A stretch of 64,000 nt of DNA from Artemia franciscana (taxonomy: Eukaryota; Arthropoda; Branchiopoda; Anostraca; Artemiidae), in the NCBI RefSeq assembly GCF_032884065.1, contig NC_088865.1, positions 48,867,631 to 48,931,630 of the forward strand, given 5' to 3'. Made by a program: the position numbers and the translations under genes. The notes below the pieces were generated by a model. The model saw only the letters and a list, made by a program, of their open reading frames with translations. It searched no databases and was not told the DNA's origin. This document shows, piece after piece, positions 1 through 64,000 of the stretch (position 1 is the stretch's first letter; every line of letters begins with the position of its first letter).

Positions 1-540
1 GAATTTGAAAGGTCTTCGAATTTTCTGTTGTGCAACCCACTTTGATTGAAAACTCGGCCGACACAATTGCATTGTCTTTTCAATAAAATTTCATCGTCAT
101 ATCGCAAAGTCTCAGTAGGTATCAGAGATGAGTAGTATAGAAACTTCTATCCTTAGAGAGTGTAAATTTTGTTTTTTCGATGAAACGGAGCAGGATTTTC
201 TTTTTAAAATTCAGGAAAGGGCTGTCCCCAAAAACGTTCTAGTATACCTGCTCCTAAAATGCCCGTTGTAATGTTTGGAAACGACTTCAGAGACATTATA
301 TATTCAACAATTTTTATACAGTAATCATTTAACCCTTATGTATTCTCATTGCGAAAATCAGGCTTACATCCAGCAACGCGGTAAAACTAAAATGAAATCT
401 TCGGTGGTTAAGTCAAGCCCCTTCAGATTAAAGCTAGTGTAGCAGCTAGCTAATTTCTTTACCCAAGAAATTTTAAGGGATCTAAACTGTTGGTCACTAA
501 TTTGGTACTCAGAGAATCCTTTAAGTAGAGTAGGAGATGA
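1..540. other. AT-rich intergenic DNA, nothing recognised
   Basis: Both strands were scanned for coding frames, tRNA-like folds and repeats. The 87-residue minus frame at 364-627 overlaps the C-rich array and has no family resemblance. Confidence 0.5.
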
Positions 541-550
541 TTGGAAAGGC

Positions 551-850
551 TGTTCTTGGCGTTTACCCCCCCCCCCCCCGCCGAAAATACTCCTCAGAAA
601 ATAATCCCCGTGGAAAACAATCCCCATGTAGTGTCTACCCCCCTCCCCAGAAATACTCCTCGGGAAAAAAACTGGAAAATACCCCTGCAGAAAATACGCC
701 CCCAGAAAATAAACCCCGCGGAAACTACCCCCAAAAGTTATCTTGAAAGAAAATTATTTCCAAAAATTTACACCCCAAAGAAAATTCTCTCAGACAATCC
801 TCACGCAGAAAACTACCCCGTGAAAATTGTCCCCATGTTTCCCAATAACA
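551..850 (+). repeat. Degenerate C-rich tandem array (CCCC-gaAAA units)
   Basis: About 300 bp of irregular units of the type ATNCCCC(N)GAAAA, beginning with a run of C residues. The reading frames through it give Pro/Glu/Asn-rich peptides that mirror the repeat and are not genes. A G-rich partner in inverse orientation lies at about 1310-1405. Confidence 0.65.
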
Positions 851-1309
851 AAGGCTACGTGTAAGCAATGGACAAGTTACAAAACTTAAAAAGGCACTTA
901 AACTTCTTCAATGGGTTCTCTGATTGTTTTGTAGTTCGGTAGGGAAGGAGATACGTCAAAGGTGCATTTTAATTCCAAAATATCCCAGCTCTCATTGAAC
1001 CATCATATAATTAGATAATTAGTTCTAAGGGAGAGAAGGGGGTGCAGTTAAAAATTGATATATAATCCCCAGGACCGTGGCCGTAGTTTTTTTAGGGGGA
1101 GGGAGTACAAAAAATTTCAAAAAACTATCAAAAATACGAAATTTATATTTATTTCCTTATGATTTCAGGGAATATTTCTGGTCTACGCTGTTCTCATCCA
1201 CATCTCCACCTCCTGTTCGTAGAAACTTCAGAGGGTGATCATTAGATCAGAAATTGAGACTTCAAGTCCTTTTTATATATCGAAAATGATTGGAAACCCA
1301 CCAGCCAGG

Positions 1310-1405
1310 ATTGTTTTACAGGGAGGTATTTTCCAAGGGAGGTTTATCCACGGGGACATTTTTAGCAGGGGTACTTTCCGGGGGATATTTACTGGAGGGT
1401 AAACA
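1310..1405 (-). repeat. G-rich partner array, inverse of the 551-850 array
   Basis: Units such as AGGGAGGTATTTTCCAAGGG and GGGGTACTTTCCGGGGGATA are the reverse complement in character of the C-rich units at 551-850. They could pair with that array to form an imperfect stem with a loop of about 460 nt. Confidence 0.5.
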
Positions 1406-2184
1406 CCGGCCACCGGACAGGCACAGTACGTACAGAAGGTATCGATAGAATTATTAAAGGGTGAAAACCGTAAAGCTAGTAAAAACCTGAGTAAGAAAAT
1501 TGAGAACCAATCGTCGTTGACGTTTCACCCCCGATCTTCCCATTCCCTGTGCAGGGAGATACTATTAAACAATTTTTTTTATTTATGGGCTTGTTTAAGG
1601 TGAAAAAATTAAAAAGCTACTATCAAAAGTATAGATCACTTTGCGTTTCCAAGTTAGCATGTTGATACTCCGATTCTAGATCCGTAGGAGCGCCAGCCGA
1701 GGTACTAAAGGCCCATTTTAGTGAGAACCACGCCAGATGCAGAAATTTGGTATCTATAGTTGTAATAGTTTTCTAAGGCAAAATTTGCCATACAAGTTTA
1801 AGTTGGTGCATCACTTTAATGTAAATCAAAAAGCAAGCTGCCATGTGCCTTGGATTATTTATTCTGAGATGTGAGCTATTTATTTATTTTTTGTATTTTT
1901 GACCATAGTTATTTAGTAGTCTTTCTACTAGCTTAGATAAAGAGGGGGAGGGCCAAGGGAAAACACTTTTCCCTGAACGCAGCGCCAGTTTGGTTGCTAT
2001 TTAAGTACATTTCATGAAAGTCAGCCCCCACTTATGCTGTTAAGAAGACGGGGTGTGAAAATGGGTGTTGCCTCGAGTGCTAAAAAACTTAAATACGCCT
2101 CAGCTGACTTAATACTGTTGTTTTTTATGCTGCTTTTTCTAGTAAGAAAAAAAATACAAGGCATTAGTTCTTTTCCTGTTATTC
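1406..2184. other. Intergenic DNA downstream of the cuticle gene
   Basis: No gene or repeat recognised. The small plus ORF at 2034-2222 overlaps the cuticle 3' UTR in antisense and has no family features. Confidence 0.45.
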
Positions 2185-2190
2185 TTTATT
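2185..2190 (-). terminator. Polyadenylation signal of the cuticle gene
   Basis: AATAAA on the minus strand (TTTATT on plus) lies 46 nt after the TGA stop. It is a canonical hexamer at a sensible distance. The transcript would end about 10-30 nt further on, near 2160-2175. Confidence 0.6.
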
Positions 2191-2235
2191 TTGTTTTTAC
2201 GAAAATACAAATAAATAAGTAGTTCATTCCGAGTC

Positions 2236-2637
2236 TCAGTATGCAATTTGGTAGCCATGTTGTTCAACTGGTTCGTATACAGATTCAACCTTAGTGCCAG
2301 TCTGGACGACACTTGGTGCCACAGGGGCCTCAATCTTCACAGCAGGGGATGCATATGCAATAGGACCTGAATAGACTGGGGCAGCAACTGATGCATGAGC
2401 GGCATAGGCCAAAGGAGCTTGAGCAGCATAGGCAACTGGTGCTGGATGAGCATAAGCAATTGGTGCAGGAGCAGCATAAGAAATAGGTGCCACGGCTGGA
2501 GCACTGTAAGCTAGAGGTGAAACATAGGCAGTGGGTGCTGCATAGGCTACAGCTCCATGAGTATGGACAAAGGGTGCGCTGTAAGTTAGAGTTGTTGGGG
2601 CACTGTAGGCAATTGAAACGAGAGCCAGGAGAGCGAT
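2236..2637 (-). CDS. Ala/Tyr/Pro-rich cuticle protein, main (second) coding exon
   Basis: This exon encodes 133 residues plus a TGA stop. It follows a good minus-strand acceptor (tttgtag, AG at 2639-2638) and opens with IALLALVSIAYSAP, the hydrophobic core and end of a signal peptide whose start lies in the tiny exon at 8394-8405. The mature part is a low-complexity run of AYxAPA / PxAYAA repeats. It ends in a less repetitive tail, VESVYEPVEQHGYQIAY. This composition is typical of secreted arthropod structural cuticle proteins of the low-complexity Ala-rich kind. I see no Rebers-Riddiford chitin-binding consensus, so chitin binding cannot be claimed. The spliced protein would be 137 residues. 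An open frame could also be read from an internal GTG at 2493, but the frame continues upstream to the splice site. The family call is strong; the subfamily is uncertain. Confidence 0.88.
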   Translation of the reverse strand: MALLALVSIAYSAPTTLTYSAPFVHTHGAVAYAAPTAYVSPLAYSAPAVAPISYAAPAPIAYAHPAPVAYAAQAPLAYAAHASVAAPVYSGPIAYASPAVKIEAPVAPSVVQTGTKVESVYEPVEQHGYQIAY

Positions 2638-4800
2638 CTACAAATGTAAAAATATTTAGTTAATTGCTTCCGTGTGCTGTCAAGAGAGTTTTGTAAATCA
2701 TTTAGAAGCCGCGACAGATTTTTCCGGCCTTGAGCTAAAAAAGAATGTTTCTTCAACTTTCAAACCCGGCCTTGGGTTTTCCCCTTAATAACCAAGTTTC
2801 TCCTTGGTTATGCAGCACGAATAAATGATTAACTAGACAACTCTTCTATTATACGGGGCTAGAGTCTAAGGTCCCAGTACCCAATTATTTGGTTTAGGAA
2901 GGGGGTCAGTGGCGTAACTCCGTGAGCTCTGCCAAGGTCTAATTGGGGACCTTGAGAAATCTGGGGAAGGTAAACAGGAAGGGTCTGTGAAAGCACAGGA
3001 TGGTTGGCCCCCAGCCCCCCCTTGCACTTCCTGACTGATGGGCCAAGAGACGGAGATCAACACCGCCGGTAGGGACTGTAAAGTCCATTGCCGTATTCTT
3101 TACCTTTTATAGTCTAAGGTCATAAGGGTTTCTGAGAAATATGAATTATTTATATTCAAAAAACATACTCTATTAACAAAATTGAAAGTACAATACATTG
3201 AATTTGGCAATGGGTTGATTAAATCAAAGGAAAATTAGTGAATCACAATTTTTTAGCATCGAATTTTACTTTTCTAGAAAAAAAACACAGTGATTTCTTT
3301 GTGTATGGATTCAGTTTCCCCAAAATTTGACAAAGATTTAGGTATATCATTTTGTATCCCATGATGGGCTTTTATATTGTTTTAATTATCAAAAAATATT
3401 CTTGTAGGAACAGGGATGAAAAAATGTTTTAATCACGTATTTTAGACGCGAGGTTTGAGAGATACTGCTTATAAAATATTTTTTATAAGTTATTTCCAAA
3501 AGTTTTTAATAAGATTAGTGTCCAGAAACTATTTTCTATTGTTTTCTATTATATGGGACTATGATCTATGGTTGTCATGATTTCTGATAGAAATTATTAT
3601 TCTTATTTAAAATGTATAATAGAAATAAATTAGAAATAAAAAATATAAAATCAAATAACCGGTCTAAGTAGAAATAACATTGAAATAAACATTAAGTTAA
3701 AAATAAAATCCATAAACATGGAAGAAACGTTCTAGATTGACAAAAAAAGAAAGTAACACGGAATAAAAAAGAAAGAGAAATTTGTAACGAGGAATTAAGA
3801 TGTATAGTCCAATTTGCACAATTCAAACACACGCCTTAAGTAAGAAAAATTACAGCAGAAATCTAGCTACATGGAAGCTTAAACCACCAAAATAAATAAT
3901 CAGGAACTAATAACCTAAAAAAATAAATACAATATTCTAGGAATTTCAAAAGTCATGCCTGGTCAACAATGATCTATTTTTAGGTAATTATTGGTAATTA
4001 AAAAAGCTAATATTGATCTATTTTTATATTTTATAAGTACATAAATTTGTATATATTATCTAAATTATTGGAAACAGTGAAATTAAATATCTAATATTCT
4101 ATTTTATACTTAATTGTAATTACTGGTTTCCTCAAAATATAATTTAATGACAGAAATCGAATAGAACGCTCATCAGCAGAAACGAATTAGGCAGGTAAAA
4201 AGCAATAACGTCCCCACAGCTCAGTTTTTCCAGAATGATCTTTCTATGTACTTGTAGAATCTTAATTTAAATTAATGTCATTGTCAATCAAGTCAAGATT
4301 AACGTCACGCCAGCCCTCAGCAATCTGGTAAATAGAAACATCCAAGTAAATAAATAGGTAAATAAATTTTACACAACCAGGTAAATAAATAGAAACGATA
4401 GAACTGGTAAATAAAAATGGTAAATATGGAACAAGAAACAAGTGCAGTTTCATTCATTTGACACATATTTGAATTGCAAATTCCAAAACAAACGTTATCA
4501 GAGACGGCAACTTCATGGGGTTCTGGTGATTTTCCCCTCCCCTCTACATTTAATTTTTTTTATTTCCATAGAAAAAATCGCAAACACGATAAAATTCCCC
4601 TCCCCCGCCATATCTTTTTGAAAATTACATTTACTTCCCCATCCCCCAGTTCTTATAAATCGGAGCGTTGCAAGCGGTAAATCTGAGCGTTACAAAGGAG
4701 AAAAAGTACAAATTCAACGTTATACAGCATGAAAACAAAGAAAGGCATCAGTACTTATTCCAAAGCATTTTGACAAACAAATAAATGGTCTGGTGTACAA

Positions 4801-5000
4801 ATTAAATAAAATAGTTTTTTCAACTGAAAGTAAGGAGCAACATAAAAATTGAAAATGAACAGAAATTATTACGTATATGAGGGGTTTTACCCCTTGTCAA
4901 TTCCTCGCTCTTATGCTAAAGTTCGAATTTTGTTCGAATTTTTTAAGAATGACCTCTGAATCACAAAGGCCGTTTAATTGACTCTTTTGAAAGTACTGAA
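4801..5000 (+). mobile_element. R1 repeat fragment, hairpin module, decayed
   Basis: This stretch matches the internal R1 module: ACTGAAAGTAAGGAGCAACA, a GAACAGAAATTATTACGTAT stretch, then a C/T-rich stem ending CTCGCTCTTATGCTAAAG, then the conserved spacer with GACCTCTGAATCACAAAGGC. The complementary right arm is missing or badly decayed. It is an isolated insertion in the cuticle intron. Confidence 0.7.
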
Positions 5001-5569
5001 AAAAAACCTCTACCGATGACGTGGAAAAGATAATAGCGTAAAATCTACCCTTTTTAATTTCTGGGATCTGAAAAGCAAACATTACTATACATAGGTTATA
5101 TTAAGTTTTGTAGAAGAAATATTTTTCATCAAAGGAAAAGTTTTTGCTATATTTTTTAATGCACTTTCAGCATCAAGCGTAAGTTAAGCTGTTGACAGTA
5201 AAGCAAAATATTTTTTGTATATGCAGTCTAAAATTCGTGTTAATAACGTGATATTTTGGGACTACTCTCTTATCAACGTGGTCCGAAAGTCCCGAGCTAA
5301 AAAGAAGGCCTCCAAAACTGAGTATAGGTTACCAGATTTTTTATACTGGATGGATTTTAAAAATAATTGTATAGCTTAATAAAAATATATATTAATAATA
5401 TTAATAATATTGTATAGCTTAATAATAATAAATAAACTCTTTGTTTCACATAAAATCTTTTTCTGTTAAAAAAAAAATCTAGTAAGGCCTAAGTTCATTA
5501 AATTTTGTATCATACATAACTTTAAACTTCAAACGGTAGATTTTATGTTGTTTTTTGCGTTATACTGGA

Positions 5570-5992
5570 TTATTTACGTAATTATACCGTCACATCCGAG
5601 GAGCAAGGTAAACTTGAGCAAGCCTCTCTTATCTAACCAAGTATATTGCTACCGACTGGACTCAGCTTATGAAACATGAAGCGTTATCCTCCTTCGGCTT
5701 CCTAAATGGCACCAAAGCAGAAAAATAATTGCTTGATTTGGTTTACTAGACGTGCCCTCTCGGATTCGGTCTTCCATTGACGATTTATGTAAAAAGACTA
5801 TCAACTTTGTTCACGTTTACGACCCTCTGCAGCCTAATTTCCATATTGATACTGGTTTTAATTAGTTCATGTTGTCTTTGTTAGTTTGATTTTTCGCTGT
5901 TTATCGTTTTTGTTTTTGTTTGTTTTTAATACTCCATACTTTGTATTTTTTATACTTTTACGGGTAATAAAATTCATTCATTCCCTCTTCGG
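5570..5992 (+). mobile_element. Possible 3' end of a non-LTR retrotransposon with (ATTC)n tail
   Basis: A T-rich stretch ends in AATAAAATTCATTCATTCC, the kind of short tandem 3' tail left by LINEs of the jockey/CR1/RTE groups. No recognisable reverse-transcriptase frame survives upstream, so this is only a candidate 3' UTR fragment. Confidence 0.3.
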
Positions 5993-8393
5993 TGCAGTAT
6001 GAAAATGAAACATCAATTACGATTCTATAGCAAAATTATATATTCAAAAAAGAAAGAGATCGGTTTTGTTTCGTTTTCTAAATATATTTCATTAATTTTT
6101 GAAAGTAATTGCGGGTCATTGGTTGTCTTCATTGTAAATCAAAAGTTTGAGTATGATTTCTTAATCGGGTTTGCTATTAGTTTAGAGCACGTCCAAGCCA
6201 ATTGATCGACTCGATCTACGCTCTGGGTTGTTATCCTTTCCAAAAATTATTATAAATAATAACTTGTCAACTTGGTCTTTGCTAATTAAATGATTTTCAT
6301 GCACATTTTTTTGCAGTTTTTGCAAAAACATTTCAATTCTCCAAATGTATTTTGCTTGAACATACATATTGACGCATTATGTCAAATGTATGGGTTTATA
6401 TTTAACTAACATTTTATCAATAACTTAAAGCCAGAGCCCCAGCAGAGGTTGGGGATGGGGAAGGACGTAAAGTTACTTTTTAGAGCCGTTTATGGCAATG
6501 AACGGTAAGTAGAGAATGACCGATTTCAACCTTAACAAAAAATAAATAAAAAATGATGGGAGTACAGAAACAACATAAATTGAACATCCTCTAAATTAAA
6601 TAAGTTGAAAAAGCTTTTGGAATAAAAATAAAGAGTAACACTGAAATATGAAATGAAAAAAAGAATCATGTGTATAAATGAGGAGGGCTATCGCCCCCTT
6701 TAGCTCTTCCCACCAGTATTTAGAATTTTTTCAGTTCTTCAACATTGAATTATTTTAACGTAATACTAATGCAGGTAGGGTTTCCTACAGGTAGGGTAGG
6801 GGTTAATCCAGGGGGTTTGGGCTTTTGAACCCTCCCCCTCCCGACATGTTTGTCTGATTCGTAAAAACGTAAAAAAATGAATATAAATAACCTTTTGATG
6901 GGTTAAAAAAAAAATTTGTAATCCCCCCTAAAAAAAATCCTAGGATTAACCCCCCGAAAATAAATCCTGGATACGGCCCTGCTATTGTAAAAATCACAAA
7001 GTTTCCAGGATGAAAATATAGCATAGATAGAATTCTTCGGAGAGAATATTGCTTAACAAGATAATGAATAAACAATATTCTAACTCGCGTACTCGGCAAG
7101 CTTCTGAAGCCTTACAGCAGCCTTTATGTCCAAGCTCTAACTACACTGTAGTTACTAAATCTCACATTATCTAGATCTCAGATATTATAAAAATTACACA
7201 AAGCCAGAGCAATTAAACTTCTTATGGATGCCTCTTATGGCGGCCTGCTTTCCACAGTTTTCCTTTGTAGTACCCATAGTTTTTTCAATAAAATGTATAT
7301 TTTCATCATATGTTGGTATATTTCATTAGAATTAAACTAATTTTACTTTTCGAGTGTGTTCTGTATAACCTATAAGTACCGAAAATAGTGTCACTTGGTC
7401 TCTACATAAAGACTTTGGGGTCTTAACCTAGCCAGGGTCAGTCACTGTAATACTTCGCTGGGGCCTAATGAAAATTGAGAATTGAATTTTCCAATTTTTG
7501 CCTAAAGCTTCTGAAATTGCAATGCACCCGCTTACCTTAGAGCAGGTTTGCCACTCGTTGAAAAAAAAAATCACTATATTTCAGTGATTTCTTGGTTGAT
7601 TTAGCAATTGTCTTCAATAATCTAGTGAATTGTGTGCGGATTTAGTGATTTTTTGCTTAGGCAATAAAAAAATCACTAGGAATAGTTACAAATCACTAGG
7701 GGTGGCAACTTTGCCTCACAGACATTTAAGTGATAGAACAGCAAACAAAACTTTGTTTGTTTGAACATAAATTAGATCCAATCAGGTAATGCAGCTAGCT
7801 AAAAGATCTGGATAAGGCATCCCCCTCCCTTTCTCTGTCTTGGAAAGAATAAACTTGTGTTACTGTACGTGTATCTTACGAGTGTGCACATCACTTAATT
7901 CTTTAAAATCAAAATTAATCTGTGCCAACCCCTTACTATTCAGTTATAATTTTGCTAATGACACCCCCTATAGATCAACCCTGTCTAGGAAAGTATCCCT
8001 AAATATAAGCAGTCATTCAACGAGGTCAGAGAGAGGGCTGAGGAGAAAACTAAGTTGAGAAACAAAAGGGATAGCAAATGTCTCCTAAATTAAGAAAATG
8101 TATTTTTTTGTTACTTTCGTTTAAAAATTTAAAAATACAACATCAGCCTCCCCCCAAATCAGCCTCAACATATTTTCGCCCGGCTCCACATTAATCGTGA
8201 ATTCGCAACCCTAGGAGGAGGGTTCGAACCCTTATCTTGATGCATGAGTGATATTATTAATACAAATATTCTATTGCATAATATAATAGAAATTTATCAC
8301 AGTTTTAACATTTTAGCTTTCTCCTCTCCCTGTCCCAGAAACAAAATCCTTGCTATGGCCGTAACTAAAAATCTTAATTAAAAAGGTTCATAC

Positions 8394-8405
8394 CATGCAC
8401 TTCAT
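8394..8405 (-). CDS. Cuticle protein gene, 12-nt first coding exon (MKCM)
   Basis: Minus-strand ATG AAG TGC ATG is followed directly by a GTATGA donor (GT at 8393-8392). It ends in phase 0, matching the phase-0 start of the main exon at 2637. Joining gives MKCMIALLALVSIAYSAP, a complete plausible signal peptide. Insect and crustacean cuticle genes very often split the signal peptide after a few codons, so this architecture is expected. A TATA box and an Inr-like site lie 50-90 nt upstream. The implied intron is 5,756 bp. The exon is very short and was found by hand, so another first exon is possible, but start codon, donor, phase, signal peptide and promoter spacing all agree. Confidence 0.72.
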
Positions 8406-8454
8406 CTTTGCTAGACTAAAGTTGAGCTTGGAAATCACAGAAGAGCTAGAAAAC

Positions 8455-8492
8455 GAATGATGTTTGAGTGAATAATTCCCATCTGTTATATA
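8455..8492 (-). promoter_or_regulatory. Core promoter of the cuticle gene (TATA box plus Inr-like site)
   Basis: On the minus strand TATATAA occupies 8492-8486 and TCATTC occupies 8460-8455, a match to the arthropod initiator TCAKTY. The candidate +1 A at 8458 is about 32-34 nt downstream of the TATA element and would give a 5' UTR of about 53 nt before the ATG at 8405. TATA-driven promoters are common for cuticle genes. The sites are seen in sequence; their use is inferred. Confidence 0.55.
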
Positions 8493-8840
8493 CTAGAATC
8501 TAATCAAACAAGTAACCACACCCAAAGTCTTAATGTTAAGAACCCATCAAGAAAGCGGAACTATAGCAAAGGCAAGGACCTCTGAAACTGTTAATAGTCC
8601 GTTATTGATGACGTTATTTTTTTATAAAGAAGAATATTGCATAAAATTCTTGGGGCTCTATGATGCACTTGGGGGAAAATAAACTAAACCAATAGTATAG
8701 AAAATATACAAAGAAAATTTTTGTCTTCAAACGAAACTAAAAAACGACATAATACTTAGAAAGAACTGACATGAAGGGAGCTGACACCCCTAACTTTACC
8801 CTCTTCATTCCAAATTTTGACTAATGCTATTCTGAAAGCA

Positions 8841-10513
8841 TCAAACAGTTCGTGATAACGGACTGTAGTAAGGAGCGACCCGGCTCAATAGTAACCGAAA
8901 CTTTTAAAAATGGAATTTTAATATCAATAGTTACATCAAAAGGATTGTATTTTAATGCTGATTTTAAATATATAAGTTTCATCAAGTTAAGCTTTACCCA
9001 TCAAAAAATACGAGTCTGAGAAAATTTGCCTTACTTTAGAAAACAAGAAGAAACACCCCTTAAAAGTGCTAAAAATCTTAGCGGAAATCACACCATCAGA
9101 TTCAGCATATCAGAGAACCCTACAGTAGAAGTTTCAAGCTCTTATCCAAAAATATGGAATTTTGCATTTTTTGCCACAAGACAGATCATGGATGCGTGTT
9201 TATTTGTTTGTTTGTTTTTTCCCAGGGGTTATCATATCAACCCAGTGGTCCTAGAGTGTCACGAAAGGGCTCATTCTGACGGAAATTAAAAGTTCTAGTG
9301 CCCTTTTTAAATTACCGAAAAATTGAAAGGCACCTAGGCCCCCTCCCACGCTCATTTTTCCCAAAGTCACTGGATCAAAATTTTGAGATAGCCATTTTAT
9401 TCAGCATATTCAAAAACCAAATAACTATGTATTTGGGGACGACTTACTCCCCCACAGTTCCCGTGGGAGGCGCTGCAAGTTACAAACTTTGACCAGTGTT
9501 TACATATGGTAATGGTTATTGGGAAGTGTACAGACGTTTTCAGGGGGATTTTTTTGGTTGGGGGGAGGGGTTGAGGGGAGGGGGTTTAGTGGGGGAAATT
9601 TCCATGGAAGAATCTGTCATAGGGGAAGAGAATTTCCATGAAAGGAGCGCAAGATTTTCTAGCATTAAAAAAAATGAAAAATAAATATGAAAAAGTTTTT
9701 TCAACTAAAAGTAAGGAGCAGCATTAATACTTAAAACGAACCAATATTATTACGCATATGAGGGGCTCATCTCCTCCTAATACCTTGATCTTTACGCTAA
9801 TGTATTTTTAGTAATTTCAACTATTTATTCTACGGACTTTGTGATTCGGGGGTCATTCTTAAGGAATTGGGACAAAATTTAAGCTTTAGTGTAAAAAGCG
9901 AGGTATTGAAGAGGGGGTGAACCCCCCCCCCATATACGTAGTAAAAACATACGCATATAGAATGTCGTTACGCGAGTTAATTCGTAAGTTAAGTATATTT
10001 TTACTAATAAAAACGTTCGTAAAAAATCAAAGTTCTGGTTGCCTTTTTAAATAACCAAGAAATTGGAGGGTAACTAGGCCTATTCTCGCTCTTTTTTCTC
10101 AAAATCGTCCGATCAAAACCATTTAGCCATTTAGCCAAAAAAAAAAAAAATCATATGCAAATTTCGTTTTAATTATTCATGTGAGGAGAGCCAAAATCAA
10201 AACATGGATTAATTTAAAAACGTTCAGAAAATAATAAAATAACAAGTTTTTTAAACTGAAAGTAAGGAGCGATATTAAAACTTAAAAACGAACAGAAATC
10301 ACTCCGTTTATGAAAGTTGCTGTTCCCTCCTCAACGCCCCCTCTTTGCGCTAAAGTTTTTAATGTTTTAAAAAGTAGAGTTGAGAGAAAGAGTCAAACTT
10401 TAGCGTAAAGAGCGAGGCGTTGAAGAGGGAACAGTCCCTTTCATAAACGTTGTAATTTCTGTTCGTTTTTAAGTTTTAATATCGCTCCTTACTTTCAGTT
10501 TAAAAAACTTGTT
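8841..10513 (+). mobile_element. R1 element, near full length
   Basis: The copy starts with the R1 terminus (TCAAACAGTTCGTGATAACG, micro-palindrome 8846-8865) followed by TAGTAAGGAGCGACC. It passes through the shared internal region, an inner hairpin module with stems near 9770-9800 and 9890-9930, and ends in the terminal fold-back hairpin at 10242-10513. Length is about 1.67 kb. ORFs inside (9026-9289, 9298-9492, 9496-9684) recur as decayed frames in other copies and show no protein family. No transposase was found, so it is non-autonomous or of unknown type. Confidence 0.8.
10242..10513. repeat. R1 terminal fold-back hairpin (copy H1)
   Basis: Left arm: AACTGAAAGTAAGGAGCGAT, then GAACAGAAATCACTCCGTTT, then a C-rich core up to CTTTGCGCTAAAG. 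Right arm: CTTTAGCGTAAAGAGCGAGG back to ATCGCTCCTTACTTTCAGTT. Arms are about 110 nt with an A/T-rich loop of about 45 nt. The core is less perfectly paired than in H3 and H4. Confidence 0.85.
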
Positions 10514-11079
<566 letters not shown>

Positions 11080-11208
11080 TCTCTTTGAGTGTTTTTTTTT
11101 AGTTTTTTTTTAGTTTTTTACCTTTTTTCTTTTTTCAGTTTTCTTTTTCTTCTTTATTTTTCAGCGTCACTATGAAGTACATATCGACGAACCTTTGTTT
11201 TTTTTAAC

Positions 11209-11649
11209 TTAAATCTGGTAGGCATTAATGACCTTATCCAAGTCAAAATCCCAAACCCAATCATCATCGCTATCATTTTCAGTTTTGATATGTTTTGACT
11301 CTCGCTGTCCAGGTGGATTTTCATCTAACTGCGCGGTTTTGCGTTCTTTAGCCGCAAGCCTGTTTTCTTGCTGTTCTTGTGATTCCCCGGCACGCTTTCT
11401 TTTCTTACTTTCTCTATCAGCTGCAAGCCTGTTTTCTTGCTGTTCTTGTGATTCCTCGGAACGCTTTCTTTTCTTACTTTCTCTATCAGCAGCAAGTTTT
11501 TTGGCATAAACTCTTTGAGCAGCTTCCTCGGCTGTTGCCATTGTAGGTTCTTCAGTCATTTTACAATTAAACATTTTTCCGTGAACAAATGTCTTAAATA
11601 CCGTTAATGACGTCACCGTCATAGCAAAAATGACGACAACTAACTTCAT
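11209..11649 (-). CDS. Helitron-like ORF, N-terminal type with RESKKRKR repeats, 146 aa
   Basis: A minus-strand ATG at 11649 opens a 146-residue frame; an in-frame GTG at 11664 would extend it by five codons. The first 30 residues are hydrophobic (MKLVVVIFAMTVTSLTVFKT). A basic charged region follows, with two near-identical 23-residue repeats, LAADRESKKRKR then ESQEQQENR (residues about 52-97). The end is acidic (DSDDDWVWDFDL). Tandem RESxxxxRxAESxEQxxxR repeats are what I recall from N-termini of arthropod Helitron Rep/helicase proteins, so this may be a truncated Helitron first exon. No Rep or helicase motif is present here. The flank GACGTCACCTGA plus GACAGACA repeats recurs next to the helicase remnant at 52.8 kb, which supports one shared family. 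The pure-repeat alternative is a small orphan gene. Confidence 0.45.
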   Translation of the reverse strand: MKLVVVIFAMTVTSLTVFKTFVHGKMFNCKMTEEPTMATAEEAAQRVYAKKLAADRESKKRKRSEESQEQQENRLAADRESKKRKRAGESQEQQENRLAAKERKTAQLDENPPGQRESKHIKTENDSDDDWVWDFDLDKVINAYQI

Positions 11650-11715
11650 GACGTCAGTCGACACAGAAACATGACGTCACCTGACAGACAGACACACAGA
11701 CAGACAACTTATTTT
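11650..11715 (-). repeat. Helitron-family flank: GACGTCA and GACAGACA motifs
   Basis: On the plus strand ATGACGTCACCTGACAGACA is followed by further CAGACAGACA units and ACTTATTTTTATATATATAG. The same order (GACGTCACCTGA, ACAGACAGACAGACAACT, ATTTTTTATATATAT) occurs at 52833-52880, so both loci come from the same repeat family. Confidence 0.65.
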
Positions 11716-11724
11716 TATATATAT

Positions 11725-11770
<46 letters not shown>
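11716..11770. repeat. (AT)n microsatellite
   Basis: About 55 bp of TA repeats with one GA interruption, on the other side of the Helitron-like ORF from the 148-bp AT tract. Confidence 0.95.
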
Positions 11771-11774
<4 letters not shown>

Positions 11775-12509
11775 TGATGTCAATGACGCTTTATGTCATT
11801 GATGAATCAAATGATGTTGGGGGGAGAAGTAGCACTTAGCATGACGTAGAATACAAATTATGAGAAAAATAGTACCGGATAATTAAAATATCAAGACTGA
11901 ATGTCTTACCTGTAAGGCCAAAATTTTCAAATAATCTAGCGTTTTTTTAGTAAATTTTTGCTCTTAGGCAATGTCCCCACCTCATTCCAGGTAAATAGTG
12001 AAAATTGACTTTTATTCTAACTCCTTGTATAACATTTGCATGATAAAATGGGACATATCACCTCCCCAATACTCATATTGCTAAAATTGTCCAAATATAC
12101 TTCTCAAAAGGAACAAAGGTTAGGCGGTCACTTCTCCCTTTCTCTATTGAGCTGAAGTATATTCCAGTTGTCAATGGAGGCTGGATGGGAAGGGGCAGCT
12201 CCATTGTAATTTGAAAGTTAACAATTGAAAACAACTGAAAAAAACACAGGTATATCCCCTCCTGTAGATTTTGAAACGTTCCTCTTTTGGCAGCTCCATT
12301 ACAAAAAAAAAACGAAAAAATTTCCTTACTCTCCTCCAACAAGCACACACATTTTCATGAATTGACACCACGGAAGAATAGCTGGCACATAGCCATACAG
12401 CCGCTATGTAGCTGGTACACAGATTTAACAAAAACTCTAAAAAAAATAGCTATCAATTAACATTTCAAAAGAATTGCTCTTTACGTTGATTCTAAATAGT
12501 TATTTTTTC
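11771..12509. other. Gene-less AT-rich spacer
   Basis: Nothing recognised. Overlapping minus ORFs at 12073-12348 and 12171-12431 are Phe/Cys-rich, lack domain features and read through ordinary AT-rich DNA. Confidence 0.45.
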
Positions 12510-13235
12510 CATGTTTTTCTCAGGGGTGATCGTGTCAAACCAACGGTCCTAGATGACCAGGAGTGGCTAGTTCGAACGGAAATAAAAATTTCTAGTACTC
12601 TTTTTAAGGAATCACTAGCCCCTCGCACGCCCTTTTTTATCAAAATATATCTCATCGAAATTTGAGACAGAAATTTGGTCCACCTTAGTTGAAAGGTCAA
12701 TAACTATGCCTCTGGGAATAGCATGGCCCCCAAAGCCCTTAGAGAAAGGGCTTAAATTGGTGTAATTTGCCCGTTTTTACATATAGTACTTGTTATTGGG
12801 AAATATGTGTGTTTTTTTTGGGGGGGGGAGAGAATTTCCTACATGAAGAAACTTTTCAAGGATAATTTTCCATGGAGGGAGGAGGGGATTTTCCAATCTT
12901 ATTTGAAAAGCGATCAGAAATTAAACGTAAAAAACAATTTTTTTCAACTTAGAGTAAGGAACGACATTAAAACTTAAAACAAGCGGAAATTATTCAATGT
13001 ATGAGGGGGATGCCCCCCTCAATACCTCACTCTTTATACGAAAGTTTGGATTTTTATCATATTTTTTAAGCGACAAGGGTTGTTGAATTTGAAATAGAAA
13101 TATTTTTAGAAAACTTTAGCGTAAGAATCAAGGGATTGACGATGGGGCAGCCCCCCCCCCCCCCATATTTGGAATCATTTTGTTCGTTTTCAGTTTTAGT
13201 GTTGCTATTTACTTTCATTTGAAAACACTTGCTAT
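12510..13235 (+). mobile_element. R1 element, old diverged copy with hairpin
   Basis: From 12515 the order matches R1 (TCTCAGGGGTGATCGTGTCA, ACGGTCCTAGATGACC, then the region matching GACTTACTCCCCC in diverged form). It ends in a divergent hairpin, 12948-13225, with left GAGTAAGGAACGACATTAAA and right TTTAGTGTTGCTATTTACTT. It lacks the terminus and has many substitutions, so it is older than its neighbours. Confidence 0.65.
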
Positions 13236-13740
13236 TTACCACTTAGTGCATAAGGGAATAAAGTCTCAGACAGATAAACTCATGAGAATGAAGCTTGCAA
13301 ATAATCGTCTATAACAAACATTCATTTTGTATTGCTGCATATAATTAGAGAAAAAATATTATATATAATCGTATTAAAAAAAAAAAACTGCGCCATAAAA
13401 CAAGCATAGGGCTCTGAAACTTGAAGGTTATCGACATAGCTATTTGATTAATATCAATTGTTTTTCTACAAAATAATTGTTGTTTGAAACTCAAAGGAAG
13501 AATTGGCACTTTTTTAGGGTTCACAAAAATGTAGGGAGACAAGGATTTTTTTTCTATTTTTAAAGTTGAAAATACAAAAAGAAAAATATTTAGCAAATTT
13601 ACCTAAAATAAGACGTAGTGGCGACTTCATTGCTAGGAAAAATTCTCAGCGAAACTATCCAAGTAATGGGGGAAGAGTTAATGATGGAAATACCTACCCT
13701 TCCCCCAAAAAAATTGGTGGCATTGGCTCAGTTTTTCAAA
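13236..13740. other. AT-rich spacer between R1 copies
   Basis: No gene seen. The minus ORF at 13345-13596 and plus ORF at 13566-13820 have no recognisable features; the latter runs into R1 sequence. Confidence 0.4.
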
Positions 13741-14276
13741 CAGTTCGTGGTAACAGAACAAAGACACAGTTATTAGGTTTTTCGACTATGGTGAATAAAA
13801 TGGCTATATCAAAATTTTGATTTGGTGACTTTTGGGGAAAAATGAGCGTGGGAGGGGGTCTAGGTGCCCTCCAATTTTGTTGTTCACTTTAAAAGGGCAC
13901 TAGAACTTTTAATTTCCGTTAGAATGAGCCCTTTCGCAAGATTCTAGGACCACTGAGTCGATACGGTCACCCCTGGGAAAAAAAAACAAAAAAAAAAAAA
14001 ATAAATAAACACGCATCCGTGATCTGTCTTCTGGCAAAAAAACGCGAAATTCCACATTTTTGTAGATAGGAGCCTGAAACTTCTACAATAAAGTTCTCTG
14101 ATACGTTGAATCTGATGGTGTGATTTTCGTTAAGACTGTATGACTTTTAGGGGGTGTTTCCTCCTATTTTCTAAAACGAGGCAAATTTTCTCAGGCTCGT
14201 AGCTTTTGATGGGTATAACTGATCTTGATGAAACTTGTATATTTAAAATCAGCATTAAAATGTGATTCTTTTGATG
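13741..14276 (-). mobile_element. R1 fragment in reverse orientation, terminus region broken
   Basis: A partial terminus, CAGTTCGTGGTAACAGAACA, at 13741 joins internal R1 read in the minus direction (GAGCGTGGGAGGGGGTCTAG onward). It runs to TTTTGATGTAATTACAT, where the next copy's hairpin begins. It is a hybrid of two fragments. Confidence 0.65.
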
Positions 14277-14578
14277 TAATTACATAAAAAAAACTAGTTT
14301 TTCTAACTGAAAGTAAGGAGCGACATTAAAACTTAAAACGAACAAAAATTACTCCGTATATGAAATGGGCTGTCCCCTCCGCAATCCCTCGCTCTTTACG
14401 ATAAAGTTGGACTTTTTGCCACAATTCTACTTTTTAAAACAATTAAAAGCTTTAGCGTAAAGAGCGAGGAATTGCGGAGGGGACAACCCATTTCATATAC
14501 GGAGTAATTTCTGCTCGTTTTAAGTTTTAATGTCGCTCCTTACTTTCAGTTAGAAAAACTAGTTTTTTTTATGTAATT
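14277..14578. repeat. R1 terminal fold-back hairpin (copy H2)
   Basis: A near-perfect palindrome from ATTACATAAAAAAAACTAG to CTAGTTTTTTTTATGTAAT. Each arm is about 125 nt. The core is of the TGTCCCCTCCGCAATC type, and CTCGCTCTTTACG faces CGTAAAGAGCGAG across a loop of about 50 nt. Confidence 0.9.
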
Positions 14579-15960
14579 TCTGAAAGTTTTTGAATTAATG
14601 CATGTTTGATTTTGGCTCTCCACACATAAATTATGTGTACATTTTAATTCCTTTTTTGGCTAAATGGCTTTCTCTTAGTTCTGATCAGACGATTTTGAGA
14701 AATAAGGTATGGGGAAGGAGGCCTAGTTGCCATGCAATTTTTCGGTTACTCAAAAAGGCAACTATAATTCTTTTATTAGTAAAAAATATACGTAACTTAA
14801 GAATTAACTTACGTAACAAACTTTTATATTCTTAAATTTTTATTATGTATATGAGGGGGTTTGTACCCTCGTTAATACCTCGCTCTTTACACTAAATCGT
14901 AAGTTTTGTGCCGATTCTTTAAGAATGACCCCTGAATCAGAAAGGCCGTAGAATAAATAGTTGAAATTACTAAAAATACTATAGCATAAAGCGCGAGGTA
15001 TTTATCTCCTCCTGAATACCTCGCTCTTTATGCTAAAGTATTTTTAGAACCCCTCATATGCGTAATAATCTCTGTTAAGTTTCAATGCTACTCCTTGCTT
15101 TCAATGGAAAAAACTTTTCCATGTTTATTTTTTCATTGTTTTTTTTTATAGTAATTTTAGAAAATCCTGCGCCCTTTTCATTGAATTTCTGTTCCCCCAT
15201 GACATATTTCTCCAGGGAAAGATCCTCCCACATAGCCCCCTCTCCTCAACCCCACCCCCAAAACAAAAAAAAATCCCCTGAAAACGACTGTACACTTCCC
15301 AATAACCATTATTATATTTAAACACTGGTCGAAGTTTGTAACTTGCAGCCCCTCCCTCAGGGACTGTGGGGGAGTAAGTCATTCCCAAAGACATAGTTAT
15401 TATGGTTTTTGACTATGCGGAACAAAATGGCTATCTCAAAATTTTGATCTGTTGACTTTGGAGAAAAATGAGCGTGGGAGGGGGCCTAGGTGCCCTCCAA
15501 TTTTTTTGGTCACTTAAAAAGGGCACTAGAACTTTTTATTTCCGTTAGAATGAGCCCTCTTGCAACATTCTAGGATCACTTGGTCGACACGATGACCCCT
15601 GGGGAAAAGAAAAAAAACAAAACAAATAAACACGCAGCCGTGATTTGTCTTCTGGCAAAAAATACGAAATTCCATATTTTTATAGATAGGAGTTTGAAAA
15701 TTTTGCTATAGGGTTCTCTGATACGCCGAATGTGATGGTGTGACTTTCGTTAAGCTTGTAAGACTCTTAGGGGGTGTTTTCCCCTATTTTCTAAAATAAG
15801 ACAAATTTTCTCAGGCTCGTAACTTTTGATGACAAAGACCAATTTTGATGAAACTTATATATTTTGATGTATATTTTAGCATCAAAATTCTATTATTTAG
15901 AGTTTCGTTTACTATTGAGCCGGGTCGCTCCTTACGACAGTTCGTTACCACGAACTGTTT
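14277..15960 (-). mobile_element. R1 element, near full length, minus orientation
   Basis: Read on the minus strand it starts at the terminus (micro-palindrome 15938-15957, CAGTTCGTTACCACGAACTG on plus) and runs through GTAAGGAGCGACCCGG-type sequence and the middle region. It includes the inner hairpin module (stems near 14850-14890 and 15000-15060) and finishes in the fold-back at 14277-14578. Length about 1.68 kb, comparable to the 8841-10513 copy. No transposase. Confidence 0.8.
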
Positions 15961-16289
15961 TAAAGAAAATAATTCGGTATTTCGGGGCTTCTGACATTAT
16001 TACTCCTTTGCGGAAGTTAGGCTCAAAATTCGAAAAGGATTATATTTTTTCTCTGGGTCCCTTCCACCTCTTAGTTCGTTTATTTTCCCGTTAGTTTTCA
16101 CCTGTTTTCGCTTTATAGTTGTGTTATCTCTTAGCAGTTCTTTCGTTAGTTGAGTTATGGTTGTGGTATATATGTTTTATCGCTCGTATAGTTGTGTTAT
16201 TTTCAAATTATACTCCATAATAGAGAGGCTCCGAACACCCAGCATTGTATATTAAGCTCTGAATTTGACGTTTTTTCTAACGTGACCAG

Positions 16290-16768
16290 ATTTGTTCTGC
16301 GCCTTGCGCCCTTTTCATTGAATTTTTCTTCCCCCATGACATATTTCTCCAAGGAAAGATCCTCCCACATAGCCCCCTCCCCTCAACCCTACCCCCAAAA
16401 CCAAAAAAAAATCCCCCTGAAAACGTCTGTACACTTCCCAATAACCATTATTATATGTAAACACTGGTCGAAGTTTGTAACTTGCAGCCCCTCCCCCAGG
16501 GACTGTGGGGGAGTAAGTCATCCCCAAAGACATAGTTATCATGATTTTCAACTATGCTGAATAAAATGGCTATCTCAAAATTTTGATCCGTTGACTTTGG
16601 GAAAAAAATGAGTGTGGGAGGGGGCCTAGATGCCCTCTAATTTTTTTGGTCACTTAAAAAGGGCACTAGAACTTTTCATTTCCATTAGAATGAGCCCTCT
16701 TGCGACATTCTAGGACCACTCGGTCAATACGATGACCCCTGGGGAAAAGAAAAAAAATAAAAATAATC
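16290..16768 (-). mobile_element. R1 internal fragment, reverse orientation
   Basis: This spans the middle of R1 on the minus strand, from GCGCCCTTTTCATTGAATTT to the internal oligo-T tract (AAAAGAAAAAAAATAAAAAT on plus). There it is abruptly joined to a plus-oriented terminus at 16768. No terminus of its own. Confidence 0.7.
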
Positions 16769-17136
16769 AAACAGTTCGTGGTAACGAACTGTAGTAAGGA
16801 GCGACCCGGCTCAATAGTAACCAAAACTCTAAAAAATTGAATTTTGATATCAATAGCTACATCAAAAGAATCGCATTTTAATGCTGATTTTAAATATATA
16901 AGTTTTAACAAGTTTAGTGTTACCCATCAAAAGTTACGAGCCTGAGAAAATTTGCCTTATTTAGGAAAATAGGGGGAAACACCCCCTAAAAGTCGTAGGA
17001 TCTTAACGAAAATGACACCATCAGATTCAGCGTATCAGAGAACCCTACTGTAGAAGTTTCAAGCTCTTATCTACAAAAATGTGGAATTTTCTATTTTTTG
17101 CCAAAAGAAAAATCACGGGTGCGTATTTATTTGTTT

Positions 17137-17168
<32 letters not shown>

Positions 17169-17620
17169 CCCCAGGGGTCATCGTATCGACCAAGTGGTCC
17201 TAGAATGTTGCAAGAGGGCTCACTCTAACGGAAATGAAAAGTTCTAGTGCCCTTTTTAAGTGACCAAAAAAATTGGAGGGCATCTAGGCCCCCTCCCACG
17301 CTCATTTTTTCCCAAAGTCAACGGATCAAAATTTTGAGATAGCCATTTTGTTCAACATAGTCGAAAACCATAAAAACTATGTCTTTGGGGATGACTTACT
17401 CCCCCACAATCCCTGGGGGAGGGGCTGCAAGTTACAAACTTTGACCAGTGTTTACATATAGTAATGGTTATTGGGAAGTGTACAGACGTTTTCAGGGGGA
17501 TTTTATTTTGCTTGGGGGTGGTGCTGAGGAGAGGGGGCTATGTTGGAGGATCTTTCCTTGGAGGAATCTGTCATGGGGAAAGAAAAATTCAATGAAAAGG
17601 GCGCAGGATTCTCAAGCATC
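16768..17620 (+). mobile_element. R1 element, 5' part, plus orientation
   Basis: Terminus at 16768-16825 with micro-palindrome 16772-16791, then AGTAAGGAGCGACCCGGCTC. It runs through the long T tract (about 17138-17168) to GGCGCAGGATTCTCAAGC. At that point a second R1 terminus starts, so the downstream half is replaced by a nested copy. Confidence 0.78.
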
Positions 17621-19248
17621 AAACAGTTCGTGGTAACGAACTGTAGTAAGGAGCGACCCGGCTCAATAGTAACCAAAACTCTAAAAAATGGAATTTTGAT
17701 ACCAATAGCTACATCAAAAGAATCGCATTTTAATGCTGGTTTTAAATATATAAGTTTCATCAAGTTTAGTCTTACCCATCAAAAGTTACGAGCCTGAGAA
17801 AATTTGCGAAAAGTTTCGAGCTCCTATCTACAAAAATGTGGAATTTTGCATTTTTTGCCAGAAGGCAGATCACGGATGCGTGTTTATTTGTTTTTTTGTT
17901 TTTTTGTTTTTTTGTTGTTTTTTTTTCCCCAGGGGTGATCGTATCGACCCAGTTGTCCTAGAATGTTGCAAGAGGGCTCATTCTAACGGAAATGAAAAGT
18001 TCTAGTGCCCTTTTTAAGTGACCAAAAAAATTGGAGGGCACCTAGGCCCCCTCCCACGCTAATTATTTTCCCAAAGTCAACGGATCAAAATTCTGAGATA
18101 GCCATTTTATTCAGCGTAGTCAAAAAACCTTATAACTATGTCTTTGGGGACGACTTACTCCCCCACAGTCCCCGTGGGAGGGGCAACAAGTTACAAACTT
18201 TGACCTGTGCTTACATATAGTAATGGTTATTGGGAAGTATACAGGCGTTTTCAGGAGGATTTTTTTGGTTTGGGGGAGGGGTTGAGAAGAGGGGGATATG
18301 CTGGGGGAACTTTCCTTCGAGAATTTGTAATGGGAGAAGAAAATTTCCATGAAGGGAGAGCAGGATTTACTAGCATTATTAAAAAAAAAACAATTAAAAA
18401 ATAAAAGTGAAAAAGCTTTTTCAGCTGGAAGTAAGGAACAGCAATAAAACTTAAAACAAACAGAAATTATTACCCATATGAGGGGCTCACCTCCTTCTAA
18501 TACCTCGCTCTTTACGCTAAAGTATTTTCGGTAATTTCAACTACTTATTCTACGGCTTTTGTGATTCAGGGGGTCATTCTTAATGAATTGGGATAAAATT
18601 TAAGCTTTCGTGTAAAGAGCGAGGTACTGACGATGGGGCGAATCCCCTCATATATGTAATAAAAACATGAGAATACAAAAGTTCTTTACGTAAGCTAATT
18701 TATAAGTTACGTAAATCTTTTACCAATAAAAAGATTCGTAAAAAATTAAAAGTTCTAGTTGCCTTTTTAATTAACCAAAAAATCGGGGGGCAACTAGGCT
18801 TCGTCCCCCGCTCTTTTTTTCTCAAAATCATTCGATCAAAATTATGAGAAAGCCATTGAGCCCAAAAAAAAATATGCAAATTTCGTTTTGATCATTCCTC
18901 TGCGGAGAGCCAAAATCAAAACATGCATTGATTCAAAAACGTTCAGAAATTAAATAAAAAAAACAAGTTTTTTCAACTGAAAGTAAGGAGTGACATCAAA
19001 ACTTAAAACGCACAGAAATTACTTCGTATATGAAAGAGGCTGCTTCCTCATCAACGCCCCGCTCTTTACGCTAAAGTTTTTTACTGTTTTAGAAAGAAGA
19101 ATTGAGAGAAAGAGTCAAACTTTAGCGTAAAGAGCGGGGCGTTGATGAGGAAGCAGCCTCTTTCATATACGAAGTAATTTCTGTGCGTTTTAAGTTTTGA
19201 TGTCACTCCTTACTTTCAGTTGAAAAAACTTGTTTTTTTTATTTAATT
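17620..19248 (+). mobile_element. R1 element nested in the previous copy
   Basis: Terminus with micro-palindrome 17624-17643. A deletion near 17810 (GAGAAAATTTGCGAAAAGTT) removes roughly 170 bp present in other copies. The middle region and inner hairpin module (about 18470-18660) follow, and the copy ends with hairpin H3. Confidence 0.8.
18948..19248. repeat. R1 terminal fold-back hairpin (copy H3)
   Basis: The arms are essentially perfect complements and share variants seen in no other copy: GTGACATCAAAACTTAAAAC, CGCACAGAAATTACTTCG and the core GCTTCCTCATCAACGCCCCG. Each variant appears as its exact complement in the right arm. The stem is about 125 nt per arm. Confidence 0.92.
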
Positions 19249-19855
19249 ACTATAAGAAAACAATGAAAAATAAACATGAAAACGTTTTTTCAAATGAAAG
19301 GAAGAAGTAGCATTGAAACTTAAAACGAACAGAGATTATTCCGCATATGAGGGGTTCTAAAAATACTTTAGCATAAAGAGTGAGGTATTTAGGAGGAGAT
19401 AAATACCTTGCTCTTTATGCTAAAGTATTTTTAGTAATTTAAACTATTTATTCTACGGCCTTTCTGATTCAGGGGTCATTGTTAAAGAATTGGGACAAAA
19501 CTTACGATTTAGTGTAAAGAGCGAGGTATTAACGAGGGTACAAACCCCCTCGTATACATATTAAAAATATAAGGTTATGAAAGTTTGTTACGTAAGTTAA
19601 TTGTTAAGTTACGTATATTTTTTACTAATAAAAACGTTCGTTAAATATTAAAAGTTCTAGTTGCCTTTTTAAGTAACCGAAAAATTGGAGGGCAACTAGG
19701 CCTCCTTCTCCACCCCTTATTTCTCAAAATCGTCTGATCAAAACTAAGAGAAAGCCATTTAGCAAAGAAAAAAGAATTATTATACAAATTTCATTTTAAT
19801 AATTTATGTGCGGAGAGCCAAAACCAAACATGCATTAATTCAAAAACGTTCAGAA
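19249..19855 (+). mobile_element. R1 partial copy, inner hairpin module and pre-hairpin flank
   Basis: Starts inside R1 at the region reading AAAACAATGAAAAATAAACA. It carries the inner hairpin (CATATGAGGGGTTC, TTTAGCATAAAGAGTGAGGT, GCTCTTTATGCTAAAGTA), then the CTCAAAATCGTCTGATCAAA flank leading into H4. Confidence 0.7.
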
Positions 19856-20157
19856 ATTAAATAAAAAAAAAATAATTTTTTTAGCTGAAAGTAAGGAGCG
19901 ACATTAAAACTTAAAACGAACAGAAATTACTCCGTATATGAAATGAGTTGTCCCCTCCGCAATCCCTCGCTCTTTACGCTAAAGTTTGACTCTTTGCCAC
20001 AATTCTACTTTTTAAAAAAAATTAAAAGCTTTAGCGTAAAGAGCGAGGGATTGCGGAGGGGACAACTCATTTCATATACGGAGTAATTTCTGTTCGTTTT
20101 AAGTTTTAATGTCGCTCCTTACTTTCAGCTAAAAAAATTATTTTTTTTTTATTTAAT
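19856..20157. repeat. R1 terminal fold-back hairpin (copy H4)
   Basis: Arms pair almost perfectly. The core variant GAGTTGTCCCCTCCGCAATC and its exact complement face each other. The outer stem AGCTAAAAAAATTATTTTTT is also private to this copy and matched on both sides. Confidence 0.92.
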
Positions 20158-20620
20158 AATAAATAAACACGCACCCGTGATTTGTCCTCTGGCAAAAAAT
20201 ACAAAATTCCACATTTTAGTAGATAGGAGCTTGAAACTTCTACAATAGGGTTCTCTGATACGCTGAATCTGATGGTGTGATTTTCGTTAAGATCCTACGA
20301 CTTTTATGGGGTGTGTTTCCCCCTATTTGACTAAATAAGGCAAATTTTCTCAGGCTCGTAACTTTTGATGGGTAAGATTAAACTTGATGAAACTTGAATA
20401 TTTAAAATCAACTTTAAAATGCGATTCTTTTGATGTAGCTATTTATATCAAAATTCAATTTTTTAGAGTTTTGGTTACTATTGAGCCGGATCGCTCCTTA
20501 CTACAGTTCGTTACCACGAACTGTTTGACTATTGGTATCAAAATTCCATTTTTTAGAGTTTCGGTTACTATTGAGCCGGGTCGCTCCTTACTACAGTTCG
20601 TTACCACGAACTGTTTGATA
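20158..20620 (-). mobile_element. Two R1 terminal fragments in reverse orientation
   Basis: 20158-20524 runs from the internal region to a terminus (micro-palindrome 20504-20523). It is followed at once by a 90-bp piece, 20525-20614, made only of the last part of R1 with its own terminus (20594-20613). The two termini thus stand about 90 bp apart in the same direction. Confidence 0.75.
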
Positions 20621-21205
20621 AGTTACATTAAGTTTAGACTTACCCATCAAAAGTTACAAGCCTGAGAAAATTTGCCTTATTTTAGAAAATAGGGAAACAT
20701 CCCTTAAAAGTCATAGAACCTAAACGAAAATCCCACCATTGGAGTGTCACTAGGCCTACTCCCTCGCTCCTTTTTTCCCAAAATCGTCCGACCAAAACTA
20801 TGAGAAAGCCATTTAACCATAAAAATAAATTAATATGCAAATTTCGTTTTAATTATTATCCATGTGCGGAGAGCCAAAATCAACACATGCATTAAATCAA
20901 AAACGTTCAGAAATTAAATATAAAAAAGTTTAAAGTTTTTTTTAAGGAGCGATATTAAAAATTAAAACGAACAGAAATTACTCCATATATGAAAGAGGCT
21001 GTTCCCTCCTCAACGCCCCGCTCTTTACGCTAAATTTTTTTACTATTTTAAAAAGTAGAGTTGAGAGAAAGAGTCAAACTTTAGCGTAAAGAGCAAGACG
21101 TTGAGGAGGGAACAGCCCCTTTCATATACAGAGTAATTTCTGTTCGTTTTAAGTTTTAACATCGCTCCTTACTTTCAGTTAAAAAAACTTATTTTTTTAT
21201 TTAAT
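20621..21205 (+). mobile_element. R1 fragment with internal deletion and hairpin H5
   Basis: From TAAGTTACATTAAGTTTAGA, the sequence jumps at about 20740 from the CCCACCAT region to the pre-hairpin flank (AAAATCGTCCGACCAAAACT). It ends in hairpin 20912-21205 with core GTTCCCTCCTCAACGCCCCG. Confidence 0.72.
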
Positions 21206-21767
21206 TATGGTTTAAAATGATGCTGGGAATTTAAATTTCTTCTAGAAAAGGCAGCAATTATTGGACCAACTGTTTGATACATTCTTCCCTGATTAACAAA
21301 AAAAAAATGAAAAACAAACAAACATGTATCCATTGCCAAATATTTTCATGCTACCCACTTTTGACGGGAAACCATAATTTTAATGAACTTTAAAACCTTT
21401 GACTCAACATAATAACTTGTGTCAGCAATTTTAAAAAATTTTTAATTTTTTCTACTGTTTCAATCGCTATTAACAAGAGTTGCTCTTTACTGAATGTCCA
21501 CAAACATTAACGATTTGATAACCTTCGTTGAACTTTCCTCGAGATATCAAAAATAAAAATAATTTAAAGTCGTCTCAACGTGGCATAACCGGAGAATAGA
21601 AGGAGTTCTGAGGCTCATGAATGTGAGGCTCATTAAGCTCACGGATGGGACGTTGGGCCTATTTTATACCCCTTGACTTATTCTTTCACATTTCAAAATA
21701 GTTAGAGCAAAAATATTTTGAACAGTATGAGTTTAGTCTCTGAATTTTATTAAATAAAAAAAAACGA
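21206..21767. other. Spacer, nothing recognised
   Basis: AT-rich DNA with no coding frame or known repeat. A GATGGGACGTTGGGCC stretch near 21645 has no identifiable source. Confidence 0.4.
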
Positions 21768-21916
21768 GTTTTTTTTTAACTGAAAGTAAGGAGCGACATC
21801 AAAACTTAAAATAAACTGAAACTACTCCGTATATGAAAGGGGCTGTCCCCTCCTCAACGTCCCGCTCTTTACGCTAAAGATTGACTCTTTTCCTCAACTC
21901 TACTTTTTTAAAATGT
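21768..21916 (+). mobile_element. R1 half-hairpin
   Basis: Only the left arm of a terminal hairpin is present (CTGAAAGTAAGGAGCGACAT to CCGCTCTTTACGCTAAAG, plus the loop start). It is truncated in the loop at the border with LINE-like sequence. Confidence 0.75.
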
Positions 21917-21919
21917 AAA

Positions 21920-22512
21920 AAAGGGAAGATGATAGAGGTAGGCTTATAGCAGTTATAATACAAGCAAAAGAAGGTCAGTCAAACGTTAAGTTGAGGGGTG
22001 TGAAACTTCTTCTTGGGAATCATTTATTTGTGTACGATAAGATAAACGACAAAATGAAAGAAATAAAAAGATTGACGAAGCTATAGTCCCTGAGTCAGGG
22101 AATTTGGAGGAGAGTAGAAGTGATGTTAGCATAGTGGACAGAGAAAAAAATGAATCAATATCATCCCAGGAATCAGGCTCTACTATCACACCTAAAACCA
22201 TGATGAAAAGAAGCTGTGGGATGGCGGTGAGCCTAAATGACCAGAATAGTCAGCCTAATACAGCATAAATTAGACAGAATAGTGGGAGAGATAAAAGGAG
22301 AGTTTGTATTCGTGAGGGTTTTTATGAGAGTGCGCTGGACGGGCGGCCGTCGTGCGTTGCAGTTTGGAGACCGGGGCCCTGGTGTTAGAAAGCGTTCTGT
22401 TGATTGAAGTTTCTCTGGTGGACATTTTGAGGGTAATTTCAGTGCTAATAATGGTCAATAGCGGGAGCTAGCCCATGGGTAAAGTAGTAAGTGCATTAAG
22501 TTGTTGCAGTAG
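21920..22512 (+). pseudogene. Possible 5' part (ORF1-like remnant) of the LINE
   Basis: The GC and purine content rises compared with the flanks. A broken frame reads AVIIQAKEGQSNVKLRGVKL, then Ser/Glu-rich sequence, directly upstream of the endonuclease. This could be the degenerate end of ORF1. No zinc knuckle or RRM is seen. Confidence 0.3.
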
Positions 22513-23114
22513 AATATCCGAGGTCATAATGATGATAGAATGAATGAACTGTTTAGGCTTGACAATTATGATTTGATGAGCTTAGTTGAGACATGGTAGG
22601 ATGTGCCAGTATTTGGAAAAGGTTTTTTTAAGTTTTCATGTTTTAAGAAAGAGAAGTAAAAATGATCGAATTTATGGTGGTGGTAAAGTGTTGATTTGAA
22701 ACATATATTTAGTACATGTGATAGGTTAAAATCACAATCAGAGAATGTGATTTGGTTGAAAATTATTATAGGAATGGTTATGATTTGTGCGATGTATATC
22801 CCTCCAGAATCAAGTAGTTATAGTTGGCAGGAGGATACGTGCGAAATTTTGTATTCAGAGGCGTTTAAGCATAAGAGGTTGTATAAAGATTACAAGTGTA
22901 CATTTTTAGGTGACTTCAATGCAAACACAAGCGATATTTTGGAGAATTGGATTGATTCTTTGTAGGCTGAGGAAGAGGATGATGGTATGAATGATGACAA
23001 TATGCAAGGAGATTTGGATATGTATGGAAAAAGGACAAGTAAGGACCGGTTGTGGAGGAAAAATAATTGGGGAACTAAACTTTTGGATTTTTGTGGAATT
23101 AAGAAGCTAGTAAT
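22513..23114 (+). pseudogene. LINE APE-type endonuclease domain, broken
   Basis: The frame at 22513 reads NIRGHNDDRMNELFRL then NYDLMSLVETW, the start of an exonuclease-endonuclease-phosphatase domain, followed by a TAG stop. After frameshifts it continues as DRIYGGGKVLI, MYIPPESSSY, then TFLGDFNAN (GDFN core near 22910) and GTKLLDFCGIKKLVI. These are the successive motifs of the apurinic-like endonuclease that nicks target DNA for LINE retrotransposition. Stops and frameshifts show the copy is dead. The C-terminal third, including the SDH motif, is missing where an R1 element begins at 23115. Confidence 0.85.
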
Positions 23115-24605
23115 CAAACAGTTCGTGATAACGAACTGTAGTAAGGAGCGACCCGGCCCAATAGTGACCAAAACTCTAAAAAATAGAATTTTATAACCAA
23201 TAGCTGCATCAAAAAAATTGTATTTTAATGCTGATTTAAATATATAAGTTTCATTAAGTTTAGTCTTACCCATCAAAATTTACAAGCCTGAGAAAATTTG
23301 CCTTATTTTAGAAAATAGGGGAAACAACCCCCTAAAAGTCATAGAATCTTAACGAAAATCAAACTATCAGATTCAGCGTATCAGAGAACCGTATTGTAGA
23401 AATTTCAAGCTCCTATCTACAAAAATGTGGAATTCTGTATTTTTTGCCAGAAGGCAGATCACCGATGCGTGTTTATTTGTTGTTTTTTTTCCCCCAAGGG
23501 TGATCGTATCGACCCAGTGGTCCTAGAATCTTGTGAGAGGGCTCATTCTAACGGAAATGGAAAGTTCTAATGCCCTTTTTAAGTGACCAAAAAAATTGGA
23601 GGGCACCTTCCACGCTAATTATTTTCCCAAAATCACCGGATCAAAATTTTGAGATAGCCATTTTATTCAACGTAGTCGAAACCTTATGACTATGTCTTTG
23701 GGGACGACTTACTCCCCAACAGTCCCCGTGGGAGGGGCTACAAGTTACAAACTTTGATCAGTGCTTACATATAGTAATGGTTATTTGGAAGTGTACAGAC
23801 GTTTTCAGGGGGATTTTTTGGTATGGGGGGGGGGGGGTTGAGAAGAGGGGGACATGTTTGGAAACTTTCCTTGGAGGAATTTATTATGAAGGAAGAAAAT
23901 TTCCATTAAGGGAGCGCAGAAAAAAAAATGAAAAAATAAATATGAAAAAGTTTTTTCAACTGAAAGTAAGGAGCAGAATTAAAACTTAATACGAACAAAA
24001 ATTATTACGCATATGATGGGATTACCTCCTCCCAATACCTCGCTCTTTACGCTAAAGTATTTTTAGTAATTTCAACTATTTATTCCACGGCATTTGTGAT
24101 TCAGGGGCCATTCTTAAGAAATTGGGACAAAATTTAAGCTTTAATGCAAAGAGCGAGGTACTGACGAGGGGGTGAACCCCCTCATATACATAATAAAAAC
24201 ATGAGAATACAGAAGTTTGTTACGTAAGCTAATTTATAAGTTACGTATATCTTTTACTAATAAAAATATTCTTAAAAAATTAAAAGTTCTAGTTACCTTT
24301 CTAAGTAACAAAAAAATCGAAGGGCAACTAGGCCTCCTCACCCGCTCCTTTTTTCTCAAAATCATTCGATCAAAACTATGAGAAGTCGATTTAGCCAGAA
24401 AAATAAATATGCATATTTCGTTTTAATTATTCATCTGCGGAGAGCCAAAATCAAAACATGCATTGATTCAAAAATGTTCAGAAATTAAATTAAAAAAACA
24501 AGTTTTTTAACGGAAAGTAAGGAGCGACATTAAAACTTAAAACGAACAGAAATTACTTGGTATGTGAAAGGGGCTGCTTCCTCATCAAAGCCCCGCTCTT
24601 TACGC
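23115..24605 (+). mobile_element. R1 element inserted in the LINE
   Basis: Terminus TCAAACAGTTCGTGATAACG at 23115 (micro-palindrome 23119-23138), middle region, inner hairpin module (about 23955-24205), pre-hairpin flank, then only the left arm of the terminal hairpin (about 24495-24605), ending at GCTCTTTACGCTA. LINE-like coding resumes directly after. Length 1.49 kb. Confidence 0.8.
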
Positions 24606-26775
24606 TATCTCTATCGTTTTTAGAGCAGAAGGAATACAAACAGTCACTTCGAAGTAGGAAGAGAGAACAAGATAAAGTCAGAAACTTGGAAATTGAGAAA
24701 CATTTTGTATTAAAGGAACAGAAAAAAATTCTGGCAACTAGTACGAGGTTCTATTAATCCTTCTACTACAGAGCAAATAGTTGGGACTGATACCTGGCCC
24801 AAATACCTTGAATCCCTGGATAACTCAAAGGATGGTGCACTGGAGGATTTATCACAGACTTTAAGCCAACAGGTGTGCTACCCACTGAGAGAGGTTGATT
24901 ACAAACTTATCTCACCGTTTATACATGAGGAGATCGGTAAAGCCCTGGAGTCTATGGAGAGGGGATATGCACCGGGAGCATTTTTGAAGTGGGGAAAAAC
25001 AAATTTTTCTGCAATTTTGGTTAGTTTATTTTCAGCTTTGGTAAGTTCGTGTAAGTGGCCTGAAGAGTCGGGTTTGTCAGTTACGATACTATTATTTAAG
25101 AAGGGGGATAGGTCTCATCATAATAATTATAAAGGAATTCATTTAGGGAATAGTTTACCGAATCTTTTTTGTAAGGTGATAGACTTTGGACTATGGAGGT
25201 GGATAGAGAATAGGGATGTTTTGGATAAGGGCCAGACGGGTTTTAGAGAAGATCTTGGGACGACTGATGACATATTTAGTCTGCAGGCTTTAATTAATAC
25301 ATATGCTAGTGCTAAAAAAGAAAGGTTATATAAGGCATTTATAGATATTAAAGGAACATATGATAATGTTTGTAGGTTTTTATTAATGGTAAAATTTGTT
25401 TGAGATAGGTCTCCCGATCTCATTTGTGCTAGTTTTAGTTCAAATGTATAGATTTACTAAAGTAGTTGTGAGAGTTGGCAGGCGAGTTTAAAGGATAATG
25501 AGATGATATAAAGGTGTTAAACAGGAATGCACATTGTCTCCTAAATTATTCGCCCTATTCATAAATTCTGTAGTGGTGTTTTGAAAAAAAAAGGAGGCGC
25601 CTACGGTGAGTCTAGATATTGTATCCATTTGCACGATGTTGTTCGCAGATGATACTGTTTTGGTTGCCGATTCACAAAGGAACCTTCAGAAGTTACTTGA
25701 TATTTTAGGCGATTATTTGGATAGGAGAAAGCTAGAACTTAATTTGGATAAAACCTTAATGTTAGTTTTCGCTAAATGTGATAGACTTGAAGAGGATGTT
25801 AAACTTAGTTTTAAGGGTAGAAGGGTTAGATTAGTGGAGGAATGGTCATATTTAGATTTTAAGTTTAAGGCGAGAGGAAATTTATTTAGAAGTCATATAG
25901 AAAATAGGATCAAAAAAGGTAAGGTTACATGATATAACATGCTATTAAGAAGTCACCTTAGGGATATTAAAAAGATCCATGTAATTTAAGAGATTTTATG
26001 GGCCAGAATTTTAGGTGTGATGCACTATGGATCTGAGATTTGAGGGTATGCAAAGGGAGATTGGCAAGAAACAGAGCATTTAGGACATTATAAGAGGTGG
26101 CTAGGGATAAGTAAGCTTAGAAGTTTAGTAGTAAGCTAAGTTTACTAGTAAGCTAAATAGTTTAGTAGTTAGTGGTGATTTAGTTTTTTTTTTCTTTAAG
26201 AAGTCGTAGGCTGATTAATATGGTTAGGCTTTTGGAGAAAAATTTAATGATGCCAAGGATGCGGGTGATGAAAGCGGCTTATTTAGAAATGTTGAAGGGC
26301 AAATCTGGTAGGGGGTGGGCATACCAAATTAAGAATGTACTCGATCAGTGTGGACTAAGCCACATGTGGGGGGATGGCTTAGGGCTCTTGGATATGGGGG
26401 TCAAGAAAGGGGATTAGTTGAAAGGATCTTGTAGGACCAAGAAACACATGCATGGTAAGCCCAGCGTTCGCTTTCGAATTCACTGGGTCTTTATTGTGTG
26501 TCGAAGGAGATTTGGGGTGAAGTTTTATTTTGTAAGCTGAGTTTAAATAAAAATGCAATAAAGTTATCAATAGAAATGAGGGCTGACAGTTTGCCACTTG
26601 GCCAAAGAAGAAAGTTTATCAAAGGCCGGTCCTTACTATTGTCATATGTGTGGAAGTTTATATGAGAACGTATATCACTTGATGCGTGAGTGTGAGGAGC
26701 TGAGTGATTGGAGACTTGAAGTGTTTTGTAGGGGGATTATGATTTTGAGAGGTTGGTGAGAAAGTGTGCGGATCA
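24606..26775 (+). pseudogene. LINE reverse transcriptase and C-terminal zinc knuckle, broken
   Basis: Fragments in successive frames give a LINE RT in order. A linker is rich in Arg/Lys (24610-24755). RT motif 1-2 reads LLFKKGDRSHHNNYKGIHLG (about 25090-25150) and GQTGFREDLGTTDD follows (25230-25270). Motif A region LYKAFIDIKGTYDNV (25327-25371) carries the first Asp. Motif B is GVKQECTLSPKLFALFINS (25513-25570), and the catalytic FADD box is MLFADDTVLVAD (about 25636-25670). The thumb region includes RRKLELNLDKT. A C-terminal knuckle reads CHMCGSLYENVYHLMREC (26640-26693; C-x2-C-x8-H-x4-C). Several stops and frameshifts interrupt it. APE endonuclease plus this C-terminal CCHC places it in the broad jockey/CR1/I-like group. 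Confidence 0.88.
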
Positions 26776-26966
26776 GTATTTTATGGATATTTGAAGCTTG
26801 GCACGAGTTCTTCATTCCGCGGTGAATCATAGAAATATATTCTGTATGATAATGCCAGGATTTGTGCAATTTCTTTGTAATTGTTCTTTGTTTTTTCTGT
26901 TTTTTTTTTTTTGTTTTTTTGCCATGGCTTTTAGTGCAAATAAATTCTGTTCTATTCTATTCTATA
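26776..26966 (+). mobile_element. LINE 3' UTR with (TTCTA)n tail
   Basis: Short T-rich 3' UTR ending AATAAATTCTG followed by TTCTATTCTATTCTAT. A short tandem 3' tail is characteristic of LINEs of this kind and marks the end of the upstream RT element. Confidence 0.7.
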
Positions 26967-27410
26967 TTCGGCCTGGCTGTGACTGTGGGGCGTGTTTGGA
27001 ACTTGGTTCCTGCTGAGATCCGGCAGTCACGAACACTTGGCTCCTCTAAGAGACAGATGAAAAGTTTCTTATTAAAGGCTTGTAATTAAATGTTTCTTAT
27101 GGTTTATTTATTATTATTTTTTTGGGGGGGGTTGTTGTTTTGTTGGTGTTGTATCCTCGATGACGCGAGAATTTTAACTTGTGTTTTATTGTCGGGTGAT
27201 GTGAGGGTCGCTGTTTCGTGGGGACTGCCGGTGAGTTGATTTCTTTTCCTTATATGCTTATATTTAAATGTTCGTTAGTATGTTTATGACAAGTTTTATG
27301 ATCCTTTATTTATTGTATGTCGTTTCCCAAGTAACGGGTCATTGAGCCCTTTGGGATATTGTTTTTGTTATAGCTATATTATGAAAATAAACAGAACTTG
27401 AACTTGAACT
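26967..27410 (+). mobile_element. 3' end of a second LINE, with (GAACTT)n tail
   Basis: The frame ending at 27089 reads VGRVWNLVPAEIRQSRTLGS then SKRQMKSFLLKACN and stop. This is the classic end of RT proteins of jockey/CR1-like LINEs (VWNxLPxEIR...SFKxxLKxxL). About 300 bp of 3' UTR follows, ending ACAGAACTTGAACTTGAACT at 27391-27410. It is 5'-truncated and abuts the TTCTA tail of the previous LINE. It shows a second distinct family. Confidence 0.75.
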
Positions 27411-27747
27411 ATCACATATCAAGCTATATCAGCGTGGAAAGCCAACTCTAGAGTATTTACCATGTTATAACAGAGCTTTACAGATGGAAAGGGATAGAAA
27501 CTGATTGAATATCGGATGCCAAGCCAAAAGAGCATGGAACCCTTCCTCTAGAATATATACCGTATTATAACAGAGTTTTTAGCCTAAACCATATATAAAA
27601 AAGGTTGATTGGTAATACCAAAATTGGTTGCAAAACACATATAAACCAAATTAATAGATTTGAATTTAGGTACTTTACGTCTTGTATAAAACACACTGAA
27701 GAAGTGAAGTCAGATTTAACATAATGAAATATACCCAAACATGTTAA
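27411..27747. repeat. Weak direct repeat, about 120 bp apart
   Basis: Two related stretches, near 27427-27475 (AGCGTGGAAAGCCAACTCTA) and 27520-27575 (GAGCATGGAACCCTTCCTCT), each followed by a TATTTACCATG/TATATACCGTA and TTATAACAGAG sequence. No gene seen. Confidence 0.4.
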
Positions 27748-28698
27748 AAAAGGAGGGCTTTTCTTCCTCGACGCCCGCTCTTTACGCTAAAGTTTTTTAT
27801 TGTTTTAAAAAGCAGAGTTGCGAGAAAGAATCAAACTTTAGCGCAAGGAACGGGGTGTCGAGGACGAAAAGCCCCTTTCATATACGGTGTAATTTCTGTT
27901 CGTTTTAAGTTCTAATGTCGCTCCTTACTTTCATTTCAAAAAACTTGTTTTTTTATTTAATTTCTGAAAGTTTTTGAATTAATGCATGTCTGATTTTGGC
28001 TCTCCGTACATAAATTATTAAAATGAAATTTGCATATTAATTCTTTTTTTTTGGCTAAATGGCTTTCTCTTAGTTTTGATCAGACGATTTTGAGAAATAA
28101 GGGGTGGGGAAGGAGGCCTAGTTGCCCTCCAATTTTTCGGTTACTTAAAAAGGCAACTAGAACTTTTAATTTTTAACGAACGTTTTTATTAATAAAAAAT
28201 ATACGTAACTTAAGAAATAACTTACGTAACAAACTTTTATATTCTTATATTTTTGATTATATATACGAGGGGGTTTGTCCCCTCGTTAATACCTCGCTCT
28301 TCGCACTAAATCTTAAGTTGTGTCCCAATTCTCTAAGAATGATCTCTGAATTAGAAAGGCCGTAGAATAAATAGTTGAAATTGCTAAAAATAATTTAGCA
28401 TAAAGAGCGAAGTATTTATCTCCTCCTAAATACCTCGCTCTTTATGCTAAAGTATTTTTAGAACCCCTCATATGCGTAATAATCTCTGTTCGTTTTAAGT
28501 TTTAATGCTTCTCCTTACTTTCAATTGAAAAAACTTTTTCATGTTTATATTTTCATTGTTTTTTTTTAATAGTAATGCTAGAAAATCCTGCACCCTTTTC
28601 ATTGAATTTCTCTTCCCCCATGAAATATTCCTCCAAGGAAAGATCCTCCCATATAGCACCCTCCCCTGAACCCCACACCCAAACAAAAAAATCCCCTG
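27748..28698 (-). mobile_element. R1 fragment, reverse orientation, with left-truncated hairpin H6
   Basis: Hairpin 27748-27962 has core TTTTCTTCCTCGACGCCCG, and its outer left arm is lost. The pre-hairpin flank, inner hairpin (about 28250-28480) and middle region follow to CCCAAACAAAAAAATCCCCT. There the orientation flips to plus. Confidence 0.75.
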
Positions 28699-29877
28699 AA
28701 AAGGAGGCCACCTAGGCCCCCCCCACGCTCGTTTTTTCCCCAAAGTCACTGGATCAAAATTCTGAGATAGCTATTTTATTCACGATAGTCGAAAAACCTA
28801 ACAACTATGTCTTTAGGAACGACTCACTCCCCCGCAGTCCCCGTGGGAGGGGCTGCAAGTTACAAACTTTGACCTGTGTTTACATAATGGTTACTGGGAA
28901 GTGTACAGGCATTTTCAGGGGGATTTTTTTTGTTTATCTGGGTGAGTTGAGGGGGGGGGTTACGTGGGAGGATATTTCCATGGAGAAACTTCTCATGGGG
29001 GAAGAGAATTTCAATGAAGGGGGTGCAGGATTTTCTACCATTATTTGAAAAACAATGAAAAAATAAATATGAAAAGTTTTTTCTACTGAAAGTAAGGAGC
29101 AGCATTAAAACTTAAAAACCAACAAAAATTATTACGCATATGAGGGGTTTACCTCCTCGATATACCTCACTCTTCACGCTAAAGTATTTTTAGTACTTTC
29201 AACTATTTATTCTACGGCCTTTGTGATTCAGAGGGCATTCATAAGGAATTGGGACAAAATTTAAGCTTTAATGCAAAGAGCGAGGTATCGACGAGGGTTG
29301 AACCCCCTCATATACGCAATAAAAACATATGAATATAGAAGTTCATTACGTAAGTTAATTCGTAAGTTATGTATATTTTTTACTAGTGGAAACGTTTGTA
29401 AAAAATTAAAAGTTCTAGTTGCTTTTTTAAGTGATCAAAAAATTGGAGGGCAACTAGGCCTCCTCCCTCGCTCATTTTTCTCAAAATCTTCCTATTAATT
29501 ACAATTAATTAATATGCAAATTAAATTTTAATTATTTATGTGCGGAGAGCCAAGATCAAAACATTCATTAATTCAAAAACGTCCAGAAATTAAATTAAAA
29601 AATTTTTTTAATGAAAGTAAGGAGCAACATTAATACTTAAAACGAACAGAAATTACTCTGTATATGGAAGGGGATTTTCCTCCTCAACGCCCCGTTCTTT
29701 ATGCTAAAGTTTCTTACTGTTTCACAAATAGAGTTAAGAGAAAGAGTCAAACTTTGGCTTAAAGAGCGGGGCGTTGAGGAGGAAAAGCCTCTTTCATATA
29801 CGGAGTAATTTCTGTTCGTTTTAAGTTTTAATATTGCTCCTTAATTTCATTTAAAAAAGCTTGTTTTTTTATTTAAT
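28699..29877 (+). mobile_element. R1 fragment, plus orientation, joined head-on to the previous piece, with hairpin H7
   Basis: Begins inside R1 at GGAGGCCACCTAGGCCC and runs through the middle and inner hairpin module (about 29095-29320) to hairpin 29589-29877 (core TTTTCCTCCTCAACGCCCCG). With the preceding fragment it forms a large inverted pair around 28698. Confidence 0.78.
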
Positions 29878-30351
29878 CAATATTTTGAGATAGCCATTTT
29901 GTTAAGCATAATCTAAGAATCTAATAACTATGTCTCTGAGGATGACTTGACCTCTGGGTCAAGGGCTACAAGCTATGAACTTTGCCCACTTTTTACATAT
30001 ATTATTGCTTACTGAGAAGTATTCAGCCATTTGATGAGGTTATTTTTCGGCAGGGGGTAGTTTGGGATGATTTTTATGTTGTTTCCTTTTAGTACAGGGA
30101 GTTTTTTCAACTGAAAGTAAGGAGTAACGTTAAAACTTAAAACGAACCGAAATTTCCGCGCATATGAGTTTTATTGGCCCTTCTTGCTCGCTTTTTACGC
30201 TTAAGTGTTTTTAGAATTTTAAAAAAGCTGATTATTCTAATTAAACGGCCCTTGTGTTTCAGAAGCCATTCTTAAATAATTGGGACAAAAAGTCAAACTT
30301 TGGCGGATAGTGCGAGGTATTGTGGGAAGAGCAGCCCCTCGTATAACTAAT
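29878..30351 (+). mobile_element. R1 fragment, diverged
   Basis: Matches R1 from ATTTTGAGATAGCCATTTTG through ACTGAAAGTAAGGAGTAACG and an old inner module (GCTCGCTTTTTACGCTTAAG). Many substitutions; leads into H8. Confidence 0.6.
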
Positions 30352-30650
30352 AATTAAATAAAAAAAACAAGTTTTTTGAAATGAAAGTAAGGAGCGACAT
30401 TAAAACTTAAAACGAACAGAAATTACTCCGTATATGAAAGGGGCTTTTCCTCCTCGACACCCCGCTCTTTACGCTAAAGTTTTTTATTGTTTTAAAAAGT
30501 AGAGTTGCGAGAAAGAATCAAACTTTAGCGCAAGGAGCGGGGTGTCGGGGAGGAAAAGCTCCTTTCATATATGGAGTAATTTCTGTTCGTTTCAAGTTCT
30601 AATGTCGCTCCTTACTTTCATTTCAAAAAACTTGTTTTTTTAATTTAATT
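30352..30650. repeat. R1 terminal fold-back hairpin (copy H8)
   Basis: Core TTTTCCTCCTCGACACCCCG faces CGGGGTGTCGGGGAGGAAAA. The CGACACC variant is matched in both arms. Outer stem AACAAGTTTTTTGAAATGAA faces TTCATTTCAAAAAACTTGTT, again private and paired. Confidence 0.9.
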
Positions 30651-32768
30651 TCTGAAAGTTTTTGAATTAATGCATGTCTGATTTTGGCTCTCCGTACATA
30701 AATTATTAAAATGAAATTTGCATAGTAATTCTTTTTTTTTTGGCTAAATGGCTTTCTCTTAGTTTTGATCAGACGATTTTGAGAAATAAGGGGTGGGGAA
30801 GGAGGCCTAGTTGCCCTCCAATTTTTCGGTTACTTAAAAAGGCAACTAGATCTTTTAATTTTTAACGAACGTTTTTATTAGTAAAAAATATACGTTACTT
30901 AAGAATTAACTTACGTAACAAACTTTTATATTCTTATATTTTTGATTATATATATGAGGGGGTTGGTCCCCTCGTTAATACCTCGCTCTTCACACTAAAT
31001 CTTGTTTCGTCCCAATTCTTTAAGAATGACCCCTGAATCAGAGAGGCCGTAGAATAAATAGTTGAAATTACTTAAAATTTTTTTAGCATAAAGAGCGAAG
31101 TATTTATCTCCTCCTAAATACCTTGTCCTTTATGCTAAAGTATTTTTAGAACCCCTCATATGCGTAATAATCTCTGTTCGTTTTAAGTTTTAATACTTCT
31201 CCTTACTTTCAATTGAAAAAAGTTTTTCATGTCTATATTTTCAATGTTTTTTTTTGTTTTTTTTTAATAGTAATGCTAGAAAATCCTGCGCCCTTTTCAT
31301 TGAATTTCTCTTCCCCCATGAAATATTCCTCCAAGGAAAAGATTCTCCCATATAGCCCCCTCCCCTGAACCCCATGCCCAAACCAAAAAAATTCCCCTGA
31401 TAACGTCGGTACACTTCCCAATAACCATTACTGTATGTAAACATTGGTCAAAGTTTGTAACTTGCAGCCCCTCCCCCAGGGACTGAGGGGGGGGGTAAGT
31501 CATCCCCAAAGACATAGTTATTATGGTTTTCGACTATGCGGAACAAATTAGCTATCTCAAAATTTTGATCCGTTGACTTTGGGAAAAAATGAGCGTGGGA
31601 GGGGGCCTAGGTGCCCTCCAATTTTTTGGTCACTTGAAAAGGGCACTAGAACTTTTCATTTCCGTTAGAATGAGCCCTCTTGCAACACTCTAGGACCACT
31701 TGGTCGATACGATGACCCCTGCGAAAAAAAAAAAAACATAACAAACAAACAAACAAATAAACACGCACCCGTGATTTGTCTTCTGGCAAAAAATACGAAA
31801 TCCCACATTTTTGTGGATTGGACCTTGAAATTTATTCTATAGGGTTCTTTGATACGCTGAATGCGATGGTGTGATTTTCGTTAAGATCCTATTACTTTTA
31901 GGGGGTGTTTCCCCCTATTTTCCGAAATAAGGCACATTTTCTCAGGCTCGTAACTTTTGACGACAAAGACTAAATTTGATGAAACTTAAATATTTAAAAT
32001 CAGCATAAAAATCCAATTCTTTTGATATATCTTTTAGCATCAAAATTTGGCATCAAAAACGTCTGTACACTTCCCAATAACCATTACTGTATGTAAACAC
32101 TGGTCAAAGTTTGTAACTTGCAGCCCCTCCCCCAGGGATCATGGGGGGGGGTAAGTCATTGCTAAAGACATAGTTATTATGGTTTTCGACTATGCGGAAC
32201 AAAATGGCTATCTCAAAACTTTGATCCGTCGACTTTGGGGAAAAATGAGCGTGGGAGGGGGCCCAGGTGGCCTCCAATTTTTTAGTCACTTAAAAAGGGC
32301 ACTAGAACTTTTCATTTCCGTTAGAATGAGACCACTTGCAACATTCTAGGACCAGTTGGTCGATACGATTACCCCTGGGGAAAAGAAAAAAACAAAAAAA
32401 AAAACAAATAAAAACTCACCCGTGATTTGTCTTCTGGCAAAAAATACGAAATTCCACATTTTTGTAGATAGGAGCTTGAAATTTTGCTATGGGGTTCTCT
32501 GATACGCCGAATGCGATGGTGTGATTTTCGTTAAGATTCTATGACTTTTAGGGGGTGTTTCCGCCTATTTTCCAAAATAAGGCCAATTTTCTCAGGCTCG
32601 TAACTTTTGATGACATAGGCTAAATTTGATCACACTTATATATTTAGAATCAGCATGGAAATCCGATCCTTTTGATGTATCCTTTAGCATCAAAATTCCG
32701 TTTTTTAGAGTTTCGTTTACTATTGAGCCGGGTCGCTCTTTACTACAGTTCGTTACCACGAACTGTTT
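30352..32768 (-). mobile_element. R1 element with internal duplication, minus orientation
   Basis: Minus-strand terminus at 32768 (micro-palindrome 32746-32765) and hairpin H8 at 30352-30650. The middle section occurs twice: ACGTCGGTACACTTCCCAATAACC near 31404 and ACGTCTGTACACTTCCCAAT at 32059. Each copy is followed by the same downstream order, so about 650 bp is tandemly duplicated. Total length is 2.4 kb. Confidence 0.78.
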
Positions 32769-33008
32769 GATCGGGGCTTCCGTGCTTGACTAGCAGGCTC
32801 TAACATCCACTATTAGGTAACACCCAAACCCTATGATGTAAGAACCAATGAAAGCTTGATTTGATGGGGCCTCTGAAGGTTTTTAAAAGGAAAAATCAAA
32901 GAAATCCTGATTTGGCGTAGGTTTTTTTTTAAAAAATTAGAGAAACTATTAGGTAAAACCCAAAGAAATCATGAAGTAAACAAGTCCTTGGCCTTATGGA
33001 TTTTTTTA

Positions 33009-33300
33009 AACACTTAAACGCTTATAACACTTATAGGCGCTTCTTATTTTTTAAACACTTATAGGCGCTTCTTATTTTTTAAACACTTATAGGCGCTTCT
33101 TATTTTTTAAACACTTATAGGCGCTTCTTATTTTTTAAACACTTATAGGCACTTCTTATTTTTTAAACACTTATAGGTGCTTCTTATTTTTTAAACACTT
33201 ATAGGCGCTTCTTATTTTTTAAACACTTACAGGCGCTTCTTATTTTTTAAACACTTATAGGCGCTTCTTATTTTTTAAACACTTATAGGCGCTTCTTATT
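33009..33300. repeat. 28-bp minisatellite, about 10 copies
   Basis: Unit AAACACTTATAGGCGC followed by TTCTTATTTTTT. Copies are nearly identical, with single changes (GGCACT, GGTGCT, TTACAGG) in the middle of the array. It stands in gene-less DNA between the R1 cluster and the AT-rich region. Confidence 0.95.
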
Positions 33301-35877
33301 CAAACGATCAAGTAAAGACTTTTTTAACCATAGGGTCCCCTTGAAATTATCTTATTGCTAGGCCACATCCTCCAAAGCGCCCCCCCCCCCCAAAAAAAAA
33401 AAATTATGCGTATATGACTGTGGAGAAAAAAAAAATTAAACATCAGCCGAAATGTATTTTTTAAAGTAAATCCTGAAGAGGTTTCTATGCAATTTCTTCT
33501 AGAAGAGATGAGCCCCTTTTCAACTTACTAGTTGGAACAGTATAAAAGAGAGAAATTTTTTCCCGACCGTAAATTACGCCCGTAACGATTCTAAGAAAGT
33601 GAAAAAAGAAGCTATATCAGCAAAAAATGTATTCGGAAGATAGAAAATCCAACATATTTAAAAAGAATCAATATCAGAAAAAAAATCAGATCCAAACTAA
33701 AAAACACAATCATTTGACATAACGAAAAGAAAAATTATCAGTATATTCACATTATAAACAATAAGCTCATTAAATGTTTACACTTGTATTATATAAAACG
33801 GATATAAACCACTGAAAATAAAATATACATATTTAAAAATTTGATTATATTCTAAAATTATAAATAAATTGCAATATGCAATCAGGCATCCTAATTTCCA
33901 ATAATTAGTTTTCTTCCGCAAAAATAGAAAAAAAACAATAATAATAATACACTTAAAACAGAAAAGAAAACGTATTGAAAATTAGTGTTTTGCTATAGAT
34001 ATGCAGATGGAGGAAAATCTGGCAAACACAAATTTTGTGTTTGCAAACATAAAATCTGGACATGCATAATTTTACCAACCACAATCAAACCATTTTGCCA
34101 ATCAACTGACAAAAAGCTCACTTTAGAAAGTGCTCACATCCATCGAATTATGACCAAAATTCAAGTGTTTTTCGGCGACAAATAAAAAAAAAAAAAATTC
34201 AAACCAATTCTTTGACAGAAACTTATTTCTATCATAATTTGATGTAACAGAATACAAAATTAGATACAAACTAAAATGTTTCATAAATGGGTTATACTTC
34301 GACCTAATAGAAATCAGGTTGTCGTCAGTATCAATAATTAGAGAAAGATTTATTCGCTAATGAGCTTTTAAGCTGTATTCTTATCCTAAACTGATTTTGA
34401 CATCATTTAAAATTCCTCACGTTGTAATAACATAGTAACATGTTAACATTATATCGTTAAAAAGTCATATCTGACTATTTCACACTCCTCAGATAATTGC
34501 CAAAAACAGGTTACTAAACTATTTCCAAAAGGAGAATCAGTAGGCTAATGTAGGCCAGAAAGATCAGAATTTGATAGAAAATACCTTACTCTGCTGAGCC
34601 TTCCTTTGAGAACGGTTTAGTGAACGGCTTTTAGGGACGTATCTCAAAATCATGAAAATATCACATATAGCCTTAAGGGGCGGAACGGCGACATAGTTAT
34701 AAATCTATGTATTTAATATGTGTTGCCCTGTTTGTCTTCATTCTTTGTACATTTTTATATAAGGACAGAATAAACTAATTTAACCTTAGACGATTGCAAA
34801 ATGCAGTCCTGGAGTTAAGATTTTCTCTATTTTTACTCATACCGCCTCCTAGGCGCACTACCAACTTCCGACCCAATGTCTTGCGTCAAACTTTCCAAGA
34901 AGCTTGATTACTGGCTCATCCCCCTCCTATTTATAAAAATCTCTGAACAATTAACTGGTTTGAAATTACTACTGCTCATAATTCGACCATGAAATTATGC
35001 AGTTTGAAGGGCAGTGGCTCTGTCTGTGCAGCTACATAACTGTATGGTGCTTATTCTAACACAGGGCGGAGAAAAAATGATACCGAACAAAAAAAAACAC
35101 CTTGATCCTCCAGTAGATCCAAAGATCTTCCTTATGAGATATGAGGGGGAGAGGAGGGGAGTGCACTTTGAGGCAGCACATGTTTTTCGTGTGAATAGAG
35201 ATGGGATCTTTTAGACCAATCTGAAGAAATTTTTTTTTATCCAGTACCAATCAAATCAATCCCGCGTACCCTCTTTCGACACATCTCTGGATATTACCCA
35301 TTAAATTTCGAGAGTGGAAATATTAAAAAATCTACTGTCTCCAAAACCATTTATTTATTTCATTTTTACCAATCTTCTTATTTATTTTTTCTTATAAAAA
35401 TATTTATTTTATAAACATGATAATCATAAACTAGACAAGAGAAACTGGAATATTTTTTTTTTTTTTAACAAAATTAGGAGTCGAAAAAATAAAATAACGT
35501 CTACAGTCTATATTAGGGACGGTTGATATATTTTACGTAAATTATATCTCTCTATAAAATATACCTAAAAGAAATTTACATGACATGTACGTATTTTTTC
35601 CGTGATGTCATACCTTTAGATTTTTCTATTTTCAACGAAAAGAAATTCAATCATGATCACTTTATGGCCTGGTTTTTTGAAACCCCATCAATATTTTTTT
35701 TATTTATTGTGTCTTTTATTTCTTATTTTTAATTCTCATTTATGTTTTTTCTTATTTCTTATATCTATTTGATTAAATACTATTTTATTCTTACTTTAGT
35801 AATTTATTGTCTTTAAATAGTTACTTTATTTGCGTTATTATACATTGATTTATTTACTAATTTATTCTTCATATTTA
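33301..35877. other. Gene-less AT-rich DNA
   Basis: No coding region or RNA gene recognised. Short ORFs at 33985-34185 and 35014-35214 (with the antisense 35056-35250) lack any family feature. Confidence 0.45.
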
Positions 35878-36259
35878 CTTTCATCTCTTTTTGTTTTTCC
35901 TTCTTCTTTTTGTAAAACGATAGTTCCCAAATATTTCATAATCTAAAAAAAAAAAATAAAATAAACCTGCATTCTTTGCAAGTTTCTTTATTTTGTTCTG
36001 CTTTTCACTTTTTTTTTGCCATAGGTACAAGGCAGGTTTGTCTCAGAGGTTGAAATGCAAAAAAAAAAAAATATTATTTTTATCTCTTTTTGTTTTTCCT
36101 TCATCTTTTTGTAACACGATAGTTTCCAAATATTTTATAATCTTAAAAAAAACCTGCATTCTTTGCAAATTTGGTTATTTTGTTCTGCTTTTCACCTTTT
36201 TTTTTCTTTCTTTTTTTTGCCATGATTACAAGTCAGGTTTGTCTCAAAGGTTGAAATGC

Positions 36260-36260
<1 letters not shown>
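35878..36260. repeat. Tandem duplication, unit about 190 bp
   Basis: TCTCTTTTTGTTTTTCCTTC, the CGATAGTTCCCAAAT stretch, CCTGCATTCTTTGCAA, TTTTGTTCTGCTTTTCAC and GGTTTGTCTCAGAGGTTGAA occur in the same order in 35882-36070 and again in about 36080-36260. Each copy ends in an A run. Confidence 0.85.

Positions 36261-36347
<87 letters not shown>
36261..36347. repeat. Poly-A run, 87 nt
   Basis: Uninterrupted A tract at the end of the second duplicated unit. The first unit ends in a 13-nt A run, so this is an expanded tract. Assembly length may be unreliable. Confidence 0.95.
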
Positions 36348-36351
<4 letters not shown>

Positions 36352-37592
36352 CACTGGGTAAAGGGGCTTCCTAATGTCTAGTTAACTTTAAAAAATACTA
36401 ATACATATTTTGAAAGTCTATTTAATTATTTTGGGTTCGTTCCTTTAGGGTCATTTCCCCCGACACATCGCCACGGGCCTTGTCAAAGTCTAATAGTCTT
36501 CACATTCAAGAATAAAAGTAAGTAAAGGTACACAAAAGGGTCGAATTGAAAATAAGAGCCATAACAGTTTTTGACAATACACAAATTTGTAAAATATAGG
36601 AAACTCAAATTTGTAATTTGGTCAATTGTAGAAACATAACAAAGATGGGACAAAACTATAAGACATAGCCCAGAAATTTGTCTTTTAAGAAGTACCCAAT
36701 TTAAAAAAAAAAGACACATGCTTTTAATATTAAATGAAACATGGAAAAAGATTAACGCGTTTCAAAAATTTAATCTGATTTCATTATTACTAGTAAAGAT
36801 TAAGCTAGACATACGTGATGTCACAAAGTAAACAAGAAACTGAAGACTAATAACAAATTAATTCAATGAAAAATACTAGTTTCATAGTCGTAAAAAATGG
36901 AAGGAGGGACAATGTTATTGACAGTAAAAAGTTAGTTACCAAAAGTTACATCAACTAATGCGTAAAAAAAATTGTATGAAATTATTTTTTGAACAGCATT
37001 TTTTATTTATTGTGGCATTCAAATAACAAGATGACGTGTGTGGTCTTAAAATTTTGGAATAAAACAAAAACGAAGTTTTTAAGTGTAAAACAGTGTTTAT
37101 TTTAGGATTTAAGATTTATATTTCGCGATACCGATTTGCGATTTTGCGATTAGCCTACAGCTGTAAATTGCACTGAAAGTGCGAGATATTTATATTACTG
37201 GATTCGAGAATTTCTGAGCGACTTTTTCTTAGAGACTGACCTAAACTTATTTTTAAGTCTCCTTTTTTCTCTTCTTTTTTTTTAATGCCTTTTCAAGTAA
37301 TGGTCAACCAAAGAACTGCAAAGTAAATTTCACAATTGTATTTCAAAATGATGTAATGTAAGTCAAAATGGATAAAGTTGAACCTCAGCCAGATTGTAAC
37401 CTTATGTTGCGACATTAAAAAAGTAGAACTGTAGAAAAAAATACAGGGACACCTTAAACAGAAAAAATACATAAAAAATTAGTTTGGAGGCGGTAGCTGA
37501 AACCACCATTGGATTATGAAATTTGGGCATGGGATTAAGGTACTTTCGAAAAATTATATAAAATTACGAAGATAATCATAAGAACTCAGAAT
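36348..37592. other. Gene-less AT-rich DNA
   Basis: No gene recognised. The minus ORF at 36483-36719 is Leu/Phe-rich, without a signal or domain pattern. Confidence 0.45.
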
Positions 37593-38078
37593 CAAACAGT
37601 TCGTGGTAACGAACTGTAGTAAGGAGCGACCCGGCTCAATAGTAACCAAAATTCTATAAAAATGGAATTTTTATACCAATAGTTACATCAAAAGAATCGG
37701 ATTTTAATGCTGATTTTAAATATATAAATTTCATATGAAATTGGGTTGTCCCCTCCGCAATCCCTCGCTCTTTACGCTAAAGCTTTTAATTGTTTTAAAA
37801 AGTAGAATTGTAGCAAAGAGTCAAACTTTAGCGTAAAGAGCGAGGGATTGCGGAGGGGACAACCCATTTCATATACGGAGTAATTTCTGTTCGTTTAAAG
37901 CTTTTAATTGTTTTAAAAAATAGAATTGTGGCAAAGAGTCAAACTTTAGCGTAAAGAGCGAGGGATTGCGGAGGGGACAACCCATTTCATATACGGAGTA
38001 ATTTCTGTTCGTTTTAAGTTTTAATGTCGCTCCTTACTTTCAGCTAAAAAAAATTAAGTTTTTTTTTTTTATTTAATC
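37593..38078 (+). mobile_element. Solo R1: terminus fused directly to a three-arm hairpin (H9)
   Basis: Terminus with micro-palindrome 37597-37616, about 140 bp of terminal sequence, then a direct jump (about 37733) into the terminal hairpin. The element is reduced to its two ends. The hairpin loop plus right arm is duplicated: TCAAACTTTAGCGTAAAGAG then CGAGGGATTGCGGAGGGGAC occur at about 37821-37862 and again at about 37940-37981. Core type is TCCCCTCCGCAATCC. Confidence 0.85.
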
Positions 38079-41000
38079 ATGGAAGAGGAGATAAAGAGCA
38101 TATAGATGTTCGTATTTTATGCATTGGCAGGGATAGCGAGACATTTGTTTCTTAATTTAGCATTTGACTAACGGTATGTTACCATCAAAATTCAAAATTA
38201 TCAGTTGGATTTTGACATGAAACAATATTGAACAAAATATTAAGGAAAAGGCTGAAACTGGACTACTAATGAAGATCCGACTACTCAACAACTTCCAGTT
38301 GGTTCCTAAAATAATATCCCACTACCCAATCAGCTTCCAGGAAATTTCTACAGTGACAACCCCTTATATTTTGGTTCAAAATTGCCAAGATTTCAAATTA
38401 TCTCCTCTTCTTCGCAAAATTAGTGGTGGCATTCTTGTTTATTGAGGGGGAAGGAGGGTAGACGGGATGACTAAATTGGTCTTAGATCCCCTCCCCGGAC
38501 GATCGAAATATAGCAGCCTGAGCACGATTTTTTTCATCTTGACCCCCCTCCCCCTCTAAGAGCGGAAGCAATACCCCTTTGAGTGACCCTATTTGATCAC
38601 AGTTTTTAGACAAAATAAAATAGCAACAATTTATAATAATCATTTACAGAAGTGATTTTCAAGTCAACAAAAGTGTCCTGATGAGGTGTGTCCGTAATCG
38701 AAGTAAATATTAAAAAAAAAAAAAAAAAAAAAATCAAAAAAAGGGACATCGAAAACAGCAAATACACTTTTTTACGAGCATGAAAATATTAACAGTTACG
38801 AAACCAAATACTGAAACGTTCCTATACAAAAAAAAAATCTCACAATCGCAAAAAAAAAATTGAAAAATAAACTCCGAAGAAAAATCTTCACTTTACACTC
38901 AAGACACTCTAGGAACTACAATAATTTTTTTTTACATCGGTGCACAATAAATCTCGTGACAAATGGCACAATAATCGCCAAAAGCATCGTCAACAGTGAT
39001 CATCGTCATCAATACTAATATGCATAGTAGCTTGTTAGGGCGAAATATTTCTGCAGGAAGGAGTGGACAAATAGACAGGTTTCTGATTATATTAGATATC
39101 GTTTATCTATAATTACATTAAATAAAGATGTTTGCTTCATTAGAATTTAGAGTACATCCCCTAATTATTTATATAAATTTTATTAACTGCATTAGACAAG
39201 ATATTTTCATAAAGAGTTCCCCTCCTATTTCTTGTTTTAAGTTACTTTAAATTGATGATGATGATCCTGACTAATATTCCCCTTTTTAGACTCAGGACTA
39301 TAATCCTTCGTGTTTCAATAAATAGTTATTTTGTTGATTTTGTTAATTTGTACTATTTTATTAATTGTTTTCACTTTTATCAAATTTTTTTATCAATATT
39401 ATTTATTGTATTGATTATATTGATTTTTATTAATTTTAAATGTCTTATTACTTTTTATTATTGACACTATAGAAGTTTACAAAAAAAAAATATTTTACCT
39501 TTTCTTTCGATTAGGTTTTAAAGTAACCTTAAGTGCTGATGGTGAGGCAAATTAAAACAACAAAAACGGAAACACATTTTTGAAAGGAGGGAGCTTAAGT
39601 CTACCCTTGACTGTTTATATAAATACTATTAGTCCATTTATATTAAATACGAGTTTTCTTGTTTTTTTTTTTTTTTTTTTTTTAACGACTCACCACATGT
39701 CTGTAATATATTCTTTTAAGTGCTTTTATAAGATGAGGGTAATGTAAGGTAGCAGAAAATACGAAAGTATGCCTTTTTAAATTCTCAAGTTTAGCTCCTT
39801 TTGTTTATATTAATATTATCATTTAAACCAAACAGGGAAATTTCAAAAACCTCTCTAATACTGATCGGGGAAGACATTATGCCAATAGCGAAAAGAAATA
39901 AACATCTTTTCCTTTTAAATACAAAAAAAAAAATATTCTAATTATTTCTAACGAAAATAAATATTATCAATTGAAGAAATCCTGACCGTGTAATCCCAAA
40001 TTTCGTCATGTGTGTCTCAAAACCTACATCAGTCATAGTAAGGGTTCTGTTCATGCCCATAGACCCAAAACAGAAGAAAATCTTCTTCCTTTAGTCTACG
40101 ATACTTTTCAGATATGTGACTAAATCTTTCCACTTTTCTTAATACAAAAGAAAAAAAACAAAAACAGAAAGAACAAAGACGGTATACTGCCCCTCAACTG
40201 ACCATGTGGCTTAAAGTACTTAATTCAAGTGCCCCCAACCCATCAAATAGAAGGATCAAATAAGACTAAATATTTCACCTTAATTTTTAAATACCATAAA
40301 TTTTGTCTGTATTTGGGTCAAGAATTTACTCTTTCCACATTGAATACAGCAAGAGACGTTAACTGCTGAAATAAGGATCACAGATTCGCTAGGAAATACA
40401 AACATACTAAAAATTTGTATGTTTTCAAAGGTATATTGTAACAGGGGCAAACCAAGGGGGAATACATGACCCTTCCTCTCAAAGGGTCAAACGTTGCACT
40501 AATTAGAGGGGCGGAGGGCCAAAAAGTAACGATGAGTTAGGCAAAAAGCCTGACTTTTGAGGTCCCCCCTCCAAACACGAATTCTGTTTCCACCCTTGTA
40601 CTGTAATTTATAGGATCGCTATTAGAATATGCGCACTGGTCTTAAAAAATCTTAACGAAAATGTATTTAAATACGTAGACAGGGATGAATCACAGACCTA
40701 CAAGTTTTGTTGTCTTTAATTCTAGTTTTAGAATAAGTCTTAGGTTATGATATAACTGAGTGTATCAGAATATATAAAAAAAACACACAGCACATAATTC
40801 AGTCTATTAGGGATCTATGTTATTGTATTCACAACAGAACTCCCTACGTCAAGACGAACTAATATTAGAGAGATTTCCGAAGTAGTGCAGGCTTAATAGA
40901 TGACTTTATAACAGAATGAAATGAACTTAGAATGAATTCCAAAAAAGAACAATCTAACATAAAATATTTTATTTCAAGCACGTAATTTGCATTTTAATTG

Positions 41001-41330
41001 AAGTGGTCAGTTCGTTTATGGCAAGAAAATTTAATAACGCATAGAAATGTTTGGAAACGCTAGTTTGGAAAACAGAGTGTAACCCCCTGAGTCTAAAGAC
41101 TAAGTCATCTATTTTTTAGCTTTTTCATCACTTTGTTTTACATCTCAATTTGGAAACGTTAAGTTTACGACTCGAAAACGTTTGGTTATGTCAGCACGTA
41201 ATTTTGGAAATATCTCAATTAATTTGGTGCAATAGAGAGGTTTCACATATAAAAATAGCACGATTTTGACGTTATTCTGAAAAATCACGTGATATCCAAA
41301 CGTGCGAGAAACGGACATTCGTGAAAAACT
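38079..41330. other. AT-rich region downstream of the coactivator gene
   Basis: Contains several A or T runs (for example 38710-38732 and 39661-39683) but no recognised gene. The ORF at 39252-39464 is Ile/Phe-rich low complexity. Part of this may be 3' UTR if the transcript runs beyond the candidate poly(A) signal at 41331. Confidence 0.45.
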
Positions 41331-41336
41331 TTATTT
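41331..41336 (-). terminator. Candidate poly(A) signal of the coactivator gene
   Basis: AATAAA on the minus strand, about 240 nt after the stop codon. Another lies at 40973-40968. Which one is used cannot be told from the sequence. Confidence 0.35.
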
Positions 41337-41577
41337 CTTCAGCCTAACCGGATTCATTCACTGACATAACCAACTACATATTAGAACATCTAACATACTT
41401 CCAAGTCCTCACGGACTTCATTAAAATTAATCAAATCTTAACGTGAAAACCGCTGAAAATTTCAGAAGATCTTGCCACTTTTACATGCCACGAGCAGGCT
41501 GCCAATATTAAACATCAAAGTTTAGTCATCTGCAGTGCTTCGGAAACCTCTCTATCAATTTAATGTTAATAGTTAAA

Positions 41578-41790
41578 CTACATCATATTGAAACCCCCCG
41601 AGGAATCAAACGAGTTTAGCAGCTCTTGTGCATCGCTTGCTCCAAATTGCGCACTATCAAATTCAAACTCTGATGGATTACTTTGCATCCTTTGAAACCC
41701 AACAACGTGACCATTTCCCATTGACTGTTGATAGTTACTTCCCTGAGACATCATCATCGACTGACTAGCTTGCATCTGTTGCAGAGACAT
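41578..41790 (-). CDS. Met/Gln-rich transcriptional coactivator, last coding exon
   Basis: Encodes the last 70 residues and a TAG stop (41580-41578). The acceptor TTTTTTGGTAG precedes ATG TCT CTG, and the exon starts in phase 0, matching the exon at 45128. It begins Met/Gln-rich (MSLQQMQASQSMMMSQ) and ends in an acidic/hydrophobic tail with EFEFDSAQFGASDAQELLNS followed by FDSSGGFNMM. Such a DAQELLNSFD-like helix at the end of a Gln-rich protein fits a C-terminal activation motif of a nuclear coactivator. Mastermind (Notch coactivator) and the taiman/p160 family are the two best candidates from memory. I cannot decide between them without an alignment. Confidence 0.85.
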   Translation of the reverse strand: MSLQQMQASQSMMMSQGSNYQQSMGNGHVVGFQRMQSNPSEFEFDSAQFGASDAQELLNSFDSSGGFNMM

Positions 41791-42587
41791 CTACCAAAAA
41801 GAAAATGATTCATTGCAATTTATACTTAAATCATAAATGTCACTTTGCAAATTATAGTTCTACTGGAATTGGAGGGGGGGGTTGTTCAAAGGAGCCCTAA
41901 GGGATAAGAAGGAAACATAACAAAGATCTTGGCTACACTATACTCATTGTTGACAAGACATTCCAACATTGTGAACTGAAGTAAAACAAATTGTTATCGA
42001 ATTATAGTTGACATGGAATAACAAGGACTGTGAAAACAGAACTTTATTGGATAATTTAATTAATGGAGTTTACACCCCCAAATACATTTTAAAAATTTAT
42101 GAAAAAAAATCGAGAATTCAATATTGAATGAAATGACATCCATATACAATTCTGCAGTCTTTGGTAGTAGGAGGCATCAGATTAAAAAAAAAAAAAAAAA
42201 AAAAAAACATGGGTGAAAAATCTGCCAAAAGAAGCGAAAAATTTATGCTATTGAACAGCTTAATGAGATGTGGCTTTCCTTCGTAGGTGTAGTTGTCTTT
42301 TGGAGTCAACAGCTACTTAATTTTTTATAAATTTTACTGACGAAAAGCGTTGTCGAAATTTAATCGTTAATTATGCTTGTTAATTTTCTTAGCTCACCTT
42401 GGCAACACTGATGAAAACGTAATATTGCCCTAAAAACTTTGTAACTTTGAAAAAGAATAAAAATCTTACGAGAATCGCGGTTTTCAGGTAGGAATAGACT
42501 TGAGATGGGGGGGGGGGGGGGTCAAGAGACAAAAGACATTTTATTTCTATCTTCTGAGTGCCTCAAAGCATTTACTGTCAGGCTAGA

Positions 42588-42665
42588 CTAGTGACTACTA
42601 GGGACTAGTGGCTATTAGTGACTAGTGGCTATTAGTGACTAGTGATTATTAGACTAGTGATTCCT
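42588..42665. repeat. Short minisatellite, GACTAGTGGCTATTAGT units
   Basis: About four imperfect 18-bp units of GACTAGTGGCTATTAGT, with decaying edges. Confidence 0.75.
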
Positions 42666-44323
42666 AACCGATTTTGGGCCCACCTAGATGTTGATTTTGA
42701 ATTAAAATCAAATAGTTACGGGCATCAAGCCATGACTAATTGTAGAAAAAGTCAAGGCAGATAGTCCGAGTGAGTGAGAGGCAAATCCGGCATAAGCTCT
42801 TTTTAGGATTGTATAAATGATGCCGTTTCGTTTGTTGATACATCGTGAAATTTAAATTTTGTTATTGAAAAATTTTATGTACATTCACTGGAAGGAAGCT
42901 TAAAAGCCCATTTGATTGGCATCCTTTTTCAGGTCGTCTTAAAGACATATTTCAAACTAAAAAAATAATTGTCTTAATACACCGTCTTTTATACAATGCA
43001 TGACGTCATTGCAACACTATCGTATATCTTTAAATGAATAAGAATGTGACAATGTCCGCATGAAAGATTTTTTTTTTTTCAAAATTAAGGCTCTAACATA
43101 TAGTTAGCCGAAGGATAAACGTTCTGCTCATGACCCATCTTAACCTGCCTCACCGGTGGGACCTACACTCGACGTTGGGAATCACAGGGTTAGACAGAGC
43201 ATAGAAGACAAATTTTGCTTAGCATGACATATTTCGTAGTTTTAATCTTTAAGGTTTCTATTAGAGTTAATTATCAAAACAGAATCAGATTCCATGCAAG
43301 GGAAAAATTGGACTCAGCCAAATATACAAGGATTCTAACTTTGTCAAATTATCAAAAACAAATTACGATTTAAGTATTTTTTATTTATTTCAACAGCGAG
43401 GAGAAAAGTAGAAAATTGTGTTCTTTTTTTTAGAAAATAAAGAAAAAGAAAATACCCAAATGGGAAGAAGAAACAAAAACTTTTCCAAACCAAAGAAATA
43501 AAAGCAATAATCGCATAGAGAAAAGGTCAAAAGGACCCAGAAATAAGTAGAAATTTTTACCTAAAAAAATTGGAGAAAACTAAAACGGTTTTTATCATTT
43601 TTGCACGTTGGCATGAAATTCAAAAACTCTGGCGTGGATCGGAGTAAGAAAGAAAATCTATATGCTGATTTTCAGGGAATTGGTTATTTTCTTCATAGTT
43701 TTAATTAATCTGTTTGTAGTATTATAATATAGGATTTTTATCAAATTGATTTTAATACTACTATTATAACATACAACTCACTGCAGCACCAATCCACTTA
43801 AAAACAAAATATCTCCGCACGCCCCTGCTCCACCTCAATCTATTCGAAGATTCACTCTTTACCCTCCCCCATGAAATTCAAATTTCCTTAAATTAATGGA
43901 AAAAATAAATCTAACAACGCTCAGAAAAGTAATGCTGCTGGTTAATGATCTCCAAGGACTCTAAAGAGAAAAATTATTGTGGTATTACCACATTATGCAG
44001 ATAAAAAATGAGAGGTTGCCAAATATTGTTCTTTTTTGTCATCCATCTTAGACTAAACAAAAAGCAGGTCGTCCCCAAATGCGGTGGGAAAAGGTCACAA
44101 GAAAGAAATTTTGAATCAAAATAGCGAAGATCGAGTCATTCAGCACCCAGTGAAATTGAATTGCACTGATGTAGAGTCCAGGACATTTTTAGCGTCCAGG
44201 ACATTCGAGGACATTTTTACCATGACCAGAATCATAGGAAATGAATTGGTATAACAGCTAAGACCAAGGTATCACTGACATGCTATAGACCAAAGGCTTT
44301 CATTCCCATCTTTCAAAGCAGGT

Positions 44324-44663
<340 letters not shown>

Positions 44664-45127
44664 TGAAAAGAGAAATCATCAATGCAACAGCACAAACACA
44701 AAAAAAAAAAAAGAGACAGAAGGAGAAAAGGAAGACTGTTTTCCTAAATTAGTGATTAATATAGACCAGCACTTGAATGAGGCCTTAACCCTACTCATCC
44801 ATACAATCACATAGGTCAAACAGCATAGCCACACACAATCAACCATAAAGAATAATCCATGGACAGGCAGTCATGTCGTCAATAAGTATAAGTCGTCATT
44901 TACCAAACAATAGAAAAAATAATATAGACAAATAATTCAGAGGCAACACCCAACATAAGGGCTCATCAGGAGAATACACTGGCCTATATAGGGTTTCGCC
45001 ACTCTAATAGGGTTTCTGGCCAATTGATCATTCTTATGATTAATTGTCTAATTAATATTAATTGTCCGACGCGTCTAAACTAAAATTGTTAGCCTACAAA
45101 AATATCGTTTAAACTGAAATTACTTAC

Positions 45128-45198
45128 TTGCCCTTGAGGATTTTGAATCATGTACCGTTGCTGTGCCTGAACAGAATCAACATTCTGCATGTACATTT
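45128..45198 (-). CDS. Coactivator, small 71-nt exon
   Basis: Acceptor TTTCCAG precedes AA ATG TAC ATG. The first two nucleotides complete a Glu codon begun by the last G of the exon at 47284. It encodes MYMQNVDSVQAQQRYMIQNP then QGQ and ends phase 0 before GTAAGTA. It is too short to stand out as an ORF, but both splice sites and both phases fit, and the Gln/Met/Asn composition continues that of the neighbours. Confidence 0.82.
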
Positions 45199-47283
45199 CT
45201 GGAAATAAAGAAAAATGGCGGTGAATAACCTTCTTATATGTTTTCTGGGCTTCCCAAACAATATTTAAAGTGCATGAAAACAGTCCTTATCAAAGCAACT
45301 AAATTTGACACTGCTTGTGTACTAAGTAAACAATAAACTTAAAAATGGAAAAGAAAACACATTAGCCTATCTTTACATTTAATAGTTTGCATAGTTTTAA
45401 TTTCTAAGTTATAAAGGCAATATAATAAACTATTGTCCCTTCCCTACGATCTCATATTCTCTTTAATATAGGCAATAGGACACTAAAAAAATGTCCGCTT
45501 ACTTCCTAAGAATCTAAGGATAATTCTTGCTAGTTTATAAGCTTGGTAGATTTGCATAGTTTGGAAAGATATCATTTATGCTAGGGGGCTCCCCTTGATA
45601 TTACTCCAAATGACCTTCTCCCCTTATACTGTGTCCAAAAATGCTTGCTTACTGGACTGGTATGTTGACATAACAAAGGGTTGCTTCGTCCATTCGAATC
45701 TCAACACGATGTCACAACCTTTCAATGTAGGCTACAAGACTGATGGTAAACTTCATTATTTAAACGCCTATTATACAATTATTTACAAATCCTTTCTAAA
45801 GTTCCCCTAGCACTTGATTCCTAGATGGATAATTTTCCTGAAGCACAACCCCCGTAGGTCCTTCTTTCTTGCATCAACGACTAAAATCGAAAATTGAATT
45901 TTCCTTATGAGAGCATTTAGATTGTTTACCATTAAAACAGGATACTTATTTTCGATTTAGATTTTTTTTCATATCTTACCCTTAAGCCAAAAAATGTAGT
46001 GCCAAAAATACTTGTTCTAATTCAACCCTGTACAGTGGTCAGTGTAAAGCGTTCCTAAAAACTGCATAAATTATGAGTTGGAAAATAAACACAAACCCCG
46101 GGCATTTAATACCTTCTATAAGCTTTCCGAAATTAATGCGACAGATACAAAAACAAACAAATTTAAAATCTTAAAATTTGAAATAAATAAAACCAGAGCC
46201 TAAGGTCAGTCCAATATTCCAAATGGCGGACACATATATTGAAGACAGAAGGGGGCTTGGCCCCTTCCAAGAATAATCTAAGGGATAACCTTAAAAAAAT
46301 AGAATTATAAAGTACAATTTTTCCGATTCTCCCCCTCCCACATCTCTAGAAAAATTATTGAGCATGATTTTCTCCCTTAGATGAGCCCACCAATCTCGGC
46401 TATGTTACTACTTATATAGCTTTAACTGTATTCTAGATTAACTCTGATTGAATGCCTATAATTTGTGTTTTGACTTAACAGATAGCTGCAGGGTGTGGTT
46501 CTTTCAAATAAATTTTATTAGTAATCAACTTGTAAGAAAAGATAGTCCCCCCCCCCCATTTGGTGTTTTACATTTTTAGTCAAAAAATTAATGTTGATAA
46601 TTGTAGCAAATACTTGCTTTTATGCTGTGATTTCAGAAAGTCAAAGGTTTAAGATAAGATTTGAAGACAGTATTTCTTTTAAATCTGAATAGCCTGAATT
46701 CTCAGCTTATTCACTCTACTTTTCATCATTTTTTTACTCAAACTGGCACTCACCTTCTCTCAATCATTCACCATTTTACTCAAATTAGCAATCACAATGT
46801 TCCTCAATGGAAAAAGTCAGGTGTACCTCTTAGAATTGGGAGAGTAGAAAAGAAGATAAATTTGTTTATCATATAAAGAGGTACGCACAAATAATTAAAA
46901 GCAACTTTTTAATATCAAATTATAAAATATTAAAGATTACGTTGAAAAAAAACAGATGTCGTTCTCCTTAAACTTCCAGCTAGTCTGGAAAATTTTCCAG
47001 CACCTTTCTACGAGAAAGTCGAGTAGCACAGTTTTCGAGTAGCACAACAATTTTGCTCTCGGATTACGATATTTAGGATAAATTGACTTCATTTAAAAAT
47101 TTTTATTGCCTAAAGAGCATATCTAAAAGATCTTAGTCGTTATACGAAAAATAACGCATAGAAAACGCTTAAAACTGCGTTATTGGGTTCATATAGCATT
47201 ATAAGGTCTTTGGGGTGATCAACTCAGTTTCCTCCTGTCAGGTATGACTACAAAATACTACTTTTAGGAAAAATAAGAAGTAC
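45199..47283 (-). other. Coactivator intron
   Basis: 2.1-kb AT-rich intron. ORFs 45595-45810 and 46661-46876 on plus have no family resemblance. No repeat family recognised. Confidence 0.55.
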
Positions 47284-47496
47284 CTTGTTGATTTGGCATG
47301 GACATGCGCATCTGGGCTGCGTTCCCTGTCATCCCTTGCTGAAAGTTAATCATCTGTGGGTTCCGTATCCCGGTTCTCCATTGATCAGGTACAATTGTGA
47401 CATTAGGAGGCCGACTTGGCCTTCCCATGAAATTCTGTTGTGTTGCTAATGGTTGCATCATTCTTTGCGATGCCACTTGTGATGCCATTGCCATTC
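47284..47496 (-). CDS. Coactivator exon with RPPNVT motif
   Basis: Acceptor TTATTATAG, then GA ATG GCA ATG; the GA completes a Gly codon from the exon at 53278. It encodes MAMASQVASQRMMQPLATQQ, then NFMGRPSRPPNVTIVPDQWR, TGIRNPQMINFQQGMTGNAA and QMRMSMPNQQ, ending one base into a codon before GTACTT. The RPPNVT core with a nearby Trp is the least low-complexity stretch of the protein. A PPNVT motif occurs in the C-terminal part of p160/SRC coactivators (NCOA2, NCOA3), and I have a weaker recollection of similar sequence in insect mastermind proteins. This exon is therefore the best one for settling identity. Confidence 0.86.
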
Positions 47497-47724
47497 CTAT
47501 AATAAATTAAATGTTATAACATTTCTATAACATATAGTCTTTATAAATAGAAATATAACTTAAAATAGTCTTATATAAGTTATCCTATAACTTATAATTA
47601 GAAAATATAACTATAGTCTTTATAAAATGAATATAACTTTACATTTTATAATTATAACATTCCTATAATATGGTCATGTTAAAAAGCACTGAAAATGATG
47701 ACAAGTGTAATTTTAAGCAAATCT

Positions 47725-48760
47725 TCTACTTCGTTTTAAGCAAATTTTAAGCTAATTTTAAGCGAATTGTATAGCTAACTTTATGGCAATTGTATAGCTA
47801 ACTTTATGCAAATTTTAAACTAACTTTGAATAAATGTTAAGCAAACTTTAAGGTAGTTTAAAAAAAAGTTTGATCTAATTTTAAGTAAACTTTAAGCAAA
47901 CTTTGGGCAAAGTTTAAGCTAACTTTAAGCAAGTTTTCAAGCTAATTTTCAGTAAATTGCAAGCTAACTTGAAAGATAATTTTTAGCAAATTTTAAGGCA
48001 ACCTAAAGTGATACTAAGTGAGCTTGACACTTAAATTGGCACCATGTATTCTACTTACCGAACAGAGCAAAGAACTAAAGCCATAAGATTACTCTCTGAA
48101 TCACTCTCACCTCCCGGAGTCGAAGATGACTCCGTTTTAAGCAAATTTTAAGCCAATTGTATAGCTAACTTTAAGCAAATTTTCAAGTAACTTTGAACAA
48201 ATTTTAAATTGGCACCCTGTATCCTACTTACCAAACAGAGCAAAGAACCAAAGCCGTAATATTACTCTCTGAATCACTCTCACTCCCCGGAGTCGAAGAT
48301 GACTCCGTTTTAAGCAAATTTTAAGCTAATTTTAAGCCAATTGTATAGCAAACTTTAAGGCAATTGTATAGCAAACTTTAAGCCAATTGTATAGCTAACT
48401 TTAAGCAAATTTTAAACTAACTTTGAACAAATTTTGGGCAAACTTTAAGGTAATTTTAAACAAACTTTGAGCTAATTTTAAGTAAACTTTAAGGTACTTT
48501 GGACAAAGTTTAAGCTAACTTTAGTCAAATTTTAAGAAATTTTAAGCTAACTTTAAGCAAATTTTTAAGCTAATATTCAGTAAATTGTAGGCTAACTTTA
48601 AAGATAATTTTCAGCAAATTTTAAGATAACCTAAGGTGATCCTGAGTCAACTTTACACTTAAATTGGCACCCTGTATCCTACTTACCGAACAGAGCAAAG
48701 AACCAAAGCCATAAGATTACTCTCTGAATCACTCTCACCCCCCGGAGTCGAAGATGATCA
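47725..48760. repeat. Complex tandem region: (TTTTAAGCAAA)n with three 105-bp inserts
   Basis: Irregular units of the type AACTTTAAGCAAATTTTAAG fill the region. A distinct segment of about 105 bp, beginning TTAAATTGGCACC and ending CGGAGTCGAAGATGA, occurs at 48030-48134, 48205-48308 and 48659-48758. The arrangement shows a higher-order array made by duplication of whole blocks. Confidence 0.85.
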
Positions 48761-50409
48761 ACTCCAGCTCCTAAGCTGTTAGGTACCCAGTGGTAAAAAA
48801 AAAAAGAAAAAAACCTCCAACTCAGACTCAAAATCTCCAAATGCACTAACAAGTAAGGTTTCCTTCTGCCCATGAAAACTCCGATTTTTTAATACTAAAA
48901 TTTAAAGCAAGGGGAGTTCATGGTGAAAACGTCGTCCTTACATAGTTATAAATATACCATGACTGCCTCATGCTTTCAATTTTGATCTTAGAATTTTCAG
49001 TTTTTCCAGGTAGAAGGGGAAGAATTATTTCTATTTAATTTAGTTCTTTAGTTTTTAATTTTCTTTACGTTTTTTTGAAAGAATTTTTATTTTACTCTTT
49101 ATAGTCATTGGCAAATATTTTAGGGTAGAAAAGTGCAGCTCCTTATGTTTAAATATAAGAAAAATATATTTTGAGGTCATTCGACTGCTGAAATTCGGTT
49201 TTATCCATCCTCCGAATTATATTCTTAAAATTTAATTTACTTTTTTTAAGTGTAAAAATCGGCTGAAAATCGATGGAAAAGGAAAAATTCCCTCCTTTAA
49301 AGAGAGTTTAGATCACTCTCATAGTTGTGGGAATAAAACCCTCAAATCTGCTGAAAATCGATTTAAAAAAAGGAAAATTTTCCTTTTTTCTCAGCAAGTT
49401 TAGAACACTCTCAAAATCTCAAATTATTATCATAATTCTGGCTCGGTGAATGGAAAGATCTAAGACTAAGGATATCAATGATATAAGTATCTTGTCCTTT
49501 CGGTTACAGCCGCAGGCGTGTAGCGAAACGCACATTTCAGGGGGAACAAACGCCTTAAGAGTAACAAATCTCATTTTTAAAACTTGTAGAGGTAAATAAC
49601 AATGGCATTAAATGACAAAGTTGACTCAAATATGCAATTATAATCAACAGCCTGACAATTATCGTCAGCGGGAAAAAATGAATTAAAATACTATATAAAA
49701 AAAAATGCTTAAAAAATTTGCAAGCCGAGCTTTCAGTCTATAAAATAAATACTTTATTCCTAATCTTTAAATATATAGTTTAATGGCATTTTGATTCTTT
49801 CACTTTGTGTGTTAATGAACATTTTCAATTGTCCAATATTACACACCTCTTTTATTTCAGTTCCAATGCGTTGAACATGATTTTCAATTTTTGTTCTTTT
49901 TTTTATTAGCTTGCATCATTGATAAAGTCTACATTAACAGTTTTTTTTCTACAAAGTATGAAAAAAAAATATTATGTTATTTTCTTTTTAGCATAAATTT
50001 ATAGAAGAATGAAGCTGAATTTAAAAATAGATATTATACATCATCCACTATCTGTACTACAAAGGGTCAAACCCCCAAAATGTTAAATTGAGCAACATGG
50101 GTATGCTTTTCCAAATTTTTATTATAAACTGGCCTTTTCTTATGCATTAATACATTTATCAACAAAAAAAGTAAAAACAGGTTGCGTCACCAGGGGGGAG
50201 GGAAGCCCCGGAGGACTTGTTAAAAAAACAGGGAGAAACAAGATTTACGTACAATCAATAAGGCTGTGAAGCGGTTCGATATTCCTTCAAACAACAACTT
50301 TAAAAAGAGAAAAATCACGCCATTCCTTAACTATCGTCGATTCATAACGTTTCGTTAAGTATCTTAATTTCTATTAGGGGTTTATGCTCCCTGTGAAAAG
50401 TGTCATGTT

Positions 50410-50600
50410 ACGACTAGCCTTTAGCTGTAAGAAAGCTCCGGTTAGGAAACCACGGAATCTCGGGTTCAAATCCCACAAACGCTGTAATTTTTAAAGCAAC
50501 TGTCACCATGTGTAGCTGTTGGTCCAGATTTGGAAGCTTCAGCTAGTCACCGGGGAATTTTGAGTTCAACTCCTAGGCCAGGAGCGATTTTTCGTGCAAT
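50410..50600 (+). mobile_element. Possible tRNA-derived SINE fragments (two B-box-like sites)
   Basis: TCTCGGGTTCAAATCCCACA (near 50458) resembles a tRNA T-arm with a pol III B box. About 95 bp on, TTTTGAGTTCAACTCCTAGG resembles another. A-box matches upstream are poor and no cloverleaf forms, so these are not functional tRNA genes. Confidence 0.3.
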
Positions 50601-50914
50601 TATTTTTAATTACTAAATTAATGTCGAAGGCGTAACTGGTGGCCAGTTTGTATATTTCTATATAATTATTTCTTTTTACCGTTCAAAAGAAAATCTTTGT
50701 TAAATTATTATTTCAAGTTATTAGAACTGTAATTTAAGGACATGATACTTCCGCGTATAATTGGGTTCATTAGTTTCAGGTCTTTCTATTCTCCAAGCCA
50801 AATTATGATATTACTTAAACTTTATGTAAAAGAGTACTTAAAGCTTACTTAAAGTCACTTGTTTCGACATATTTTTCAATCTAAAGAAAACACAAAGTAA
50901 ATTTGAATAAATCT

Positions 50915-50918
<4 letters not shown>

Positions 50919-50987
<69 letters not shown>
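50919..50987. repeat. (AT)n microsatellite, 69 bp
   Basis: Pure TA run directly downstream, on the minus strand, of the helicase stop codon. Confidence 0.95.
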
Positions 50988-50989
<2 letters not shown>

Positions 50990-50991
50990 TT

Positions 50992-51196
50992 TTAACTACG
51001 TAAAACTTGCGAATATACAACATTCTTTGCTGTCCCATTGTCTTTGCATATAAATAGATTGTCAGGTTTACCGACTCTTGAACATGCAACATATAATGGT
51101 CCATGGGAAAACAATCTGTATTCAGATCTATACCTCATGATTCTAATGATTGCCCTTGAGCTTTGTTGATGGTGATTGCTAATCGACCATTCCCTG
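50992..51196 (-). pseudogene. Helitron Pif1-type helicase, C-terminal remnant
   Basis: Minus-strand frame reads GNGRLAITINKAQGQSLES, stop, GIDLNTDCFPHGPLYVACSR, VGKPDNLFICKDNGTAKNVV, YSQVLRS, stop. NKAQGQS is helicase motif V and LYVACSRVG is motif VI of the Pif1-like helicase fused to Rep in Helitron rolling-circle transposons. The KNVVYxQVL ending is also typical. An in-frame TGA lies between the two motifs, and everything upstream of GNGR is replaced by minisatellite, so this is a dead 3' fragment. It lies in a host-gene intron, same strand as the host gene. Confidence 0.88.
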
Positions 51197-51345
51197 TCCC
51201 GGTGTCCCGGTCGTCATTTATATCCCCCTGTTTCCCCCGGTGTCCCCGTTGTAGTTGTGTCCCTGTGTCCCGGTCGTCATTTATATTCCCTGTGTCCCGG
51301 TCGTCATTTGTATCCCGGTGTCCCGGTCTGTATATACATTCGTTT
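51190..51345 (-). repeat. Minisatellite of GTCCCGGTCGTCATTTATAT units
   Basis: About five imperfect units (CCGGTCGTCATTTATATTCC plus CTGTGTC), starting exactly where the helicase frame ends upstream. Related single units recur at about 51511-51550 and 52105-52135 inside the A-rich array. Confidence 0.8.
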
Positions 51346-52830
51346 TTTAGTTTTGTTTTTCTCCTTTATTTTTTTCCTTTTTTTTTCTTTTTAAGTTTAT
51401 TTAGATTTTTAGATTTTTTAGTTTTTTATTAGTTTTATGTTTTTTTTCCTTTTTAGTTTTATTGTAGTTTTTACATTCTTTTTAGTTTTGTTGGTTTTTT
51501 TTTTTACTTATGTCCTGGTCGTCATTTATACTCCCTGTGTCCCGGTGCTTTGTTGATTGCTAATCGAACATTCCTTTTGTCCTGGTCGCTTTCTCTTTGA
51601 GTGTCGTCATTTATTTTTTTCTTTTTTAGTTCTTTTAGTTTTTACCTTTATTAGTTTTTTTTAGTTTTTTAGATGAAAATTTTTTTTAGTTTTTTCCTTT
51701 TTTTCTTTTTAGTTTTTTATTGGTTTTTACCTTTATTTTAGCTTATTTTTCAGTTTTTTCCTTTTTTTTATTTTTTTTTTTATTTTTTAGTTTTTTTAGT
51801 TTTTTACCTTTTTTTAGTTTTTTTAGTTTTTTAGCTTTTTTACTTTTTTTATTAGTTTTTAGTTTTTTTTTTAGTTTTTGCCCTTTTTTAGTTTTTTCAG
51901 TTTTTTTTTAGTTTTTTATTGGTTTTTACCTTTATTTTAGCTTATTTTTCAGTTTTTTCCTTTTTTTAGTTTTTTTTAGTTTTTAGTTTTTTTAGTTTTT
52001 TACCTTTTTTTAGTTTTTTAGTTTTTTATATTTTTTTTTATTAGTTTTTAGGTTTTTTTTTGTAGTTTTTGCCTTTTTTTAGTTTTTTTTTTAGTTTTTT
52101 AGCTTTTTTCATTTATACTCCCTGTGTCCCGGTGCTTTGTTGATTGCTAATCGAACATTCCTTTTGTCCTGGTCGCTTTCTCTTTGAGTGTCGTCATTTA
52201 TTTTTTTTCTTTTTTAGTTCTTTTAGTTTTTACCTTTTTTAGTTTTTTTTAGTTTTTTAGATGAAAATTTTTTTTAGTTTTTTCCTTTTTTTCTTTTTAG
52301 TTTTTTATTGGTTTTTACCTTTATTTTAGCTTATTTTTCAGTTTTTTCCTTTTTTAGTTTTTTTTTATTTTTTATTTTTTTTTAGTTTTTTACCTTTTTT
52401 TAGTTTTTTTAGTGTTTTTAGTTTTTTAGCTTTTTTACTTTTTTTATTAGTTTTTAGTTTTTTTTGTAGTTTTTGCCTTTTTTTAGTTTTTTCAGTTTTT
52501 TTTTAGTTTTTTATTAGTTTTTACCTTTATTTTAGCTTATTTTTCAGTTTTTTCCTTTTTTTTAGTTTTTTTTAGTTTTTAGTTTTTTTAGTTTTTTACC
52601 TTTTTTTGTTTTTTTTAGTTTTTTTAGTTTTTTATTTTTTTTATTAGTTTTTATTTTTTTTTTAGTTTTTGCCTTTTTTTAGTTTTTTTAGTTTTTTAGC
52701 TTTTTATTAGTTTTTAGTTTTTTTTGTAGTTTTTGCCTTTTTTTAGTTTTTTTAGTTTTTTAGCTTTTTTATTTTTTTTATTAGTTTTTAGTTTTTTTTG
52801 TAGTTTTTGCCTTTTTTTAGTTTTTTCAGT
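51346..52830 (-). repeat. A-rich (T-rich on plus) degenerate array with higher-order period
   Basis: On plus, AGTTTTTT/ACCTTTTTT/AGCTTTTT units run for about 1.5 kb. Within it a block containing GTGCTTTGTTGATTGCTAAT, CGAACATTCCTTTTGTCC and GGTCGCTTTCTCTTTGAGTG occurs at about 51543-51605 and again at 52130-52193, giving a higher-order period of about 586 bp. Frames through it are Phe/Leu runs, not genes. The same A-rich tail with ACACTCAAAGAG follows the Helitron-like ORF at 11.1 kb. Confidence 0.85.
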
Positions 52831-52870
52831 TTTGACGTCACCTGATCCATCCACAGACAGACAGACAACT

Positions 52871-52958
<88 letters not shown>
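52831..52958 (-). repeat. Helitron-family flank plus (AT)n microsatellite
   Basis: TGACGTCACCTGATCCATCC, then ACAGACAGACAGACAACT and ATTTTTTATATATA, then about 82 bp of TA repeats (52877-52958). It is the same order as at 11670-11770. Confidence 0.8.
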
Positions 52959-52960
<2 letters not shown>

Positions 52961-53277
52961 ATTTATATATATTAAAAAATATAGTTAGGAATGGGTTACT
53001 ATCGGCTTATACCTGATAAATATATTTTTTACAGCTTTAATCTTTTCCAGTTTTTGTTTTACATTTATAACAAAAAACGAGAATGGCGAGCTTACCTTGA
53101 CCTCACGAAGAGGTTTACTTGATTTTTTTTTTTTTTTATTATTCGAATTTTGTGTTTGTCTTCTAGCCCCACGGATATAAAGACACATTTTATTCTATTT
53201 TTATTGTAGATTAAAGACTAATTATTATAGACTACTTTTATCATATTGTTTGGTTATAAAACTAAGTAAGAACTTAC

Positions 53278-53807
53278 CAGGTCGCATTGCAGCAGGTCTC
53301 ATGTTAGCCATCATTGATTGCTGTTGATTGGCCAGCATTCTAGCACGATATTCAGGAGGAGGTGGCCGGCTCATCTGAGTCATTCCCATAGCTCCTCCTC
53401 CAATGGCTGCTCCCATATGATTCAGAGTGTTTCCAGCAACATTCATCTTGCTATTTTGCATAGTCCCGCTGTTTTGCACCATCGCAGTACCTTGGGCTGC
53501 CATTTGGTTTGATGCAATTTGTTGGTTTTGAGGCATAGAATTAGGACTTGTTCTCATTTGGCCTGTCATCTGACTCAATTGATTTTGGTTCATTTGAGAC
53601 ATAGCCTGCATATGAGCTTGGGAAGATAGGGACTGGTTTGGCATTTGAGAATTGATATGACTTGGGGTCATTTGAGCTTGCTGGTTCATTATGGAGCTAT
53701 GCTGCACTTGACTCTGCTGCATCATTTGCATGCGCATTTGCTGCTGTTGAGCAGCACGTTGTGCCATCATCTGCTGTTGTGCTTCAAAATGGTTTGGGAT
53801 GCCTGGC
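53278..53807 (-). CDS. Coactivator, large Gln/Met-rich exon
   Basis: Acceptor TCTGTAG, then G CCA GGC; the single G completes the Arg codon left by the exon at 61870. It encodes 176 residues: PGIPNHFEAQQQMMAQRAAQ, a polyQ/M stretch (QQQQMRMQMMQQSQVQ), a long Met/Gln/Ser/Asn-rich middle, and MSRPPPPEYRARMLANQQQS then MMANMRPAAMRPG. It ends one base into a codon before GTAAGTT. No folded domain is visible; the composition is that of a disordered coactivator region. The MMAQR...polyQ block followed later by PPNVT has the same order as in p160 coactivators, while PPPPEYR recalls mastermind-like proteins. Both comparisons are from memory. Confidence 0.9.
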
Positions 53808-56348
53808 CTACAGAGTAAATATAGATAATTATTTAATGTAAATTTAATTGGTAAAATATACGTTGATGATGTGAGGGTGACAGTACAAATATAAAAAAAA
53901 AAAACTTAAAAGAAAATTATAGAGCTACGGAATTCCGTAATTCCATTTGAGCTTAGTTCCATGATGTCTTTTCCTTTGCAAGGAACACATTTTGACAAAA
54001 CTTTAAAATCTTGGACAACCAACAACAAAATTTGCTCAGATAAATACTTTGATAATTTTCAACATTAATTTTCTGACGAGGACAGTTGGCCAGTAGAATA
54101 ATTTATTTTTCAAACATAAACTACGCACGGTAAATTCTATAAATATTCTCTCTATCCATAACCTTTTCCATTTTTCCAGAAATCAAATAACGAACGAGAT
54201 ATCAATTTCTTCTTCTACTTTTTACAATTGGCATAATCTATTCAATGTTGTTTCTAAACATAGTGTAAATCGTTGCTTTGTTCTATATGTTGAATTATTT
54301 TTGCGATTTTCATTTATTTATTTTACATAGTCTACGATTTTGAGGAAAATAAACAAATTGATGATGAAAGTGAGAATTAATGAACCCTTTTTTTTTAGCA
54401 GCACAAAGTTTTAGGGACTTTTCGATGACTCAATCGTATTTACGTCCAGCTACCATCAACGCCCAATTTTAAATCAAGTCACACTTTTCAAATATAGAAC
54501 TACTTTCAGATCAATTAAATGCAAATGCACCATACCTTTTGAATGAATAAGATTAACACCCAACTAAATATAGGCTCCACCTTGCACAAGAAGCGATTAT
54601 TCTACTGCTTATCATTTCTTCGCTAAAGTCATATAGGTCTATATTTTGTTTGTAAGAATATATAATACGAATACCTGGGCAGCAGAAATTCCAAAGGCCA
54701 TATGTAGAATGATATTTTATAATCTCTTTTTTAATTAAATTTGGACCAGCTTTTGTTTTACAGTGAACATTTTTTTCGGCTAAACAGCGCAAAACAACAA
54801 TGATATCAAAAGACCTATTTATCAAATATCTATATGACTCTATATGACAAATATCTATATGGATAAATACCAAATATTTATGACTTAGAAAAGTGGACAT
54901 AGGAAAAAGGCACATATGCATACTTTTTTCGGGGGCAATAATAACAAAAAAAAATGTTTGATAATTTGTATAAAAATGCCAGTAAAATCGATAAAATTCG
55001 CCCGTCAAGGGGACTTGAGCCAAGAACTCACTCCCTCCCCCAGATTTGTGCACGCAAGACAGTCTGGCATAAATCAAAAAATTAAGCGTCTTGAGGATAC
55101 TGATCAATTCGATAGAACTAGCTTAGTTCGAGGGAGTGGGCTATAAATTGAAGTTTTACAAACATTGTCACATAATACCTTTTCAATTGCCGTTCCCAGC
55201 GTGGACATCTGAATAAAATATGGGTTAATTTAGTACAAACGTCTTGATAATTTTTTATATATTTTAATATAAATTATTTGATAATTTGCTCAATTGTGCT
55301 GGTAAATTTGAGAATGAGGCCCCCTTTCCTCGCCGTTCCCAGATACGACATGTTCAACTATAAATTTTCAAACATTTAGCAATATTAAAAATATTAGTTC
55401 TGATTTATTAATCATAGAAAAAATTACTTTAAAGGTTTATTCTGTAACAAATATAACCGTCAATCTCCATACACAAAGGCAAGTAAGCTTGCCAAGAACT
55501 CTCGTATATGTGAATCATATCAGCTCTGTTGAACGGCTAGAATCAGCAGTTAAGTCCGAAAGGAAACCGAACCAAATTATAGGGCTTTCATTGAAGAAGA
55601 CAAAGAAAAACAAAACTGAATTGAAGAAAACAAGAAAACAAAACTCGAATTTATGTTATTTTCTAGTGGCCAAGACTAGTAAAGAGAAGAAATTTATAGT
55701 TCATACTGTATGATTCTTCATCCAAGAGAACAGGTAATGCTTGCTTAGAGAATAATTAATTTGTTGGGAATCATATATAGGGCCTATGGCTCGTTTTGAG
55801 GAGGGGACCAACATGGTCTTGAACTATGGGAGGGGGCATCTTATGATGAAGTGTCTCTTTGACGGCATTCGATGGTGCATGAGCAGCATTTCGGTTAAAT
55901 TGAGGTTGAAGGAGTAGTTACAGTCAAAAATTATATTTACGCAGAAAAAGCCAAATATTCTAAAAATTGCAAAAAATTAAAATATTCAAACTTTATACTA
56001 CAGCAAGAAAATAAGTTATAAAATTTCAAGCTACCCTATTTATTGAAGATATACAGTGTGAATCTAATTTATACATTTTGCTATTGTCTACTGGCGCTAT
56101 TGCCAGTCAGGGTTGGTGTACTAGCACACCAAGAGATAGTTCATTTTCTATCATTTTACCACAGACAAACAGGTAAGAAACTTTTATCACGTATAAATGC
56201 TACTGTTGCAGAGCAAGAAAGAATATACGACGTGATAAAACAGGAATACATTACAGGGTGATTGGTTGAAAAACTGATCGAATCACAAAAAGAACAAGAG
56301 CTCATATGGCACTTGTGACTAGGTTGGAAGAGCCAAGAGCTTCTTCCC

Positions 56349-57140
56349 ACCAAGTTTCATCACGATTTCTCCACTCTAAGCGTTTTCCAAGATAACGCTT
56401 TCCCCCTTCAACTCCTCTCTATGTCACCGGATCCAGTCGGGATTTAAAATGAGAGCTTTGAGACACAAGGTCCTTCTAAATATCAAATTTCACTAAGATC
56501 CGATAACCTGTTCGTAAGTTAAAAATACCTCATTTTTTCTAATTTACGGTCCTTCAGATCCCCCCCCCAATGGTCGAATCAGGGAAGTGACTATCTCTAA
56601 TATAATCTTGTCGGGTTCCCGATACGCCTGTCAACTTTCATCGCCCTAGCTTATCAGGAAGTGTCCGAACTAGCAAAGCCGGGACCGACAGACAGACCGA
56701 CAGAAATTTAAATTGCGATATAGGACTCTAGGACTTGTGCTTAATTTTCCTACCAAGTTTCATCCCGAACCCTCCACTCTAAGCATTTTCCAAAATTTCA
56801 GGTTTCCTCCTCCAACTCCCCCCAATGTCACCGGATCCGGTTGAGATTTGAAATAAGAGCTCTGAGACACTATAGCCTTCTAAATATTAAATTTCATTAA
56901 GATCCGATCACCCGTTCGCAAGTTAAAAATACCTCATTTTTTCTAATTTTTCTGAGTTAGCCGTCCCCCCAATACCCCCCCCCCAGATGGTTGAATTAGG
57001 GAAGAGACTATTTCTAATTTATTTTCTTCTGGTCCCTGATACGCCTACCTAATTTCACCGTCCTAGCTTATCTGGAAAAACCCAAACTAGCAAAACCGGG
57101 ACAGAGAGACCAACAGACCGACAGAAATTGCGATAACTAT
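56349..57140. repeat. Tandem pair, period about 403 bp
   Basis: Copy 1 starts ACCAAGTTTCATCACG (56349) and copy 2 ACCAAGTTTCATCCCG (56753). Both continue with CCACTCTAAG, ATGTCACCGGATCC, AAGATCCGAT, AAAAATACCTCATTTTTTCT, GATACGCCT and a GACAGACCGACAGAAATT-type end. The copies have diverged noticeably. C runs differ in length. Confidence 0.88.
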
Positions 57141-57904
57141 ATGTCACTTGGTAAATACCAATTCCATAAAAAGGACAAAAACGATTTTGGGAATTCTTTT
57201 TAGTTCGGCACCTCATTGAAGAAACACAAGTCTCATTTCTCATTTTAGCTCTTTTTTCACATTCAAGCTATTCGCAAGCTTTTTTATTCAAAACGCAAAA
57301 TGTGTTAGGTACAATTACTTTACATATAATGAAGTATGAATTGTTTTCTAACTTCAAACTGTCAAAATACTTTACCTCCACCACCACCCCACCCCCCTAA
57401 GGTGCAGCTAAGGTCCCAAATTATATATTTTTCATCCATTCTGTCACATGTCTTTGTCTTGTGTCATGCTAAGCTGAAAGAAATTAAAGAAGAAACCGGT
57501 TTGCTCTCGAGTTTTACAAAGCGTAAAAGCGTGAACTTGAGTGTTTGTCATATTATACACAAGTACCCCTACAGCTTCTTACAAATACGTTTTCATTTTC
57601 ATTTTAAAAATCGAAAAAAAATGACCTCCCTCCTATATTTTGATAAATAACTGCTAGTTTGTATCTTCATTTTTTTTTATTATTGTGCCACCTCTACATT
57701 TTCTTGAATTAATGCCACTATAATGAACTGATCTCATTCGCAACAGTTCTAAGAATCTGAGGTGTGTTAAGGAAACTAATACTAAATTAAGTATTAAAGT
57801 ACATCGAGCCCATATCTGTTATTTTTTAAGTATTAATGTTCCAACTTAGTCGAATACTAATTTTTTTATTACCTAAGTTGCACCTAATGCTATAACTGAT
57901 TAAA

Positions 57905-58370
57905 TTAAAAAAACAAACAAGTTTTTCAACTGAAAGTTAGGAGCAACATTAAAACTTAAAACGAACAGAAATTATTACGTAAATAACAATTTTGTCCCCT
58001 CGTCAATATCTCGCTCTTTAAGCTAAGGTTCGATTTTTGTTCCAATTCTTCAAGAATTACCCCTGAATCACAAAGGCCATTTAATTAGAATAAATAGCTC
58101 TTTTGAAAGTACAAAAAAAAACTTTAGCATAAAGAGCGGGGTATTGACGAGCGGGCGAAGCCCCTCATATACGTAATAAATTCCGTTCATTTTAAGTTTT
58201 AATGTTACTCCTTACTCATTTGAAAAAAATTGTTTTCTTTATTTATTTTCTTATCGCTTTTTTAAATAATGCTGGGAAATCCGGTGTCCTCTTCATGGAA
58301 AATTCTCTTCCCCCATGAAAAATTCCTCCATGGAAAGATCCTCCCACGTAACCCTCTCTTAAGAGGCTCT
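57905..58370 (+). mobile_element. R1 fragment, inner-type hairpin
   Basis: Left arm TTTTTCAACTGAAAGTTAGG with ATCTCGCTCTTTAAGCTAAG; right arm AAACTTTAGCATAAAGAGCG and TTAATGTTACTCCTTACTCA. The spacer includes ACCCCTGAATCACAAAGGCC. After 58260 the sequence matches the R1 middle (TTCTCTTCCCCCATGAAAAA, GGAAAGATCCTCCCACGTAA). Moderately diverged. Confidence 0.75.
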
Positions 58371-60919
58371 TTCGTGACACAGGGATGCTAAGGGCCATAA
58401 ATGATATAATTACTAGATAAAATGGGTTCCATTTTGCTTACTAAATTCTATGATTTGTTTTTATTCTTCATTTTTTTATTATCAATTGCTCCAGTGATTT
58501 GTTAGTAGTAGTTAGTAGTATTTTCTCTCAGATTTTTTTTGTGTTATGATTTATAGTAAAGTATTAATTATTAATTTATAGTAATTAGTATAAATTATTC
58601 CACTACTACAACTGCTACTTTTATTTAGCCCAGCTGGACCCACCAGGGAACTGTTAAAATGCCAAACATTTTTTTTTTTACTTTAATAGTGATTTGAAGT
58701 TCTAATACTAGATACCTGTTATTTTGGTTAATTATTTGGTTAATGATATGTTTTAATAATCATTAATAATCATATTAAAACATGTTTTAATAGTGTTTGC
58801 TAGCTTCGTTAGCAAAATTATTAAAACATGTTTACTAAGCAAAAAGTATATCATAGTGTTTATTTTGTAGATTATATTGCGTTTATATTCATTTTATCTT
58901 AAACTTTGTGTCTTCTATTACACATTTCATTGCGTAATATCCGCAAACACAAGAGCACAAAAGCCAAGCTTTCTAGAATTTTATTTAGAACAACTTGAGT
59001 AATTGACGAACGTTAAACTTTCAATTTTTTGTAAAGGGCATCTGACTAGATTAGAAAGGTTTGCTTAATAAGCTTATATTGTATTATATTATATTATAAA
59101 TGTCGTTGCTACCTCCTATTGCACAGTTAAAGGGATAGTATCTACATTGTCTACAATATCATTATATAGACTACATTACCTACAGTATACATTATCTATT
59201 ATCTACTATTCTACATTATCTACTACATAGTATCTACACGCATAGTATCTACATTCATAACAGCAAAAAAATCAACTTTCAAGGATGTCGAAGAAGATTT
59301 GTAGAAATTCATTTAGAATAATTTATGTAATTGAGAAAAACATTTAGAAACTTTTGGGTTGTTTACCAACAAGCCCTATGCCTCTATACCGATCTTACTT
59401 GTGTTGATCTTTCTCCAGAAGCAGTCTTAAGAGAGATGCAGAAGGGGGGAGGGGAACTTGCCCCACACTTAGGCATTTTAGGGACGCATAGTTTCAAATG
59501 AATAACCTAACGGTTATAATCGTTTTGTAATTTTTGAAATTTTACTTTCATTAAAATAAATTATGCGGTGAAGTCAACAAATAAATATAATTAATAAATT
59601 ATTTATTAATAAATAAAATAAAAATGAAAAAAAATAATAAGTAAAAAATTTAAATAATAAATAAATTAAAAATAATTTTGTTATTAAACGACAATTTTGG
59701 TAAAATTCGGCCTGAAAATTTTGTGGGAGACAGGGGAGGAGCTCTAATCAATATTTTGCTCCTGACAAGAGAGGTCAGAACCACTACTTTTTTCGTCTTG
59801 TTGATTTTAATTTAACTTTGGAAAAAACGGTACCGTATATTTTAAGAGGAACAGAAAAAAATGTTCTTTCATTAAAATTTCAGCTAACTCCAGCCTTGAG
59901 ACAAAACAGGGTATATTGTCTTGTGACAATTGGGAACCAACTATACTCCGATTGTAAATATACTCCGGGGAAATATCGGCTTCTGTTACCTGTTGCATGA
60001 CCTCGTGTGATTCGCTATGTGTTACGAACAATTACCAGTTACGTAAAGTGAGATTAACAGCAACATGATAAGGATCTTTGTTTATAGTGTTTTTTCCCTT
60101 TTGAGGAATTTTTGTTCAGAGACAAAAGGAAGAAATAAACCTCGCAATTAAATCTAGAAAATTTGTTTTGAAATCCTACGAAATGTTAATATCGATAATA
60201 TTGGTGTTTATTTAAACCTTGGCAAAAAACGGTATTACTGGCACTGTGACGCACTCAGAAAATAACTATGAGGGGAGCTGACTGGGGGTCCCTGGGTCAA
60301 CAGACAGAAAACTTTAAAAATTCCTTAGAAAAAAACGGTATTTTAAGGCATTACTTAAGTTTGTTTTAGCTTTTTGATTGCAAGCTTTGAGTAGGGACTA
60401 ATGAATGAATGATAAAAATCAAGTGAATTAGATAAATTTAAAAACAAAATGTATTTTTTTCTTGAGGGGGGAGGGTTACAGCCCCTTTAGCCACCTTCAT
60501 TTTCCTTTGGGTACGCGCATGTACTGGCAATAACTAAAGTCACTTATTTATCGATATTATCAAATATCGAAATTTAACCCCCTTTTGGATTTTCTTTTTT
60601 CTCTTTTCTTCTATTTTATGTTTCCATCAAAGAGAGAAAAAGAGGTTTGAGAACAGAATATAATCCTTCGGCTCCATTGAAAGAAGAAGGAATAAACCTT
60701 GCAATAATACCAATAAATTAAATCAATAATATATTGGTATTTATTTAAATCTTCCCAAAACTGGTAATATCCGTTATAATCAACAATTAAAATTCTGACA
60801 TCGCTAACATTTGTTCTCATTCTAACTCTTCCAAAAATTGGTAATTTCGGTGATAACCAGTATTACCAAAATCATTAAATATTCAGTTTTGATTTTCCAT
60901 GATTTGAATGATTATAGTA

Positions 60920-61080
60920 TTAGTATTACCTGAATAGATTATAGTTTTAGTATATAGTATTAGTATTATAATATATAGTATAGTATTAGTATATATTAGT
61001 ATAGTATAAGTATTTATAGTAATAGATTACAGTATTAGTATTTAATGATTATAGTATTAGTATTACCATTAACGTAGTAT
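60920..61080. repeat. Degenerate ATAGTATTAGTAT repeat
   Basis: Irregular units of TAGTATTAGTAT(T/A) with drifting length. Confidence 0.7.
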
Positions 61081-61869
61081 TACCGAAATCGTTAAATATG
61101 CAGTTTTAATTTTCTATTAGAATTTTTTCTTCGTCTATTTAATTTTTCCATTAATGAGAAAAAAGGGGTCGATTTATAAAAGTTGTGCATCCAAGAGCGA
61201 CTTCCAATTGTTCACTTGTAAAATATTATTGAGGCTATTTTACTCGTATTGCGCAGTGGAATGTCTGGTATTGATAAATCAAACTTAAAAATGTCTAATT
61301 TAGACGAAATAAGCATTCGGAGAACTGCGAGATCTTATTGGTAGCTTACCCTACTATTGAGCACAAGGGTAAACGGGGTAAATTCCTTCCCTTAGTGGGA
61401 AAATTTAGTTACAAGTTTTTTATTTTTTTAAAAAATCAATGTTATAATCAGTAGCGTAGGTTTTTACTTCATGATTTTTTATACGTTATTTTTTTGACTG
61501 AATAGGAAATGTAATACAACTGAAATCGGAAACGTGAAACAATTTCCATTATTCTGTACTTATATAATATTTCCTCTAATTATAACAAGAAAATGCTTTA
61601 ATTAGGAAACATTTTTAAGTCCGTAAAAATAGTGCGGCCCGTTTACTAGTGAGGCAGCCATCCTTTATATGCCTAAGTATTACTATTAAAAATGCAAAAA
61701 GGGGGGAGAAACAGGAAACATACCCCCATGGTTCAGTCTCAGCTATGGATGGTTCACTCACCATCGTCGGATTTCTTTTTATCTTATTCATTAGAAATTG
61801 TTAGTCAATATGTCTGTCTGCCTCTGAGTATCTTTATTGCTTGTAAAAAAAAAAAGTAAAGAAAATTAC

Positions 61870-62633
61870 CTAAAATTCTGTGAAGTCATTCTTGATGGAA
61901 AAGTCTGTCCTTGTGCAGGCATATTCACTTGATTTTGCCCATTCAAGGGCATCACCCCTTTATTTGGCATTCTTTGCATACTATTCGGCACAAACTGGCC
62001 ACTAGGCATTTGTCCTGAAGCAAACTGTCCTTGCATAGACTGACACTGCATCATATTCATACCCAAGGTAGGTTGCGACCCAGTCATAGAAATGTTACTT
62101 TGCTGGCCGTTAGGTCCATGCATATGGTGAATCATTTGGTTTGGCATGACACTTTGGTTTAAACCGGGTTGGTTCTGAGCACTTTGGCACATTTGACTTT
62201 GATTGGAACCTGATGCATTTTGGCCCTGACTTTGGTTCATACTTGACATAGGACTACCAGAGGGAATCATCTGCGATTGTACATGGTTCATATTCGGACT
62301 CGGTCCAGGGGTTGGTATCATTTTCTGTCCATGAATGTTCTGCATATTTGGCCCCGAGTTTGGACTCGGTCGAGGCATTTGCACAGATTGATTGTTTTGG
62401 TTTTGCATATGATGAATATGATGCTGAGGCATTTGGGGACTTGGCCCAGGACCCGTCATCATGGGAGACATCATCTGAGCCATTGGAGACTGAACGTTCA
62501 TAGGAGAGTGAATGGCACTGTTCATATGGTTCAGATTGGTGCCACCATGACCCTGCGTATTATTGACCTGCTGACTTAATGTATCTTGCTGACCAGATTT
62601 GGCTAAATTTATTTGCATATGTTGACCAGTTAC
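61870..62633 (-). CDS. Coactivator, first visible exon, Met/Gln/Asn/Pro-rich
   Basis: Acceptor TTTTCCATTTCAG precedes GTA ACT GGT CAA CAT ATG. The frame is open from the splice site, so the ATG at 62618 is internal. It encodes about 254 residues rich in Met, Gln, Asn, Pro, Ser and Gly, with GPGPSP/TPGPSPN motifs and His-rich patches (HHIHHM, IHHMHG). It ends SRMTSQNF plus two bases of a codon before GTAATT. The five exons join in frame with phases 2, 1, 1 and 0 and total 1,791 nt, 596 codons plus stop. The N-terminal, family-defining part lies beyond 64000. The gene is a probable nuclear transcriptional coactivator; the family is mastermind-like or taiman/p160-like. Confidence 0.9.
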
Positions 62634-64000
62634 CTGAAATGGAAAAGTGTTTATTCAGTACAACTTTTACCGATCAATTTTATTTTCTTGCTTATATATA
62701 GACCTTAAATAATAATACAAAACCAGGAAGTTTTCACTTGTCAAGCAGAAATGACATAAATTATCATTTCATCAAATATCCTTATCAACAGTCCCTTTTT
62801 TCTTTATTTTGGTTAGCAAAGCAGTAGTGTCAAGTGGCAGGAATAACCGTGGAACGAGTCCTTTAGAACTTGTCACCAGCAAAGTAAAAGACTAGATGCG
62901 TACTGATAAAATAATGAATTGTTATGAAATTTGTTGTAAAATACAAGAGGTGCCAAATCTCGAAAATTTTGGACGGGCAAGAATTTTTCTTCTATTTTAT
63001 TAAATGAAAATACTTAAAATGTGTTTCTCAAAACATAATCGGGACAATTCCCTCCCCATGCCCCTAATAATTCATTCAAATTATATCATAAAGATAAGTC
63101 TACTTGACTTGCACTCTACCGTCCTATAATATTTCATTAGTTAAGAGATGTTTACAGAGGGGAAAGAACAACCAATCGATAAATCAATCAACTCCCAATC
63201 AATAAAAGATATATCTTTAATCAAGAGCTAATACAAACTTATCTCCTAATAATCTAGTTGAGAATTACTACATCTAAATCGGAGAGTTGTAGAGGGGGGG
63301 GAGCTAATAGACTAGGACCCGGATAAAGGTCGGAGATTCGTACTTTGGTCAAAACATCGCATCATTTGTTTGTTTAATTTTATGACAAGCGCTATTTGGC
63401 ACATAGATGGGCAGTCAATAATTTGGAGTCAAATCAATTTTGGAAAGCTTAGGTCTTTCATAACATTTTTTTTCGTTCAGATATTCAAAAGTGTGTCTTT
63501 TTTTATTCCCTAAAGATATCCAATGGTCGGTCCCCACCAGAGGACAAGTGTCACTCGGATGGTCCTTAGTGCACAAGTACAAGTGAGAAGTGGACCATGT
63601 AATCTTTAACTAGGCTCGGACGAAAAAGAAGATTATAAAATAGGTGAGCCTCCCTTGCCAGGTTCTGCCAACAACAGCTTGGTAAAAAGAAGCAATAATA
63701 AACATCGAATGCCGCATTCAACTAGATACGATCTGGAAATTATGTACTGCCAAATTTTCCCTTAAAATGCTTGATCTCTATCCATAGAAATAGATAACTA
63801 GAAAAAGGGTTAAAATGATGACATCATTTATTTCTTTAGCCGATACTTTCCTGGCTTCCAAACTGTCACGTTTTCTTATGTATGTCAGTACTTGTATGAT
63901 ATACCCAAGTGAAGTTTGCTATTGTGAAGTTTACTCAAAAAGTGAAGTTTGGTTAACCCAAATAAAATATACCCAAGTATGATAAAAATATAATACTTTA
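62634..64000 (-). other. Coactivator intron upstream of the first visible exon
   Basis: Ends in a good acceptor at 62635-62634. No further exon, repeat or RNA gene recognised to the window edge. Confidence 0.5.

Follow-up and report, generated by a model that had tools for sequence, protein, structure and literature searches.

The window analysed here is a stretch of 64,000 nucleotides of Artemia franciscana DNA (positions 48867631-48931630) within a genome of 1,270,528,402 bases. It is eukaryotic-looking and poor in open reading frames, eight of which reach at least 120 amino acids; five window ORFs gave no Pfam family, and a PDB search with one window ORF gave no match. The hairpins considered here form the 3' end of a non-coding, dispersed repeat of ~1.7 kb, pieces of which occupy 16,667 bases of the window. 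The same 5' start sequence is present in nine family pieces, and nine pieces terminate where the right arm ends on its outer side, with differing sequence beyond. In H3 and H4, arms of ~132 nt enclose a loop of 37-38 nt (Table 1).

Table 1. Hairpins, flanks and related units of the repeat family in the window (positions are counted from the first nucleotide of the window)
Feature	Position	Strand	Remark
H3 5' flank (element spacer)	18641..18944	+	serves as lineage marker
H3 left arm	18945..19079	+	equal to right arm at 134 of 135 positions
H3 loop	19080..19116	+	forward relative to 5' flank
H3 right arm	19117..19251	+	outer end is the element 3' end
H4 5' flank	19543..19851	+	
H4 left arm	19852..19987	+	equal to right arm at 131 of 132 aligned positions
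H4 loop	19988..20025	+	inverted relative to 5' flank, along with the tip C/T difference
H4 right arm	20026..20157	+	element 3' end
Full-length reference copy	8837..10528	+	hairpin A at 10229-10527
Hairpin B	14278..14581	-	core type as H4, loop the opposite way
Hairpin C	20909..21206	+	arms 17% apart; not homogenised
Hairpin D	29585..29877	+	
Hairpin E	30352..30653	-	H8 of the initial annotation; loop inverted; B/H4-type flank, H3/D-type stem
Hairpin K	27761..27965	-	sister of E; right arm truncated to 35 nt
Hairpin J	37734..38074	+	118-bp tandem duplication (loop and right arm); left arm is tip only
Copy N	24175..24607	+	only H3-like flank and left arm
Long-loop (type II) hairpin F	57902..58251	-	arms 20% apart
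Type II unit	19254..19545	+	mini-hairpin with 33-nt arms, from inverted duplication
Type II units with mini-hairpin	14860-15135, 19254-19545, 28275-28570, 30962-31255		

The family is dispersed through the 1.27-Gb genome, where exact 17-nt tips flanking a gap of 25-55 nt occur at 13,306 places, as against none for the reversed control; twenty evenly spaced 10-kb genome stretches contain six two-armed hairpins. Four exact patterns of the repeat gave no matches in viral contigs, plasmids likewise gave none, and an exact 20-base match in a bacterial contig (L001) is at about the chance level for 257 billion bases. No report of the repeat was found among the titles and abstract openings listed in searches of an open-access literature library.

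The hairpin is normally terminal in the element. Flank sequence on one side is found in thousands of cases (single-pattern counts of up to 4,335 and 4,842), whereas hairpins with one exact flank sequence on both sides number 28 genome-wide. The latter may have arisen by fold-back copying that continued beyond the left arm.

Some other arrangements in the window may be recorded. At 16303-17623 and 20157-21206 family pieces lie head to head, with their order broken and almost nothing between them, an arrangement that repeated rearrangement or nested insertion would produce. Copy N ends at 24607, shortly before frames at 24714-25986 that by eye are LINE reverse transcriptase-like; the one open frame tested had no Pfam match. 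A tandem array at 33026-33300, with 9.8 copies of a 28-bp unit and 97% matches, is apparently unrelated to the hairpins.

The ends of the element recall known types of non-coding transposon, in part. TC is present at eight of the nine 5' starts, and a putative 13-bp subterminal inverted repeat, AGTAAGGAGCGAC, lies at nt 28-40 from the 5' end and 35-47 from the 3' end, with a score that 3 of 1000 shuffles also attain. Both arms of the hairpin are at the 3' end, the 5' end having only the 13-bp repeat in common with it; a MITE or foldback element, with terminal inverted repeats at both ends and a target-site duplication, is thus rejected. A canonical Helitron, with 5' TC and 3' CTRR, is likewise rejected owing to the 3' end, which is TTTAAT. 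Canonical Helitrons insert between A and T and leave no target-site duplication; by eye, A and J, two copies flanked by unique sequence at either end, show none. The likeness to DINE-1/HINE elements consists in the lack of coding capacity, the putative 13-bp subterminal inverted repeat, with a small inverted repeat near the 5' end, and the 3' palindrome; in HINEs the 3' palindrome is short (5-10 bp in those of mites), the target is TT and the subterminal repeat, of 12-15 bp, lies 2-4 nt from the 5' end (PMC4067079). By contrast, the palindrome here is ~300 bp long with an arm that reaches the terminus, the repeat lies 27 nt from the 5' end, and by eye A, rather than TT, precedes seven of the eight clear 5' ends, so that the element does not fit a HINE or non-autonomous Helentron with its short 3' palindrome. 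Given these differences in palindrome length, repeat distance and target, and the non-Helitron 3' end, the element is assigned to neither class, although it resembles both and may work like them.

Pairing between the arms of a hairpin

The initial annotation, made from the sequence alone, had reported variants in the left arms of H3 and H4 that recur as complements in the right arms. Both are indeed near-perfect hairpins, and the variants named are present in both arms. The same had been said of hairpin E, where CGACACCCC and TTGAAATGAA are common to both arms as stated, yet the stem has 8 mismatches in 131 positions.

Among the seven window copies with a full short-loop hairpin (F, G, K, J, M and N being left out of the permutation test), the distance between the two arms of a copy is 0.007-0.167, with a mean of 0.068, as compared with 0.133 for permuted partners, and of 5040 permutations only the true pairing gives so low a mean. 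Across 32 informative columns, own arms in these copies agree in 194 of 224 cases, versus 132.5 expected for mismatched partners. When the arms are placed on a tree, those of A, B, H3, H4 and D each join, and those of E join together with its sister K; the arms of C are not sisters. A tree with left arms grouping apart, which the annotation had named as the pattern contrary to its claim, is rejected for the seven window left arms (AU p 2.5e-33).

Beyond the window, none of 50,000 shuffles matches the observed pairing in 14 unselected copies (eight from the window and six from the twenty genome stretches), and none of 20,000 does so in a set of 30 copies from which J, being partial, was dropped; the 16 hairpins that were taken from 15 pattern loci were chosen for intact tips, which biases them to good pairing. 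At one core site, a C/A transversion, there are 3,785 A/A, 981 C/C and 64 mixed hairpins genome-wide, where independent arms at those frequencies would by simple arithmetic give ~1,600 mixed, these counts being of exact patterns, which miss decayed copies, and including a contribution from descent from matched sources. The coupling of the arms is in this sense confirmed, and is strong genome-wide.

The coupling is incomplete. Variants seen in only one of the seven window copies comprise 15 that are paired and 40 that are in a single arm; thus, the near-perfect hairpins are H3 and H4 only, and drift continues alongside copying. That arms are closer within a copy than between copies is correct on average and incorrect copy by copy, since for only 15 of 30 copies is the own partner the closest of all right arms; when arms are assigned optimally, 21 of the 30 copies have their own arms paired. 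Nor are the variants private to a copy, as had been proposed. They are subfamily marks, H3's arms being carried also by a copy elsewhere in the genome (L036), whose nearest arm is at a distance of 0.000 from an H3 arm. Much of the agreement between arms, as the 15 and 21 of 30 copies indicate, therefore reflects shared subfamily descent.

Inverted loops and exchanged stems

Six window hairpins (A, B, H3, C, D and J) have the loop in the forward orientation with respect to the 5' flank, and three (H4, E and K) have it inverted; an orientation for M presumes that its arm is a right arm. In B, J and H4, a C/T difference at the arm tip moves with the loop, staying on one particular side of it, so the overturned block includes part of the stem. 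Genome-wide, the tip C is on the GACTC side at 25 places and on the other side at 351 flank-anchored forward places, patterns of unequal strictness, the first requiring no flank and a longer stretch of loop.

Of 27 oriented copies (two without a recognised flank and one with flanks on both sides having been dropped), ten have an inverted loop. At least three changes of orientation are needed on the hairpin tree and four on the flank tree, of which only one is forced when strongly supported branches of the flank tree are used alone. Both orientations are common in two loop types when one flank sequence is required: GAGAGAAAGAGTC is forward at 4,842 and inverted at 579 genome places, and GTGGCAAAGAGTC is forward at 896 (351 and 545 for two tip variants) and inverted at 4,335. 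Inversion also separates close relatives; two sampled copies, L022 and L031, have nearly equal arms and three differences in 94 aligned flank bases, together with opposite loops and a paired T/A change, a transversion.

Stems and flanks have also been recombined. At 8 of 8 diagnostic flank sites E and K are of the B/H4 type, and at 10 of 10 stem sites they are of the H3/D type, the groups having been picked after the distances were seen and two of the 20 sites, which lie in the loop, having been set aside because the loops are inverted. The pattern reflects one stem-flank exchange between lineages.

Copying, descent and selection on pairing

The probable explanation, in our view, is that the hairpin is a 3'-terminal palindrome of a non-autonomous element, the arms of which template each other in amplifying lineages and the loop of which flips. 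One arm would repeatedly act as template for the other along such lineages, either by gene conversion or by a template switch or fold-back priming event at the hairpin while the element replicates or transposes. A strand under synthesis or repair could, on meeting the hairpin, copy the opposite arm, and a new mutation would thereby become paired within the lineage; exchange across the stem would turn the loop over, and whole hairpins would be swapped between lineages. Copies no longer taking part would drift by unpaired mutations. The copying itself is seen along lineages. The molecular step is one that we infer, as is the stage at which it would act, which may be in source copies, during transposition or after insertion; because the hairpin is terminal, a step during transposition is an attractive possibility. 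Mismatches have no polarity within the stem of the kind that a fold-back primer would leave (pooled KS p 0.57), and in copy A alone is a clean tract longer than expected.

Evidence for copying comes from comparison of nearest copies, some of which are used several times. Copies at most 2% apart differ by 7 paired and 8 one-arm changes in seven comparisons, where ~0.04 paired changes are expected by chance. For copies at most 6% apart the numbers are 28 paired and 58 one-arm in 15 comparisons, with 0.56 paired expected, and for all 26 comparisons 65 paired and 244 one-arm, with 3.64 paired expected. Consistent with this, five derived changes relative to copy N are present in both arms of H3. 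On a flank tree of nine copies from the window, the terminal branches predict more arm mismatches than are seen in A, B, H3, H4 and D (five of seven); this is not so for C and E. The annotation had offered copying of the arms from each other as one of two explanations, and it is this one that the paired differences between near copies and the loop inversion support.

Not all hairpins of the family are maintained, and old copies decay. The long-loop (type II) hairpins F and G, with arms 20% and 31% apart, are not homogenised. Four type II units have a 34-nt inverted duplication, other units being in the state without it, which looks like the footprint of one dated template-switch-like event. 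Of 33 positions, the arms of the resulting mini-hairpins match at 31, 31, 31 and 25; by eye, every difference is unpaired, implying that old or short hairpins simply decay. For E and K, alignment reveals common left-arm variants that are missing from E's right arm, and hence there has been no copying there since E and K split.

It is conceivable, but in our judgement unlikely, that youth and subfamily descent are sufficient, i.e. that bursts from matched source copies, themselves only rarely matched anew, produced the agreement with no copying within copies. The recurrence of H3's arms in L036, the 15 of 30 copies in which the own partner is nearest, the unpaired drift of the mini-hairpins and the graded within-copy divergence, which spans 0 to 17% in those window and sampled short-loop copies whose flank was recognised, all accord with this proposal, and the near-perfect state of H3 and H4 may be due in part to youth, as the annotation had allowed. 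Youth, however, fails to account for paired differences between lineages. The sources would need to have been matched repeatedly, given that paired differences occur at 1-2% distance, including the L022/L031 transversion, and the loop flips and the E/K exchange require active recombination.

More doubtful still is a rolling-hairpin process, in which the terminal palindrome is copied and resolved during the life cycle of the element, with the arms being rebuilt and the loop flipped. In parvoviruses, the ends of the genome are palindromes that are copied and resolved by rolling-hairpin replication, with flip and flop outcomes. The position of the hairpin at the 3' end (28 hairpins flanked on two sides versus thousands on one) and the occurrence of both orientations in two loop types are as such a process would predict. 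Resolution in every cycle, however, should give near even orientations, whereas those observed are uneven and clustered by lineage (4,842:579 and 896:4,335), and swapping alone would leave the arms unmatched. Were it true, this would be a rolling-hairpin eukaryotic transposon whose dead copies, in their thousands, preserve flip and flop states as parvovirus ends do.

Copying between arms, our preferred explanation, and selection for an RNA or DNA stem, the other explanation that the annotation had offered, make different predictions for the mutations themselves. Copying of ordinary mutations predicts an equal spectrum for paired and one-arm changes; passage through G-U pairs predicts an excess of paired transitions. 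In 24 comparisons (with hairpin G, window_12917, and L019_7392 dropped), transitions and transversions number 34:21 among paired changes and 113:69 among one-arm changes. G-U and A-C mismatches are in a ratio of 17:16 in seven window copies and 74:66 in 30 copies (p 0.55). The window gave no Rfam match at the gathering score. Thus, although the predicted RNA stem of H3 is almost perfect (-230.8 kcal/mol, z -39.8), the fixation of mutations with compensating partners because pairing is needed is very improbable and is rejected, the lack of wobble bias, the equal spectrum, the inversion of loops, the decay of old copies and the absence of an Rfam family all being contrary to it.

The paired changes therefore imitate RNA evolution, and DNA copying between the arms fits them best. 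Paired substitutions are commonly accepted as proof of a functional RNA stem; that they are abundant here, with no sign of selection for pairing, means that covariation alone can mislead. The family provides thousands of replicate hairpins, in which the loops record orientation and the flanks record lineage, such that it is possible to measure how fast arms are copied, loops flip and copies decay.

Comparison with known systems

One close precedent concerns template switching. Monttinen and Loytynoja (2022) describe how, in short stems, template switching yields both copying of an arm and inversion of the loop (PMC8794818). The likeness to the present hairpins is in the simultaneous compensatory changes, the perfect stems made in one event and the loop inversion via copying of the opposite arm. 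The stems described there are, however, short ones of rRNA and miRNA that are under selection and in which loop inversions are rare, and the authors term their own evidence for stem maintenance circumstantial (PMC8794818). By contrast, the arms here are of ~130 nt in a non-coding repeat, with no sign of selection for pairing, and inversion is common.

Inverted repeats with coupled arms are also known at other scales. In the human Y chromosome palindrome P6, gene conversion between the arms keeps them alike and rare crossovers invert the centre, as outlined by Hallast et al. (2013; PMC3723533); P6 is a single locus with many-kilobase arms, unlike the ~130-nt arms and thousands of dispersed copies here. 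Perfect inverted repeats of up to 284 bp in the mitochondrial genomes of Nematomorpha have paired substitutions between individuals, for which template switching was proposed (PMC6649704). These lie in mitochondrial coding sequence, and the passages that treat them describe no loop inversion, whereas the present hairpins belong to a nuclear mobile element. In Caenorhabditis, inverted repeats were found to be conserved in structure above sequence, and active maintenance was proposed, according to the summary of that work (PMC1803023); they involve gene pairs and intergenic stretches, rather than a repeat family as here. Thus, the process is known in principle; what is unusual in the Artemia element is the scale, a setting that appears to be neutral and the frequency of loop inversion.
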